A stretch of 51,208 nucleotides of DNA, taken from Candidatus Nealsoniibacteriota bacterium (GTDB lineage: Bacteria; Patescibacteriota; Minisyncoccia; Minisyncoccales; PWPS01). Positions 1 through 51,208 of this stretch are shown piece after piece (position 1 is the first letter of the stretch; every line of letters begins with the position of its first letter). The translations under genes and the position numbers were made by a program. The notes under the pieces were generated by a model. The model searched no databases and was not told where the DNA came from. It saw only the letters and a list, made by a program, of their open reading frames with translations. The stretch spans positions 1 through 51,208 of the forward strand of contig PUMQ01000006.1 of the NCBI GenBank assembly GCA_003551435.1, written 5' to 3'.

Positions 1-103
1 GAATTCCCGCCATAAAACGAAAAACAGCAAAAACACCCAGTACGAAAAGAATTCTTTTTCTTAGGTCCGGAAGCTGAAATATTTTGATAATTTTTTCAAA
101 CAT
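1..103 (-). CDS. secY: SecY protein translocase, N-terminal fragment (cut by window edge)
   Basis: This is the first 34 codons of the SecY preprotein translocase channel, the membrane pore through which unfolded proteins are exported by SecA or inserted by ribosomes. The reading starts MFEKIIKIFQLPDLRKRILF, the usual amphipathic SecY start followed by the beginning of the first membrane helix; the rest lies outside the window. It begins 10 nt after the L15 stop codon, the normal rplO-secY order of the spc operon, and is therefore probably co-transcribed with the ribosomal genes. Confidence 0.9.
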   Translation of the reverse strand, partial: MFEKIIKIFQLPDLRKRILFVLGVFAVFRFMAGI

Positions 104-113
104 GTAAATTGAT

Positions 114-572
114 TTATGCCCTATGGCCTTTATCAACGGTTACTGGCAATTGGCCTATCTTCCCTCCCGCTTTCTCCACTTTTTCTCTTGCTTTTGCCGA
201 AATAAGGCATCCCTTTATATGGAATTTTTTTTCTGTCTCTCCTTTTCCCAAAATTTTAATGGGAAGCTTTTTGCTTTTGGAAATTAATCCCTTTTCCGCC
301 AAAGTTTTAGGGCTTACCTCCAACCCGTCTTCAAACACTTTATCCAAAGTAGAAAGATTAACAACAAAAAACTTTCTAATGGGGGAAAACTTGTATCCTC
401 TCTTTTTCGGATACCGTTTTACGAGCTCTCTTATCAAAGGTTTCATCTTTGCTCCGGCGCGAGCCTTCTGTCCTTTTACACCCTTTCCAGAGTAAGTACC
501 TCTTTTTCCTCCCCTGCCTATGCGCTTTTTGCTCTTTATTTTGGTTTTTGGTTTTATTTCGTGAATCTGCAT
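114..572 (-). CDS. rplO: 50S ribosomal protein L15
   Basis: L15 is a large-subunit protein that binds 23S rRNA and joins late in assembly. The glycine/basic N-terminus (KKRIGRGGKRGTYSGKGVKG) is the L15 signature and the globular C-terminal part follows. I take the ATG at 572 (152 aa) because an AAGGAG Shine-Dalgarno lies just upstream and the preceding S5 stop is 1 nt away. A GTG at 596 would add 8 residues but overlap S5. It directly follows S5: the L30 gene that separates them in most bacteria is missing. Confidence 0.95.
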   Translation of the reverse strand: MQIHEIKPKTKIKSKKRIGRGGKRGTYSGKGVKGQKARAGAKMKPLIRELVKRYPKKRGYKFSPIRKFFVVNLSTLDKVFEDGLEVSPKTLAEKGLISKSKKLPIKILGKGETEKKFHIKGCLISAKAREKVEKAGGKIGQLPVTVDKGHRA

Positions 573-573
573 C

Positions 574-1104
574 TTATTTTTCTCCTTCTGCTTCACTTTT
601 CTTTGTTTTTGCAGATGGAGTCTTTTCCCTTTCTTTTTTCTTTTCTTCTTCTTTGGTCCGCAACTTCTGTAAGGCCTTTATGGTGGCTTTGGCGTTGTTC
701 GGCTTGTTTCGGGTGTTCCCCAATATTTTGCCCGAAATATTGGATATTCCCGCCATAGAACAGATTGCTCTCACCGTTCCTCCGGCCACTATTCCTCTTC
801 CCTCGGATTGCGGCTTTAGAAGAATTTCTGCCGCGCCAAACTTCGCTCGTACTTCGTAGGGAATAGTACCTCCTTGGGTGGTGGGAACCTTAACTACCGC
901 CTTCTGCGCTTTTTTTGTCGCTTTTTCAATGGACTGTTGGACATCATGCCCCTTGGCGCTCCCTATCCCCACCTTTCCTTTTTTATCGCCGACAACAACA
1001 AGAGTACGGAAGCGCAAACGCCTCCCTCCCGCCGTCATTCTCTCTACCCTGCTTATATCAAGAACCTCATTTTCAAATTCTTTTTTTATCTCTTCTTTTG
1101 GCAT
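574..1104 (-). CDS. rpsE: 30S ribosomal protein S5
   Basis: S5 sits at the mRNA entry side of the small subunit and affects decoding fidelity and helicase activity. The double-stranded-RNA-binding core (TAGGRRLRFRTLVVVGDKKG) and the C-terminal GGTVRAICSMAGI segment are clear. I choose the ATG at 1104 (176 aa) because the distance to the conserved GGRR then matches the family; a GTG at 1149 would add 15 residues overlapping L18. The last 30 or so residues are a lysine/glutamate-rich tail absent from most S5 proteins. The start has no obvious Shine-Dalgarno. Confidence 0.93.
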   Translation of the reverse strand: MPKEEIKKEFENEVLDISRVERMTAGGRRLRFRTLVVVGDKKGKVGIGSAKGHDVQQSIEKATKKAQKAVVKVPTTQGGTIPYEVRAKFGAAEILLKPQSEGRGIVAGGTVRAICSMAGISNISGKILGNTRNKPNNAKATIKALQKLRTKEEEKKKEREKTPSAKTKKSEAEGEK

Positions 1105-1120
1105 ATTAGCGTATAAAGAT

Positions 1121-1489
1121 TTAAAATTCCAATCCCTCTTTACGGGCACCCTCGGCCACCGCTTTTACTCGGCCGTGATAACGGTACCCTCCGCGATCAA
1201 AAACAACTGTTTTAATTTTTTTCTCCTTCGCCTTTTTGGCGATTCTGTTTCCCACTTCAAATGCCTTTTCCGTTTTACTTTTCTCCCCGGTACTTTTCTT
1301 CTTCCCGCTTTCCTTTTTACGGTCATCTTCCGCCAGAATAGTCACCCCTCTTTTATCATCAACAAGCTGGGCGTAAATATGATTAAGGGAACGGAAAACA
1401 TGCAACCGCGGCCTATCGGCAGTGCCAAAAATCTTTTTTCTCACTCTTTTGTGTCTTCTTTTAGTTTTTTCTTTTTTATTCTCCAGCAT
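1121..1489 (-). CDS. rplR: 50S ribosomal protein L18
   Basis: L18 binds 5S rRNA and, with L5, anchors it to the central protuberance. Visible landmarks are the basic N-terminus ([20 protein letters not shown]), the [13 protein letters not shown] strand and the C-terminal [20 protein letters not shown] motif. The length (122 aa) is normal, but residues about 55-75 are a lysine/serine-rich stretch. It lies between L6 and S5 in standard spc-operon order. Confidence 0.96.
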
Positions 1490-1501
1490 ATCACTTAATC
1501 T

Positions 1502-2041
1502 TTATTTTCCCGCCGTCTTTTTCCCTTCTTTAAGGACAACTTCTTCATCTTTATACCTTATTCCTTTTCCTTTGTAGGGCTCGGGCGGGCGTATTTTCCT
1601 TATTTCCGCGGCAACCCTGTGCACCAGGTCTTTTTTAATACCAGACACAGTGATTATATCCTTGTTTACCGAAAAATTCACTCCCTCTCTTTTCTCTACC
1701 TCAACCGGATGGGAAAACCCAACCCTGAGCACCAGCTTGTCATCTTTCATCTCCGCACGATAACCCACTCCTTTTATTTGCAAATCTTTTGCATATCCTT
1801 TGCTCACTCCCTCTATCAGATTATTAACCAAAGCTCTTACCGTTCCCCAGAGAGCTTTGCTCATTTTTGTTTCTTTCTCTTGAGAAACCAAAACCTCGCC
1901 GTCACTTACCTTAACTCCCACTTCCGGAGGAATATCTAAAGAAAGCTCCCCTTTCGGTCCTTTCGCAATTACCTTTCCTTTTTCAACCTTCACTTCCACT
2001 CCTTCCGGAATTTCAATTGGTTTTTTCCCTATCCTAGACAT
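1502..2041 (-). CDS. rplF: 50S ribosomal protein L6
   Basis: L6 lies near the factor-binding site of the large subunit. The protein has the two tandem L6 alpha/beta repeats: the N-terminal MSRIGKKPIEIPEGV start and the C-terminal IRKIRPPEPYKGKGIRY signature, which contacts 23S rRNA. At 179 aa it is family length. The gap upstream of its start (2042-2110) holds a six-unit heptamer array rather than another gene, which is unusual within this operon. Confidence 0.97.
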   Translation of the reverse strand: MSRIGKKPIEIPEGVEVKVEKGKVIAKGPKGELSLDIPPEVGVKVSDGEVLVSQEKETKMSKALWGTVRALVNNLIEGVSKGYAKDLQIKGVGYRAEMKDDKLVLRVGFSHPVEVEKREGVNFSVNKDIITVSGIKKDLVHRVAAEIRKIRPPEPYKGKGIRYKDEEVVLKEGKKTAGK

Positions 2042-2048
2042 AATTAAT

Positions 2049-2090
2049 TGACTAATGACTTATGACTTATGACTCATGACCTATGACTAC
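2049..2090. repeat. Heptamer tandem array R1 (TGACTTA-like, six units)
   Basis: Six contiguous 7-nt units with plus-strand consensus TGACTTA (individual units TGACTAA, TGACTTA twice, TGACTCA, TGACCTA, TGACTAC) fill most of the 69-nt gap between rpsH and rplF. The 7-nt period cycles through all three frames. Related arrays occur elsewhere in this window. No function can be read from it. Confidence 0.85.
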
Positions 2091-2110
2091 CCCCAGTCAT
2101 TGTTCGTTTT

Positions 2111-2503
2111 TTACCATACTTCGCAAAGCATCTCTCCTCCCAAGCCTTTTTCTCTCGCTTCCTTGTCCGTTACTACTCCTTTAGGAGTGGAAATAACGGA
2201 AACCCCACGCCCGCCTTTGACTTTTCTCATCTCTTTGCTTTTGTTGTATATTCTCTGTCCTGGAGAAGAAATTCTTTTAATCTCCGTAATTACCGGCTCT
2301 CCGTTGCTCTCGTAATTCAAAGTCACGGAAAAAAAAGTATTTTTGTTCTTTTTTTTCACTGTTTTTCCTAAAAACCCTTCTCTCTCCAAACAGCGGGCAA
2401 TTTCATATTTAATTGATGAAAAGGGAATATCAACAGTACTCTTGCCCACAGCCTGCGCATTCCTGATTCTGTTTAACATGTCTGCTATTGGATCGGTATA
2501 CAT
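2111..2503 (-). CDS. rpsH: 30S ribosomal protein S8
   Basis: S8 is a primary 16S rRNA binder that organises the central domain and, in E. coli, represses the spc operon. The N-terminal PIADMLNRIRNAQ and the C-terminal GRGVSVISTPKGVVTDKEAR (the serine-rich RNA-binding loop) are diagnostic. The 130-aa length is typical. It is encoded between S14 and L6 as usual. Confidence 0.97.
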   Translation of the reverse strand: MYTDPIADMLNRIRNAQAVGKSTVDIPFSSIKYEIARCLEREGFLGKTVKKKNKNTFFSVTLNYESNGEPVITEIKRISSPGQRIYNKSKEMRKVKGGRGVSVISTPKGVVTDKEAREKGLGGEMLCEVW

Positions 2504-2543
2504 TTTAAAATAAATTTTAGGTTTAAAATTTCAGATTGATTTT

Positions 2544-2729
2544 TTACCAGCTTGATTTTTTTATTCCCGGAATTTCTCCTTTATTTGCCATTTCACGGAA
2601 ACATATTCTGCAAAGTCCGAACTTCCTCAAAACGCTCCTTGCACGTCCGCACTTAAAACACCTCCGCACCGTCCGGGTATTAAATTTGGGTTTTTGAGCT
2701 GATTTTTCAATTTTTGCCTTTCTGGCCAT
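2544..2729 (-). CDS. rpsN: 30S ribosomal protein S14, zinc-binding form
   Basis: S14 is needed for assembly of the 30S head. This is the short, zinc-binding C+ version (61 aa): cysteines 24, 27, 40 and 43 form two CxxC pairs, and the C-terminus [11 protein letters not shown] is the conserved type Z ending. It lies between L5 and S8, the standard position. Confidence 0.97.
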
Positions 2730-2750
2730 AGTTTTTGGAAATTTTTTGTT

Positions 2751-3320
2751 TTACTCAGGCTTCTCTTCTTTTTCAAAAGGAATGCCCAATTCCCTTAAAA
2801 GGGTTATTCCCTGTTCTTTTTCCTTTGCGGAAGTGACTATGGTTATCTCCATTCCAAAAAAGAAATCTGTTTCGTCCGCGGATATCTCCGGAAATACCAG
2901 CTGTTCTTCAACGCCTATCGTCAAGTTTCCCTTGCCATCTACCGAGGAAAGCGAAATGCCCTGAAAATCCCTGATTCTGGGAAAAACTATTTTGGTAAGT
3001 CTTTCTAAAAAATCATACATCTTTTTTCCACGGAGAGTGACTCTTAATCCGACAGGCATTCCTTCTCTCAGACTAAAACCGGAAATTGATTTTTTGGCCG
3101 GCCTTTCCTGAGGACGTTGTCCGGTAATAAGAGACAGGTCTTGGGAAACCTTTTTTAACACCTCTTGTTTTCTTGCGGTATCTTTCGTAATCCACTTTCC
3201 CACACCTACGTTAACCACAACCTTGGTTACCCGAGGGCACTCCAAAACGCTTTTTAACCCCATTTCTTTTTTAAGTTTGGGTACAATCTCTTTATTGTAC
3301 TTCTCTTTCAGGTCGGACAT
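2751..3320 (-). CDS. rplE: 50S ribosomal protein L5
   Basis: L5 binds 5S rRNA and contacts the P-site tRNA. Recognisable segments are VTKVVVNVGVGKW, the ITGQRPQERPAKKSISGFSLREG block, and the GMEITIVTSAK segment near the C-terminus. The length (189 aa) is normal. Its ATG overlaps the L24 stop by one base (TAATG), indicating translational coupling. Confidence 0.97.
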   Translation of the reverse strand: MSDLKEKYNKEIVPKLKKEMGLKSVLECPRVTKVVVNVGVGKWITKDTARKQEVLKKVSQDLSLITGQRPQERPAKKSISGFSLREGMPVGLRVTLRGKKMYDFLERLTKIVFPRIRDFQGISLSSVDGKGNLTIGVEEQLVFPEISADETDFFFGMEITIVTSAKEKEQGITLLRELGIPFEKEEKPE

Positions 3321-3631
3321 TATACTCTTTGATTACACTTTTTACAAACTCTCTCTCCGTTTTCTTTGCCGATACGGGTTCCCTTGCCACACTTCGGGCA
3401 GATAAGCTTAACGTTAGAAACAGAAATGGCGGCAGGAAATTCGACAATCTGCCCCGTTTTCTTTCCTTTCTGCTGTTGTCTTTGTTTTTCCGGAGAGACG
3501 TGCTTTTTTAAAAGATTGACTCCCTCAACGGAGATCTTTCTTTCTTGGGGAAAGATGTGCAAAACCTTCCCCTTTTTCCCACGGTCTTTTCCGGCAATAA
3601 TTAAAACGGTGTCTCCTTTTTTAATACGCAT
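3320..3631 (-). CDS. rplX: 50S ribosomal protein L24
   Basis: L24 is an assembly initiator that binds 23S rRNA close to the peptide exit tunnel. The KOW motif is at the N-terminus (KKGDTVLIIAGKDRGKKGKV). The C-terminus carries cysteines 78, 81, 96 and 99 as a zinc-ribbon-like pair of CxxC motifs, common in L24 proteins outside Proteobacteria. It ends one base into the L5 start. Confidence 0.96.
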   Translation of the reverse strand: MRIKKGDTVLIIAGKDRGKKGKVLHIFPQERKISVEGVNLLKKHVSPEKQRQQQKGKKTGQIVEFPAAISVSNVKLICPKCGKGTRIGKENGERVCKKCNQRV

Positions 3632-3634
3632 AAT

Positions 3635-4006
3635 TTATACCACCTCCTTGGACATGGTGGTTATTTCTTTAAATCCCTTTTCGGCTAACTCCCGCGGAAC
3701 AGGGCCAAAAACTCTGCTTCCTTTGGGCCTTTTTGTTTTTCCGTCCAGAACAGCCGCCGCATTTTCATCAAAGCGGATATAGGTTCCGTCTTTTCTCCGG
3801 TAGTTGTACTTCTGGCGTACAATTACCGCTCGCACTATGTCATGCTTTTTAACAACTTTCCGGGGCTCGGATTTTTTCACCGAAGCGACCACAATATCCC
3901 CTATTCTCGCGTAGCGCCTTCTGGTCCCTCCGAGAATACGGAAACACTGGACTACCTTCGCGCCCGTGTTGTCGGCAATTTTTAAAACTGTCTCTGTTTG
4001 AATCAT
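3635..4006 (-). CDS. rplN: 50S ribosomal protein L14
   Basis: L14 forms part of intersubunit bridges and is where the silencing factor RsfS binds. The sequence is highly typical (MIQTETVLKIADNTGAK; SRVFGPVPRELAEKGF) at 123 aa. The L24 stop-start spacing downstream is 3 nt. Nothing is unusual. Confidence 0.98.
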   Translation of the reverse strand: MIQTETVLKIADNTGAKVVQCFRILGGTRRRYARIGDIVVASVKKSEPRKVVKKHDIVRAVIVRQKYNYRRKDGTYIRFDENAAAVLDGKTKRPKGSRVFGPVPRELAEKGFKEITTMSKEVV

Positions 4007-4077
4007 AATATTTTTGCTTCCTGGAGGGGGCTGTAAGATACAAATAATAAAAAGGTATCTTGTATCTTGATTGTCCT

Positions 4078-4338
4078 CTACTGTTTGGCGCCTTGTGTTT
4101 TATTTTTTGTATCTTGTTCCACAACTCTCCACTTCTTGTGCCTGCTTATCGGCCTGCACTCCTCAATAACCACCTCGTCTCCTTTTTTGCACTCTCCTTT
4201 CTCGTCATGGGCCTTATATTTTTTGTGCACCTTGTATCTCTTCTTATACCGGGGATGTTTTTTAATCCTTTCCACTTCCACTACTACCGTTTTGCTCATT
4301 TTATCGGAAACCACTGTCCCTTTTAATTTATTTTTCAT
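4078..4338 (-). CDS. rpsQ: 30S ribosomal protein S17
   Basis: S17 is a primary 16S rRNA-binding protein with an OB fold. The signature is [20 protein letters not shown] followed by [19 protein letters not shown]. At 86 aa it has normal length. Its start overlaps the 3' end of L29 by 11 nt. A 71-nt gap separates its stop from the L14 start. Confidence 0.96.
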
Positions 4339-4525
4339 GTTTCTCTTTTTCTTTTAAAATGGTTTTGATTCTTGCAATGTCTTTACGCAAATTTGCCGCC
4401 TCTTTGGTGTTTTTTGATTTGGTATTCGCCTCTCCAAACCGAATATCCCGCAATCTTTTTATCTTTTCGGAAAGCATCTTTGCGGATTCTTTTTCACTTT
4501 TTTTTCTTATCTCTCCGGATTTCAT
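4328..4525 (-). CDS. rpmC: 50S ribosomal protein L29
   Basis: L29 is a small two-helix protein at the exit tunnel rim, part of the docking site for SRP and trigger factor. The 65-aa sequence is helical and charged, with the [21 protein letters not shown] segment corresponding to the family R-x-x-x-A-x-x-x-x-x-T-x-x-I-R-x-x-R pattern. Assignment rests as much on position (between L16 and S17) as on sequence, because L29 is poorly conserved. Confidence 0.9.
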
Positions 4526-4530
4526 GATTT

Positions 4531-4935
4531 CTATTTTTTAACGAATTTTGTTTTGACCGGCAACTTGTCTCCCGCCTTTCTCAGGGCATCTTTGGCTTTT
4601 TCCTCGGGTATGCCTTCAAGTTCGAAAAGAACTCTTCCTTTCTTCACAGGAGCTGCATAGTGGTCAACGCTTCCCTTTCCTCCTCCCATGGGAACTTCCT
4701 GTCCCTTGCGGGTAATCGGCCTATCGGGAAAAATTCTTATCCACATCTTCCCCCCTTTTCTCAAGTAGCGGATTATTACTCTCCGGGCAGCCTCTATCTG
4801 CCTGGCGGATATAATGCCGTTTGCTTCCGTTTTAAGGCCGTAACTTCCGAAGTTAACGAAAGCGCCTTTCATCGCCACTCCCTTAATTCTTCCTTTGCGG
4901 TGTTTTCTGTGTTTTACTTTTTTGGGAAATAACAT
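4531..4935 (-). CDS. rplP: 50S ribosomal protein L16
   Basis: L16 helps organise the aminoacyl-tRNA site of the 50S subunit. The protein shows MLFPKKVKHRKHRKGR, the VNFGSYGLKTEANGIISARQ block and the RPITRKGQEVPMGGGKGSVD signature, with GRVLFELEGIPEEKAKDALR towards the C-terminus. At 134 aa it is typical. Five bases separate its stop from the L29 start. Confidence 0.98.
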   Translation of the reverse strand: MLFPKKVKHRKHRKGRIKGVAMKGAFVNFGSYGLKTEANGIISARQIEAARRVIIRYLRKGGKMWIRIFPDRPITRKGQEVPMGGGKGSVDHYAAPVKKGRVLFELEGIPEEKAKDALRKAGDKLPVKTKFVKK

Positions 4936-4969
4936 GGTTTTCTCGGATTATCCCTTTTACTATTGCCGC

Positions 4970-5620
4970 TTAATCAAACTTCTCTCCTTTGTAAATAAAG
5001 ACTTTTACCCCGATTGCTCCGAAGGGGCATCTTGCCATCTCAAACCCGTAGTCAATATCTCCGCGCAGGGTTTCTCTTTTAAGCTGCCCTTGCTGAAAAT
5101 ATTCGCTTCTTGCTATCTCTATCCCGTTAAGCCTTCCGCTAACCTGGATTCTGACCCCTTTAACCTCTTTGTGCATGGAAATTTTGTGCAGTGCTTGTTT
5201 TACCACCTTTCTGTAGGGAAGCCTTCTTTCAAGCTGTCTGGCGATGTCTTGGGCAGCCAGTGTGGCGGAAAGCCAAGGGTCTTTCACTTCTCTTATTTCC
5301 AGCCGTACTTTCTTTTTCTCGCTTTTGGAAATCCGATTAACTTCTTTTTCCAGTTTTTCTTTCAAAGTTTTTACTCCTTCTCCTCCTCTTCCTATGATTA
5401 GGCCCGGCCTTGCACTGTAAACTATCACTCCCACCTCGTCCATTGAGCGCTCAATCTCTATTTTCTCAACTCCCATTTCGCGTAAAAGACTGCGCAAAAG
5501 CCTTCTTATAGCGTAATCTTCCTTAAGGAAAGAGGAGAAGTTTTTTTCATAAAAACCCTTGGAGTCCCACCCTTTGGTTATGCCAATACGGAAAATTTTT
5601 GGATGTACTTTGTGTGTCAT
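4970..5620 (-). CDS. rpsC: 30S ribosomal protein S3
   Basis: S3 forms part of the mRNA entry pore. The N-terminal MTHKVHPKIFRIGITKGWDS start, the KH-type motif with GLIIGRGGEGVKTLKEKL, and the C-terminal GIEIARSEYFQQGQLKRETL block are all present. The 216-aa length is family-typical. Its ATG overlaps the L22 stop by 4 nt (ATGA), indicating coupling. Confidence 0.98.
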   Translation of the reverse strand: MTHKVHPKIFRIGITKGWDSKGFYEKNFSSFLKEDYAIRRLLRSLLREMGVEKIEIERSMDEVGVIVYSARPGLIIGRGGEGVKTLKEKLEKEVNRISKSEKKKVRLEIREVKDPWLSATLAAQDIARQLERRLPYRKVVKQALHKISMHKEVKGVRIQVSGRLNGIEIARSEYFQQGQLKRETLRGDIDYGFEMARCPFGAIGVKVFIYKGEKFD

Positions 5621-6141
5621 ATTGATTTTCTTCTAAATATTTGTGTTTTTCCCGGTACCGGCTTCTTATCCACGCGAGAAGATTTTCCTTCATCAGACTC
5701 TCCGGCACGTTTTTCTTTTGCCTTGGAAGAAACTTCCTCTTTTGGCTTTTCTGTTTGGTAAACTTTCTTTATCTTTTCTTTTTTTCCTTTTTTGCGGACA
5801 TCTCCTCCTTCTCTTTCTTCTAAAACAATGGAGACATGAGAAGTTTTCTTCTGTATGGGAGCCACGGCTCCCCGAGCACGCGGCCTGAATCTCTTAATAA
5901 TCGGCCCTCCGTCAACTCTCATTTCGGAGACATAAAGGTTTTCTTTTTTGAGCCCGAAATTGTTTTCTGCATTGGCAACAGCGGATTTTAGAAGCTTTAA
6001 AACCGGGTCCGCGGAACGTTTAATCGTAAACTGAAGAACTTTCTCCGCATCACTGACCGAACGGCCGCGCACAAGATCGGCTACCAAACGAACCTTCCTT
6101 GGCGAAATTCTCAAATAATTCAGTTTTGCTTCAATTGTCAT
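5617..6141 (-). CDS. rplV: 50S ribosomal protein L22 with long charged C-terminal tail
   Basis: L22 lines the polypeptide exit tunnel with a beta-hairpin and is a macrolide resistance site. The core (residues 1 to about 110) has the expected LRISPRKVRLVADLVRGRSV and the hairpin MRVDGGPIIKRFRPRARGA. Residues from about 112 to 174 form a lysine/glutamate/serine-rich, probably disordered tail; typical L22 ends near 110-115 residues. The tail runs continuously in frame up to the ATGA overlap with S3, so it is not an artefact of a frameshift. Confidence 0.96.
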   Translation of the reverse strand: MTIEAKLNYLRISPRKVRLVADLVRGRSVSDAEKVLQFTIKRSADPVLKLLKSAVANAENNFGLKKENLYVSEMRVDGGPIIKRFRPRARGAVAPIQKKTSHVSIVLEEREGGDVRKKGKKEKIKKVYQTEKPKEEVSSKAKEKRAGESDEGKSSRVDKKPVPGKTQIFRRKSI

Positions 6142-6167
6142 ACTTTATTGGCAACTTCCGTTATTTT

Positions 6168-6455
6168 TTATTTCTTCTTTTCCTGTTCTCTTTGCATTTT
6201 TCCCCCGTGCCTGACGAACTTCTTTGACGGCGAAAACTCTCCCAGAAGATGGCCAACCATCTCTTCGGTCACGTAAACCTTTATATGCTCCTTTCCGTTA
6301 TAAACACCGAATGTGTACCCTATCATCTCGGGAGTAATGGTTGCTTTTCTTGACCATGTCTTAACAACCGTTTTTTTATCTCCCGGCTTTAAGTTCTCTA
6401 CCTTTTTCAGCAGTTTTTCGTCAATATAGGGCCCTTTTTTTGAACTTCGTGCCAT
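6168..6455 (-). CDS. rpsS: 30S ribosomal protein S19
   Basis: S19 lies in the 30S head near the A-site tRNA. The sequence starts [18 protein letters not shown] and has the conserved [20 protein letters not shown] and [15 protein letters not shown] segments. The 95-aa length is usual. It is between L2 and L22, standard order. Confidence 0.98.
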
Positions 6456-6476
6456 AATACAAACCTTTATTTTTAT

Positions 6477-7256
6477 TTATTTCTTGCCTTTTCTTTTCTT
6501 GGTTGCTCTCTTTATAATATACCTGTCGGTATGCTTTCTTTTTCGGGTGCGGACTCCTCTCGCCTTTTTCCCCCAAGGTGTTTTCGGAGAAGGCATGCCG
6601 ATCGGCGCCCTTCCTTCTCCTCCTCCGTGCGGGTGATCCACCGGATTCATAGCCGATCCCCGGACAACCGGTCTTCTTCCCATTTTTCTTGCAGTTCCTG
6701 CTTTTTTAATTTTCCGGTAGCGGTGTTCCGGATTGGATACTTCTCCCACGGTAGCAAAACAGTCGCTTCTAACCTTTCTTACCTCCCTTGAAGGCATCTT
6801 AAGATGGGTCATTTTCCCCTCGTGAGCGAGAATAAGCGCTCCCAGTCCGGCACTGCGAACCAGCTTGCCCTTTCCCTCCGGATAAAGGCTAACATTGTTT
6901 ACCATGGTACCCACCGGAATATTTTTAAGGCGCATTCTGTTCCCGGGCTTAATCGCCGCCTTCTCAGCGGTAATAATCTCGTCCCCTTCTTTTAATCCCT
7001 GGGGAGCAAGGATATATTTTACATCTCCGTTTTCGTATTTCACAAAAGCGATATCAGCCGTTCTGTTCGGATCATACTCAATGCTGGAAATCTTCCCTTT
7101 AACATCCACTGGTTCCTGTCCAAAGTTAACCCTTCTGTAAAGGCGCTTAACGCCTCCACCCCTGTGCCTTACCGTAATCTTCCCTTGGCTGGATCTTCCT
7201 CCGGTTTTTTTAAGAGGAGTGATTAGCTTTTTCCTTTTTTTTGCTTTTAAATTCAT
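6477..7256 (-). CDS. rplB: 50S ribosomal protein L2, shortened N-terminus
   Basis: L2 is needed for subunit association and peptidyl transfer. The C-terminal VDHPHGGGEGRAPIG signature contains the essential histidine region. The protein (259 aa) is about 15 residues shorter than the common 273-276 aa form: it starts just before KTGGRSSQGKITVRHRGGG and lacks most of the usual N-terminal extension. No upstream in-frame start gives a longer version within the 2-nt gap to L23. Confidence 0.97.
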   Translation of the reverse strand: MNLKAKKRKKLITPLKKTGGRSSQGKITVRHRGGGVKRLYRRVNFGQEPVDVKGKISSIEYDPNRTADIAFVKYENGDVKYILAPQGLKEGDEIITAEKAAIKPGNRMRLKNIPVGTMVNNVSLYPEGKGKLVRSAGLGALILAHEGKMTHLKMPSREVRKVRSDCFATVGEVSNPEHRYRKIKKAGTARKMGRRPVVRGSAMNPVDHPHGGGEGRAPIGMPSPKTPWGKKARGVRTRKRKHTDRYIIKRATKKRKGKK

Positions 7257-7258
7257 TT

Positions 7259-7582
7259 TTACGCGGAAAGATCAATTGTTTGGCCTTTTTTAATCTTTAC
7301 AATCGCTTTTTTATACCCTTTTGTTTTCCCTTCCGTTCTTCCTACTCTCCTTTTCTTGGGCGGAACCTTTATTATCCTTACTTTTTCCACATTCACCTTA
7401 TACTTTTTTTCCGTCTCTTCTTTAATATCTTTTTTATTGGCGCCGTCTTTCACTTTAAAAACGTAAAACCCGCTCTCGGGCAAGGCGGTGGCTTTCTCAC
7501 TGATATGCGGCTTTTCTAAAGCGTGTTTTTCGGACATCTCCTTTAAATCGGTTTCTTTGATTTTCTCCTTTTTCTTTTCCAT
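7259..7582 (-). CDS. rplW: 50S ribosomal protein L23
   Basis: L23 at the tunnel exit is the docking point for trigger factor and SRP. The core runs KPHISEKATALPESGFYVFK to VRIIKVPPKKRRVG and KKAIVKIKKGQTIDLSA. A lysine/glutamate-rich N-terminal extension of about 25 residues precedes the core. The gene lies 3 nt after L4 and 2 nt before L2. Confidence 0.96.
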   Translation of the reverse strand: MEKKKEKIKETDLKEMSEKHALEKPHISEKATALPESGFYVFKVKDGANKKDIKEETEKKYKVNVEKVRIIKVPPKKRRVGRTEGKTKGYKKAIVKIKKGQTIDLSA

Positions 7583-7585
7583 AGT

Positions 7586-8212
7586 TTACTGATTAAAGCT
7601 CTGCTTGATGGTTTCCACCGACTTTTTGGGCAAAATAATCCATTTATAAGATAAAATATCCAGCACATTAAGGTCTTTTGCCTGGATAGTGCCGACATCT
7701 TCCATGTTTCGCGTGGCCAGAATTGCGTTCCTGTCAATCTCCGGAAGTACGATCAACGTTCTTTTGTCACAAGGCATTTTTTCCAAGAACCCTTTCATCT
7801 CCTTGGTTTTCGGCTCCTTTACTTTTAAGTCGGAAAGAAAAAGCGCTAAATTCTCCTTCGTTTTGGCAGAAAGAACCATAAAAAGAGCCTTTCTTTTCGC
7901 TTTTTTATTAATCTTTTTTTTGTAATTTCTCTCGTTTCTCGGGCCGAAAGTGACGCCTCCTCCTTTCCATATCGGTGAGCGCCTGGACCCGTGCCTGGCT
8001 CTTCCGGTCCCTTTTTGCCTCCACGGTTTTCTGCCTCCTCCTCTTACTTCGCTGCGATCTTTGGTATGCGCCGTGTTTTGGCGCCTATTGCTCATCTGTG
8101 CACGCGCTACCTGGTAAATCAAATCTTCATTCACTTCCAGACCGAAAACTTCCTCAGGAAGACTGATCTCTCCTTCTTTCTTCCCTTCCATATTGTACAA
8201 ATCAGCCTTCAT
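7586..8212 (-). CDS. rplD: 50S ribosomal protein L4
   Basis: L4 contributes to the exit tunnel; in E. coli it also autoregulates the S10 operon. The RNA-binding loop (EVRGGGRKPWRQKGTGRARH) and the following SRRSPIWKGGGVTFGP are diagnostic. It is 208 aa, with the usual C-terminal alpha/beta domain. Its ATG overlaps the L3 stop by 4 nt. Confidence 0.97.
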   Translation of the reverse strand: MKADLYNMEGKKEGEISLPEEVFGLEVNEDLIYQVARAQMSNRRQNTAHTKDRSEVRGGGRKPWRQKGTGRARHGSRRSPIWKGGGVTFGPRNERNYKKKINKKAKRKALFMVLSAKTKENLALFLSDLKVKEPKTKEMKGFLEKMPCDKRTLIVLPEIDRNAILATRNMEDVGTIQAKDLNVLDILSYKWIILPKKSVETIKQSFNQ

Positions 8213-8799
8213 ATTTTTTCTACCGTCACGGCTCCTCCGTTTTTACCCGGAACGGCCCCTTTCACGGCAATAATATTTTTTTCCGGATTAACATCCACTA
8301 CTTTTAAATTTCTGACGGTCACCTTGTCAGTCCCCATCCTTCCGGGCATTTTCTTTCCTTTCATCACTCTTTGGGGAAACATAGAGCCGATAGAACCCCC
8401 TCTTCTTTCTGTGTCTTTCGTTCCGTGGGAAGCGTCCGATCCGGAAAAACCCCATCTTTTTACTACTCCGGCGAACCCTTTCCCCTTTGATACTCCTCTT
8501 ACTTTAACCTTGTCACCAACAGAAAAGATACTTGTCGAAACTTCATCTCCCGGAGAAACATCAAACTTACCCCTGACTTCTTTTACAAACCGGTAAGGCT
8601 TCTTTGACTGAGATTTTCCCGTCTTTTCCTTTTTCAATTTAAGAAAACCGAGTTGTACCGCATTGTAACCGTCGGTTTCTTCGTTCTTTACTTGAGTTAC
8701 TACACACGGTCCGGTCTCAATTAAAGTCACGGGAGCCGCTTTCCCTTCCTTGTCGTAAACCTGGGACATTCCCAATTTTTTTCCGATAATAAACTTCAT
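8209..8799 (-). CDS. rplC: 50S ribosomal protein L3
   Basis: L3 reaches the peptidyl-transferase centre and nucleates 50S assembly. Landmarks: MKFIIGKKLGMSQVYDKEGK, then GKGFAGVVKRWGFSGSDASH and MFPQRVMKGKKMPGRMG, which includes the tip methylated by PrmB in E. coli. The 196-aa length is short but in range. It is the first gene after the rpsJ terminator, so it probably opens its own transcript. Confidence 0.98.
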   Translation of the reverse strand: MKFIIGKKLGMSQVYDKEGKAAPVTLIETGPCVVTQVKNEETDGYNAVQLGFLKLKKEKTGKSQSKKPYRFVKEVRGKFDVSPGDEVSTSIFSVGDKVKVRGVSKGKGFAGVVKRWGFSGSDASHGTKDTERRGGSIGSMFPQRVMKGKKMPGRMGTDKVTVRNLKVVDVNPEKNIIAVKGAVPGKNGGAVTVEKI

Positions 8800-8877
8800 T
8801 CCACTGCCGGTCGCCGTTGTAAAGCTTACAAGGCGCCAACTGTTATCTTTTTAATCTGTAAAATGGTGCTTTCAATG

Positions 8878-8898
8878 AAAAACCGGGCGCTTGCCCAG
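8878..8898 (-). terminator. Intrinsic terminator after rpsJ
   Basis: On the minus strand the stem CTGGGC/GCCCGG (one G-U pair) closes an AAGC tetraloop and is followed by TTTTT. It lies about 120 nt past the rpsJ stop and separates the str-type unit (rpsL to rpsJ) from the rplC-led unit. Confidence 0.75.
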
Positions 8899-8918
8899 TC
8901 TTCAAGGCAACGAAAAAT

Positions 8919-8932
8919 TAACTGATAACTAA
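8919..8932. repeat. Degenerate heptamer pair R4 (TAACTGA, TAACTAA)
   Basis: Two adjacent 7-nt units on the plus strand, followed by decayed copies. The 13-mer CTGATAACTAACA spanning 8922-8934 recurs exactly at 10849-10861 in the fusA-tuf gap, which ties this short piece to the larger heptamer family. Confidence 0.55.
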
Positions 8933-9016
8933 CATCCGAAAATAACCGATAAAATGCGCATGAATAAATTCCGAATGCCGACGGCCGACACTCTAACAGA
9001 GAGAGTATTCCGCCGT

Positions 9017-9358
9017 TTACATCTTTATCTCGATATTAACTCCTGCAGGCAGTGTCAAATTTCTTAACGCGTCAAGAACCTTCGCTCCGGGATTAAGAAT
9101 CTCAATAATTCTCTTGTGTATTCGAACCTCGTACTGTTCTTTCGATTTGTTATGCACGAAAGACGAACGGGTAACAGTATACTTCTTTATTTCCGTCGGG
9201 AGCGGGGTAGGGCCCAACACTTCACTGCCATACCTGAGCGCCGTATCAATAATCTGTCCCGCGCTGGTATCAATTACTTTGTGATCGTAAGCGCGCAGCT
9301 TTATCCTGATCTTGGATTTCAACCCCTCTTTGGTCTCGGTTGCTTTCTTTTTAGCCAT
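9017..9358 (-). CDS. rpsJ: 30S ribosomal protein S10
   Basis: S10 is a 30S head protein that, with NusB, also acts in antitermination. The core KIRIKLRAYDHKVIDTSAGQ, the GPTPLPTEIKKYTVTRSSFV block and the C-terminal LTLPAGVNIEIKM identify it. It is 113 aa with about 12 extra N-terminal residues (AKKKATETKEG) over the E. coli length. It follows tuf, so it is grouped with the str genes; a terminator follows it. Confidence 0.97.
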   Translation of the reverse strand: MAKKKATETKEGLKSKIRIKLRAYDHKVIDTSAGQIIDTALRYGSEVLGPTPLPTEIKKYTVTRSSFVHNKSKEQYEVRIHKRIIEILNPGAKVLDALRNLTLPAGVNIEIKM

Positions 9359-9420
9359 CTGTTAACTTTGAAAAACTAACTAATACCGAAAGTTTCGTAC
9401 AAACCCCGGATTTCCGAAAG

Positions 9421-10617
9421 TTACTTAAGAATTTTGGTTACTACTCCCGCACCAACAGTCTTTCCTCCCTCGCGGATGGCAAATCTCATTTTTTCTTCAA
9501 GCGCGACGGGTGCGATAAGCTTTACTGTCAAATTGGCCGTATCTCCGGGCATTACCATCTCCGTCCCTTCGGGAAGATCTACCTCACCGGTAACATCGGT
9601 TGTTCTTACGTAGAACTGGGGCTTGTACCCTTTAAAAAACGGGGTATGCCTTCCTCCTTCTTCCTTGCCCAGAATATAGACTTCCGCTTCAAATTCGGTA
9701 TGGGGAGTGATGGAACCCGGTTTCGCCAATACCTGACCTCTTTCTATGTCATCTTTTTTTGTTCCGCGGAGAAGAATTCCCGCATTGTCTCCCGCCTCAC
9801 CAACGTCAAGGCTTTTGTTAAACATCTCAACGCTCACCACGGTGGTTTTTGTTGTGTCTCTCAATCCTACAATCTCCACTTCTTCTCCCGATTTAACAAC
9901 CCCTCTTTCAATTCTTCCGGTAGCAACGGTTCCCCTTCCTTCAATTGAAAAGACATCTTCCACCGCCATAAGAAACGGCTTGTCCTTGTCTCTTTCCGGT
10001 TCGGGAATATAGCTGTCCATCGCCTCTAAAAGCTCCATAACGGGCTTTAAAGATTCATCGTCGGCAGAGTTGGCCTCCAGGGCTTTTAATGCCGATCCTT
10101 TAACAATGGGGATTTCATCGCCGGGGAAATCGTACTTGTTCAAAAGTTCTCTTACTTCGGATTCTACAAGGTCAATCATCTCCTTGTCATCAACCAAGTC
10201 AACTTTATTTAGAAAAACAACAAGCGAAGGAAGACCTACTTGCCTGGCAAGCAGAATGTGCTCTCTTGTTTGGGGCATAGGTCCGTCAGTCGCAGAAACA
10301 ACAAGAATCGCTCCGTCCATCTGAGCCGCTCCGGTAATCATGTTTTTAACATAGTCAGCGTGTCCGGGACAGTCAATGTGTGCGTAGTGCCTTTTTTCCG
10401 TCTCGTACTCCCTGTGAGAAATAGAAATGGTAAGACCTCTCGCTTTTTCTTCGGGAGCGGAGTCTATTTCTTCAACACTCGTTTTCTTTCCGATAAGCCC
10501 TTTTAAGTGAAGGGTGTTTATCATAGCCGCTGTCAGGGTTGTTTTTCCGTGGTCGACATGACCAACGGTTCCCACGTTAAGGTGCGGCTTCCCTCTTTCA
10601 AATTTTTCTTTAGCCAT
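9421..10617 (-). CDS. tuf: Translation elongation factor Tu
   Basis: EF-Tu is the GTPase that delivers aminoacyl-tRNA to the ribosome. G1 is GHVDHGKT at residues 19-26, G3 is [12 protein letters not shown] and G4 is NKVDLVDD; domains 2 and 3 follow, ending at [11 protein letters not shown]. The 398-aa length is typical. It stands between fusA and rpsJ. A 300-nt gap to fusA with a possible promoter suggests it can be transcribed separately. Confidence 0.98.
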
Positions 10618-10917
10618 ATTTTTTTATCCCGTACCGCTGCTTTTAGCTCGGCGCCGGGTAGTTATTAACTTTTACTTGTCTTCAAAATTTTGTCATAACG
10701 TTGTAGTGAAAATTCATTATTTCCGTCCGGCAAGAAAAACAAAGCTTCGCCTTGCTAAACGAAATTTTACAACGAATTTCTACTGCATTGTATGATATAA
10801 TATTTTTTAAAAAAAGTCCAATACGAACTGGCGCCTGGCACTTAACATCTGATAACTAACACTTAATATCTGACTGTTAAATTAAGCTGTCAGTTGTTAG
10901 GTGCCAAGTGCCAGGAT
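10618..10917. other. tuf-fusA intergenic region (300 nt)
   Basis: No coding region is apparent. From the fusA side the minus strand holds a long imperfect hairpin (10834-10915, with outer arms CCTGGCACTT/AAGTGCCAGG), then a possible promoter for tuf: TTGGAC (10816-10821), 16-nt spacer, TATATC (10794-10799). Closer to tuf is a small hairpin followed by TTTTT (near 10733-10755) that might attenuate tuf. All of these are weak individually. Confidence 0.4.
10834..10915. repeat. Hairpin element with embedded heptamer array R5
   Basis: A perfect 10-bp inverted repeat (CCTGGCACTT at 10834-10843 and its complement at 10906-10915) brackets six 7-nt units at 10843-10884 of the pattern TRAYNNN (TAACATC, TGATAAC, TAACACT, TAATATC, TGACTGT, TAAATTA). 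It starts 2 nt after the fusA stop. Further internal pairing (CTAACA/TGTTAG, CTGAC/GTCAG) makes a long stem likely. It could terminate fusA transcription, or be a small mobile-like repeat. Confidence 0.7.
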
Positions 10918-13035
10918 TCAGGAACCTTTGTTAATAATTTCCTGCGCGATATTATAAGGAACCTCCTTATAACTGTCAAACTCCATGGAATAATTCCCTC
11001 TTCCCTTGGTAAGTGAACGCAAATTTGTCACATAACCGAACATCTCGGCAAGCGGAACCTTGGCGCGAATAATTTTCTGTGCTCTCTTCCCTTTCGTTTC
11101 CTCGGTAGAGTGCACTTCTCCCCTTCTTGAGGAAATATCTCCCATTACATCCCCCAAGTATTCGGGGGGAATAACCGCCTCTACACTCATTATCGGCTCT
11201 AGTATAACCGGGTCAGCATTTTTATATGCTTCTTTAAATCCGATAGACCCCGCTATTTTAAAAGCCATTTTTGAAGAGTCAACCTCGTGGAAAGATCCGT
11301 CAAAAAGAGAAGCTTTTACATTAACAATCGGATACCCGGCCAAAACTCCCTCATCCATTACTTCCTCAATGCCTTTTTCTACCGCGGGGATAAACTCTTG
11401 AGGGATAACCCCTCCTTTTATCTCATCAACAAATTCCAGTCTTTGCCCTTCTTCAGGAGAAAGAGGCTCTATTCTCAGTTTTACATGGCCATACTGCCCC
11501 CTTCCTCCGCTTTGCTTGATATACTTTCCTTCCGCTTCCGCCGGCTTTCTAATAGCTTCTTTGTAAGCTACCTGAGGCTGGCCGGCTTGCGCTTCAACTT
11601 TAAACTCTCTCTTCATCCTGTCGATGATGATATCCAGATGAAGCTCTCCCATGCCCGAAATAATAGTTTCTCCGGTTTCTACGTCTCCCGTTGTTCTGAA
11701 AGTGGGATCTTCTTCCGCCAATTTCCGAAGAGCAATGCCCATCTTTTCTTGATCTTCCTTTGTTTTTGGCTCTACCCTTATAGAAACTACCGGCTCCGGG
11801 AAAGCGATATCTTCCAAAACAACCGGTCTATTTTCATCACAAAGAGTGTGCCCGGTGGAAGTCTCCTTGAGCCCTACTGCTGCTACGATGTCGCCTGTAT
11901 ATATGTTCTTCAGCTCTTCGCGTTGATCCGAGTGCATACGGAGAATTCGGCTGATGCGCTCTTTTTTGCCCGTGTTGGCGTTAAGAACATAAGACCCTCC
12001 AGAAAGTTTTCCTGAATATACACGCATAAAAGTCAAACTTCCCACGTAAGCATCGTTTGCAAGCTTAAAAGCAAGAGCGGTAAATGACTCCTCGTCATCG
12101 GCCTTTAGCTTTATAGGATCTTGGCTCTTCGGATCTCTTCCTTCGGTTTCTAAAAGATCGGTAGGGGCCGGAAGATAGTGGCAAACAGCATCAAGAACCG
12201 GCTGGACTCCTTTGTTTTTTAACGCAGAACCGCAAAAAACAGGTATTATTTTATAGGCTAGAACCGCTTTTCTTAAAACCTCCCTTATCTCCTCTTCTTT
12301 TATTTCCATTCCTTGAGTATATTTTTCAAAAAGGTTTTCGTCCTCGGTAACTATTTTTTCAAGTGTTTCGTTTCTCCATTTTTCCACTTTTTCTTTCATC
12401 TCTTCCGGAACTTCCTCTTCTTTAACAGTTTCTCCGAAATCTCCCTCAAAGCGAATCATTTTTCTTCCCATAAGGTCAATTACCCCTTTAAAATTTTCTT
12501 CTTCTCCGGCCGGAATCTGCATCACCGCAAGGTCAGTGGTTAATTTTTCTTTTATAGAATCAATGGCATCTTCAAAAGAAGCGCCTGTCCGATCCATCTT
12601 ATTGATAAAACAAATACGCGGAACACGGTACTTATCCGCCTGCCTCCAAACCGTTTCCGATTGGGGCTCTACACCGGCAACTCCGTCAAAAACAACCACT
12701 GCCCCGTCCAGTACGCGCATTGATCTTTGCACTTCCGCGGTAAAGTCAATATGCCCGGGAGTGTCAATGATATTTATCCTGTACTCGTTTTCCTTTTTTT
12801 TCTCTTCTCCCAAGGGAACCCAAAAGCAGGTAGTTGCCGCAGAAGTAATAGTAATTCCTCTCTCTTTTTCCTGTTCCATCCAATCCATTACCGACATCCC
12901 TTCGTGAGTTTCCCCTATCTTGTGGGAAATCCCGGCATAAAAAAGAATCCGTTCGGTAACGGTTGTTTTGCCCGCATCAATGTGAGCAATAATCCCTATA
13001 TTCCTATATCTGTCTAATGGATATTCTCTGGCCAT
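10918..13035 (-). CDS. fusA: Translation elongation factor G
   Basis: EF-G is the GTPase that drives translocation and, with RRF, ribosome recycling. G1 AHIDAGKT is at residues 17-24, G3 is [12 protein letters not shown] and G4 is NKMDRTGA; domains II-V follow, including the domain IV loop with [16 protein letters not shown]. The 705-aa length is normal. It is 7 nt downstream of rpsG in the str operon and precedes tuf. Confidence 0.98.
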
Positions 13036-13042
13036 AATACTT

Positions 13043-13522
13043 TTACTTTGCCAAATAGGCGAAGGCCTTGTTCGCCTTTGCCATCTTGTGCATATTTTCT
13101 TTCTTTTTCACCGCCCCTCCTTCGTTTTTAAAAGCGCTTACCAGCTCCTCGCAAAGCTTTTCGTGCATCGGTTTTCCTTTTTTTTCTCTTGCCGCCCCTG
13201 CAATCCAGCGCATAGACAAGCTAAGCGACCGTTTTTTGTTGACTTTCATCGGCACCTGGTAAGTTGCTCCTCCCACTCTTTTTGAGCGCACTTCCATGGA
13301 AGGAGCGACATTGTCAATTGCTTTTTCAAATACTTCAAGAGGTTCTTTTTTTTCTTTCTTTTTTATATTTTCAAACGCGTTGTAAACCACTTTCCTGGCC
13401 GTATCTTTTTTTCCTTTACGCATCACGTGATTGATAAACTTGGAAACCATCACGCTGTTATAAACCGGGTCCGGAGTAATCGGTTGCACTTTGTATTTCT
13501 TTTTTCCGGTTTCTTCAAACAT
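13043..13522 (-). CDS. rpsG: 30S ribosomal protein S7
   Basis: S7 binds the 3' major domain of 16S rRNA and lines the E site. [20 protein letters not shown] and the [20 protein letters not shown] motif are diagnostic; the C-terminal [11 protein letters not shown] is also typical. At 159 aa it is standard. It follows rpsL after a 74-nt gap that contains heptamer array R2. Confidence 0.97.
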
Positions 13523-13565
13523 AAGAATTAACTTATAATCTATGGCCTATGACTTCCTTGATAAA

Positions 13566-13599
13566 CGGTTATTAGTCATTAGTCATTTGTCATTTGTTA
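13566..13599. repeat. Heptamer tandem array R2 (TGACTAA-like)
   Basis: On the minus strand the units TAACAAA, TGACAAA, TGACTAA, TGACTAA and the partial TAACCG run contiguously in the gap between rpsL and rpsG. This is the same heptamer as array R1 but in the opposite orientation. A nearby GGCCTATGACTT-like sequence (about 13544-13555) resembles one beside array R6. Confidence 0.82.
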
Positions 13600-14007
13600 T
13601 TTCCCCTTCTTTGTTCCGTACTTGCTGCGCGACGTTTTTCTGTCGTCCACTCCCGTAGCATCCAGCGCTCCACGCACCACATGATAACGGACTCCAGGAA
13701 GGTCTTTAACCCTCCCTCCTCTTATAAGGACCACCGAGTGTTCTTGGAGTTTGTGTCCTATTCCGGGAATGTAGGCTGTCACCTCCGCTCCGTTGGAAAC
13801 TCTAACTCTGGCCACCTTACGAAGCGCAGAGTTCGGCTTCTTGGGAGTAACGGTTGTTACTTTAATACAGACTCCTCTCTTGAAAGGAGAGGGATAGGCC
13901 GACTTTCTGTTTCTCACGCTATTAAAACCATAGGAAAGAGCAGGAGATTTGTCTTTTCTCTTTACCTTTTTTCTTCCTTTTTTTATAAGCTGATTAATCG
14001 TCGGCAT
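13597..14007 (-). CDS. rpsL: 30S ribosomal protein S12
   Basis: S12 is a decoding-centre protein and the classic streptomycin-resistance locus. [20 protein letters not shown], the [20 protein letters not shown] motif and the [20 protein letters not shown] motif are present. I start at the ATG at 14007 (136 aa), which gives the conserved PTINQL start; an extension to 14031 lies in the 5' leader. Lysines in KPNSALRK correspond to the streptomycin-site region and look wild type. It is the first gene of the str transcript. Confidence 0.97.
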
Positions 14008-14100
14008 AATACGGTATAAATACTCTAACAAAGCTTGTTTACCAGTCCCCGAAAATAAAAAAACCCATAAGGCCGGGGCTCTGTAAACCTCTGCCCTGTT

Positions 14101-14128
14101 ATACTACACAAAAAAAACAAAAAGTCAA
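14101..14128 (-). promoter_or_regulatory. Probable promoter of the rpsL (str) transcript
   Basis: TTGACT at 14123-14128 and TAGTAT at 14101-14106 with a 16-nt T-rich spacer; an overlapping TATAAC at 14098-14103 has a longer spacer. The start would be near 14094, leaving an 87-nt leader with a GC-rich block and a T7 run (14046-14080) that might form an attenuator. Confidence 0.55.
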
Positions 14129-14194
14129 CAAACCCGCATTAAATCACTCAAAGGCTGATTAGAAGCTGCAGAAATCGGGCTTTCTATTAACCGT

Positions 14195-14839
14195 TTATAG
14201 AAAAGCAATAAACTCCCCTAAGGGCAACCCGGTAATAGGATAAAAAAGAAGGCCTATTACGAAAAAAAGAAAGAGAAAGATATAGGGCGCAAAGAAAATA
14301 ATGGCGAAAATAAGGATAAAAAGTCCGTACTGAGCGAAAAACACTTTCGCCTTTTCCGCAAAAGAGGGAAAAAAGGTAAAGAGAACATGAGACCCGTCAA
14401 GCGGAGGAATGGGCAGGAGATTGAAAACCGCCAGAAGAAGATTTATAAAAACAACTGCCGCAAAAGCGAAGAAAAGAGACTCGTTTTCCCTTATAACCGG
14501 CACAAACCGAATAAGCAATCCGAAAAATATAGCCAGAGCAATATTGGATCCCGGACCGGCCAGAGCAACTTTCATCTGATCGTACTTTCCTCTCAGATTA
14601 AAAGGGTTTATGGGAACGGGTTTTGCTCCTCCGATAATAAAGTTGCCCGGGAGAATAATCATAATAAGGGGCAGAAGAATGGTGAAAAAGGGGTCAACAT
14701 GAGGAATGGGATTGAGCGTTAACCGGCCCATATTCTTTGCCGTAGGGTCTCCCAGGGCGTAGGCAGCATAGCCGTGCGCATACTCGTGAAGTATGGCCGA
14801 GAAAATAAGAATAATGACGATAAATATCCACGTATCCAT
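14195..14839 (-). CDS. Site-2-type M50 membrane metalloprotease
   Basis: This is an intramembrane zinc protease of the M50 family; some members cleave membrane-bound regulators within the bilayer. The HEYAH zinc motif is at residues 18-22 in the first membrane helix and the second zinc site is PPLDGS (aspartate about 148). Six or so hydrophobic segments cover most of the protein and there is no PDZ domain, so it belongs to the short group rather than RseP. I start at the ATG at 14839 (214 aa) directly before the first helix; an ATG at 14869 would add ten polar residues. It is divergent from rpmB. The substrate is unknown. Confidence 0.85.
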   Translation of the reverse strand: MDTWIFIVIILIFSAILHEYAHGYAAYALGDPTAKNMGRLTLNPIPHVDPFFTILLPLIMIILPGNFIIGGAKPVPINPFNLRGKYDQMKVALAGPGSNIALAIFFGLLIRFVPVIRENESLFFAFAAVVFINLLLAVFNLLPIPPLDGSHVLFTFFPSFAEKAKVFFAQYGLFILIFAIIFFAPYIFLFLFFVIGLLFYPITGLPLGEFIAFL

Positions 14840-14881
14840 ATGTCCCGTATGATAACAGATTTCCGCCATAAGGGCAAATTG

Positions 14882-14909
14882 TTGAAAATTTTTTTGTTTC
14901 CTGTATAAT
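14882..14909 (+). promoter_or_regulatory. Promoter of rpmB-tRNA-Pro-CNNM unit
   Basis: TTGAAA at 14882-14887, a 16-nt spacer and a perfect TATAAT at 14904-14909. It is placed 33 nt before the rpmB start on the only plus-strand transcription unit in the window. Confidence 0.8.
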
Positions 14910-14941
14910 GAAGCGCATTACAAAATAAGACAGTCAAAAAA

Positions 14942-15163
14942 ATGCCAAGAGAATGCCAAATTTGCGGAAAGACATCGGTAATGGAAAGCGCTCGGAAAAA
15001 GCTGATGTCAAGATATAACCCAACTCCCAAAAAGAGAAAGCGCCCCAACATCCAAAAAGCGCATATCCCTGCGGGCATCAAAAAGAAAAACTTTAAGGAG
15101 CACGCTGGACAAAAAGTGCTTGCCTGCACGAAGTGCATTAAAACATTGGGGAAAGACAAGTAA
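14942..15163 (+). CDS. rpmB: 50S ribosomal protein L28, zinc-binding form
   Basis: L28 is a small 50S protein near the E site. Start MPRECQICGKTSV and the middle NPTPKKRKRPNIQKAHI fit the family. Cysteines 5, 8, 62 and 65 form two CxxC pairs, a zinc-binding variant. The 73-aa length is normal. The UAA stop is followed after a single base by the mature 5' end of tRNA-Pro, so the two must share a transcript. Confidence 0.95.
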   Translation: MPRECQICGKTSVMESARKKLMSRYNPTPKKRKRPNIQKAHIPAGIKKKNFKEHAGQKVLACTKCIKTLGKDK

Positions 15164-15164
15164 A

Positions 15165-15238
15165 CGGGCCGTGGCCTAGAGGCTTAGGGCGCACGCATGG
15201 GGTGCGTGAGATCGTGGGTTCAAATCCCGCCGGCCCGA
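15165..15238 (+). tRNA. tRNA-Pro (anticodon GGG)
   Basis: A 74-nt cloverleaf: 7-bp acceptor stem CGGGCCG/CGGCCCG, anticodon stem CACGC/GCGTG at 15192-15196 and 15204-15208, loop ATGGGGT giving anticodon GGG at 15199-15201, T-arm GTGGG-TTCAAAT-CCCGC, discriminator A. The C1-G72 first pair is the bacterial tRNA-Pro identity feature. CCA is not encoded (the discriminator is followed by CA), so a CCA-adding enzyme is required. The gene starts one base after the L28 stop. Confidence 0.95.
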
Positions 15239-15256
15239 CAATTGCTTTAAAACAAA

Positions 15257-16273
15257 ATGGCTAATCTCTTTTACGCGACAATCGTTATGCTTTTGGGTTC
15301 GGGGTTCTTCTCTGCTACCGAAGCTGCTTTTTTCAGCATGCCTTTAAATAAGGCAAAAATAGCCACTAACCAAAAAAAGAAAGGGGCGGAATATCTTTTG
15401 AAAATAAAAAAAGATATGCGCCCCACCATCACTGTTCTTGTTGTTTTCACCAACATTTTCAATATCGCCGGAAGTATTTTTGTAGGAACCATGGCAGCGG
15501 AGATTTTCGGAAGTGCCAAAATAGGCATCTTTTCTGCCGTCCTTACTTTTTTGGTAATAATTTTCGCTGAAATCATTCCCAAAAGTATCGGTGAGACATT
15601 CGCTTTCCCTATAAGCATCTTTTTGGCAAAGCCGTTTTTTTATCTCACAAAAATATTCACCCCTCTTATTCGTCTCATAGAGTTTTTTACCAGTCCCCTA
15701 CCAAAGAAAAGAAAAACCGTTTCCGAGGAAGAGATTCGGACTTTAAGTAATATAGGTTTTCTGGAAGGAGTTATTGAAAAGGATGAAAAAGAAATGATTC
15801 ACCGAGTTTTTCTTTTAAACGATCTTGAAACAAGAGATATAATGACTCCCCGAACCGTGGTTACCGCTTTTGAGGGAAGCAAAAAACTGAAAGATTTAGA
15901 AAATGAAATATACTCTCTCTCCCACTCCCGGATCCCGATATACAAAGATAACCTGGATAACATAATCGGCATTTGCCACCAAAGAGATCTTCTCATTTCC
16001 TTTTCCCGGGGAGAGAAAGAAAAAACCGTTTCGGAGTTGGCAAACAGAGAAGTAATCAGAGTTCGAGAAAATAAAAAAATCGATACTTTGATACCGATCT
16101 TTCGCAAAACAAGGTGCCATTTGGCGATAGTTGTGGACGAGTTTGGAGGAACTTCGGGAGTAATTAGTTTAGAAGACGTTTTAGAGCAGATAATAGGCAG
16201 CGTGGTTGATGAAACAGACAGGACAGAAAGCCTAAGAGAGAAAGCCAAAACAGAATTAAACGATAAAAAATAA
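15257..16273 (+). CDS. CNNM/CorC-type membrane protein with paired CBS domains
   Basis: This belongs to the DUF21-CBS (TlyC/HlyC/CorC) family, implicated in magnesium or other divalent-cation efflux. Residues 1 to about 150 are the CNNM (DUF21) transmembrane region, with SATEAAFFSMPLNKAKIA and the FAEIIPKSIGETFAFP motif. Two CBS motifs, which typically bind adenine nucleotides, follow: MTPRTVVTAFEGSKKLKDL and the segment ending AIVVDEFGGTSGVISLEDVL. The protein stops at 338 aa and lacks the C-terminal CorC/HlyC transporter-associated domain found in longer members. It lies 18 nt after tRNA-Pro and converges with the 16277 gene. Confidence 0.9.
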   Translation: MANLFYATIVMLLGSGFFSATEAAFFSMPLNKAKIATNQKKKGAEYLLKIKKDMRPTITVLVVFTNIFNIAGSIFVGTMAAEIFGSAKIGIFSAVLTFLVIIFAEIIPKSIGETFAFPISIFLAKPFFYLTKIFTPLIRLIEFFTSPLPKKRKTVSEEEIRTLSNIGFLEGVIEKDEKEMIHRVFLLNDLETRDIMTPRTVVTAFEGSKKLKDLENEIYSLSHSRIPIYKDNLDNIIGICHQRDLLISFSRGEKEKTVSELANREVIRVRENKKIDTLIPIFRKTRCHLAIVVDEFGGTSGVISLEDVLEQIIGSVVDETDRTESLREKAKTELNDKK

Positions 16274-16276
16274 TTA

Positions 16277-17242
16277 TTATTTATCCTTTTTCTCCTCTTT
16301 TACTCCGGCCCACTTCTTAATTCCCTCCCACAGAACCGACCCTACCCCACGAAGCAAAAACCATATGCCAAAAATCGCCAAAGAAAGCCATCCCTTTACT
16401 CCCACCTTTTCTTTTTTCCTGCCTTCTATGCCTTTGTCCATCTCTTTTTCCGCTCTTTTTACTTGCTTTTCTGTCGGTATAAAGACGTCTTTTATTTTTC
16501 CTTCTACCTCTTTTTCTTCCCACCTTGCCCCTTCCTTTTGAAGTTTCTCTACCCTCTCTCTTCTCTTTTTTTCTATCTCTTTGTTTCTTTCAACACCCTT
16601 CTCTCTTACTGCCCAATCAAATAAATCAAGGCACGTTTCTTTTTGCAGCTCCTTTATTATTCTTTTCTCCTTCTTTTCAAACTCTTTTTGCCGCTCTTCC
16701 AACTCTTTCTGCTCTTCCAGGCTCTTATCGCTCCACGGGATATTGCCTACTTCTTCGGCTTTGTCTTTCGCTTCATTTTTTTTATCTTCAAGTTCTTTCT
16801 TTTTTTCGGCAATTGTTTCTCCGAGCTTTTCCATCATCTTTTTAAAATCTTCTTTTTCCTCCCCCTCCGTTTCCGCGTCAATAGCTTTTTCAAAAGAAAA
16901 CTCTTTCTCCGATTCTTTTACCCTTTGCTGAATTCTCTCCAGCTCTACCTGCTCTTCCCAGTTTCTTTTTTCCCCCTTTTTAAGAAGATCTTCTTCTCTT
17001 TTTTTGGAGTCCTTAAACTCTTTAAGGGCTTTTTCTCCCAGCGCTCTCTGTGCCTCTTTTTTTTTATCTTCAGAGGTCTCGGTATTTTCAATTTCCCCGA
17101 GAAGCTCTTTTCTGCTTTTCTCCTCGGGCTCTTCCTTTTCTTTCTCAGAGGATTTTTCAGCCCCCTCTTCTGTTAGAGATTTTCCCTTTTCCCAATCTTT
17201 AATTCTCTCTTCTCCCAATTTCTTTTCCGGATTATTCGTCAT
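16277..17242 (-). CDS. Charged coiled-coil protein with C-terminal membrane anchor, unknown function
   Basis: I do not recognise a family. The first roughly 260 residues are overwhelmingly glutamate and lysine with long predicted coiled coil. Near the C-terminus GWLSLAIFGIWFLLRGVGSV is a single membrane-spanning segment followed by a short basic tail, so it is probably tail-anchored with the coiled coil in the cytoplasm. I start at the ATG at 17242 (321 aa), overlapping the preceding gene by 11 nt; a TTG at 17275 would add 11 residues. It is the last of a three-gene unit (18999 to 16277). Confidence 0.7.
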   Translation of the reverse strand: MTNNPEKKLGEERIKDWEKGKSLTEEGAEKSSEKEKEEPEEKSRKELLGEIENTETSEDKKKEAQRALGEKALKEFKDSKKREEDLLKKGEKRNWEEQVELERIQQRVKESEKEFSFEKAIDAETEGEEKEDFKKMMEKLGETIAEKKKELEDKKNEAKDKAEEVGNIPWSDKSLEEQKELEERQKEFEKKEKRIIKELQKETCLDLFDWAVREKGVERNKEIEKKRRERVEKLQKEGARWEEKEVEGKIKDVFIPTEKQVKRAEKEMDKGIEGRKKEKVGVKGWLSLAIFGIWFLLRGVGSVLWEGIKKWAGVKEEKKDK

Positions 17243-17468
17243 CTTCTTTGCCAGCGGTTTTTTTATACTCTTCAATTTTCCTTACCGCCTCTATCTCTTC
17301 TCTGTCTAAAAGATAAATGTCTTCCATAGTCACGAACAACTCCCTTCTTTCTTCTTCGTTCATCTCGGGAATTTTCTCAATAAGCGCTTTCTTGTCTTCC
17401 TCGGATATCTTAACGCTGTTTACAAGGCTTTTTAAAGTTTTGTCGGCAAAAAGGTCGTTTTTTTTCAT
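17232..17468 (-). CDS. Small acidic helical protein, unknown function
   Basis: A 78-aa soluble, acidic, probably all-helical protein with no cysteine and no membrane segment. No motif is recognised. It starts 7 nt after the stop of the 507-aa gene and overlaps the next gene by 11 nt, so it is translated as part of a three-gene unit. The tight coupling suggests a partner of one of the flanking charged proteins. Confidence 0.65.
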   Translation of the reverse strand: MKKNDLFADKTLKSLVNSVKISEEDKKALIEKIPEMNEEERRELFVTMEDIYLLDREEIEAVRKIEEYKKTAGKEDDE

Positions 17469-17475
17469 AAAATTT

Positions 17476-18999
17476 TTAGCTTAAAAATTTATCCATTTTT
17501 TTAAGTATTTCAAAAACAAACCTTACAGCATTCGGCTTCTTTTCCTTTTTTTTCTTGTAAGAATCAGTTGATACCTTTAAATCTTCTTTTATATACTTGT
17601 CCACTTCTTTGTTGCCCGTGCTTGGAAGAACAATGTGATTTGCAAGCTCGTTCCATATTGTTTCCGTATCCTCTTTAAGTTTTCCGGTTAACTCTCCTTC
17701 TATTTGCCCAATGCTCTCTAGAATTTTCGATAAATCAAACCCGTCGGCTTCTTTATAAATTTCTCTGATGTTTTTAATCTCTTCCTTGCTTTTTCCAGCT
17801 TTTTTCGCTTGGCCCTCCCAGTAGTCGTCCATTTTCTCCTTTCTTATTCTGTTGCAAGTTTCTCTTACCTGTGCTTCTGTCAGTTTAACCACCTTTTTTA
17901 ACTCACTTTCCATTCTTTTTCGGTATTCTTCATCCCACTCTTTTCCCAGCTTTTCGTCCATTCTCTTTTTAATCTCTTCTTTAAATCTTTCTTTTTCTTT
18001 TTCTGTAAATTCGTCAAGCTCATATGGCTTCAAAGAACGCTCTCCCAGCCTCGCTCTTTTGTAAAAAAGGCCTGTTTCTACTCTAATATCCGAAAAAGAG
18101 TATTTTCTCAAAAGAGCTATTATGTCCCTGTTTTCCGCCTCTCTTCCTATCTTACGGAAACTTTCCTTTATATTCTCCAATTGCTTGTTTTTAAAATCAT
18201 TTATTCCGCTATACTCTCTTTTCCTGTTATCGGAAAGCTTTTCCCACTCTCTTTGAAAAATCTCTTCTTCAAGCTCTTTTCTTCCCTCGCCTTCCAGTTT
18301 CTTTTTTCGGCTACCTGTCTTTTCTTTTTCTATGTAGTCATCTTTACTCCCGAGTCCCTCTTCCACCTCCTTTGTTATGTCCTTGGCAGAGAGCTTTTCT
18401 CCCATTTCTTTTAGCGCTTTAAAAACATCTTCTTTTTCTTTTTCTTTCGCTTCCCTTTTCCCTGCGTCCATCCCTTCTTGATTGCTCGCTTTCTTTTGGT
18501 CGTCCCTCTCTATTTCCTTATTTACCATCTCATATTTTTTCCTAAAATAGTCGTAAAGAAGGAAGGAAGTTTCCACTTTCATCTCCCCGGGATCAAGACA
18601 TCCTCTTATCTCTCCTAAATCAATGATTTTTTCATACTCTTTTCTGAAATTTTCGTTTTCTTCCAGCAGCTCGTTTTTTCGTTTGGGGTTCCGGACAAAA
18701 AAATCCTTAACATAGCTCGCCTTTGCTTCTAAATTAACACCTCGTCCGACTCCTTGCATTTTTTCGTCTCCTTCCAGCTTATCGTACAACTTTCCATAAA
18801 GATGGCTTAATCTTTCGCTCATCTCCTCTCCGAGAATTCTTTCTCCGGTTTCAACCGTCTCTTCGCTCGGCCTTAGTTTCTCTGCCAAGTTTTCTCCTTC
18901 TCCGAAGCTGTCTTCCTCTCCTTTTTCAAATTTATCAACCGCTTCTACTCCGGAGCTATATCTGGAATCAATATTTTCTCCTCTCTTTTCTGTTGACAT
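17476..18999 (-). CDS. Large charged helical protein, unknown function
   Basis: A 507-aa soluble protein, rich in glutamate and lysine throughout, with heptad-like helical stretches and no membrane segment, signal peptide or recognised catalytic motif. A less charged region near the C-terminus (about residues 425-470) may be folded. It heads the three-gene unit and has its own promoter (19052-19080). It is immediately downstream of the TraG-like ATPase gene, which may or may not be functionally related. Codon use looks like that of the neighbours, so the ORF is real. Confidence 0.7.
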   Translation of the reverse strand: MSTEKRGENIDSRYSSGVEAVDKFEKGEEDSFGEGENLAEKLRPSEETVETGERILGEEMSERLSHLYGKLYDKLEGDEKMQGVGRGVNLEAKASYVKDFFVRNPKRKNELLEENENFRKEYEKIIDLGEIRGCLDPGEMKVETSFLLYDYFRKKYEMVNKEIERDDQKKASNQEGMDAGKREAKEKEKEDVFKALKEMGEKLSAKDITKEVEEGLGSKDDYIEKEKTGSRKKKLEGEGRKELEEEIFQREWEKLSDNRKREYSGINDFKNKQLENIKESFRKIGREAENRDIIALLRKYSFSDIRVETGLFYKRARLGERSLKPYELDEFTEKEKERFKEEIKKRMDEKLGKEWDEEYRKRMESELKKVVKLTEAQVRETCNRIRKEKMDDYWEGQAKKAGKSKEEIKNIREIYKEADGFDLSKILESIGQIEGELTGKLKEDTETIWNELANHIVLPSTGNKEVDKYIKEDLKVSTDSYKKKKEKKPNAVRFVFEILKKMDKFLS

Positions 19000-19051
19000 A
19001 ATACGATATTAAAAGTTACTTAATAAGCTTAATTTATCGACATCTTGTCTA

Positions 19052-19080
19052 TTTATAAAATACATTTTTCAAATTGTAAA
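19052..19080 (-). promoter_or_regulatory. Promoter of the charged three-gene unit
   Basis: TTTACA at 19075-19080 and TATAAA at 19052-19057 with a 17-nt spacer on the minus strand, in the 82-nt gap after the TraG-like gene. The leader to the ATG at 18999 is about 45 nt. Confidence 0.65.
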
Positions 19081-19081
19081 G

Positions 19082-21529
19082 CTATCCTCCCAGTTTTGCC
19101 CTCTCCATAATTTCCGCTTCCACAATCTCTCTCGGCCTTCCGTATCTCATTTTGGAAACTTCTCGCGCCCTTTTTGCCATTTCCTCGTCCCCTTCGGCCG
19201 CCTTCAGGGCGGCTACTTTAAAGGGAGAGGTAATTTTATTATTGGCCATCATCTTTAAAATATACTGGAAGTTGTCAATGTTCCCCAGGTCAAACTTGGA
19301 AAACTCCGGCTCAAACTGCTTTTCTAAAAACTCAGCGTCCGTAGGCCCTATTCTGAAAGAAGCCATCGTCCCCACGTTTCCGATAACCGCATTTTTTATC
19401 TCTTCCTTTAGTTGGGGTATATACTGGTGGGCAATGGTCAGATTGAGCCTGTACTTACGCGCTTCGGAAAGTATAGTGGCGATACTGTCGGTGGTAAAGT
19501 TTTGGAATTCATCTACGTAAAGATAAAAGTCTTGCCTCTCTTCTTGAAGCATTCTGGCGCGCCTCAAGGCGGCAACCTGCATCTTGGAAACCAAAACAAG
19601 ACCTAGAAGAGAGCTATTTATTTCCCCGGTAAGCCCCTTGGAAAGGTTTGCCAGGAATATCTTTTTCTCGTCCATTATTTTTTCCAAATTAAATCCTGAC
19701 TTTTGCTGTCCCACGATGTTTCTCATCATCTCATCGGAAACAAACCTCCCAATTTTAGAAACCACGTACCCGAGCATGTCCGACCTTGTCTGCCCGGTTG
19801 TTTGCTGCCACTCTTTAAGCCAGAAGTTCCTTACCACCGGGTCGGAAACCTTCTTTAACTGTTCTTCCATAAACCGGTTGTCGGTAAAAATGCGGGGTAT
19901 CTCCACAATGGTCCCCGGATTGTCTTTGTCGGCGGCAATGGCCGCCATTGCATTCCGCATATAGTACTCAAACATCGGCCCGATGAACTCCGCCAGAAAA
20001 AGGTGGGAGAAAATGGTCACCATCTCGGAAATGGCAAAGTCTCTCTGCTCGGGAGTCTGCCACTCGAGCATATTAAGTCCGCACGGCCTTTCCCTGTCGA
20101 ACGGTTCAAAAAGAACCACGTCGTCTATTCTTTCTTTGGGAATGTTTTTCAGGGTGTCTTCAACAAGTTCCCCGTGAGGATCTATTACTCCCACTCCCTC
20201 TCCTCTTTCTATATCCTGGCGAATCATCTCCCGCATAAGATTGGTCTTACCCACACCGGTCTGTCCGATGATATAAAAGTGTCTCCTTCTGTCGTCCCGG
20301 GAAGCAAAATGGATTTTTTTCCTTTCACCCCGGTAAACCGCTTCTCCAAGAAGAACGGAACCCGTTTCCGGAAGCTCCGAAGGAGGAGGGGCTTCTTTTG
20401 CCTTAACCCACTTTATATTAGGGCTTTCCGTATGAGACAGCGGAAGATGATAAATGCTCGTCATTTCGGCAGTATTTAAAATAGAAACCTGTTCTTTCCT
20501 GAAATCGCGAAAGCTGAAATCGTAAATCATTTTTTTTAGCGCCCTCTTCCTTACTCTCCTGGCATTAAAACCATTAAGGCCGGATGTAAGCTGGGAAAAA
20601 CTTCCCTCCAAGTTTTGCAGTATCTCTTCGGATCTTTTTTTATCCCCGGCCACACCGACAAGACGGATATTAACATCAAAGGCGGGCTTTTTTATTTTCG
20701 TTCTTATAAGCTCAATTGTCGTTTCATCAACACGCGACTCCTTTTGTCCTTCCTTTTCTTTTTTATCCTTAGAAAAGAAAACATCGGCTAATTCTCGAAA
20801 AATCTTTTTAAGGGGCCCTGCCATTACGTAAGAAATCGCCTCTTCCAGCCTTTTCTCATCGCTTATGATTTTAGACAGAAGTTTTTCTCCTTTTTTCCTT
20901 ATGCTAAAAGAGGTGGGCCTTATTACCATCTGCACAGCCGCTCCCTCGTCGGCATTTATCCCGCTTACCGAGTTAACAATGGCCTCCAGCGGATCTCTTC
21001 CGAGTTCTTCATATGTATTTACCGGTATAAAGAAAGTGTTTTTTTGAGTTAAGTAAGAGGCGGAAACCTCTCCTCCGGGTTCAAAAATAGTGTAGTCACT
21101 GGGTACTTTTTCAATAACCGCCCCCGAATAAATCCCTTGAACATACTTATTGAGTGAATTTTCGTAACTTGTGGGAACGGCAATATAAAAAGAGATATCT
21201 CCTTGACCAATTTCCGAGGCAATTTCTAAAACCACCCTCGGTGTGCCGTAAAAAAACTTTTTAAAAAAATTGTCTCCCCTGCCAAGAGAGAGGAAGTTGG
21301 AATAAAACTGTTCCATTTTAGAAACAGCTCTCCTCTCTTCTTCCTTCTGATCCACTCTCTCCTTGCCTATATTTTCGTATCGCGGCATTCTCACCAAAAA
21401 AAGAGACATATCCAAGCTTCTCTCCAGAGTGTTTTTTCTTTTTTTCCGGATTATCAGGAAAAAAAGCAGAAGAATCAAAACAAAAACGCCGGAAAAAATC
21501 AGTGTAGTAATGTTTACGGGAATGTACAT
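19082..21529 (-). CDS. TraG/VirB4-like membrane-anchored ATPase
   Basis: An 815-aa AAA-type ATPase of the TraG/VirB4/HerA group, known for moving DNA or protein across membranes. There is one N-terminal membrane helix (about residues 10-28), a long N-terminal domain (about 40-380) without a motif I can name, then a P-loop IIGQTGVGKTNL around residue 420, a DPHGELVEDTL segment, and Walker B YLYVDEFQNF, followed by a TraM-recognition-like motor region (AHQYIPQLKEEIKNAVIGNV). I use the ATG at 21529 just before the helix; a TTG at 21562 would overlap the upstream stop. No other conjugation or type IV secretion gene is nearby. Confidence 0.85.
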   Translation of the reverse strand: MYIPVNITTLIFSGVFVLILLLFFLIIRKKRKNTLERSLDMSLFLVRMPRYENIGKERVDQKEEERRAVSKMEQFYSNFLSLGRGDNFFKKFFYGTPRVVLEIASEIGQGDISFYIAVPTSYENSLNKYVQGIYSGAVIEKVPSDYTIFEPGGEVSASYLTQKNTFFIPVNTYEELGRDPLEAIVNSVSGINADEGAAVQMVIRPTSFSIRKKGEKLLSKIISDEKRLEEAISYVMAGPLKKIFRELADVFFSKDKKEKEGQKESRVDETTIELIRTKIKKPAFDVNIRLVGVAGDKKRSEEILQNLEGSFSQLTSGLNGFNARRVRKRALKKMIYDFSFRDFRKEQVSILNTAEMTSIYHLPLSHTESPNIKWVKAKEAPPPSELPETGSVLLGEAVYRGERKKIHFASRDDRRRHFYIIGQTGVGKTNLMREMIRQDIERGEGVGVIDPHGELVEDTLKNIPKERIDDVVLFEPFDRERPCGLNMLEWQTPEQRDFAISEMVTIFSHLFLAEFIGPMFEYYMRNAMAAIAADKDNPGTIVEIPRIFTDNRFMEEQLKKVSDPVVRNFWLKEWQQTTGQTRSDMLGYVVSKIGRFVSDEMMRNIVGQQKSGFNLEKIMDEKKIFLANLSKGLTGEINSSLLGLVLVSKMQVAALRRARMLQEERQDFYLYVDEFQNFTTDSIATILSEARKYRLNLTIAHQYIPQLKEEIKNAVIGNVGTMASFRIGPTDAEFLEKQFEPEFSKFDLGNIDNFQYILKMMANNKITSPFKVAALKAAEGDEEMAKRAREVSKMRYGRPREIVEAEIMERAKLGG

Positions 21530-21558
21530 TTTTTTATCTTCTAAAGAAATATTCCGAA

Positions 21559-21927
21559 TCAACCGGATAAAAATCTTTTATAAGCGGCATCTTTCGCCAA
21601 AACATCGTGGTAAATATCAAGCAGAAAAGGATTGTTCTGCTTGCGCGCTTCTTTTATTGAACGTTCAAGGCCCTTTGTTTCCGCCAAAGCCAGAAGCTCC
21701 TTTATTTTTCCTTTGATAAGCAGTTTTTTTTCCTCCTCCTCTTTTTTCAAGTTATCTTTATCTTTCCGAGGAACAGAAAAACTGGGCGGAGAGGGCTCTT
21801 TTTTTTCTTCTTTTTTTTCCACGAGGATTTCACTTTTTTCCGTTTCTACCCCTTTCTCTTTGTACCACTCACTGATTATCTCTTTGCTTATCTCCTCTTT
21901 TTCCATTTTTTTTAAATCTTCGGACAT
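21559..21927 (-). CDS. Small charged partner of the TraG-like ATPase, unknown function
   Basis: A 122-aa soluble protein. The first 75 residues are glutamate/lysine-rich and probably disordered; the last 50 are more ordered, with IKGKIKELLALAETKGLERS and the aromatic LLDIYHDVLAKDAAYKRF ending. The second half resembles nothing I can name with certainty. It is the first gene after the 21954-21982 promoter and is followed 29 nt later by the ATPase ATG, so the two form one unit and are probably partners. Confidence 0.7.
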   Translation of the reverse strand: MSEDLKKMEKEEISKEIISEWYKEKGVETEKSEILVEKKEEKKEPSPPSFSVPRKDKDNLKKEEEEKKLLIKGKIKELLALAETKGLERSIKEARKQNNPFLLDIYHDVLAKDAAYKRFLSG

Positions 21928-21953
21928 GTTTTGGCAATCTAGTTTATTTGTGT

Positions 21954-21982
21954 ATTATAAAGGCAAAACCGATAAAAAACAA
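21954..21982 (-). promoter_or_regulatory. Promoter of the TraG-like unit
   Basis: TTGTTT at 21977-21982 and a perfect TATAAT at 21954-21959 with a 17-nt spacer on the minus strand. The start of transcription would be about 20 nt before the first gene. It directly follows the ybaB terminator. Confidence 0.75.
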
Positions 21983-21987
21983 CCATT

Positions 21988-22012
21988 AAAAAGCCCGGGT
22001 GCGCAACCGGGC
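21988..22012 (-). terminator. Intrinsic terminator after ybaB
   Basis: Minus-strand stem GCCCGG/CCGGGC with an 8-nt loop followed by TTTTT. It lies 72 nt past the ybaB stop and just ahead of the next promoter. Confidence 0.8.
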
Positions 22013-22083
22013 ATTAGAAATTTAACTTACAAGATTTCCGCACTTGCGAGGCTTGGTATCGCAAACCCGTAAATCAAAATAAA

Positions 22084-22329
22084 TTATCGCATGGACTGCA
22101 TCTTTTGGGCGATGCTCATCTGTATCTTGCGCATCGCTCCGTTTAGGCATTTTTTGAGCGCCTCTTCCTGTTCTTCTTTGGAAATAGCAGGGTTTAGTTC
22201 TATTTTTACAATTTCCAGTTTTCCGTTGACCACTGCCCTCACTCCGTTTTCTTTTTCCTCTACGGTTTCTTTTTCCAGTTCGCTCTGCAACTTGTAAAGC
22301 TCCTTTGCTTGTTTTAATTGATTAAACAT
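22084..22329 (-). CDS. ybaB: YbaB/EbfC-family nucleoid-associated protein
   Basis: YbaB proteins are small dimeric DNA-binding proteins linked to the nucleoid. The 81-aa sequence begins MFNQLKQAKELYKLQSELEK and has the characteristic VNGKLEIVKIELNPAI strand and KCLNGAMRKIQMSIAQKMQ helix. It is shorter than the roughly 105-aa E. coli protein. In many bacteria the gene lies between dnaX and recR; neither is adjacent here. It follows the structured RNA at 22340-22506 and has its own terminator. Confidence 0.85.
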   Translation of the reverse strand: MFNQLKQAKELYKLQSELEKETVEEKENGVRAVVNGKLEIVKIELNPAISKEEQEEALKKCLNGAMRKIQMSIAQKMQSMR

Positions 22330-22339
22330 AACATTAGAT

Positions 22340-22364
22340 AAAAAAACTGCCTCAAGAGAGGTAG
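22340..22364 (-). terminator. Intrinsic terminator of the structured RNA
   Basis: Minus-strand stem CTACCTC/GAGGCAG (one A-C mismatch) with a TCTT loop followed by seven T. It ends the RNA at about 22340, 10 nt before the ybaB ATG. Confidence 0.75.
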
Positions 22365-22506
22365 TCTTTAACGCCCGCCCGTTGTTTTCAGAGAAATCTG
22401 AGAATTAAACTAGGTGGGTGCCTCAGTCACAACCCACGGGCTGTGAATCATATATGGCTCCCTTAAGTAAACAATTCAGATTTTTGATCTTAACGGGCAG
22501 GCAACT
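22340..22506 (-). ncRNA. Structured small RNA, 6S-like rod shape
   Basis: A gene-free interval with its own promoter and terminator encodes a predicted transcript of about 165 nt. The ends pair: GCCTGCCCGTT near the 5' end with AACGGGCGGGC (11 perfect pairs, one G-U). A second inner helix pairs AAATCTGA with TCAGATTT. Between them and an apical hairpin GTGGG/CCCAC lies a large, mostly unpaired internal region. This closing stem, inner stem, central bubble and apical hairpin is the layout of 6S RNA, the sigma70-RNA polymerase regulator, but I cannot match 6S consensus bases by eye. It lacks the SRP RNA and tmRNA signatures. The RNA call is fairly firm; the 6S identity is a guess. Confidence 0.6.
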
Positions 22507-22511
22507 ACCAG

Positions 22512-22538
22512 CTTATACTCTTTTAAGGATGGTGTCAA
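22512..22538 (-). promoter_or_regulatory. Promoter of the structured RNA
   Basis: A perfect TTGACA at 22533-22538 and TATAAG at 22512-22517, with a 15-nt spacer (16 if the -35 is read one base earlier). The predicted start is about 22505, at the base of the long stem. Confidence 0.7.
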
Positions 22539-22542
22539 CCCT

Positions 22543-23610
22543 TTAAATTTTTAAAATGTCCGTAAGTTGTTTGATAAAAGAAACCACCACTGGAGGAGCC
22601 AGTAAGCTGTGGCTTTCCTTCCCATTGTCGTCTTTTATCGTCCAGGGAACCTCCTCTATCTCCACCTCTTCTTCTTTGTTTAAACGGTACTTGTACTCCG
22701 GAGTAAGCTCGTACTTTGCAAAATACTCATCGGCTTTTTCTACCGGAATAGAGTTTCTTAAAAGAATTTTGGGTATCCCGTGGAGACTAAAGGCTTGCCT
22801 GATAAGTTTCTCATCCATATCCAGCCTTTCTTTTATGGGTTCCACTCCTCTTTCATCCCCTTCTTTGCGCTCCATCTTTTCCTCCGTGCAGCCGGGGGCA
22901 TCGCAGATAAGATAAAACTCTTCTTTTTCTTTGTCATAACCTATCTTGGAGGTAGGAAGAAGTTTTAGGTTTCTGGAAGTGTTGCATTTCGGGCATACCC
23001 GGCGCCATTTTATTCGTTCGTCAATTACTTGTTCGGGAACGTCAATCAAGGCAAAAAAATCGTCGTCATCGCGGTAGCCGATAAGATCCCGAAAAAAGAG
23101 GGAATAAGATATTTGGTCCATATCCCGCGGAAAGCCGTCTATGAAAATAACTTTTCTTTCTCTTCTGCTAATCTCTCTTTTCACGAGAGTAAGAATAAAG
23201 TCGGTAGGAAGAAGTTTGGTAGTGCTCCTTCCTTCCAAAATGCTTATCACTTCTTCAAGAGGATTCCATCCGCGATAATTTTTTTCCAAAAAAGAAAGGA
23301 GTTCTTTTCTTTTGTTTTCGTCTTTAATTTCTTCGTCCACCCCTCTTACCATGTCCCCGATAGAAAAGTGGTCTATTTTTTCCGGGTCAATCACTTCGGC
23401 GAGCATCTTGGAGTAAGTTCCTTTCCCGGAACTTTTTTTACCAAGCAGGTAGACGATAAAAGCGTTATTTTCAAGATATTTCCTTATTTTCTTTATCTCT
23501 TCCCCCGCTTTAAAGAAAAAATACTCCTCCCTTTCTTTCGGGTCGGAGAGATTAAACTCGCGATCATCTTTTTTTTTGGTTCCAAAAATCGGAAATTCTA
23601 TGTCTTTCAT
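22543..23610 (-). CDS. Enlarged adenylate-kinase-like nucleotide kinase
   Basis: A P-loop kinase of the nucleoside-monophosphate kinase type. The P-loop GKKSSGKGT is at residues 57-65 and DGFPRDMDQ, the adenylate kinase NMP-binding signature, at 158-166. Cysteines 206, 209, 236 and 241 look like a zinc-binding LID. At 355 aa it is well over the usual 180-220 aa: about 50 extra N-terminal residues, an expanded NMP region and a C-terminal extension of about 80. Whether it phosphorylates AMP or another substrate is unknown. A canonical adk would be expected beside secY outside this window. No strong Shine-Dalgarno. Confidence 0.8.
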   Translation of the reverse strand: MKDIEFPIFGTKKKDDREFNLSDPKEREEYFFFKAGEEIKKIRKYLENNAFIVYLLGKKSSGKGTYSKMLAEVIDPEKIDHFSIGDMVRGVDEEIKDENKRKELLSFLEKNYRGWNPLEEVISILEGRSTTKLLPTDFILTLVKREISRRERKVIFIDGFPRDMDQISYSLFFRDLIGYRDDDDFFALIDVPEQVIDERIKWRRVCPKCNTSRNLKLLPTSKIGYDKEKEEFYLICDAPGCTEEKMERKEGDERGVEPIKERLDMDEKLIRQAFSLHGIPKILLRNSIPVEKADEYFAKYELTPEYKYRLNKEEEVEIEEVPWTIKDDNGKESHSLLAPPVVVSFIKQLTDILKI

Positions 23611-23695
23611 ATCTTAAAAATTTATTTTGTAATAACTTTACTCTCTGGCAAGTTTTTTGCCCGGACAAACGCATCTCAAAATTCTTCTTAAGAGA

Positions 23696-24397
23696 TTACT
23701 CTTTTTTGCCTTCAATATTCTTTTTAATAATTTCGAGAGCTTCTTCGGGAGTATCCACCAGAGTGAAAATATCCAGGTTTTCTCCTTTGATTGCCTGATA
23801 TTTGTAACAGAGTGAATCTCTCATCCAAGAAAAAAGAGGAGCCCAGTAATCTTCTCCAACGGCAATCACCGGAGCCCCTCCGGGGATTTTTTTCGTTTGA
23901 ATAAGGGTAATCGTTTCAAAAAATTCGTCAAGCGTTCCGAAACCGCCCGGGAAAAAAACATATCCGGAAGAAGAGAAAGAAAGCATTACTTTACGAGTGA
24001 AAAAATAGTAAAAGCCAATAGATTTGCGCAAATATTTGTTCGCCCTCTCTCCTTCCTCAAACTGAATGTTGATGCCCACGGAATTTCCCCCTTCCTCATA
24101 CGCTCCCTTGTTTGCCGCTTCCATTATTCCTGGCCCTCCCCCGGTAACAACGGCAAAATCTTCCTTTGCAAGAAGCTGCCCCAAACGAAGCGCTTTCTGA
24201 TAATGAGGGCTGTCTTCTTTAAAGGAGCTTGACCCGAAGATGGTGACCGACTTTTTAAAATCGGCAACAAACTGAAATCCTTCCACAAACTCCGCCATTA
24301 TCCTGAAGATTCTCCAGCCGTAAGTTTCACGAAAATCTTCCGCTGCCGGAGGAAGATCCATATCCGGGACTTTTGAGAGATCAATTTTTTTGTTCAT
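23696..24397 (-). CDS. LOG-family (TIGR00730-type) nucleotide phosphoribohydrolase
   Basis: This is a Rossmann-like LOG-family protein. Characterised members remove the ribose-5-phosphate from cytokinin or purine nucleotides. The two signatures are VTGGGPGIMEAANKGAYEEG and PGGFGTLDEFFE, the latter carrying the catalytic glutamate. At 233 aa it has family length with a 40-residue N-terminal extension. It lies 18 nt downstream of mgtC, likely in the same transcript. Many genomes call such genes lysine decarboxylases, which is an old misannotation. Confidence 0.88.
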   Translation of the reverse strand: MNKKIDLSKVPDMDLPPAAEDFRETYGWRIFRIMAEFVEGFQFVADFKKSVTIFGSSSFKEDSPHYQKALRLGQLLAKEDFAVVTGGGPGIMEAANKGAYEEGGNSVGINIQFEEGERANKYLRKSIGFYYFFTRKVMLSFSSSGYVFFPGGFGTLDEFFETITLIQTKKIPGGAPVIAVGEDYWAPLFSWMRDSLCYKYQAIKGENLDIFTLVDTPEEALEIIKKNIEGKKE

Positions 24398-24415
24398 ATT
24401 TTTTGAAATATATCT

Positions 24416-24874
24416 TTACTGCTCTTTTTTCCTTCTCTTTTCTCTTATAAACCTGTTTTCCAAAGAGGTGACCCCGTGAAAAACAAAAAGCGTGATAAGG
24501 GCGGCAGAAAGTGCTAAAAGATAAAGCTGCATTCCCACCGCCGCACCGACGGCGGCCGCAATCCAAAGCCCCGCCGCAGTGGTAAGGCCTTCTACCGCAA
24601 ATGCTCTTTTTATAATAAGCCCTCCTCCGATAAAGCCGACTCCCAGCACCACCGCCGCCAAAACACGGGAAGGATCAAAACTTAATTCTTCTCCCTTAAA
24701 GTCATAAAAAGCCCTATATCCTAAAACAATAAAAAGGGCCGCTCCCAAGGAGACCAAAGAGTGGGTTTTTATCCCCGCCGGTTTGCTTTTGTACTCTCTC
24801 TCTAACCCGATGCACGCTCCCAAAAAAGCCGCTAAAAGAAGTTGTAAAAAAGTAGTAACTATTGTCAGATCCAT
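24416..24874 (-). CDS. MgtC/SapB-family membrane protein
   Basis: A 152-aa integral membrane protein of the MgtC/SapB family. The signatures are LLLAAFLGACIGLEREYKSK and the VVLGVGFIGGGLIIKR segment, with about five hydrophobic helices. MgtC itself inhibits F-type ATP synthase and aids growth at low magnesium, but most family members are uncharacterised. The C-terminal soluble ACT-like domain of true MgtC is missing, so it is closer to the short SapB-like form. A promoter precedes it. Confidence 0.88.
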   Translation of the reverse strand: MDLTIVTTFLQLLLAAFLGACIGLEREYKSKPAGIKTHSLVSLGAALFIVLGYRAFYDFKGEELSFDPSRVLAAVVLGVGFIGGGLIIKRAFAVEGLTTAAGLWIAAAVGAAVGMQLYLLALSAALITLFVFHGVTSLENRFIREKRRKKEQ

Positions 24875-24907
24875 TTTTTGATAATCCTTTGTTTTTGTGC
24901 TTCCTTT

Positions 24908-24935
24908 ATTATAGAGTATTTTTCTTTCTTGGCAA
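24908..24935 (-). promoter_or_regulatory. Promoter of the mgtC unit
   Basis: TTGCCA at 24930-24935, a 16-nt spacer and a perfect TATAAT at 24908-24913 on the minus strand. The mgtC start is about 30 nt downstream of the predicted transcription start. Confidence 0.72.
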
Positions 24936-24942
24936 CAAAAAG

Positions 24943-25818
24943 TTATTTTTTTGGCGAGGAGATATTGAAAACTATATCTCCGTGCAGATCGGTACGTTTT
25001 ATTTTAACGCCGTGTTCTTCTAACTTTTCCAGAGTTTCCCTGTGCGGGTGACCAAAACGGTTCCCTTCTCCCGCCATGATTACCGCTACCTCCGGGAAAA
25101 CAGCTTCTAAAAATTCTTCTGACGTAGAGGTTCTCGATCCGTGGTGGCCTACCTTGAGAACATCCGAATTAAGCAAGAGAAAATCGCAATCCGCCTTTTC
25201 TTTTCTGCGGCACTCTTCTTTGTAAGAAATAATTTCCTTTTCTTGGTCGGCATAAGCATCCCCTGTAAAAAGAAAACTGTAATCTTCCCTGAAAACAAAG
25301 CGGGAAACAATAGAAACGGTATTAAGGTCGTCTACATGCTCTCCCTGAAAGTCTTCCGCCGGATATAAAATGTCAAGATAAAAGTCGTTTGCCGATATTC
25401 TCTGCCCTGCCTGCGCTTTTCGGTAACCCGTCTCTTCAATTTTTCTTGACCACTCTCTGGCTACCGCTGTCTCTCCCAAAACCCCCGTGCAGAGCACCTC
25501 TTTTACTCGGTAGCGGTCCAAAATTTCAATAAGGCCCGAAACATGGTCACTGTGGGGATGGGTCAAGATAACAAGATCAATTGTGTTGTAAAAAAAGGGC
25601 ATTTCACGCCCCAGCTTTTCCAAAACTTTGTTCCCCGGCCCCCCGTCTATCAAAATATGGTGCTTCCGGGGAGTTCTTATAAGAATCGCATCCCCTTGCC
25701 CTACGTCAAAAAAGACAACTCTCAGCTTTTCATCGCGAAGATAAAAAAGAAAACTCCACGAGAAAAAGTTGAAGATAACAAGCAGTCCCAAGAGAATCGC
25801 CACCTCCTTTACCTTCAT
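24943..25818 (-). CDS. ComEC-type metallo-beta-lactamase hydrolase, membrane-anchored
   Basis: A metallo-beta-lactamase-fold protein of the ComEC/Rec2 C-terminal type. One N-terminal membrane segment (about residues 5-27) places the enzyme outside the membrane. Zinc ligands are THPHSDH (histidines 87 and 89, aspartate 91, histidine 92), the FTGDA aspartate and the VGHHGS histidines. In ComEC this domain is thought to degrade the non-transforming DNA strand during uptake; here it is a stand-alone 291-aa protein without the channel domain. I start at the ATG at 25818; a TTG at 25842 would add 8 residues. The substrate is unproven. Confidence 0.85.
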   Translation of the reverse strand: MKVKEVAILLGLLVIFNFFSWSFLFYLRDEKLRVVFFDVGQGDAILIRTPRKHHILIDGGPGNKVLEKLGREMPFFYNTIDLVILTHPHSDHVSGLIEILDRYRVKEVLCTGVLGETAVAREWSRKIEETGYRKAQAGQRISANDFYLDILYPAEDFQGEHVDDLNTVSIVSRFVFREDYSFLFTGDAYADQEKEIISYKEECRRKEKADCDFLLLNSDVLKVGHHGSRTSTSEEFLEAVFPEVAVIMAGEGNRFGHPHRETLEKLEEHGVKIKRTDLHGDIVFNISSPKK

Positions 25819-25879
25819 AACCGAAAACCTCAAAACCACCAAGAAGTGTTCCTTGGTGGTTCTGAAAAGTTATAAAAAG

Positions 25880-26038
25880 TTAGGCCTTTCCGAGAATTCT
25901 AAACATCTTTGTTCCGCAAGAAGGGCACTGCCCTGACATTGCTCTCCTCTTCGCTCCCCCTTTTCCTTTCATTTCTACCTCTTTAGCGTCTTTCATTTCT
26001 TTTTTCGCTTTACATTTTACACAATATCCTTCCGTCAT
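25880..26038 (-). CDS. DUF5679-type zinc-ribbon microprotein
   Basis: A 52-aa protein too small for most gene callers. It begins MTEGYCVKCKAKKEMKDAKE and ends with QCPSCGTKMFRILGKA. Cysteines 6, 9, 38 and 41 make two CxxC knuckles of a zinc ribbon separated by a basic segment. The arrangement and wording match the DUF5679 family, seen widely in Patescibacteria and some other phyla; its function is unknown, and nucleic-acid binding is only a guess. A promoter lies at 26153-26181, with a leader of about 105 nt that contains array R6 and small hairpins. Confidence 0.88.
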   Translation of the reverse strand: MTEGYCVKCKAKKEMKDAKEVEMKGKGGAKRRAMSGQCPSCGTKMFRILGKA

Positions 26039-26098
26039 AATACTTTAGGCCTATAACTTGTGGTTGCCGAGCCACTTTCTGGCCGAGCTATAAACCCA

Positions 26099-26126
26099 CC
26101 CGTTATTAGCCGTTTGTTACTTGTTA
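26099..26126. repeat. Degenerate heptamer array R6 (TAACAAA-like)
   Basis: On the minus strand the units TAACAAG, TAACAAA, CGGCTAA and TAACGGG follow one another in the DUF5679 leader. Together with a GGCCTATAACTT sequence at 26048-26059 it has the same arrangement as the rpsL-rpsG gap (array R2). Confidence 0.65.
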
Positions 26127-26152
26127 TTTTCTACGACCTTTATTTCTCCTTC

Positions 26153-26181
26153 ATTATACCGAAAAAAAGCGGATAAAACAA
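26153..26181 (-). promoter_or_regulatory. Promoter of the DUF5679 gene
   Basis: TTGTTT at 26176-26181 and a perfect TATAAT at 26153-26158 with a 17-nt spacer on the minus strand. The same -35, spacing and -10 occur at the TraG-like promoter. Confidence 0.72.
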
Positions 26182-26193
26182 GCCCAAGGGCTT
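26175..26193 (-). terminator. Possible terminator after thiI
   Basis: Minus-strand stem AAGCC/GGCTT with a CTTG loop followed by GTTTT, 12 nt after the thiI stop. It overlaps the -35 box of the next promoter. The stem is short, so the call is tentative. Confidence 0.45.
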
Positions 26194-26204
26194 AAAAAAA
26201 GCTT

Positions 26205-27338
26205 TTAGACAATTTTTCTTTCCGTTTCTTTAATCGCTTCTTCTACCAAGTGTTCTTTTTTGATCTTTTCTTCTTCTCTTTCTGCCTGCAAAATGCTTCC
26301 TCCCGTTTCCGGACTTGCGGGGACAAACCTTATACAACAATCTTCCTCGGGAAGAATGGAAATTTCATACGTCTTCAAGTCTTTCGCCTCCTTTATTATC
26401 TCTTCCTTATCATACCCGATAAGGGGCCTGAAGACCGGTACTCCCGCCGTGTTTTCGGTGACAGCCATGTTTTTTGCTGTTTGTGAAGCAACCTGCCCCA
26501 AACTTTCTCCCGTTATAATCGCTTCTGCCTTTTCCTTTTTTGCAATCTCCGAAGCAATTCTTACCATAAAGCGCCTGTACAGGAGAACTCTTGTTTTTTC
26601 TTGCGTGCTTAGAACTATTTCTTTCTGTATCCGGTTAAAAGGAACAAGGTAAAGCACTGTTTTTCCTTGAAAAGAAGAAAGGATTTTCGCTATTCTTTTT
26701 ACTTTTTCAATAGACTGTTTGGAAGTTGCCGGATAGGCGTGGAAGTGGACAAAGATGTTTTTTACCCCTCTTTTTATCATACGGAAAGAAGCAACCGGAG
26801 AATCAATCCCTCCGGAAAGAAGAGAAACCGCTTTCCCGCCCGTACCAACAGGAAGGCCTCCAATCCCTTTTATTTTTTCAAAATAAACAAAAGCTCTTTC
26901 CTTTGCAATCTCTATAAAAAAAGTAATCTCCGGCAGGGAAAGATCAACCTTTTTCCCCGTTTTTTTCCGTATCGCTTCCCCCAAATCGGCGGCTACCTCG
27001 TTGGAGGCAGGAGAAAAGGACTTATCCCCCCTTTTTACTGTAACCCGAAAAGTATTGAATTTTTTCTTCTTAGCAAGAGAAACAACTTTTCTTCTTATCT
27101 CCTCTAAAGAAGGGAGAACTGCCTCGGCGGAGAAAAAATAGGCTATTCCGGGTATTTTTTCTATCTTCTCCTGAGCAGCTTTCCCTGTTTTAGAAACAAC
27201 AATCATCCCTCGGGGAGACGATACTTCCGCCCCGGGAAGAGTTTCCTTGATATTGGCAACGAGCTGCTCTTCAAAAAAACGACGGTTTTTCCCCTTAAGC
27301 CCCACTTCTCCGTAATGGCAAACCAAGTATTTTTTCAT
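26205..27338 (-). CDS. thiI: tRNA 4-thiouridine synthase ThiI (no rhodanese domain)
   Basis: ThiI adenylates U8 of tRNA and exchanges it for sulfur to give s4U; in some bacteria it also feeds thiazole synthesis. Residues 1-165 are the ferredoxin-like and THUMP RNA-binding domains. The PP-loop SGGIDSP is at 175-181, and GESLGQVASQTAKNM is a family hallmark. Cysteines 334 and 335 lie where the conserved cysteine is found. The protein stops at 377 aa, so the C-terminal rhodanese domain of the E. coli enzyme is absent, as in many Firmicutes and archaea; sulfur would come directly from IscS. Its ATG overlaps the DUF1858 stop by 4 nt. Confidence 0.93.
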   Translation of the reverse strand: MKKYLVCHYGEVGLKGKNRRFFEEQLVANIKETLPGAEVSSPRGMIVVSKTGKAAQEKIEKIPGIAYFFSAEAVLPSLEEIRRKVVSLAKKKKFNTFRVTVKRGDKSFSPASNEVAADLGEAIRKKTGKKVDLSLPEITFFIEIAKERAFVYFEKIKGIGGLPVGTGGKAVSLLSGGIDSPVASFRMIKRGVKNIFVHFHAYPATSKQSIEKVKRIAKILSSFQGKTVLYLVPFNRIQKEIVLSTQEKTRVLLYRRFMVRIASEIAKKEKAEAIITGESLGQVASQTAKNMAVTENTAGVPVFRPLIGYDKEEIIKEAKDLKTYEISILPEEDCCIRFVPASPETGGSILQAEREEEKIKKEHLVEEAIKETERKIV

Positions 27339-27535
27339 TTCCTTCTCTTATTTAAATCCGTGATAATTTTTTCTTTATCAAGGCCGTACATATCGGCAAC
27401 CTCCCCTATTTTAAGAAATTCTATCTCCACGGAAGCCATAGGGCAAGACAAACAAGGAACCCCGTGTTTTTCAAGCACTTTTCTTCCGTGTTCATTTTCC
27501 AGTATCTCTTTTAATGTTGTTTTTTCGTTAAACAC
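27335..27535 (-). CDS. DUF1858-family small protein
   Basis: A 66-aa helical protein with the DUF1858 pattern: TTLKEILENEHGRKVLEKHG followed by a CxxC (cysteines 28 and 31, CLSC) and a second helix-turn-helix-like half. DUF1858 proteins are often found near iron-sulfur or hybrid-cluster genes. It lies between mnmA and thiI and overlaps thiI by 4 nt. This suggests a role in handling sulfur or redox for tRNA thiolation, but this is inference. Confidence 0.88.
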   Translation of the reverse strand: MFNEKTTLKEILENEHGRKVLEKHGVPCLSCPMASVEIEFLKIGEVADMYGLDKEKIITDLNKRRK

Positions 27536-27556
27536 GGTGTAAAAATTTTTAATTTT

Positions 27557-28624
27557 TTATTTTATTATTCCTCCCCCAACAAGTTCTTCTCCTTTATAAA
27601 AAACTGCCGACTGACCGGGCGTAATTGCCCGCTGAGGGGAAGAAAAAATAATTTTCCCCTTTTCTACTACTGCCGTTCGCGCCTTACTTTTGTACCTGAT
27701 TTGCACTTTTGCCTTGAAGGGAAAAGATACCTTCCTCAAAAAATTCCCTTTACCGTAAAATACCTCCTTGGAGAAAAGGTCTTTTTCGTTTTTCGTTACC
27801 ACTAAAATATTTTCTTTTATATTTTTTCTTAATACGTAATAAGGGCCGTGAGAAAGGCCTATTTTTTTTCTCTGCCCTTGCGTGTAATAAAAAAGTCCTT
27901 CGTGGTTTCCTATTACATTCCCTTTTGTATCGACAATTTTCCCCGGAGAAGAAGAAATATTTTTTCCTAAAAAATCAAAAACGTTTTTTTCTATAAAACA
28001 AACCTCCTGGGACTCTTTCTCTTTAGCAGTCGGAAGACTATACTTTTCCGCCATTTTTCGCACTTCTTCTTTTTTAAAATCTCCCAGAGGAAAAATTATT
28101 TTAGGCAGCCACTCTTTTTTAAGATTCCAAAGAAAATACGACTGATCTTTTTCTCTGTCTTTCCCTCTGTAAATAACTCTCTCATCGGATGCTCGCAAGC
28201 TCTCTTTCGGAAGAACGTTTCGGATTTCCCGGCAAAGCCGGACATAGTGTCCAGTAGCGACATAGTCGGCTTCCAGAGTATTAAGCTTTTCCATTAAAAA
28301 ATTAAACTTTACTTCTCTGTTACAGACAACGCACGGATTAGGAGTAATGCCTTTTTTGTAGCTTTCTGTAAAGTAGTTGACCACTTTCTCTTTAAACTCA
28401 TCTTTTAGGTCAAGTATTTCAAAAGGAACGTCCAGCTCAGAGCAGACCTTTTGCGCCCTTTCTTGTGCTTGAGATTTACCGCTCCCGCCTTTTTCTTTCC
28501 AAAGATTCATAAAAACCCCTACCGGAGAAAATCCCTTTTCTTTAAGTAAAAAAAGAGCTACCGAGGAATCCACTCCCCCGGAAATTCCTACCACAACCTT
28601 TCTATTTTCTTTTTTCGTAGTCAT
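27557..28624 (-). CDS. mnmA: tRNA-specific 2-thiouridylase MnmA
   Basis: MnmA places sulfur at C2 of the wobble uridine in tRNA-Lys, -Glu and -Gln. The ATP pyrophosphatase loop SGGVDSS is at residues 15-21. The catalytic cysteines appear as NPCVVCN (cysteine 98) and ESQEVCF (cysteine 209), and GHYVRL and the C-terminal beta-barrel (YYVLRKN to ITPGQSAVFY) complete the enzyme. The 355-aa length is typical. It overlaps iscU by 23 nt. In E. coli sulfur reaches MnmA through the Tus relay; those genes are not visible here, so IscS/IscU or DUF1858 may substitute. Confidence 0.95.
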   Translation of the reverse strand: MTTKKENRKVVVGISGGVDSSVALFLLKEKGFSPVGVFMNLWKEKGGSGKSQAQERAQKVCSELDVPFEILDLKDEFKEKVVNYFTESYKKGITPNPCVVCNREVKFNFLMEKLNTLEADYVATGHYVRLCREIRNVLPKESLRASDERVIYRGKDREKDQSYFLWNLKKEWLPKIIFPLGDFKKEEVRKMAEKYSLPTAKEKESQEVCFIEKNVFDFLGKNISSSPGKIVDTKGNVIGNHEGLFYYTQGQRKKIGLSHGPYYVLRKNIKENILVVTKNEKDLFSKEVFYGKGNFLRKVSFPFKAKVQIRYKSKARTAVVEKGKIIFSSPQRAITPGQSAVFYKGEELVGGGIIK

Positions 28625-28976
28625 TCACCGCTTTTTTAAGCCCCTCAATGGCCAGAGAAGAGCAGTGCACTTTGACCGCCGGAAGTTTTTTAAGCTCTTT
28701 TACCATCTCTTCTTCGGTTATGGAAAGCGCCTCTTTGGGTGTTTTTCCGATAATCATTTCACAAATCACATCGGAAGTGGCAATCGCCGCCGCACACCCC
28801 AGCGTTCGAAAAGAAGCATCAATAATTTTTCCTTCTTTTACTTTAATAAAAACCTCCATCTGGTCTCCACACCGGGGGTTCCCCGCCTTTCCTATACCGC
28901 TGGCATCTTTCATCTCCCCGAAATGTTTTGGGTTTAAAAATCTGTCTATTACTTCTTTTGTGTAGTAGTTTTTCAT
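28602..28976 (-). CDS. iscU: IscU/NifU-like iron-sulfur scaffold
   Basis: IscU assembles Fe-S clusters from IscS-derived sulfur and transfers them to target proteins. The three ligand cysteines 36 (NPRCGDQM), 61 (TLGCAAAIATSD) and 105 (VHCSSLAIEGL) are present, with aspartate 38 of GDQ. I start at the ATG at 28976 (124 aa), giving the canonical YYTKEVIDRFLNPKHFG start; it overlaps the iscS stop by 4 nt. A longer in-frame extension back to 29153 lies wholly inside iscS and is not real. Confidence 0.95.
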   Translation of the reverse strand: MKNYYTKEVIDRFLNPKHFGEMKDASGIGKAGNPRCGDQMEVFIKVKEGKIIDASFRTLGCAAAIATSDVICEMIIGKTPKEALSITEEEMVKELKKLPAVKVHCSSLAIEGLKKAVNDYEKRK

Positions 28977-30118
28977 TTTCCTGATATTTTTCTTAACCTT
29001 TCCACTATCGGAGGAAGTTTTTCCAGAAAATAATCCACCTCTTCTTCTGTTGTGTATCTCCCCAGGGTAATACGCAAAGACCCGTGTGCTCTCTCTCGGG
29101 AAAGGCCGATAGAAAGGAGGACGTGTGACGGAGAAAGAGAGTTTGACGCGCAAGCAGAGCCGGTGGAAACGGCTATTTTTTCGTTATCAAGAGCCATCAT
29201 CAAACTTTCTCCCTCAGCTCCTTCAACGGTAATATTTACGTTATTGGGAAGCCTTCTTTCCCTTTCCCCGTTAAGTTTTGTCTCGGGAATTTCTTTTAAA
29301 ACAAAATCAATAATTCTGTCACGTAACTTTTTTGTTTCTTCCGAATCATTTTTCTTAATCTCTTCTAAGGCAAATCCGAGCCCAGCGAAAGCGAAAACAT
29401 TTTCCGTTCCCGGGTAAAAGCCTTTTTCCTGAGAGGCCCCGAAAAGAATAGGCGACATGGGGGTTTTTTCTCTCACATAGAGCGCGGCCGCCCCTTTCGG
29501 TCCGTATATTTTGTGTCCGCTCATCGTGAGAAGATCTACTTTCAATTTATCAACCTTGCACGGCAAGTAATTTACCGCTTGAACAGCGTCGGTATGAAAG
29601 ATAATTTTATTTCTCCTTTTCTCGTTTTCCTTTTCAATTATTTTCCCGATTTTGCCTATGGGCTGGATTGTCCCTATCTCACTATTGGCATAGCCGATAG
29701 AAACAAGCACCGTGTTTTCTTTTATCGCTTTTTTTACATCCTCTTCTTTTATTACCCCCTCTTTATAAACAGGGAGATAAGTTACCTCCGCCGAAGAGTT
29801 TTTTAACGGCTCAATCACTGCCTTGTGTTCAATAGCGGAAGTCACTACGTGCGGTTTTTCTTTTTTTTGGAGAGCTCCCTGAATCGCTACGTTATTTGCT
29901 ACCGTAGCCGAGGGCATAAAAATAATTTCCCTTTCTTTTGCTCCAAAAAACCTAGCTACACTCTCTCTTGCTCTGTCTAAAGCAAAAACAGCCTCCTGCC
30001 CAAAGGCATGCAAAGAAGAAGGGTTTCCAAACTTCTCCTCTAAAAAGGGAGTAATTTTTTCTGCAACCCCTTTGTCAACCGGCGTAGTTGCCGCATAATC
30101 AAAATATATTTTTTCCAT
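28973..30118 (-). CDS. iscS: Cysteine desulfurase
   Basis: A PLP enzyme that takes sulfur from cysteine and passes it on as persulfide to Fe-S assembly and tRNA thiolation. The PLP lysine is in SGHKIYGPKG (about residue 203) and the active cysteine in the loop STGSACASNSLSPSHV (about residue 323). The start is the ATG at 30118 (381 aa; MEKIYFDYAATTPVDKG). An in-frame extension upstream runs back through the tRNA-Leu gene and is spurious. It heads the protein-coding part of the sulfur operon. Confidence 0.95.
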   Translation of the reverse strand: MEKIYFDYAATTPVDKGVAEKITPFLEEKFGNPSSLHAFGQEAVFALDRARESVARFFGAKEREIIFMPSATVANNVAIQGALQKKEKPHVVTSAIEHKAVIEPLKNSSAEVTYLPVYKEGVIKEEDVKKAIKENTVLVSIGYANSEIGTIQPIGKIGKIIEKENEKRRNKIIFHTDAVQAVNYLPCKVDKLKVDLLTMSGHKIYGPKGAAALYVREKTPMSPILFGASQEKGFYPGTENVFAFAGLGFALEEIKKNDSEETKKLRDRIIDFVLKEIPETKLNGERERRLPNNVNITVEGAEGESLMMALDNEKIAVSTGSACASNSLSPSHVLLSIGLSRERAHGSLRITLGRYTTEEEVDYFLEKLPPIVERLRKISGK

Positions 30119-30166
30119 ATTTTTTACTCTCTCATATCCATCTCCGGGACAGACATGGAAAAACAG

Positions 30167-30250
30167 TGCCGGGGGCGGGGCTCGAACCCGCAAGGACTTG
30201 CGTCCACAGCATTTTGAGTGCTGCGTGTTTTCCAATTTCACCACCCCGGC
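30167..30250 (-). tRNA. tRNA-Leu (anticodon CAA)
   Basis: An 84-nt class II tRNA on the minus strand: acceptor GCCGGGG/CCCCGGC, discriminator A, D arm GTG/CAC with the typical AAATTGG loop, anticodon stem CAGCA/TGCTG with loop CTCAAAA (CAA at 30214-30216), a long variable arm GGAC-GCAA-GTCC, and T-arm GCGGG-TTCGAGC-CCCGC. It reads UUG codons. CCA is not encoded. It starts about 7 nt after the predicted transcription start and is followed 48 nt later by iscS, so it is the first gene of the sulfur operon. Confidence 0.96.
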
Positions 30251-30263
30251 TTTAAGCCTCAAT

Positions 30264-30292
30264 ATTCTACCTAAAATTCCTTCTCTTGTAAA
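30264..30292 (-). promoter_or_regulatory. Promoter of tRNA-Leu-iscS-iscU-mnmA-thiI operon
   Basis: TTTACA at 30287-30292 and TAGAAT at 30264-30269 with a 17-nt spacer on the minus strand. The predicted start is near 30257, immediately upstream of the mature tRNA end. Confidence 0.75.
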
Positions 30293-30314
30293 TCTTCACT
30301 GCCGGTAGAAGTAT

Positions 30315-30343
30315 GTTAAAAGCCCGGCAATAAAGCACCGGGC
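30315..30343 (-). terminator. Terminator after the small-protein operon
   Basis: Minus-strand stem GCCCGG/CCGGGC with a 10-nt loop followed by TTTTAAC. It lies 30 nt past the stop of the 66-aa gene and just upstream of the tRNA-Leu promoter. Confidence 0.7.
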
Positions 30344-30372
30344 CTTTGGGTATTAGTACAACAAATTCTTGC

Positions 30373-30573
30373 TTACTCGTACTGGTTATAGAAATGCGTA
30401 TCCGGGAGACTTCTCGGCATATCTTGCAGCTCTTGCAGTTCCATTTTTACTTTTTCAAGGCGATTCCTGCATCCTCTTATCTCGTATTCATCGCCGTTTT
30501 CTTCTGCTTTTTCAAGCTTTTTTTGGCACAGTAACAGCTTTTCCTGGACGGAGCCTACGTCGTCATTCCTCAT
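30373..30573 (-). CDS. Small coiled-coil protein, unknown function
   Basis: A 66-aa soluble, helical protein with two cysteines (LLLCQKKLEKAEENGDEYEI and GCRNRLEKVKMELQEL). No family is recognised. I start at the ATG at 30573 because an AAGGGGTG Shine-Dalgarno-like sequence lies 6-7 nt upstream; an ATG at 30609 (78 aa) overlaps the upstream stop by 8 nt and has no such site. It is the last gene of the small-protein operon and ends before a terminator. Confidence 0.6.
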   Translation of the reverse strand: MRNDDVGSVQEKLLLCQKKLEKAEENGDEYEIRGCRNRLEKVKMELQELQDMPRSLPDTHFYNQYE

Positions 30574-30601
30574 CCTTTCACCCCTTTCGCAAGTTTTGGT
30601 A

Positions 30602-30808
30602 TCAAGCATCCGGAAAAAATTCGGGAAAACTTTCCTTTAATTTTCTTTCTTGTGACTTGAGTTTTTCTAAATCTATCTCTATGCTTTGCAACAAGTACTC
30701 TTCGCCTGCATTTTTTACTTCTTTATTTTTTAAAGATTTTTTCTTCTTTGCCAACTCCTCTATCTTTTTGCGAGTGCAGGCAATATCTTCTTTGATTACT
30801 TCGTCCAT
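30602..30808 (-). CDS. Small coiled-coil protein, unknown function
   Basis: A 68-aa lysine/glutamate-rich helical protein (KKIEELAKKKKSLKNKEVKN then SIEIDLEKLKSQERKLKESF). It resembles the following 66-aa protein only in being a short helical hairpin; no family is recognised. A GGGAG Shine-Dalgarno lies 9 nt upstream of the ATG. It follows the possible 40-aa ORF after 3 nt. Confidence 0.6.
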   Translation of the reverse strand: MDEVIKEDIACTRKKIEELAKKKKSLKNKEVKNAGEEYLLQSIEIDLEKLKSQERKLKESFPEFFPDA

Positions 30809-30811
30809 TTT

Positions 30812-30934
30812 TTATCTCTCCCTTGTTGTACTTTTATAAAAAGAACTAGCTCCTTTTCTTGGTCCCGGAGGAAAAGCGAAAATTACCGAAAGCGCTTTGA
30901 AAGGGTATCGCGCCTTTAAAAAGGTAACGCCCAC
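30812..30934 (-). CDS. Possible 40-aa microprotein with GTG start
   Basis: An ORF of 41 codons with a GTG start preceded by a GGAG Shine-Dalgarno 6-7 nt away, and a UAA stop 3 nt before the next ATG. The product would be basic and have a hydrophobic core (FKALSVIFAFPPGPRKG). The good ribosome site and tight spacing argue for translation; the odd composition and alternative start argue against. It could instead be a translational-coupling leader or chance. Confidence 0.35.
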   Translation of the reverse strand: MGVTFLKARYPFKALSVIFAFPPGPRKGASSFYKSTTRER

Positions 30935-30973
30935 TTTTCTCTCCAGGCCCGAAGAAAAATCCTCGGGTCTGAA

Positions 30974-31001
30974 GAAAAAAATCCCTTTTTTGAGAAAGGG
31001 A
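30974..31001 (-). terminator. Terminator within the leader (attenuator candidate)
   Basis: Minus-strand stem TCCCTTT/AAAGGGA with a short CTCAAA loop followed by TTTTTTT. Its 5' arm overlaps a competing stem GGGAGGTT/AACCTCCC (about 31003-31030), so the two cannot form together. Most transcripts from the upstream promoter would stop here unless the alternative stem forms. Confidence 0.75.
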
Positions 31002-31035
31002 GGTTATGTTAAAGGTAAAAAGCAAACCTCCCTCC

Positions 31036-31092
31036 CTAAGAAGGGACGAGAATAAGAAGCGCTGCTTTTTTAAAAATTTTTCTCATAATCAT
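31036..31092 (-). CDS. Possible leader peptide (16-18 codons)
   Basis: A short ORF starting at ATG 31092 or, with a better placed GGA, ATG 31086. It reads MIMRKIFKKAALLILVPS and stops in a small hairpin TCCCT-TCTT-AGGGA. The consecutive Leu-Leu-Ile-Leu-Val codons are what a branched-chain-sensing attenuator would show, but the downstream genes are not amino-acid genes. It could equally be the remnant of a signal peptide. Confidence 0.35.
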   Translation of the reverse strand: MIMRKIFKKAALLILVPS

Positions 31093-31106
31093 TCCGCGAT
31101 TGTCGT

Positions 31107-31134
31107 ATTATATATATTTTTATAATTTTGTCAA
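31107..31134 (-). promoter_or_regulatory. Strong promoter of the small-protein operon
   Basis: A perfect TTGACA (31129-31134) and perfect TATAAT (31107-31112) with a 16-nt AT-rich spacer on the minus strand, the best promoter match in the window. Confidence 0.85.
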
Positions 31135-31158
31135 ATAAAAAGCCTTTTCTTTGGAAAA

Positions 31159-31692
31159 TTACCGGCGAGAGTTCTTTTTACCAATGATTTTGAAAATTTC
31201 ACTAATTACAATGCCTCCAAAAATTCCCACTAAAGCGCCGGCAAAAACGTCAAGCGGCCAGTGCATTCCCGTAATCACCCGGGAAACGCCAGCTATAAAA
31301 GACAAGGCAAATAAAGCGGTTCCGGGCTTTCTGTAATGGAAATAAACAACAGTAGAAAGAGCAAAAAGAAAAGCGATGTGCCCGGAAGGAAAAGAAAGGC
31401 TCTCCTTGTAGGGAAGCAAAAGATTCACGTTTTCCAGCACTTCAAAAGGGCGCAGACGGGGAAAGAAGTGCCTAAGAGGCCAAACCAAAGCATACCGGGC
31501 AAAAAATCCCGCTAAGATAACTTCTCCCGAAAAGAGACCGTATTTTTTCAAATTGCGCAAAGGGAGATAAGCAAAAGGAATAATAAAAAGATAGGGGGTG
31601 ATCTGGGCGAAAAAGAAAAAGAGAAAATCAAGGAAAAAATAATTTCCCGAGAGACTGTTTAGAAAAAGAAAAAGTGATTGCTCAATATTCAT
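31159..31692 (-). CDS. PAP2-family membrane phosphatase
   Basis: A six-helix PAP2 phosphatase; bacterial members dephosphorylate undecaprenyl pyrophosphate or phosphatidic acid/phosphatidylglycerophosphate. The three motifs are RHFFPRLRPFE (KxxxxxxRP type), FPSGH and SRVITGMHWPLDV, with the catalytic histidines. The ATG at 31692 (177 aa) overlaps the folD stop by 4 nt; a longer start at 31725 lies in folD. Coupling to cell-envelope recycling (undecaprenyl phosphate) is plausible given the sugar nucleotidyltransferase upstream, but not proven. Confidence 0.88.
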   Translation of the reverse strand: MNIEQSLFLFLNSLSGNYFFLDFLFFFFAQITPYLFIIPFAYLPLRNLKKYGLFSGEVILAGFFARYALVWPLRHFFPRLRPFEVLENVNLLLPYKESLSFPSGHIAFLFALSTVVYFHYRKPGTALFALSFIAGVSRVITGMHWPLDVFAGALVGIFGGIVISEIFKIIGKKNSRR

Positions 31693-32501
31693 TTTGCCAA
31701 ATTGAAAAGATTGGATGCCAAGCAATAAATAGTTAAAGGTCCCACTCCTCCGGGAACAGGAGACAGTATCCCCGCTTTTTTTTCTACGCTTTCTATATCT
31801 ACATCTCCCTTAAGTTTTCCGGAAGCAATGCTTGTCCCCGCATCGATTACTACCGCCCCTTCTTTTATCATGCTTCCTTTGACAAGTTCCGGGACTCCCG
31901 CTCCGGAAACAACAATGTCCGCTTGCTTTGTGTAATAAGCTGCATTTTCCGTATAACGGTTAAGAAGAACAACCGTCGCTCCTTTGTGGGCAAAGAAAAC
32001 CATTAAAGGTTTTCCCACCAAGTCTCCCGATCCGATAAGCGCTACTGTTTTCCCCTTACGCGACACCCCGTATTCTTTAAGAATTATTTCAACCGCTCCT
32101 GCAACCGGTGGAAGATTTTCAAAAGCACCCGAATAAAACTTTCCGCAAGAAAAAGAAGTAAGCGTATCGGCATCTTTCTCGAAGGGAACAGCGTTTAGTA
32201 TCTCTCTTTTGTCAAATTTTTCGGGAAGAGGAAGTTGGATAACTATCCCCTTTTCGGTAAAACGGTTAATTTCTTTTTTAAGGTCTTCCGCGGAAACTTC
32301 TTCCGGAAAGCGGTAAAAAGAAACGGGGATACCGTTTCTTTCCAAGGTTTTCTTTTTGGCGTTTACATAAATATCGGAAACCGGATTTTCTCCAACTTGC
32401 ACTACCGCCAAAGAGAGAGAGGCATTCCCTCTCCTTATTTTCTCCCGAAGTTCTGTAAAATTCTCCTCCGCCAGCTTTTTCCCGTCAACAATTTTGGCCA
32501 T
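31689..32501 (-). CDS. folD: Methylene-tetrahydrofolate dehydrogenase/cyclohydrolase FolD
   Basis: FolD interconverts 5,10-methylene-, methenyl- and 10-formyl-tetrahydrofolate with NADP. The catalytic tyrosine/lysine pair lies in SDIYVNAKKK (about residues 45 and 49) and IQLPLP (about 88-93) is conserved. The usual GRSxxVGxP motif is IGSGDLVGKP here, altered at the arginine position that helps select NADP over NAD. The C-terminal PVPGGVGPLTI is intact. At 270 aa it is slightly short. It follows glyA by 16 nt, giving a compact serine-to-formyl-THF route. Confidence 0.94.
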   Translation of the reverse strand: MAKIVDGKKLAEENFTELREKIRRGNASLSLAVVQVGENPVSDIYVNAKKKTLERNGIPVSFYRFPEEVSAEDLKKEINRFTEKGIVIQLPLPEKFDKREILNAVPFEKDADTLTSFSCGKFYSGAFENLPPVAGAVEIILKEYGVSRKGKTVALIGSGDLVGKPLMVFFAHKGATVVLLNRYTENAAYYTKQADIVVSGAGVPELVKGSMIKEGAVVIDAGTSIASGKLKGDVDIESVEKKAGILSPVPGGVGPLTIYCLASNLFNLAK

Positions 32502-32517
32502 GCTTTGTGTTTTTTAT

Positions 32518-33774
32518 TTAGGGAATGGGAAATCTTCGGCAAAGATTTTTCACTTTTCCTCTTATCTCCGAGACAGTTTTCTTGTCCCTTTTTTTGATAA
32601 CTTGGGTGATAAAGTCCGCTATTCTTTCCATCTCCTTTTCCTTCATCTTCCTTGTGGTTACCGCAGGAGTTCCCAACCTTATACCGGAAGGGGAAAAAGG
32701 AGGATTCGGGTCAAAGGGAACTGTGTTTTTATTAACCGTTATTCCGGCTTTGTCTAAAAGCTCTTGAGCGTCTTTTCCGGAAATTCCTTTGTCGCGCAAA
32801 TCAACTACCATCAGGTGGTTGTCCGTTCCCCCGGTTACCAAACGAAACCCTTTCTTTACAAGAGAATTGGCCAACGTTTTGCTGTTTTTAATAATCTGGT
32901 GTCCGTATTTTTGAAAGTTTTTCCCAGAAGCTTCTTTTAGGCAAACGGCTACTCCGGCTATCTGGTGTTCATGCGGGCCGGCTTGAGTTCCCGGAAAAAC
33001 GGCTCTGTCAACCTTCTCAATCAAATTTTTGTCTTTTTTAAGACCCTCCTTTGTAACCATAATAATCCCTCCCCTGGGACCTCTTAGAGTTTTGTGGGTA
33101 GTGGTAGTTATAAGATGTGCGTAAGGAACCGGACTAGGATGGTCTCCCGAAATAATAAGGCCTGCGATGTGTGCAATGTCGGCAACAAGATACGCTCCCG
33201 CCAGGTCGGCAACTTTTCTGAATTTTTTCCACTCAAGAACACGGGGATAGGCACTGGTGCTCGCCCAAATAAGCTTGGGTTTTTCTTTTTTTGCAATTTT
33301 CTCCATTTCTTTAAAATCAACTCTCCCCGTTTTCTTATCTACTCCGTAAGAAAGCGCCTTGTAATACCTTCCTGAAAAATTAACACTTGTTCCGTGGGTT
33401 AGGTGCCCTCCCACAGAAAGATCCATTCCCAGCGCTTTTTCACCGGGCTTTAAAACGGCAAAGTAAGCCGCATGATTTGCCGGCGAACCCGAGTAGGGCT
33501 GCACGTTGGCATGAGGAACGTTAAAAAGTTTTCTCGCCCTCTCTTGGCACAAGATTTCTACCATATCAATAAACTCGTTTCCTCCGTAATATCTTTTCTT
33601 GGGATAGCCTTCCGAATACTTGTCATTAAAAATTGTGGCCAACCCCTCAAGTGCCGCCGGAGAGGTGTGGTTTTCCGAGGGAATCATTTCCAAAGTATCC
33701 TCTCTCCTTTTTCTTTCCTTAAAAAGAATGTTGTAAACCTCTCTGTCTTTTTTCTTCAAATTTTTATAGTTCAT
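32518..33774 (-). CDS. glyA: Serine hydroxymethyltransferase
   Basis: GlyA makes glycine and methylene-THF from serine, with PLP. The PLP lysine is in TTTTHKTLRGPRGG (about residue 228); IPSENHTSPAALEG, YSEGYPKKRYYGG and VNVQPYSGSPAN-like (ANVQPYSGSPAN) segments are also clear. Length 418 aa is normal. It overlaps the BadF-type kinase gene by 11 nt and precedes folD, the next step in one-carbon metabolism. Confidence 0.96.
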   Translation of the reverse strand: MNYKNLKKKDREVYNILFKERKRREDTLEMIPSENHTSPAALEGLATIFNDKYSEGYPKKRYYGGNEFIDMVEILCQERARKLFNVPHANVQPYSGSPANHAAYFAVLKPGEKALGMDLSVGGHLTHGTSVNFSGRYYKALSYGVDKKTGRVDFKEMEKIAKKEKPKLIWASTSAYPRVLEWKKFRKVADLAGAYLVADIAHIAGLIISGDHPSPVPYAHLITTTTHKTLRGPRGGIIMVTKEGLKKDKNLIEKVDRAVFPGTQAGPHEHQIAGVAVCLKEASGKNFQKYGHQIIKNSKTLANSLVKKGFRLVTGGTDNHLMVVDLRDKGISGKDAQELLDKAGITVNKNTVPFDPNPPFSPSGIRLGTPAVTTRKMKEKEMERIADFITQVIKKRDKKTVSEIRGKVKNLCRRFPIP

Positions 33775-34687
33775 GTTTTTTTTCGAGTTCTTTATACTTC
33801 TCCAGGGCCAGTTTTACTGCTCCCTCCGCCGGATCTTTTTTAAGTAAAATTTGTTTTCCTTCGGGGACAATCTTTTTTGTTTCTTTTTTAAAGCAAGAAA
33901 GAAAAACTTTTGAATTAAACATTCCCCCCGTTAAAACAACCGGAAAGCTCTCTTGAAAATTAAGTTTTTCTACCACCGCCTTTAAGGAAAGAACTGCCTC
34001 TTTTGCCCCTTTTTCTAAAATGGAAATCGCCACCTTGTCTTTCCGGTCTCCCGCTTTTCCTACGGCTATTGATATAAAGGGAACCGATTCCATAAACTTT
34101 CCGTAAACTCTTTTATTAAGCTCTTCTGATGTTTTTATTTTCCACTCTCTAAAAAGAATATCGGAGATTTTTGTTTTTTCTCCTCTCCCATCCAAGCTCT
34201 TCTGGATGGCTCTGTATCCCTCTATTCCCGTATAAAAAGCGGCTCCCTCGTCGGCAAGATACCCCCATCCGCTTGCCTTCTCTTCACGTCCTCTCTTCCA
34301 TCCTCGGGCAACGGCTCCTGTTCCGCAAATTAACACCACTCCGTCTTTTTTATCGGTTCCCGCCCGAAAGGCAGAAAGCTGGTCACTGACTACAAAAACT
34401 TCTCCCTTAAGCCCTTTCTCCCTCAACTTTTTTACAAACTCTTCTTTTCTGTCTTTGTGCTCTTCTTCTACCGCCGCCAGAGCAATACAATAAACGGAAA
34501 CCTCTTTCCCTTTTGATATCTTCCGAATCAGCCGAAAAACATTTTCCGCCGCAACCTCAATTCCCACATTCCGCCAGCTTGAAGAGCCGTTTTTTTCTTT
34601 TCCAAGGACAGTCCCTTTTTTGTCGGCAAGAACAGCCACCGTTTTTGTCCCTCCTCCGTCAACGCCTATAAAGCATGTTTCATTCAT
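33764..34687 (-). CDS. BadF/BadG-type ATPase, probable amino-sugar kinase
   Basis: An ASKHA-fold protein. The phosphate-1 loop is IGVDGGGTKT (residues 7-16); a second loop is VLICGTGAVARGWKRG, then ASGWGYLADEGAA, and VVLTGGMFNS near the end. This pattern is typical of the BadF/BadG/BcrA/BcrD family that includes N-acetylglucosamine kinases. At 307 aa it is family length. It overlaps the sugar nucleotidyltransferase gene by 8 nt, which supports an amino-sugar kinase role, although GlcNAc-6-phosphate would need a mutase before nucleotidyl transfer. Substrate unproven. Confidence 0.8.
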   Translation of the reverse strand: MNETCFIGVDGGGTKTVAVLADKKGTVLGKEKNGSSSWRNVGIEVAAENVFRLIRKISKGKEVSVYCIALAAVEEEHKDRKEEFVKKLREKGLKGEVFVVSDQLSAFRAGTDKKDGVVLICGTGAVARGWKRGREEKASGWGYLADEGAAFYTGIEGYRAIQKSLDGRGEKTKISDILFREWKIKTSEELNKRVYGKFMESVPFISIAVGKAGDRKDKVAISILEKGAKEAVLSLKAVVEKLNFQESFPVVLTGGMFNSKVFLSCFKKETKKIVPEGKQILLKKDPAEGAVKLALEKYKELEKKHEL

Positions 34688-35882
34688 ATTTTGTGTTTTC
34701 TTCTAAGTTCTCTCTGACCAAGGTATGAGGGTAAATAGTACTCCCATCGGCAATCATCACTCCCGGCATTACGGAAACGTTAGGTCCTATCTTCACTCTA
34801 TTTCCGATAACGCTTCCCATCTTTTTTCTTCCGGTGCTTATCTTTTTCCCTTTTACTTTAGCCCATATAGCGTCTCCCCCGAAAAGAAAGTCAATAAGAA
34901 CCACTCCGGCGCCGACAAGGCAGTTTTCTCCAATAACCGAGTGGCCGATAAAAGCGTAATGAGGGATCCGAGTGCCCGAAAAAATAACGGACTCCTGGAC
35001 TTCCGTCCCGGCTCCTACAAAACAGTTGTCATGAATAGAAGAAGGTCCTTTGATATATGTGTTTGGTCCGATTATGGTATTTTTCCCGATATAAACGGGC
35101 CCCTCTATAACGCTTCCCTTTTTGATAACACTCCCTTCTTCAATTATCAGTTTTCCTTCCACAAAAACGCCTTTTTCAACCTTTCCCTTTCTTCTTGCTT
35201 TGTACATTCCTAAAACTTCTCTCGCCCCCTCAAGAATACTCCACGGATAAGTAATCGGTAGCCAATTTTCCGCCCTTGCAAGATAAAGGGTATTTCTCTC
35301 TTTGATATAATATTTTAAAAAGTCTATTATCTCGTACTCTCCTCTGGAAGATTTCCCAATATCCTTCTCAAAAAAAGATTTATTAAGATAATAACAACCC
35401 ACGTTTATAAGGTTGCTTACTTCCTTCTCCGGTTTCTCCACTATTTCTCTTACAACCCCATTTTCCGCGGAAATCTGCCCGTATCCGGAAGGGTCTTTCA
35501 CCTCCTTTGCCAAAATGGAGGGATTTTTCTTGAGGCATCTTTTTATATCTTCCCGAAGGTAAAGGTCATCTCCGTTTAAAATCAAAAATCTCTCTCCCAA
35601 AAAAGGGAGAGCGACTCTGGCAGCGTGTCCTGTCCCGAGCTGTTCTTCCTGCCTAACATATCTTATCTTCATTCCGGAAAAGCTATCTCCTATCTTTTCT
35701 CTTATAACGCCGTCTTTGTATCCCACCACAATAATTACTTCTTCCACGAGGCCGGAGAGTTCCCTTAAGTTGTGTTCAATTAGGGTTTCCCCCAAAAGGC
35801 GAATAGCCGGCTTGGGCCTTCCCAAAGTAAGGGGCCTTAATCTTGTTCCCCACCCGGCAGATAGAATAACCGCTTTTATCAT
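34680..35882 (-). CDS. Sugar-1-phosphate nucleotidyltransferase with left-handed beta-helix domain
   Basis: A two-domain enzyme of archaeal GlmU/ManC type. The N-terminal domain (to about residue 235) has the signature AVILSAGWGTRLRPLTLGRP and the GTGHAARVAL and LILNGDDLY segments. The C-terminal half has hexapeptide repeats of a left-handed beta-helix, consistent with acetyltransfer or oligomerisation. Length 400 aa fits the bifunctional sensu archaeal GlmU. It could make UDP-GlcNAc or a glucose/mannose nucleotide; the sequence alone does not decide. It precedes the kinase gene and follows korB after 40 nt. Confidence 0.85.
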   Translation of the reverse strand: MIKAVILSAGWGTRLRPLTLGRPKPAIRLLGETLIEHNLRELSGLVEEVIIVVGYKDGVIREKIGDSFSGMKIRYVRQEEQLGTGHAARVALPFLGERFLILNGDDLYLREDIKRCLKKNPSILAKEVKDPSGYGQISAENGVVREIVEKPEKEVSNLINVGCYYLNKSFFEKDIGKSSRGEYEIIDFLKYYIKERNTLYLARAENWLPITYPWSILEGAREVLGMYKARRKGKVEKGVFVEGKLIIEEGSVIKKGSVIEGPVYIGKNTIIGPNTYIKGPSSIHDNCFVGAGTEVQESVIFSGTRIPHYAFIGHSVIGENCLVGAGVVLIDFLFGGDAIWAKVKGKKISTGRKKMGSVIGNRVKIGPNVSVMPGVMIADGSTIYPHTLVRENLEENTKYE

Positions 35883-35922
35883 ATTTTTGAACCAGTTTTA
35901 AACGTCAGGTATTGGTTGCTTT

Positions 35923-36732
35923 CTATTTGCTTTTCTCCAGTATCTTTTCCGTGTCAACAAAAAAAGATTTTTCAAGCTGCTTGTCAAAACCCTCTTTTTC
36001 TTTTTTATAAAAAATACCCAAAGGAATTCTTTCTCCGTTATTGTAGTCCCACTCTTGCGCTTTTTCTTTCGCCTCCGCAAGCGGAAGAAATTCCTTTTCC
36101 ATCTCATACGCTCTTTCGTTATAAATTTCCATTGTACTGTACCACGCCACGCAAGGTTGGAGTATTTCTATAAAAGAAAATCCGGGGTGCCTCATCCCCT
36201 CTAAGATTATTCTCTCCAAATGCTCGGGCTTGCCCGCAAAGCTTCTAGCAACAAAAGTAGCTCCAACAGAGAGCATCACCTCCAAAGGATTAAGCGCTTC
36301 TTCCTTTTTCCCTTTCGGAGTAGTGGTGCTGACAAACCCTTTGGGGCTTGTAAGAGTGGGCTGGTTTACCGTCAGAGCAAATACACGGTTGTCGTGCACA
36401 AGAACGGTAATGTCCGAGTTTCTTTTAGCGGCATGGAGAAGATGGGAAATTCCCTCGTTATAAGTATCCCCGTCACCCACACAACACACCACCTGCAGAT
36501 CGCCGTTTCCCATTTTAACTCCTTCGGCTACCGGAATAGCCCTTCCATGCAGGGCATAAACACTGTTTATGTTCAGATAATCGGCCATTTTCCCATGGCA
36601 TCCGATTCCGGTCACCAGGACAGTCCTGTTTTTATCCGTTTTGTTTATCGCTTCCCCGAGCGCCCTTTGTATGCCGAAATTTCCGCACCCGGGACACCAT
36701 GTGTTTTTTGTCGGTAAAATTAAGTTGTTCAT
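35923..36732 (-). CDS. 2-oxoacid:ferredoxin oxidoreductase, beta subunit
   Basis: The TPP-binding subunit of a pyruvate/2-oxoglutarate-type ferredoxin oxidoreductase, which decarboxylates a 2-oxoacid to acyl-CoA and reduces ferredoxin. WCPGCGNFG (cysteines 13 and 16) and the TGIGCHGK and VGDGDTYNEG segments mark the TPP and cluster region. At 269 aa it is the short KorB type lacking a separate ferredoxin domain. The partner alpha/gamma subunit is next upstream (36780-38423). The 2-oxoacid cannot be named from the sequence. Confidence 0.92.
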   Translation of the reverse strand: MNNLILPTKNTWCPGCGNFGIQRALGEAINKTDKNRTVLVTGIGCHGKMADYLNINSVYALHGRAIPVAEGVKMGNGDLQVVCCVGDGDTYNEGISHLLHAAKRNSDITVLVHDNRVFALTVNQPTLTSPKGFVSTTTPKGKKEEALNPLEVMLSVGATFVARSFAGKPEHLERIILEGMRHPGFSFIEILQPCVAWYSTMEIYNERAYEMEKEFLPLAEAKEKAQEWDYNNGERIPLGIFYKKEKEGFDKQLEKSFFVDTEKILEKSK

Positions 36733-36756
36733 ATTTTCAAACTTAAATTAATCTAT

Positions 36757-36790
36757 TGTCAAATGTCAACTGTCAATCGTCAAATGTTAG
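36757..36790. repeat. Heptamer tandem array R3 (TTGACAT-like)
   Basis: Four to five 7-nt units with plus-strand consensus TGTCAAN run across the korA stop codon and into the korA-korB gap. On the minus strand they read TTGACNN, related to the TGAC core of arrays R1 and R2. The array lies partly inside the end of korA. Confidence 0.75.
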
Positions 36791-38423
36791 CTTTTATTCT
36801 CTTTCTCAGTTCCTCCACACTAAAGGGTCTCCCATCATACTTTAATATCCTTTCTGACACTTTTATTCCGTATTCTTTTAAAACCCTTGAAAGCTGTCCT
36901 GTAGCGTTAGTTTCTGCCACGATAATCTTTTTCACTCCGGATAGCGCCTTTTTCATCTTTTTTTCAGGAAAAGGCTGAAGGATAATCGGTTGGACCAATC
37001 TAACATCCAAATCTTTTACCGCCCGCAAGGCGACTCCTTTGGTAGATCCCCAAAATACTACTGCCATGGGACCCTCTCCTTGAACATTGACCGATTCCAT
37101 GTCTTCCACCTCTTCTTTAAGTTTTTCATACTTGCGCATTCTTTTTTCCTGCATTTTTTTTACCGCTTCGGCATCCTCGGTGGCTACTCCCTTCTTGTCA
37201 TGCTCATAGCCGGTAGCTTTCACCACCGCTCCTCCTCCGGGAAAAGCAAGGGGAGAGATATCTTCTCTGTCGTATCGGTTATAACCTCCGTTCATCTCTC
37301 CTTGGATGGCCTCTTCTTTTTCTTTCCTAAAGCTTTTGTCAAAGCTGTAGGTGTTTTCCGACAACTCTTTGTCAAGAAGTACAATAGCCGGCAATTGGTA
37401 TTTCCAAGCCATATTCAAGGCTTTTCCGGAAAAGTAATAAGTTTCGTTTACATCTCCCGGGGCAACAACAAAACGCGTCATATCTCCGTGTCCCGCATTT
37501 AAAGCAAAAAGAAGATCTCCCTGTCCCTGGTAGGTGGGAACTCCGGTTGCCGGACCGGCTCTTTGGCTTAGAGAAATAACAAGAGGAATTTCCGACTGAG
37601 CAGAAAAGCTGACTCCTTCGGTCATTAAAGCAAATCCTCCCCCGGAGGTTCCTACCATTGTTCTTTTTCCGGCATAAGCCGACCCAAGCGCCATATTGAC
37701 TGTTGCTATCTCGTTTTCCGGCTGAAAGGTTCTCACCCCCTCAATTTGGGAAAGAAACTGCAGAATTCCGGTAGAGGGAGTCATTGGATAAGCAAAGTAG
37801 TTTTCCAGCCCTGCATTTATCGCCCCCAAAGCCGCCGCCTGGTTTCCCGAAAGAAGAGGAGCCGGTTCTTCCCCTGTTTCTTTTATCTCCTTGATTCTCC
37901 TAAAGCTTCTAAAGGCGATCTCGGCCACTTTCAAGTTTTTTTCCGTTGCTATGGGAAGCTCTTTTTCCAGCACCTCTCTTACCTTTTTCCACTCCATGCC
38001 TACCGCTCTTGAAAAGGCGGCAACAAGACCCGTGTTTTTCATAATGGGAATTCCTTCGGCCTTTTCTACAATCTTGCCCAAGGGTATTCCCGCTATTTCC
38101 ACCTTTTCTTCTTCCGAAAAGTTGTTTTTTATCACATCCGAATCGTACATTAAAACGCCTCCTTTTTTTAATTTTTCTTTGTGCTTTGAAATTGCTTCCT
38201 TGTTTAAGGCCAAAAGAAAGTCAATTTTTTCCTTTATAGCGTCACTTTCTTTTTTTGAAACGGAGATTTGGGAAAAGTTGTGCCCTCCTTTAATCACCGA
38301 CTCGTAATCTTCGTGGATAAAAACTCTAAACCCGTAAGCGTTAAAAAGCTTGGCGATTAAAAGACCCGCCTTCTTAGATCCTTCTCCGGCGGCGCCGGCT
38401 ATTATTATTTGGGTTTCGCTCAT
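36780..38423 (-). CDS. 2-oxoacid:acceptor oxidoreductase, fused gamma-alpha subunit
   Basis: The gamma domain (about residues 1-190) starts IIIAGAAGEGSKKAGLLIAK and includes ESVIKGGHNFSQI; the alpha domain follows from GNQAAALGAINAGLENYFAY, with the SGGGFALMTEGVSFSAQSE and GPATGVPTYQGQGDLLFALN motifs. A gamma-alpha fusion of 547 aa is the usual KorA form. The ATG at 38423 is used; a TTG at 38438 would overlap leuS. With korB it forms a complete enzyme if a ferredoxin is supplied elsewhere. The C-terminus is overlain by array R3. Confidence 0.92.
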   Translation of the reverse strand: MSETQIIIAGAAGEGSKKAGLLIAKLFNAYGFRVFIHEDYESVIKGGHNFSQISVSKKESDAIKEKIDFLLALNKEAISKHKEKLKKGGVLMYDSDVIKNNFSEEEKVEIAGIPLGKIVEKAEGIPIMKNTGLVAAFSRAVGMEWKKVREVLEKELPIATEKNLKVAEIAFRSFRRIKEIKETGEEPAPLLSGNQAAALGAINAGLENYFAYPMTPSTGILQFLSQIEGVRTFQPENEIATVNMALGSAYAGKRTMVGTSGGGFALMTEGVSFSAQSEIPLVISLSQRAGPATGVPTYQGQGDLLFALNAGHGDMTRFVVAPGDVNETYYFSGKALNMAWKYQLPAIVLLDKELSENTYSFDKSFRKEKEEAIQGEMNGGYNRYDREDISPLAFPGGGAVVKATGYEHDKKGVATEDAEAVKKMQEKRMRKYEKLKEEVEDMESVNVQGEGPMAVVFWGSTKGVALRAVKDLDVRLVQPIILQPFPEKKMKKALSGVKKIIVAETNATGQLSRVLKEYGIKVSERILKYDGRPFSVEELRKRIKANI

Positions 38424-38427
38424 ATTT

Positions 38428-40851
38428 TTATACGACAAAATTAATTAGCTTGTCTTTTAAAAAGATTATCTTTTTAATTTTTTCCTCTTTGGTCCACTTT
38501 TTCACCTTTTTACTTTGGAGAGCTTTCTTTTTTACATCCTTTTCGTCTGCCCCGGCAGGCATTTTCAACGTATCTCTCGCTTTTCCGTTTATCTGTACAA
38601 CCACCGTCACCTCTTCTTCTTTGGCCAGCTCTTTATCAAACTTCGGCCAGGGTTGTTTGAGAACTGATGGCTCGCCTCCTATTTTCTCCCAAAGCTCTTC
38701 TGCAAAATGAGGAGCGAAAGGAGCCAGAAGTTTTATAAAATCGGAAAAAATTCCCTTCGGAACTTCTTCTAGTTTTTTCATTTCGTTGTTTAAAATCATC
38801 AGGCTGCTTATAGCCGTGTTAAACTTGAAGCTTTCCAGATCCTCTGTAACTTTTTTAATCGTTTTGTGAAGAAGGGTTTTTATTTCCCGGGAGGGTTCTT
38901 GTTTCCCCGTTTTCTTTGCCGTTTCCCCCACCTTTTCCAAAAATCTTTTCATCCCGTTTACCCCGTCTTCGCTCCAAGAAACCCTGTCTTCAAAACCTCC
39001 CAAAAACATCTCATAAAGGCGAAGCACGTCCGCACCGTCTCTTTTTATTACCTCATCAGGGGAGATAACGTTTCCCTTGGATTTGGACATCTTTATTCCC
39101 CCTTCGCCCATGATAAGCCCCTGGTTTTTAAGTTCTAAAAAAGGTTCTTTTGTAAAAACAACTCCTATGTCATATAAAAATTTATGCCAAAAACGGGCAT
39201 AAAGCAAGTGCAACACAGCGTGTTCCGCTCCTCCTACATACAGATCAACCGGAAGCCATTTCTTAAAACTTTCTTTGTAAAGAGAGGCCGGAAAATTTAG
39301 ACTCTTTGAGTCTCCCTTCATAATAAAAGCAAGGTAGTACCAGCAAGAACCGGCCCACTGGGGCATAGTGTTTGTTTCCCTCTTTCCTTTTCCTTTACAC
39401 TTCGGGCATTCCGTATTAACAAAGCTCTCTATTCCGGCAAGAGGAGACTCTCCCGTACCGGTGGGTTCGTACCGCTCAGTTTCGGGAAGATCCAAGGGAA
39501 GATCTTTTTCTTCAAGAGGAACAATTCCGCACTCCTTGCAGTGAACAAGAGGTATCGGTTCTCCCCAGTATCTTTGCCTTGAAAAAACCCAGTCTCCGAG
39601 CTTGTAGTTGACCGCTCTCTTTCCTTTTTTTTCTTTCTCCAACTCCTCTAAAACCTTCTCTCTTCCTTCCTCCGAGCTCATTCCGGAAAACTTTCCTGAA
39701 TTCACCATCTTTCCTTCTCCGGTAAACGGAATTTCTCCTCCTTCTATAACTTTCCTTACTTCAAGCCCGTGTTTTTCTGCCATTTCGTAGTCTCTTTCAT
39801 CATGGGCGGGAACAGACATAATGCTTCCTTTCCCGTAAAATCCGAGTACGTAATCGGCCACCCACACAGGTATCTCTTCCTTGTTTGCAGGATTTACCGC
39901 CTTTATTCCTTTTATTTCCACCCCCGTTTTCTCTTTCGCCAAATCCGTTCTTTCCAGTTCCGATTTTTTTCTCGCCTCTTTAATATATTTTTCTATCTCC
40001 TTTTTATTTTCCACCTCAACTTCTCCTTCCATTATCTTTTTAACCAAAAAGTGCTCCGGGGCAAGAACCAAAAAGGTGGCACCAAAAAGGGTGTCTGTCC
40101 TTGTAGTAAATACTTCCACCGTAAATGGGGTACGGGAAACCGAGAATCTGATTACCGCCCCTTCCGACCTCCCTATCCAGTTTCTTTGCATCTCCTTTAT
40201 CGGCTCGGGCCAGTTGAGCTCTTCTAAATCCTCAAGCAGCCTGTCCGCATAAGCGGTTATCTTTAAAACCCACTGCCTTATGTCCTTTTTCTCCACCTTA
40301 GCGCTGCACCTGTCACAAAGCCCGTTTACCACTTCTTCGTTAGCAAGCCCCGTTTTGCAAGAAGGACACCAGTTAATAGGCCTTGTGTCTTCATAGGCCA
40401 ACCCTTTTTTAAAAAGTTGAAGAAATATCCACTGAGTCCATTTGTAATACTCCTTGTCGGTAGTGTTTATCTCTCTCTCCCAGTCGTAAGAAAAACCTAT
40501 TGATTTTAGCTGTTTCTTGAAATGCTTTATGTTCTCTTCTACCGTATTTTTCGGATGGATTCCCGTTTTTATGGCATAGTTCTCCGCCGGCAAACCGAAA
40601 GCATCCCAGCCCATGGGATGCAACACGTTATAGCCCTTCATTCTTTTAAAATGGGAAAACGTGTCAGTAGCTACATAACCTCTGGGATGGCCTACGTGCA
40701 AACCCTCCCCCGAAGGATAAGGAAACATGTCAAGGCAGTAGAATTTGGGCTTCTTTGAGTCTTTCTCCGTTTTAAACACTTTTTCTTTTTCCCAATAGTC
40801 CTGCCACTTTTTTTCAATTTTACTTGGACTGTATCTTTCCATAAGGGTCAT
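38428..40851 (-). CDS. leuS: Leucyl-tRNA synthetase
   Basis: Class I aminoacyl-tRNA synthetase charging tRNA-Leu. HIGH-type motif HVGHPRGY at residues 52-58 and KMSKSKGNVIS are present, with the CP1 editing domain between them (the TRTDTLFGATF and AHDERDYEMAEKHG motifs) and a C-terminal tRNA-binding domain. At 807 aa it is complete. Zinc-type cysteines (CPSCKTGLANEEV, CDRCSAK) are visible. The ATG at 40851 is used; the second ATG at 40842 is also possible. It heads a probable long transcript leading to korA, korB, and onwards. Confidence 0.97.
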   Translation of the reverse strand: MTLMERYSPSKIEKKWQDYWEKEKVFKTEKDSKKPKFYCLDMFPYPSGEGLHVGHPRGYVATDTFSHFKRMKGYNVLHPMGWDAFGLPAENYAIKTGIHPKNTVEENIKHFKKQLKSIGFSYDWEREINTTDKEYYKWTQWIFLQLFKKGLAYEDTRPINWCPSCKTGLANEEVVNGLCDRCSAKVEKKDIRQWVLKITAYADRLLEDLEELNWPEPIKEMQRNWIGRSEGAVIRFSVSRTPFTVEVFTTRTDTLFGATFLVLAPEHFLVKKIMEGEVEVENKKEIEKYIKEARKKSELERTDLAKEKTGVEIKGIKAVNPANKEEIPVWVADYVLGFYGKGSIMSVPAHDERDYEMAEKHGLEVRKVIEGGEIPFTGEGKMVNSGKFSGMSSEEGREKVLEELEKEKKGKRAVNYKLGDWVFSRQRYWGEPIPLVHCKECGIVPLEEKDLPLDLPETERYEPTGTGESPLAGIESFVNTECPKCKGKGKRETNTMPQWAGSCWYYLAFIMKGDSKSLNFPASLYKESFKKWLPVDLYVGGAEHAVLHLLYARFWHKFLYDIGVVFTKEPFLELKNQGLIMGEGGIKMSKSKGNVISPDEVIKRDGADVLRLYEMFLGGFEDRVSWSEDGVNGMKRFLEKVGETAKKTGKQEPSREIKTLLHKTIKKVTEDLESFKFNTAISSLMILNNEMKKLEEVPKGIFSDFIKLLAPFAPHFAEELWEKIGGEPSVLKQPWPKFDKELAKEEEVTVVVQINGKARDTLKMPAGADEKDVKKKALQSKKVKKWTKEEKIKKIIFLKDKLINFVV

Positions 40852-40911
40852 TTTACAAAGAAAACCCTTTTATTGCAAATTTCTTCGAGAGAACCCTCAA
40901 GCATTTTTTGG

Positions 40912-41655
40912 CTAAAGTTTAAATAGATTTACTGCGTTTCGCGTCGTAACTTTTGCCACCTCTTTTACGCTTATTCTTTTTATCCTTGCTATCTCTTTGG
41001 CAATATATTTTACAAATAAAGGTTCGTTGCGCTCTGTTTTTGCTTCGGGCGGAGTTAAAAACGGACAATCAGTTTCAAGGAGTATTCTTTCTAACGGTGT
41101 TTCTCTTATCTCTTTTTCTAAATTCATTTTGAAAATAATTCCGTTAAACCCGATATAAAAGCCCATTTCTAAATACTCTTTCAGTTCCTTTTCTCCTCCC
41201 GTAAAGCAATGAATCACTCCTTTCGACGTAGAATTTGAAATTAATTCTATGAGTTCTTCGTGTGCCTTTCGGCAGTGCAAAATAAGCGGTAAACCGCTCT
41301 TTTCTGCCAGTTGTATGTGTTTTAAAAAAACCTGTCTTTGTTTTTCCATGTTTTTCCCTTGGAGGTCCAGCCCTGTTTCTCCGATAGCAACAACAACAGA
41401 GCTTCTTGCCAAATTTTCGTATTCAGGCAACAGGTTTTCAAAATCCTCTTTTTCCACGTAAAGCGGGTGCAAGCCAATAGAAGAGTAAACTCCCTTCTTA
41501 TGTTTCTTAGAGATTTCTGCCACTTTTTTGCTCTCGTTAATATCCGTTCCTACATTGATCATAAAAACTCCTTCCTCTAAAGAGTTTCTTATGACTTTTT
41601 CTCTGTCCTTGTCGTAGTCTTTAAAGTTTAGATGCGCGTGCGTATCAAAAAGCAT
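40912..41655 (-). CDS. tatD: TatD-family metal-dependent DNase
   Basis: TatD proteins are TIM-barrel metal hydrolases with 3'-5' DNase activity. Metal-ligand motifs are DTHAHLNF (start), GETGLDLQG and LILHCRKAHEE, then the VIHCFTGG and LLETDCPFLTP segments. I start at the ATG at 41655 (247 aa), because DTHAHL must lie at the N-terminus; an upstream extension overlaps the next gene. It lies 60 nt upstream of leuS. Confidence 0.94.
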   Translation of the reverse strand: MLFDTHAHLNFKDYDKDREKVIRNSLEEGVFMINVGTDINESKKVAEISKKHKKGVYSSIGLHPLYVEKEDFENLLPEYENLARSSVVVAIGETGLDLQGKNMEKQRQVFLKHIQLAEKSGLPLILHCRKAHEELIELISNSTSKGVIHCFTGGEKELKEYLEMGFYIGFNGIIFKMNLEKEIRETPLERILLETDCPFLTPPEAKTERNEPLFVKYIAKEIARIKRISVKEVAKVTTRNAVNLFKL

Positions 41656-41687
41656 AGGGTCGTTATTGTTTAGGGCGCCCTTTTGTG

Positions 41688-43595
41688 TTACATCCGGCTT
41701 TGCACCTCTTCCCACCTTTCTTCTATGTCCTTTTTTAGCTCTTCATTTTCCATTTTACACGCCAAACCGGCCGCCGCTCTGTAAGAATGCTCAAGGCGCG
41801 GCTCTAAATTTATAAATTCCTCAATAATTTCAATTGCTTTTTCAAAATTGCCTCTTCCAACTTCCACTTCCGCCAAAAAGTACAAGGGCCGGGGATTCCT
41901 GGGACTTATAGCGCTTGCCTTTAGCAGAGCTTTTTCCGCCTCCTCAATGTTTCCTTGCGCGGCAAAGTAGCGCGCTTTCTCCATCACTATTAAAAAGTCA
42001 TTGGAAGGGCTTTCTTCTCTCAACTCTTCGGCAAAAAAATCAATCACTTCTTTTCTTTCTTCTTTGCTAACCCAAAATGCACGTTCAAGATAATAGCGCG
42101 CGCTTCTTGATAAAACATACCTCGCATTGCCTCTGTCAAAATCAGAGAGGTTTATAACAGCCCTGCTAACTTTAATTCTCATTTCCGGGTCTTCCTCCAC
42201 AAGTGCCCACGTTAAAAAATAATTCGCCCTTATCGGCTTGTAAAATCCGTTGCAGATAAGAAATCCGCTCAAAACCGCGACTACTGCCATTATCAAGGGC
42301 AGCTTAAGTCTTCCGCATATTTGCGGTTTTATTTCTTTACTATGAGAATAAAAATTGACAAACCCGAAAAATAAAAAGAGCATAATCATGCTACTATAAG
42401 TGTCATACACCGTGAGTTGCTGGGCAAAGTAGGCAGTAATCATGGCCGTAAAAACCGCCGGAGCGTAAAATCCAACCCTTTTCTTTCTATAACTTCTCCA
42501 GAGCAAAACCAAGCTCCCCATGATAAGAGACAAGTGGGCCAGAAGCCCCATAATTCCGGTAGAGGCAAGTTTTTCGTATATTACGTTGTGCGGATCTCTG
42601 CTCCAAATTCCCGGCCTGTCAGAGCCACTGCTTACCAAAAGCTCCGCATCGTAGTGCCTGAAAAATACATGCTGAAAGCTGTTAAGCCCCCACCCTAAAA
42701 TAGGTCTTTCTCTAAATCCTTTCACGGACTGCTCCCAGAAAATATAGCGCATACCGCTGCTTGCTTCGTGAAATCCGGTCCGCAGACTGCTTTCCGCTCT
42801 TCCCAAAGGCCCTTCAAAGAGTCCTCCTCTTACCGGGTGAAATACCAAAAACGAGGCAAAAACAACCAAAGAAACACTGATCCCTAAAACAGCTTTTCCT
42901 ATCTTGCGGATGTTTTCTTTTTCCGCTTTAAAAGCAAGCCACAGCAAAAAAAAGAGAGCCAGTCCTCCTAAAGATCCCGCCAAAGCGGCCATGGAATTAA
43001 AAAAGTACATTAAGGCAATCATCGGCACCGCCCCTCCAAGATAAATCCACTCCTTTTTTTTAAAGGCCAAATAAACGGCAAGAAATACGGTGAAAATAAG
43101 GTAGGTTCCCATAAAAGAAGTGTTTCCCATAAGAGACCCTCTTCTGGGAAATTCCAAGACTTCAAAAATCTGCAGATACCCTACAAGGGTGACAATAAGC
43201 CCTACTCCTACACAAAAAGAAAAGAGCTTTTCCCACTCTCTTTGATTTTGAATTACGCAAGACAAGACAAGAAAAAACCCGATAAGACACAAATAAAGAA
43301 GCAGACCGTTCATATCTCTCGCCCCGCCCCAAAAAGAATCCGCCATATCAAAGCTAAAGACGGTAGACAAAGCCAAAACTCCGGCATATATTCCGGCTAT
43401 AATAACCATGGGCCCGTACCTAAAAGTTCCGCCTTTAAATAAAAAATAAGCAAACAAAAAGAAGATAATTCCTGCCAAAAGGAAAAATATTGCCGCCTTA
43501 GAGCCAGCCTCCGTATACCCTACAATCCCGGGCAAATAAAAAAGCGGAATGAGAAAAACCACATAGATCAATTTTCGGAGTATATTACGAACCAT
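41688..43595 (-). CDS. O-antigen ligase-like membrane protein with C-terminal TPRs
   Basis: A 635-aa polytopic membrane protein with ten or more hydrophobic helices in residues 1 to about 470, and a Wzy_C-type region with the GWGLNSFQHVF and RDPHNVIYEKLASTGIMGLL motifs. This family transfers polyprenyl-linked glycans to lipid A or, in PglL/TfpW-type members, to pilins. The last roughly 150 residues form a soluble domain with TPR-like repeats (NIEEAEKALLKASAISPRNP and RGNFEKAIEIIEEFINLEP). Its place directly after two pilin genes hints at pilin glycosylation, but this cannot be settled from sequence. Confidence 0.82.
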   Translation of the reverse strand: MVRNILRKLIYVVFLIPLFYLPGIVGYTEAGSKAAIFFLLAGIIFFLFAYFLFKGGTFRYGPMVIIAGIYAGVLALSTVFSFDMADSFWGGARDMNGLLLYLCLIGFFLVLSCVIQNQREWEKLFSFCVGVGLIVTLVGYLQIFEVLEFPRRGSLMGNTSFMGTYLIFTVFLAVYLAFKKKEWIYLGGAVPMIALMYFFNSMAALAGSLGGLALFFLLWLAFKAEKENIRKIGKAVLGISVSLVVFASFLVFHPVRGGLFEGPLGRAESSLRTGFHEASSGMRYIFWEQSVKGFRERPILGWGLNSFQHVFFRHYDAELLVSSGSDRPGIWSRDPHNVIYEKLASTGIMGLLAHLSLIMGSLVLLWRSYRKKRVGFYAPAVFTAMITAYFAQQLTVYDTYSSMIMLFLFFGFVNFYSHSKEIKPQICGRLKLPLIMAVVAVLSGFLICNGFYKPIRANYFLTWALVEEDPEMRIKVSRAVINLSDFDRGNARYVLSRSARYYLERAFWVSKEERKEVIDFFAEELREESPSNDFLIVMEKARYFAAQGNIEEAEKALLKASAISPRNPRPLYFLAEVEVGRGNFEKAIEIIEEFINLEPRLEHSYRAAAGLACKMENEELKKDIEERWEEVQSRM

Positions 43596-43640
43596 TATAT
43601 ATTTGTTTTATACACTCTCCTGCTTTTCGCTTTATTTTAC

Positions 43641-43672
43641 AAAAAACCGGGAAAAGACACAATCTTTCCCCG
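43641..43672 (-). terminator. Strong terminator after pilin 1
   Basis: Minus-strand stem CGGGGAAAGA/TCTTTTCCCG (10 pairs, one G-U) with a TTGTG loop followed by TTTTTT. It lies between the pilin gene at 43747 and the ligase gene, so the ligase probably uses another promoter or readthrough. Confidence 0.82.
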
Positions 43673-43746
43673 ATTTTGTTTTGCTTTTAAAATTAAACTC
43701 CCGACACCAATTGCGTCAAAAAATTACCCAACAGGTCTGCAAAATT

Positions 43747-44127
43747 CTAAAAAGTAATTACCAGGCAACCATCTTCACCTAAATCCTCCGCTCCGGCATA
43801 GTTAACACAAGGAGTTGTCTCTGTAACCACCACGCGTCCCCCCGGCTCGGTAAAAGTAAATGTGTAACCTCCTCCGAGCGGATGATTCGGTTCACTAATA
43901 GCAAGGTCATCAAAATCCTCCGGATTTTCCGCATGATCCACTACATAACTGTAAGCGGAAGTCGAGATTGCACTCATTTGAGATCTTATGGTCGCATCTC
44001 TTGCTCTGTCGAGCTGTTCTCCCGGAGCAATGGCCACAATAATAGCGGCAGCGAGAATAGCGACAATGGCAATAACTATAAGAAGCTCAATGAGCGTAAA
44101 ACCCCCTTCTTTATTTTTCACGTGCAT
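43747..44127 (-). CDS. Type IV pilin-like protein (pilin 1)
   Basis: A prepilin with a short leader (MHVKNKEGG) cut before the F of GFTLIELLIVIAIVAILAAA, the class III/IV-pilin N-methylation signature. The conserved glutamate at +5 is present. After the hydrophobic helix there is a soluble domain of about 90 residues with two cysteines near the end (CVNYAGAEDLGEDGC), a possible D-region disulfide. I start at the ATG at 44127 (126 aa). It has its own promoter and a strong terminator, so it can be expressed at a high level; it may be the major pilin. Confidence 0.9.
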   Translation of the reverse strand: MHVKNKEGGFTLIELLIVIAIVAILAAAIIVAIAPGEQLDRARDATIRSQMSAISTSAYSYVVDHAENPEDFDDLAISEPNHPLGGGYTFTFTEPGGRVVVTETTPCVNYAGAEDLGEDGCLVITF

Positions 44128-44190
44128 AATACTTTGCAAATTTTTTAATACGTTTAACTAATAAACATTATAATCGACCTGTATTTCCTC

Positions 44191-44219
44191 ATTCTATTTA
44201 ACTTTTTAATTTTAGTCAA
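44191..44219 (-). promoter_or_regulatory. Promoter of pilin 1
   Basis: TTGACT at 44214-44219 and TAGAAT at 44191-44196 with a 17-nt spacer on the minus strand. The same -35/-10 pair with 16-nt spacing precedes pilin 2. Confidence 0.78.
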
Positions 44220-44246
44220 GAGAATGGGCCATTATTTTTCCTTTAA

Positions 44247-44747
44247 CTAATAAAGCCTTCCTTCCGGATACCACTCGCTTTCTTCTGCCGGCGGCCTTAT
44301 TCTTAATCTGGTAACCCCGCCCGATTCTTCCGGCTTAAGCTGATAAAAAGTCCTAAGATGAGGGTCCGCCGGAGGACTTTCTCCCAAACCAACCGCCACA
44401 GAGCAGTCCGAGTTAAACTCATACCAGTCTCCGGTTGCTATAACCGTGCACCCGGTACAATCTCCTTCGGTAAAAAAATCTTCTATGGAAGCGCATTTAT
44501 CATCTTCGGCCACCGTCATATGAAAAGCGGTTCCTACAGACACCATGTGGGAAGCTCTTGTTGATTCTCTTGCAAGAAGTAGTCTCTCCCCCGGGGTGAT
44601 AATAACTATTACCGCCGCCGCCAAAATAGAAATGATACCGATAACTATCAAAAGCTCAATTAACGTAAAGCCCTTCCTGGTAATTTCTTTATCAAAATCA
44701 GCAAGCTTTTCCTTGTCTTTTTTATTATTTTTTCCCGCTATTCTCAT
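44247..44747 (-). CDS. Type IV pilin-like protein (pilin 2), long leader
   Basis: A second prepilin, 166 aa, with an unusually long, charged leader of about 26 residues (RIAGKNNKKDKEKLADFDKE and so on) ahead of the KGFTLIELLIVIGIISILAA processing site. The soluble region carries four cysteines (DDKCASIEDFFTEGDCTGC, then FNSDCSVAV), suggesting two disulfides, and is rich in acidic residues. It shares the TPGERLLLARE style region with pilin 1 (APGEQLDRARD), indicating a paralogous pair. It has its own promoter overlapping the end of the PilM gene. Confidence 0.88.
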   Translation of the reverse strand: MRIAGKNNKKDKEKLADFDKEITRKGFTLIELLIVIGIISILAAAVIVIITPGERLLLARESTRASHMVSVGTAFHMTVAEDDKCASIEDFFTEGDCTGCTVIATGDWYEFNSDCSVAVGLGESPPADPHLRTFYQLKPEESGGVTRLRIRPPAEESEWYPEGRLY

Positions 44748-44771
44748 AGTTTTCCAACCCGTCTTCCTCCC

Positions 44772-44799
44772 ATTCTAGCGGATTGCCCCTTTTAGTCAA
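44772..44799 (-). promoter_or_regulatory. Promoter of pilin 2
   Basis: TTGACT at 44794-44799 and TAGAAT at 44772-44777 with a 16-nt spacer on the minus strand. The -35 box overlaps the stop codon of the coiled-coil/PilM gene. Confidence 0.72.
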
Positions 44800-47700
44800 C
44801 AATGTAGAGAACAGTGTAAGCGTAATATAAGGAAAGGACAAGGGCGGCAAGCCCCAAAATGGCAAGCCCTACTGCCAAATAACGCACCGTCTTTTTCCTT
44901 TCCTGGTGATATCTTTTCTCTCTCTTTTTTACCTCTTCGGGAAGGAAGTTAAATCCGGAATCAATGGGGTCTTTTTCCATTGCTCTTAGGGCGAGTCCTA
45001 TTGCGTTGGTATAAATGAGAGCTTCTTTTTTGTCCAAGGCTTCCGGAGCTTTTATCTTCTTTAACGGATCACCAATCTCTATTCTTTCTCCCAGCTTATC
45101 TTTAAAGTAGTCCAAAATACCGGGCATTAAAGACGAACCTCCGGCAAGAGTTATACTGCCCACTTCGCTCCCAAACTCTCGCGTATAATAATTTTCAGCA
45201 TCTTTTATTTCCTTTGTTATTTTTTCCAGCGACTCAAGAAGCGGCTTCCTTACTTCTCCTCGTAACCCGCTTAGTTTTTTCTTTTCCTCTGCTTCCTCTT
45301 TTTTAATACCCATTGTTTTGGCAATTTTCTCCGTGAAGTAAGCTCCGCCGAAAGGAATGCTCACGGAAAGCAAAAGTACTTTGTTGTAGAAAACACTAAG
45401 AATGGTAGTGCGGGCGCCAATATCCACAATCATCTCACTTTTATTTTCTCCTTTTTCTTCCACCCTTGCTTCATCTTTTTCTTTCTTTTTTTTCTTTTTC
45501 TTGGGGCTTTCTTTCCTGCCCTCGGAAAGAAGAGCTCTTCCGAGCGAGGCTCCTTCTAAATCCAAAACAATGGGATCAACGTCCAAAGAAGAGAGAAACT
45601 CAACGTACTCTTCTACTGCCTTTTTTTGCACAGCGACACACAGCACCCCTTTTTCTTTTTCTCCCGGAAGAAGAATAGTGTGGTAGTTGAAATACAACTC
45701 TTCCATAGGAGCGGGGATATTAGTTTGTATTTTTTCCGTCACTTTCTTTTTAATATCCTCGTCCTCTTTAATTTTAAACTGTTGGATAAATACTTTTGAT
45801 TCGGGCAAGCTCACTATTCCCTTTATTCTCGCTCCTTTTTCGCTTTCCAAGGGCTTGGGTTTTGTCTTCTTAAAGGCCTCCGTAAGAACGTTTTTTAACT
45901 TTTCTTTTTCTCTTATTTTCCCATGGTAAACAACTCCCTCTTCAAGAACTACGCGTCCGAAAGAATTTACCGCTCCTTTCTTTCCAAACGAAAAGAGCTC
46001 AACCGAATAGTCACTTATGTCCATCGCCGTCAGCAAAGGATCTTTAAGGAAGAAATCCTTGCTTGGCTTAAGAGAAAACGGCTTTTTGGGAGCTTTTTGC
46101 GGAGCTTTTTTCTTTTTTTCTTCCAAAGGTTCCTCTTTCTCTTTTTCCTTTTCCACAAAAGACTTCTCTTCTCTTTCCAGGGGAGGTTTTTTATAGAGCG
46201 ACTGGTAGGTATAAACCTCGTCTTTCTTTCTCCTTTTTGCCGGGCCCCATTTTTCTATCCTTTCTATTTTGCTCCTCAGGCCCTTCTCCCTGTCTGTTAG
46301 CTCGTTATACTTTTTGTTTACCTCTTCAACTTCTTTTTCCACCTCGCTAAATCTTTTCTCCCACTTTTCCTCGGTTTCTTCTTTTATGAGCCGCCTTAAC
46401 TCCTCCTCCATTTCCTTTTTTCTTCTCTTTATTTCTTCTTTCTCCTCGTCGTTTGACGCCGTCTTTTCTTTTTCTTCAAGTTTTTTCTTTTCTTCCTCAA
46501 TGGCTTCTTCCTTCTTTTTGATTTTTTCAAGATGTTTTTCCTTTTCTTCTTCCGCTTTTCTTTGCGCTTCTTCTCGTACTTTCGCCAGTCTTTCTCTCTC
46601 TGCCACAATCCTTTCTATTTCCTTGGAAAGCTCTTCTTTGGACGGCTCACTCGCTCTCTCCCTTATTATTTCTCGTACCACCGTCTGCGGAGCGGGTTGT
46701 GCTGTTTCTTTCCTTTCCTCTGTTTCCACAATATTTTCTCCAAGCTTTTTTTCAAATTTCATTCTTTCTTCTTCAAGCTCTTCAAACTGTTCCCTGAGCC
46801 GCGCTACCTCCTGCAAGTTGCCTTCATCTTCTTCTTCCTTTATTCTTTTCTCCATCTCCCTCCTTTTTTCCAAGGCATCTTGTATTTTTTCTTCCACTTC
46901 TTTTCTTTCTTTATAGATGTCCTTTGTGTCGGTAGCCGGAACTTCTTCTTCCCCTCCCCTTCCTTCCTTTTCGTTTATTTTTCCAAGATACTCGGCAGCT
47001 CTCTCATTTAGAGGCCTTCCTTTCACCGCTCCGAAAAAAGACTTTTCATCATCCGGTTTGTAGCCATCTCTTATTCTTTCAAAACGCGCTCTCGCTTCTC
47101 CGTAATTTCCGGCAAAAAAACTATTTTCCGCCCTTTTAAAAAGGGCTTCCGCTTCACTGTGCTCAAGCTTTATTTCTTTTTCCTCTTCTTTTTTAGTATC
47201 ATAGGGCGCCCTGTAGTGTTCTTCTTTGGGAGCTTCTCTTACTTCCTCTCTTCTTTCGCGAGGCGCCTCCACCTCTCTTAATCTTTCTTTTTCTTTTCTT
47301 ATGCTTTGGCGGACTGATCCGAGCCGGTCTCTTTCATCGTCATACCTTTCTTCTGACATTCTCTCTCTTTTTTTTGCTTCTCCCTGTTCCTCCAATTCTT
47401 TTTCTTTTTGTGCCAGCTTTTCGTACTCTTTCTTTACCCTTTCTTTTATAATGTCAATTTGCTTTTTTTCCTCGGCAAGTTTCTCTTCAACCGCTTTCTC
47501 CACGCTTTCGTCGCTTACCTTCTCCCTCCCGGCCACTTTTGCTTCCATCTCTTTTTCCTTTCTGGCTACCTCTTCTTTTAGAGAGGAGATTTCTTCTTTG
47601 TTGCTTTTTATAATACTAAGGAGGTCGTCCATCTTCTTTTTTAGCTCCTCATCTTCCCTTCCGTCTTTTTTCTCCTCTTTTACCTCCTCTTTTTTCACTT

Positions 47701-48325
47701 CTTCTTGTCTATCTTCTCTGGTCTGTTTGTCCTCCGAAGCCTTCATAAAGGAAGAGTCCTGTCGAAGGGTTTTTCCTCTCTTTTTTTCGATTGCAATTTC
47801 TTTTTTTAGAGCAGGAATTCTTTGCTTTGCTTTTTTGACGTAAACATCAATCTTTTTTATTCTTACTCCGTTCCTTTTTCTCCTCTGCCTTATCTTCTCG
47901 GTTATTATTTTTTCCAAGCTTCTCTTTTTTTTCTCCAGGCTTCTTATTTCATCCTCCACTTCCCACTTCTTGTTCTCTACTTGTCTTCTTTCTTCTTCGG
48001 CTCTCCATCTCTTTTTTTCTATCTCCCTCTTTCTCGCAGGTTCTTTTTCCTTTCTTTCTTCTTCTTCTATTTTTTTCTTTTGCGCTTTTATGCGCGAATC
48101 CTTCTCTTCAAAAAAAGCCACTCTTTTTCTGAGAGCTTTCCCTTTTTTTAGAATAAGAGATCTTTTTTTCTTAAGTTCGTTTTCCCTGCTTGAGAGTTTC
48201 TTCAGGTTTTTTTCTCTCAGCTTCTTTTCTTCAATCGCTTTTTGCAACCCCCTCCTTAATCCTTGCAACTTTTCTTGCAATTCTCTTGTGTCAGTTGAGT
48301 TATTTTGTTTTTTAAATCCCTCCAT
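44792..48325 (-). CDS. Giant coiled-coil protein fused to a PilM-like domain
   Basis: A 1177-aa protein in three parts. Residues 1 to about 750 are almost unbroken charged coiled coil with a TPR-like patch near 400 (EALFKRAENSFFAGNYGEAR). Residues about 765-1118 form a PilM-type actin-like ATPase: LTAMDISDYSVELFSFG (phosphate 1), MIVDIGARTTILSVFY (phosphate 2) and ITLAGGSSLMPGILDYF (adenosine), with a lysine-rich insertion near residue 940. The end (FNFLPEEVKKREKRYHQE then a membrane helix, about 1149-1172) looks like the start of PilN. PilM normally is 350 aa and binds the N-terminus of PilN; here that piece is fused in cis. It probably joins the pilus motor to the membrane. Confidence 0.85.
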   Translation of the reverse strand: MEGFKKQNNSTDTRELQEKLQGLRRGLQKAIEEKKLREKNLKKLSSRENELKKKRSLILKKGKALRKRVAFFEEKDSRIKAQKKKIEEEERKEKEPARKREIEKKRWRAEEERRQVENKKWEVEDEIRSLEKKKRSLEKIITEKIRQRRKRNGVRIKKIDVYVKKAKQRIPALKKEIAIEKKRGKTLRQDSSFMKASEDKQTREDRQEEVKKEEVKEEKKDGREDEELKKKMDDLLSIIKSNKEEISSLKEEVARKEKEMEAKVAGREKVSDESVEKAVEEKLAEEKKQIDIIKERVKKEYEKLAQKEKELEEQGEAKKRERMSEERYDDERDRLGSVRQSIRKEKERLREVEAPRERREEVREAPKEEHYRAPYDTKKEEEKEIKLEHSEAEALFKRAENSFFAGNYGEARARFERIRDGYKPDDEKSFFGAVKGRPLNERAAEYLGKINEKEGRGGEEEVPATDTKDIYKERKEVEEKIQDALEKRREMEKRIKEEEDEGNLQEVARLREQFEELEEERMKFEKKLGENIVETEERKETAQPAPQTVVREIIRERASEPSKEELSKEIERIVAERERLAKVREEAQRKAEEEKEKHLEKIKKKEEAIEEEKKKLEEKEKTASNDEEKEEIKRRKKEMEEELRRLIKEETEEKWEKRFSEVEKEVEEVNKKYNELTDREKGLRSKIERIEKWGPAKRRKKDEVYTYQSLYKKPPLEREEKSFVEKEKEKEEPLEEKKKKAPQKAPKKPFSLKPSKDFFLKDPLLTAMDISDYSVELFSFGKKGAVNSFGRVVLEEGVVYHGKIREKEKLKNVLTEAFKKTKPKPLESEKGARIKGIVSLPESKVFIQQFKIKEDEDIKKKVTEKIQTNIPAPMEELYFNYHTILLPGEKEKGVLCVAVQKKAVEEYVEFLSSLDVDPIVLDLEGASLGRALLSEGRKESPKKKKKKKEKDEARVEEKGENKSEMIVDIGARTTILSVFYNKVLLLSVSIPFGGAYFTEKIAKTMGIKKEEAEEKKKLSGLRGEVRKPLLESLEKITKEIKDAENYYTREFGSEVGSITLAGGSSLMPGILDYFKDKLGERIEIGDPLKKIKAPEALDKKEALIYTNAIGLALRAMEKDPIDSGFNFLPEEVKKREKRYHQERKKTVRYLAVGLAILGLAALVLSLYYAYTVLYIVD

Positions 48326-48352
48326 TTTTAAGTGGTATAAGGTTAGTGAACG

Positions 48353-49399
48353 TTAAATTCCGGTTGTGATCTGATACACCGGCAAAACTATAGCGCTGGC
48401 AATAAAGGCGACAACAAGTCCGATAAAGATAAGTAAAATCGGCTCTATCACAGTAGGAAGTCTTCTTGTTTTTTCGGTTACTCTGCCCCCGAAAAAGTTG
48501 GCTAAATAAGAAAGGGCTTCGCTGTATGACCCGGAAGACTCTCCTGTGGTAACCACGCTTATAAACACCTCCGGGTAAAGTTGCGGGTGGGAGTTAAGCG
48601 CTTGGGAAAGGCTTGTCCCTTTTTCCACTTTCTCAATCACCGCCCCGAGAGATTTGGCATACTGGCTGTTTGTCACTGATTCGGAAACAATTGCTAGCGT
48701 TTGTCTTAAAGGAAGCCCGCTTTTAAAAAGGATGGCCATAAGTTGAGAGATGATGGTCAGCTGGTACTCTCGGTTCAAACTCCCGAAAACAGGAAGTTTG
48801 AGCATTATCCTGTCAATTACTCTTTTAACGGCCGTTACTTTTAAAAGAAGGAAGAAAAGAATGAGAAAAGCAAACAACCCGCCGAAAAAATAGAGGCCGT
48901 AGTTTTGCATCAAGTTGGAAAACCAGAGGAGAATTAAAGTTGTAATGGGAAGTTCTACATCAAGCCCTTCAAAAACCGTGGTTAGTTGTGGAAGAACAAA
49001 AACGGAAAGCCCTCCCCCGAGTATAGCGGCGAAAATAACGATTATCTTAGGATAAAGAGTGGCCGAACTCATCTCTTTTTTCAAAGTATTTTGCCTTTCA
49101 ATCCAGTCGCCAAGAAACTCAAGGTTCTCGTCAAGCGTTCCGCTCTCCTCTCCGGCGCGAATAAAGCTTATAAAAACGTTGTCAAAGTTCTTGTCTTCCT
49201 CAAACACTTGGTGGATAGGCGTTCCTTGTTCCGTTCTTTCTCTTGCTTTAATAAGCACTTTTTTAAGAGACGGATTCCGTGCCTGCTCGGCAAGAAGATT
49301 GAAGGACTCATTTATCGGATGCCCGCTTCTGATAAGAAGGGAGAGGTTCCTTACAAAGTCAACCTTCTGCTGGATTGGTATCTGTTCTAAAATAGCCAT
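48353..49399 (-). CDS. pilC: Type IV pilus inner-membrane platform PilC
   Basis: PilC/GspF is the inner-membrane protein that couples the PilB motor to the growing pilus. It has two T2SSF domains, each with a helix-rich cytoplasmic part: VDFVRNLSLLIRSGHPINES and the second LTIISQLMAILFKSGLPLRQ, and the FIRAGEESGTLDENLEFLGD and VVTTGESSGSYSEALSYLAN signatures. Three membrane segments include the C-terminal one (LIFIGLVVAFIASAIVLPVY). At 348 aa it is slightly short. It lies 12 nt after the receiver gene. Confidence 0.94.
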   Translation of the reverse strand: MAILEQIPIQQKVDFVRNLSLLIRSGHPINESFNLLAEQARNPSLKKVLIKARERTEQGTPIHQVFEEDKNFDNVFISFIRAGEESGTLDENLEFLGDWIERQNTLKKEMSSATLYPKIIVIFAAILGGGLSVFVLPQLTTVFEGLDVELPITTLILLWFSNLMQNYGLYFFGGLFAFLILFFLLLKVTAVKRVIDRIMLKLPVFGSLNREYQLTIISQLMAILFKSGLPLRQTLAIVSESVTNSQYAKSLGAVIEKVEKGTSLSQALNSHPQLYPEVFISVVTTGESSGSYSEALSYLANFFGGRVTEKTRRLPTVIEPILLIFIGLVVAFIASAIVLPVYQITTGI

Positions 49400-49411
49400 A
49401 ATATCACAAAA

Positions 49412-49789
49412 CTAACTAACGATTTCTTTTATTCTTTCTAGAAAATCAGAAAAATTGGTTTCCGACTTAATAAAGTAGTCCTTGGCTCCCAGCCTTCTCC
49501 CTTCTTCTATGTCTATATCTTGCTTAAGGTTAGAAAGAATAATAACCGGCACTTCCACAATCATTCCGCTTTCGTTCATCTCTTCTAAAATATCAAATCC
49601 GCTCCTCATGGGAAGCAAAATGTCCAAAATAACAAGATCCGGGTTTTCGTTGACTATCTTGTTCATTCCCTCTACCCCGCTTGTCGCTTCAATAAAGTTA
49701 AAGCCCTCTCTTTCCAGCTTGTCCCGGTAAAGATTTCTCAAGAAAGAGTCATCTTCAATCATTAAAATTGTTTTTTTCCTTTCATCCAT
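49412..49789 (-). CDS. Stand-alone response-regulator receiver (CheY/PilG-like)
   Basis: A 125-aa single receiver domain with no output domain. The acidic pair is aspartate 13 and 14 (LMIEDDSF), the phospho-acceptor is aspartate 56 (LVILDILLPMRSGF), serine 86 replaces the usual threonine and lysine 108 closes the site. It is just 5 nt downstream of the histidine kinase gene and 12 nt before pilC, so the pair is a two-component system placed inside the pilus operon; it may act directly on the pilus motor. Confidence 0.92.
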   Translation of the reverse strand: MDERKKTILMIEDDSFLRNLYRDKLEREGFNFIEATSGVEGMNKIVNENPDLVILDILLPMRSGFDILEEMNESGMIVEVPVIILSNLKQDIDIEEGRRLGAKDYFIKSETNFSDFLERIKEIVS

Positions 49790-49794
49790 GTTTT

Positions 49795-50523
49795 TTAACT
49801 TTCAATATTTTCTTTTTTCAAAGGAAGAGTAAAGTAAAAAGTTGCTCCCCCTTCTTTGTTATTTTCCACCCACGTTTTCCCTCCGCAGTCCTCTATAATC
49901 ACCTTGCTTATATAAAGCCCTAATCCGAGACTGTTTGGATCTATCTCTATCGCTCTTTTTGTCCGGTAAAACTTTTCAAATATTTTTTCTTTTTCTTTCT
50001 CGGGAACTCCCGTCCCGCTGTCTTTGATAGAGACAATCGCTTCATTCTCCTTCTTTTCAATCTTTACTTCCACTTTTCCCTCCCCTTCCTTTTTATATTT
50101 TATAGCATTAACAAGAAAAGCGTCTATCACATTCTGTATCTTATCCGGGTCGGTAACAACAGAAAGGGACCTTTCTCCGGTGGCAAGAGATATTTTGGCA
50201 TTTGACGCCCGAGCTAAGAAAACGCTTTTTCCCACCGCTTCATCTGCCGCCAGTACAATATCTACCGGCTCTTTTTTTATCTCGTACCTTCCCTCTTCTA
50301 TTTCCACCACGCAAATAAGGTTGGTTACGATGTGGTTTACTTCTTCCGCACTCTCCAGGCAAATTTTCAAGTACTTTTTCTGCTTCTCGCTGAGTTCTCC
50401 CAAGTCTCCGGAAAAAAGGGCGTCAAGGTACCCCCTCAGGATATAGACAGGATTCCTCATGTGATGGACAACCGCCGAAAAAGAATCAACTCCTTTTTTT
50501 TCTTTGTTTTTATTATCACTCAT
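49795..50523 (-). CDS. Cytosolic histidine kinase lacking a sensor domain
   Basis: A 242-aa kinase made of only the dimerisation/phosphotransfer (HisKA) and ATP-binding domains. The phospho-histidine is at residue 20 in [15 protein letters not shown]-box [11 protein letters not shown]1 [10 protein letters not shown] and G2 [14 protein letters not shown] are complete. There is no membrane helix and no PAS, GAF or HAMP domain before the histidine, so it has no evident signal input of its own. Its ATG overlaps the pilB stop by 4 nt. It is expected to phosphorylate the downstream receiver. Confidence 0.92.
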
Positions 50524-51208
50524 GTTTTTGCCGTCTTTCTTACTTCGGAAATAGTGGTTATTCCAAGAAGCGCCTTCTGAATACCGTCATAAACCATGGG
50601 GGTCATCCCTTCTTCTACCGCCTTTTTCCTTAAAACGTCAGAAGAACTCTTTTCGTTTATAAGTTCCCTTAGTTTTTCTGTCACTTCCAAAACCTCAAAA
50701 ACAGATGTTCTTCCTTCATATCCCGTGTCTTCGCAAAGATCACACCCCCGCCCGCGGAAAAAACGGACCTGCCTTATGTCTTCCTTGCCGGATATCACTT
50801 TTACCATTTCCGTAAAGTGCTTGTCCTCGGAGATTTCAGCTGCTTCTTCTTCACTTAAAAAGTAGCTCTCTCTGCACGACTCGCATATTTTGTGAACCAG
50901 CCTTTGGGCGATAGAGACATTTACCGCCGAAGCAATAAGAAACGGCTCTACCCCCATTTCCAAAAGGCGGGGGAAAGCGGTAGCCGCATCATTGGCATGC
51001 ATAGTAGAGAGAACCAAATGCCCTGTCATGGCAGCATCCACCGCCATATCCACCGTCTCGCTGTCCCGAATCTCACCTACCATAATAATGTCCGGGTCTT
51101 GCCTTACAATAGAGCGCAGTCCAGTAGCGAAAGTGAGTTCTTTTTTCGGATTTACCTGCGCTTGCTGTACTCCGTCCACATTGTACTCCACCGGATCTTC
51201 AATAGTCA
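50520..51208 (-). CDS. pilB: Type IV pilus assembly ATPase PilB, C-terminal part (cut by window edge)
   Basis: The 3' portion (229 codons) of a GspE/PilB hexameric ATPase that powers pilus extension. It starts in the window in a [12 protein letters not shown] segment (Asp box), then [20 protein letters not shown] (Walker B), [20 protein letters not shown] (His box) and a zinc tetracysteine CESC with CDLC (cysteines CESCRESYF and [13 protein letters not shown]). The first part, including the P-loop, lies outside. It overlaps the histidine kinase gene by 4 nt. Confidence 0.95.

Follow-up and report, generated by a model that had tools for sequence, protein, structure and literature searches.

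The window, by which we mean the whole 51,208-nucleotide stretch of DNA analyzed here (contig PUMQ01000006.1 of a Candidatus Nealsoniibacteriota bacterium), encodes a 1177-residue protein that probably serves as PilM in a second machine of the type IV pilus kind (PilM2), self-liganded, membrane-anchored, and fitted with a cytoplasmic docking-scaffold arm. From N- to C-terminus, its gene (44792..48325, on the reverse strand, as are all features given below) encodes a charged helical arm of ~690 residues, a disordered linker, a PilM domain, the motif NFLPEE, and a membrane helix, followed by the stop. The frame opens with ATG and runs without interruption, and the start codon is backed by an 'MEG' that is conserved in four relatives (L061, L062, L063, and L126). 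The identical fused layout is found in the congeners L061, L062, and L063 (Ca. Nealsonbacteria, Patescibacteria), whose proteins are 48–51% identical to the window protein and joined at the same place. The earlier note's claim that one polypeptide unites PilM with a membrane anchor resembling that of PilN and with a long, charged, helical extension is borne out. That errors of assembly or sequencing merged two separate genes is highly improbable. The arm and PilM2 are indeed two neighbouring genes in L066 and L072/L129 and overlap in two frames in L059/L074, but the single frame in the window and the independent genomes fused at the same site lead us to reject this explanation, which the earlier note had named as a possible refutation. 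The note had also called the architecture new to its author, and we likewise found no description of it among the open-licence papers searched; a search of viral contigs yielded no relative, and one of PHROGs no hit.

A PilM domain continued into the start of PilN

Ordinarily, PilM is a cytoplasmic protein that binds PilN, a membrane protein, at its 'NLLP' start, and the PilM domains close upon PilN binding. The earlier note had recognized a PilM domain in the window protein, and an HMM check confirmed it: residues 768–1115 (44981..46024) match PilM_2 (PF11104) with an E-value of 4.5e-33 and 115 bits against a gathering cut-off of 27. The cut-off of TIGR01175 (the NCBIfam PilM model) was not reached (100 vs 133 bits), and PilM1 of the same genome scores 137.6 bits with this model; in the tree, one branch separates the PilM2 and PilM1 groups (support 100/96). 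AlphaFold predicted the PilM domain with a pLDDT of 87 and a pTM of 0.85, and the ten best Foldseek matches of this model were all PilM structures or models. Specifically, the rmsd was 4.4–4.9 for the best match (5EOU) and 3.4 for the PilM-PilN complex 2YCH, compared with 6.4–7.0 for PilN-free PilM. The domain thus shares the actin-like fold, the nucleotide-loop motifs (DISD, DIGA, and AGG), and the NLLP partner motif with known PilM, and the PilN-bound forms are nearest. The window protein differs from an ordinary type IVa PilM, a soluble protein of ~350 residues that binds PilN in trans, in having the PilN start and membrane helix in cis and an N-terminal extension of ~760 residues. The closest solved structure, 5EOU, is an engineered P. 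aeruginosa PilM:PilN1-12 chimera, which reportedly stems from McCallum 2016 and is joined in the same manner (PilM C-terminus, a short linker, then INLLP). It is also among the nearest PDB chains by sequence, with an alignment that runs through GLALR...INLLP. Whereas 5EOU is a laboratory construct, the natural form in the window continues into a membrane helix.

The origin of this tail can be traced in related loci. In sister loci, PilM ends in '...GLALR' and the next gene encodes a protein with a 'MINLLP' start and a membrane helix; in 24 of the 30 canonical loci of the order, a PilM with GLALR or a similar sequence at its end is directly followed by a PilN starting with (M)INLL. In the fused proteins, GLALR is followed by ~10 residues, INLLPEE, a basic stretch, and a helix, and the N, L, and P of the motif are invariant in 14 relatives. 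Judged by sequence, the C-terminal part of the window protein is a PilM that runs on into the opening ~45 residues of PilN, with the motif at residues 1126–1131 (44933..44950) and one hydrophobic helix at ~1145–1177 (44795..44893; Kyte-Doolittle maximum 2.24; model helix 386–432) that ends the chain. A model built from the PilN starts of sister loci matched fused tails exactly at NLLP (best E-value 5e-4, in a search with 688 control ORFs); the window's own tail was not among the best matches. The PilN-like anchor proposed in the earlier note therefore stands with respect to the LPEE-type motif and the membrane helix and falls with respect to the remainder of PilN, as the window protein matches no PilN family model and the chain stops after the helix, where the periplasmic domain is absent. 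At E ≤ 1, PF05137 matches nothing in the genome, an absence of little weight because just 2 of 14 control genomes contain a hit above this model's cut-off. We also considered a hidden SH3b domain after the membrane helix, which we rejected, given that the next gene lies only ~45 bases away and SH3_3 has no match above the cut-off anywhere in the genome.

AlphaFold places the linker and motif of the window's PilM domain with a pLDDT of 91–93, predicting that the motif is docked on PilM in the closed form. In the full-length model, which used a shallower alignment, confidence in the motif region is 37–59, and docking in cis thus rests on one prediction. There is good support for reading the protein as a self-liganded PilM of the membrane.

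The second pilus locus

The genes around PilM2 form the second system, which consists of PilB2, a histidine kinase, a response regulator, PilC2, PilM2, and pilins. Specifically, these are the platform protein gene pilC2 (48353..49399; T2SSF, E 3e-54), a response regulator with a receiver domain only (49412..49789; PF00072, E 1.5e-19), a histidine kinase with HisKA and HATPase domains (49795..50523; PF00512, E 8.6e-10, and PF02518, E 8.4e-25), the C-terminal part of pilB2 (50520..51206; T2SSE 175–369), and two type IV pilins (44247..44747 and 43747..44139; N_methyl, E 3.5e-8 and 9.5e-10). pilB2 runs off the contig, and its N-terminal part lies at the end of another contig, C12 (T2SSE 5–169). 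Congeners keep PilB2, the kinase, the regulator, PilC2, PilM2, and pilin in synteny, and the locus has no PilT, PilN, or PilO. A further contig of the same genome (C10) encodes a normal PilM (352 residues), a PilN-like protein, PilO (PF04350, E 3.6e-13), PilB, PilT, PilC, and PilD. The earlier note had named a normal PilM and PilN pair in another pilus locus as a refutation, and C10 provides such a locus; the fusion is therefore the PilM of the second system and not the only PilM of this bacterium.

A helical arm with predicted segments

The earlier note had described the arm as one coiled coil of 750 residues. This is not borne out in that form: heptad periodicity is patchy, being moderate in some of the 11 windows scored and absent in others (z between about -0.8 and 3.7), and AlphaFold predicts four helical hairpins and one trihelical, TPR-like module; a single long rod is supported by neither. 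Hydrophobic residues make up only 15–30% of the arm. Hairpin 1 spans residues 9–190 (47756..48301; helices 9–92 and 96–190, pLDDT mostly 78–92), hairpin 2 residues 220–353 (47267..47668; helices 220–269 and 273–353, moderate confidence), hairpin 3 residues 467–541 (46703..46927; helices 467–500 and 504–541, pLDDT mostly 86–94), and hairpin 4 residues 563–691 (46253..46639; helices 563–622 and 626–691, moderate confidence). Low-confidence linkers lie at about 190–212, 353–388, 541–563, and 691–763, the last being the disordered linker before PilM (46037..46255, pLDDT < 50).

The TPR-like patch reported in the earlier note is real. A unit HMM built from relatives matches residues 393–454 (46964..47149) with 28.2 bits and an E-value of 1.7e-9, against a best score of 7.4 bits among 360 locally shuffled sequences, and AlphaFold predicts a trihelical module at 389–455 (helices 389–404, 408–421, and 439–455; pLDDT 91–95 in most). 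Pfam TPR models do not match the window protein, yet the unit is common to the arm protein of L072, which matches Pfam TPR_2 (40 bits vs a cut-off of 27). Relatives that have the unit carry one to eight copies. A second conserved element, the head motif at residues 90–148 (47882..48058), centred around KKR.IE..RW..E.RR..E...W..ED, adjoins the tip of hairpin 1. It occurs at positions 87–156 in every complete arm except that of L071 (E 1e-14 to 1e-23; best shuffled score 7.7 bits), in both the fused and the separate forms. The arm is confined to one clade, and the residues preceding PilM range from 248 (L069) to 1231 (L045); in several relatives the arm is filled by TPR-like modules. The histidine kinase and response regulator vary among arm-bearing loci, and both were dropped as obligate arm partners for that reason: L066 has the regulator only, and L069, L071, and L073 have neither nearby.

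Proposed role, alternatives, and known systems

Since the start and membrane helix of PilN extend from PilM2's own C-terminus, PilM2 would be expected at the membrane, held in the closed, PilN-bound form, with its PilB2- and PilC2-facing surface permanently presented. With the periplasmic domain of PilN and PilO lacking from the locus, a single chain would take over that half of PilMNO's work which falls to the cytoplasm and the membrane; the cell itself probably lacks an outer membrane. In M. xanthus and P. aeruginosa, PilB is known to contact PilM (PMC11580455, PMC8389850). The arm would most likely be a cytoplasmic docking scaffold on the PilM2 ring around PilB2, recruiting or positioning a partner. 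The arm is predicted to be divided into hairpins and linkers, and TPR-like modules occupy it in several relatives, which suits a docking scaffold better than a spring. The earlier note had suggested, besides a scaffold, a spring or a tether from the pilus motor to a distant cytoplasmic structure, for which nucleoid, division ring, or opposite wall would be candidates; four helix pairs with linkers of ~20–70 residues could span several tens of nanometers, which matters in an ultrasmall cell. We nevertheless consider this unlikely, since no distal anchor domain is recognized in the segmented arm, a fixed reach is not conserved given the variation in arm length and TPR-like copy number, and the element that is conserved is the head motif near the N-terminus.

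Somewhat more plausible, though still a minority reading, is that the NLLP tail acts in trans, filling the groove of a neighbouring PilM2 in a continuous ring or filament or competing with another PilN for PilM1. The GLALR-NLLP linker is only ~10 residues long, published models contain rings of PilM, and a tail with NLLP or a similar motif but no membrane helix is retained in L075, L076, and L079. Against this, the single-chain AlphaFold placement of linker and motif is consistent with cis. Cross-talk with PilM1 is unlikely because NLLP is missing from PilN1 of this genome, and PilM1 clusters with other PilM proteins whose PilN likewise has none. We likewise doubt that the locus encodes a secretion or DNA-uptake machine akin to type II secretion with PilM2 as a shortened GspL. 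GspL (EpsL) does combine a PilM-type cytoplasmic domain, a membrane helix, and a PilN-type periplasmic domain in one chain (PMC3815138), and the locus has no PilT; however, T2SSL (PF05134) does not match the window protein at E 0.1, the ferredoxin-like periplasmic domain of GspL is missing, PilM proteins are the best relatives in both sequence and fold, and the PilN motif NLLP is present.

The self-liganded PilM2 that we favor is, as a natural fusion of arm, PilM, and PilN start, a variant of the PilM and GspL kinds already known. The Amuc_1101 family (NF045709), a PilM-like pilus protein whose 608-position model extends past PilM, aligns to window residues 961–1166, reaching into the membrane helix, but with a score far short of the equivalog cut-off (81 of 650 bits). 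This family is not known to carry a helical arm. The second system resembles T4P-2 of TM7x (Saccharibacteria), where a Patescibacterium likewise combines a complete first pilus system with a second one that lacks a retraction ATPase of its own. The TM7x locus, however, encodes PilM2, PilN2, and PilO2 as individual proteins, and its description makes no mention of an arm (PMC12206443). The second pilus of TM7x, the one case studied, mediates host binding (PMC12206443). SgmX and FrzS of Myxococcus xanthus are TPR and coiled-coil proteins that activate and position the pilus machine (PMC11580455); they are separate proteins rather than fused to PilM, and the likeness to the arm would be functional only.

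More tentatively, we speculate that a Patescibacteria-specific class of machine may exist in which a permanently self-liganded PilM replaces the PilMNO alignment complex and a modular TPR/hairpin arm forms a dedicated cytoplasmic hub that places or regulates a second, possibly host-attachment, pilus. The window protein is a natural counterpart of the PilM-PilN fusion that structural biologists built to examine the bound state of PilM, with the rest of PilN dropped. It lends itself to asking, in a natural setting, whether PilN binding serves as a dynamic switch or simply as an anchor, and which alignment-complex components a cell without an evident outer membrane requires. The conserved arm with its variable TPR-like copies points to a cytoplasmic pilus component, not described in the papers searched, in bacteria that are ultrasmall and probably host-attached.

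A PilM fusion in a second pilus locus

The fusion protein (44792-48325, minus strand, 1177 aa) matches PilM_2 at residues 768-1115 in a Pfam search (E 4.5e-33), confirming the PilM domain that the earlier note had read from the sequence. The PilN-style anchor proposed with it stands in part: an NFLPEE motif beginning at residue 1126 and a single membrane helix at the C-terminal end of the chain (~1145-1177) are present, but the Pfam search of this protein returned no PilN match. On the minus strand the locus reads pilB2, histidine kinase, lone receiver, pilC2, fusion and two pilins, with no pilN, pilO, or pilT within it; congeners match this gene order and continue into TatD and LeuRS. The pilB2 gene is truncated at window position 51206, and its N-terminal 334 residues form the end of contig C12 (L008:2004). 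The assembly break thus lies inside pilB2, and C12 and the window contig are therefore probably adjacent in the genome. Adjoining the pilins is a membrane protein with a Wzy_C (O-antigen ligase) domain and C-terminal TPRs (41688-43595), which could be a pilin glycosyl ligase and is not at the corresponding place in congeners.

The genome (599 kb, 21 contigs, completeness rated 100%) also carries a complete ordinary pilus set on contig C10, comprising PilM1 (352 aa), a PilN-like protein (203 aa, named from position and topology only), PilO (PF04350, 3.6e-13), PilB, PilT, PilC, pilins, and PilD. The search for a separate pilN and pilO suggested earlier was thus answered on C10, and the genome therefore has two systems. 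PilB1 (L003:2969-6028, 1019 aa) has four tandem MshEN domains, against one match in PilB2. Saccharibacteria TM7x likewise has two systems, and its second pilus, without PilT, aids host binding (PMC12206443); its PilN2 and PilO2, however, are separate proteins (PMC12206443).

PilM continued into a PilN start

Of 30 canonical loci in the order, 24 have a PilM that closes with GLALR or a similar sequence, and the next gene in them opens with (M)INLL(P) and goes on to encode a membrane helix. The fused chains run through GLALR, ~10 residues, INLLPEE, a basic stretch, and the helix. N, L, and P do not vary across 14 sequences, which, apart from the window protein itself, share 32-62% identity with it. 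A profile of canonical PilN starts matches the fused tails exactly there (best E 5e-4, searched with 688 control ORFs). In another class of canonical loci the PilN-like protein lacks the NLLP start (L003:1420-2031 on C10, and genes in L025, L036, L037, and L039), and the PilM proteins of this class form their own group in the PilM tree.

Among the nearest solved sequences is 5EOU, a fusion of P. aeruginosa PilM to PilN residues 1-12; the alignment passes through the PilM-PilN join. The AlphaFold model of the window PilM domain (29 relatives; pLDDT 87, pTM 0.85, linker and motif 91-93) has 5EOU as its top Foldseek match, with rmsd of 3.4-4.9 to PilN-bound forms versus 6.4-7.0 to PilN-free forms. 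The domain is thus predicted to be held in the PilN-bound form. In the full-length model (10 relatives) the confidence for the motif is only 37-59, so docking of the motif is a prediction of moderate strength. We consider it probable that PilM2 is both fused and self-liganded.

Many relatives have an extra stretch after the helix, on the outside, which in L078 and L080 scores above the Pfam cut-off as a bacterial SH3 domain. The chain ends at the helix in the window, L044/L073, L045, L052, L065, and L071; it stops right after NLLP, without a helix, in L076, and right after a similar NLL/NLI tail in L075 and L079. A PilN periplasmic domain was not seen in this PilM2 group, and its place is empty or taken by a putative wall-binding domain. 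Some loci encode, after pilM2, a small membrane protein (120-169 aa) similar to the PilM2 helix-plus-SH3b tail (L046:2687-3118, L047:2128-2592, L048:524-1033, L129:4129-4491).

Modules and origin of the arm

The arm had been described as a very long charged coiled coil. Its charge holds (43-72% over residues 1-780), but the heptad signal is patchy, and in the AlphaFold prediction the arm folds into four helix pairs and one trihelical module, with linkers that are disordered. The suspected TPR-like patch was borne out, as the trihelical module (393-454) is one copy of a TPR-like unit that occurs 1-8 times in the relatives that have it; none was found in L062 or L063, and the L072 arm protein exceeds a Pfam TPR cut-off. 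With the exception of L071, each complete arm has a conserved head motif within positions 87-156 (window residues 90-148; E 1e-14 to 1e-23, shuffled sequences ≤7.7 bits), whether the arm is fused (window, L061-L063, L069, L045) or separate (L066, L072). Since the motif is common to both, fused and separate arms are homologous. In its place, the L071 PilM2 (L071:3463-7206, UBA4067) carries an Hsp70-type stretch (residues 45-245; PF00012 positions 379-589, E 4e-39), the substrate-binding-domain portion, fused N-terminally to the helical arm.

Where the arm is a separate gene, its product ends in NLDDLDFKL or DISDLDLKF, and the PilM2 encoded next begins with a ~46-residue module of its own, ETIKKARERGA...NPEK (L066:5671-5810, L072:5737-5870, L070:240-380), possibly the site at which the separate arm docks. 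On a contig shared with L074, arm and PilM2 occupy two overlapping frames (L059:2852-6469 and 6427-7404), either a frameshift error or a natural split.

In a tree of 67 PilM domains, one branch divides PilM1 from PilM2 (support 100/96), and all arm-bearing PilM2 fall in one group of 14 rows (100/99), of which L064, L067, and L070 begin at a contig start that cuts off the view of the whole arm. Armless fused tails are spread more widely, among records named Wolfebacteria, Parcubacteria, and others, and reading frames longer than 850 aa were seen in three families of the order (f1, f3, and f22). These observations suggest that the PilN start joined PilM first and that the arm was a later addition in a single clade, fused or split.

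Possible role of the arm

Experiments in M. xanthus and P. aeruginosa have shown that PilM contacts PilB (PMC11580455, PMC8389850). PilM2 would assemble into the usual collar at PilB2/PilC2 with no requirement for PilN, and this collar may carry the arm as a suspended docking scaffold. The best functional analogy we can offer is with SgmX (TPR) and FrzS (coiled-coil) of M. xanthus, which activate and place the pilus machine (PMC11580455). The histidine kinase and receiver were ruled out as fixed partners of the arm because some arm-bearing loci lack them. Of the roles first proposed, a spring or tether is possible and a scaffold better supported, although we advance the scaffold itself only tentatively. 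The architecture is real, conserved, and undescribed in the searchable literature; it does not constitute a new kind of system and is a variant of the PilM/GspL kind.
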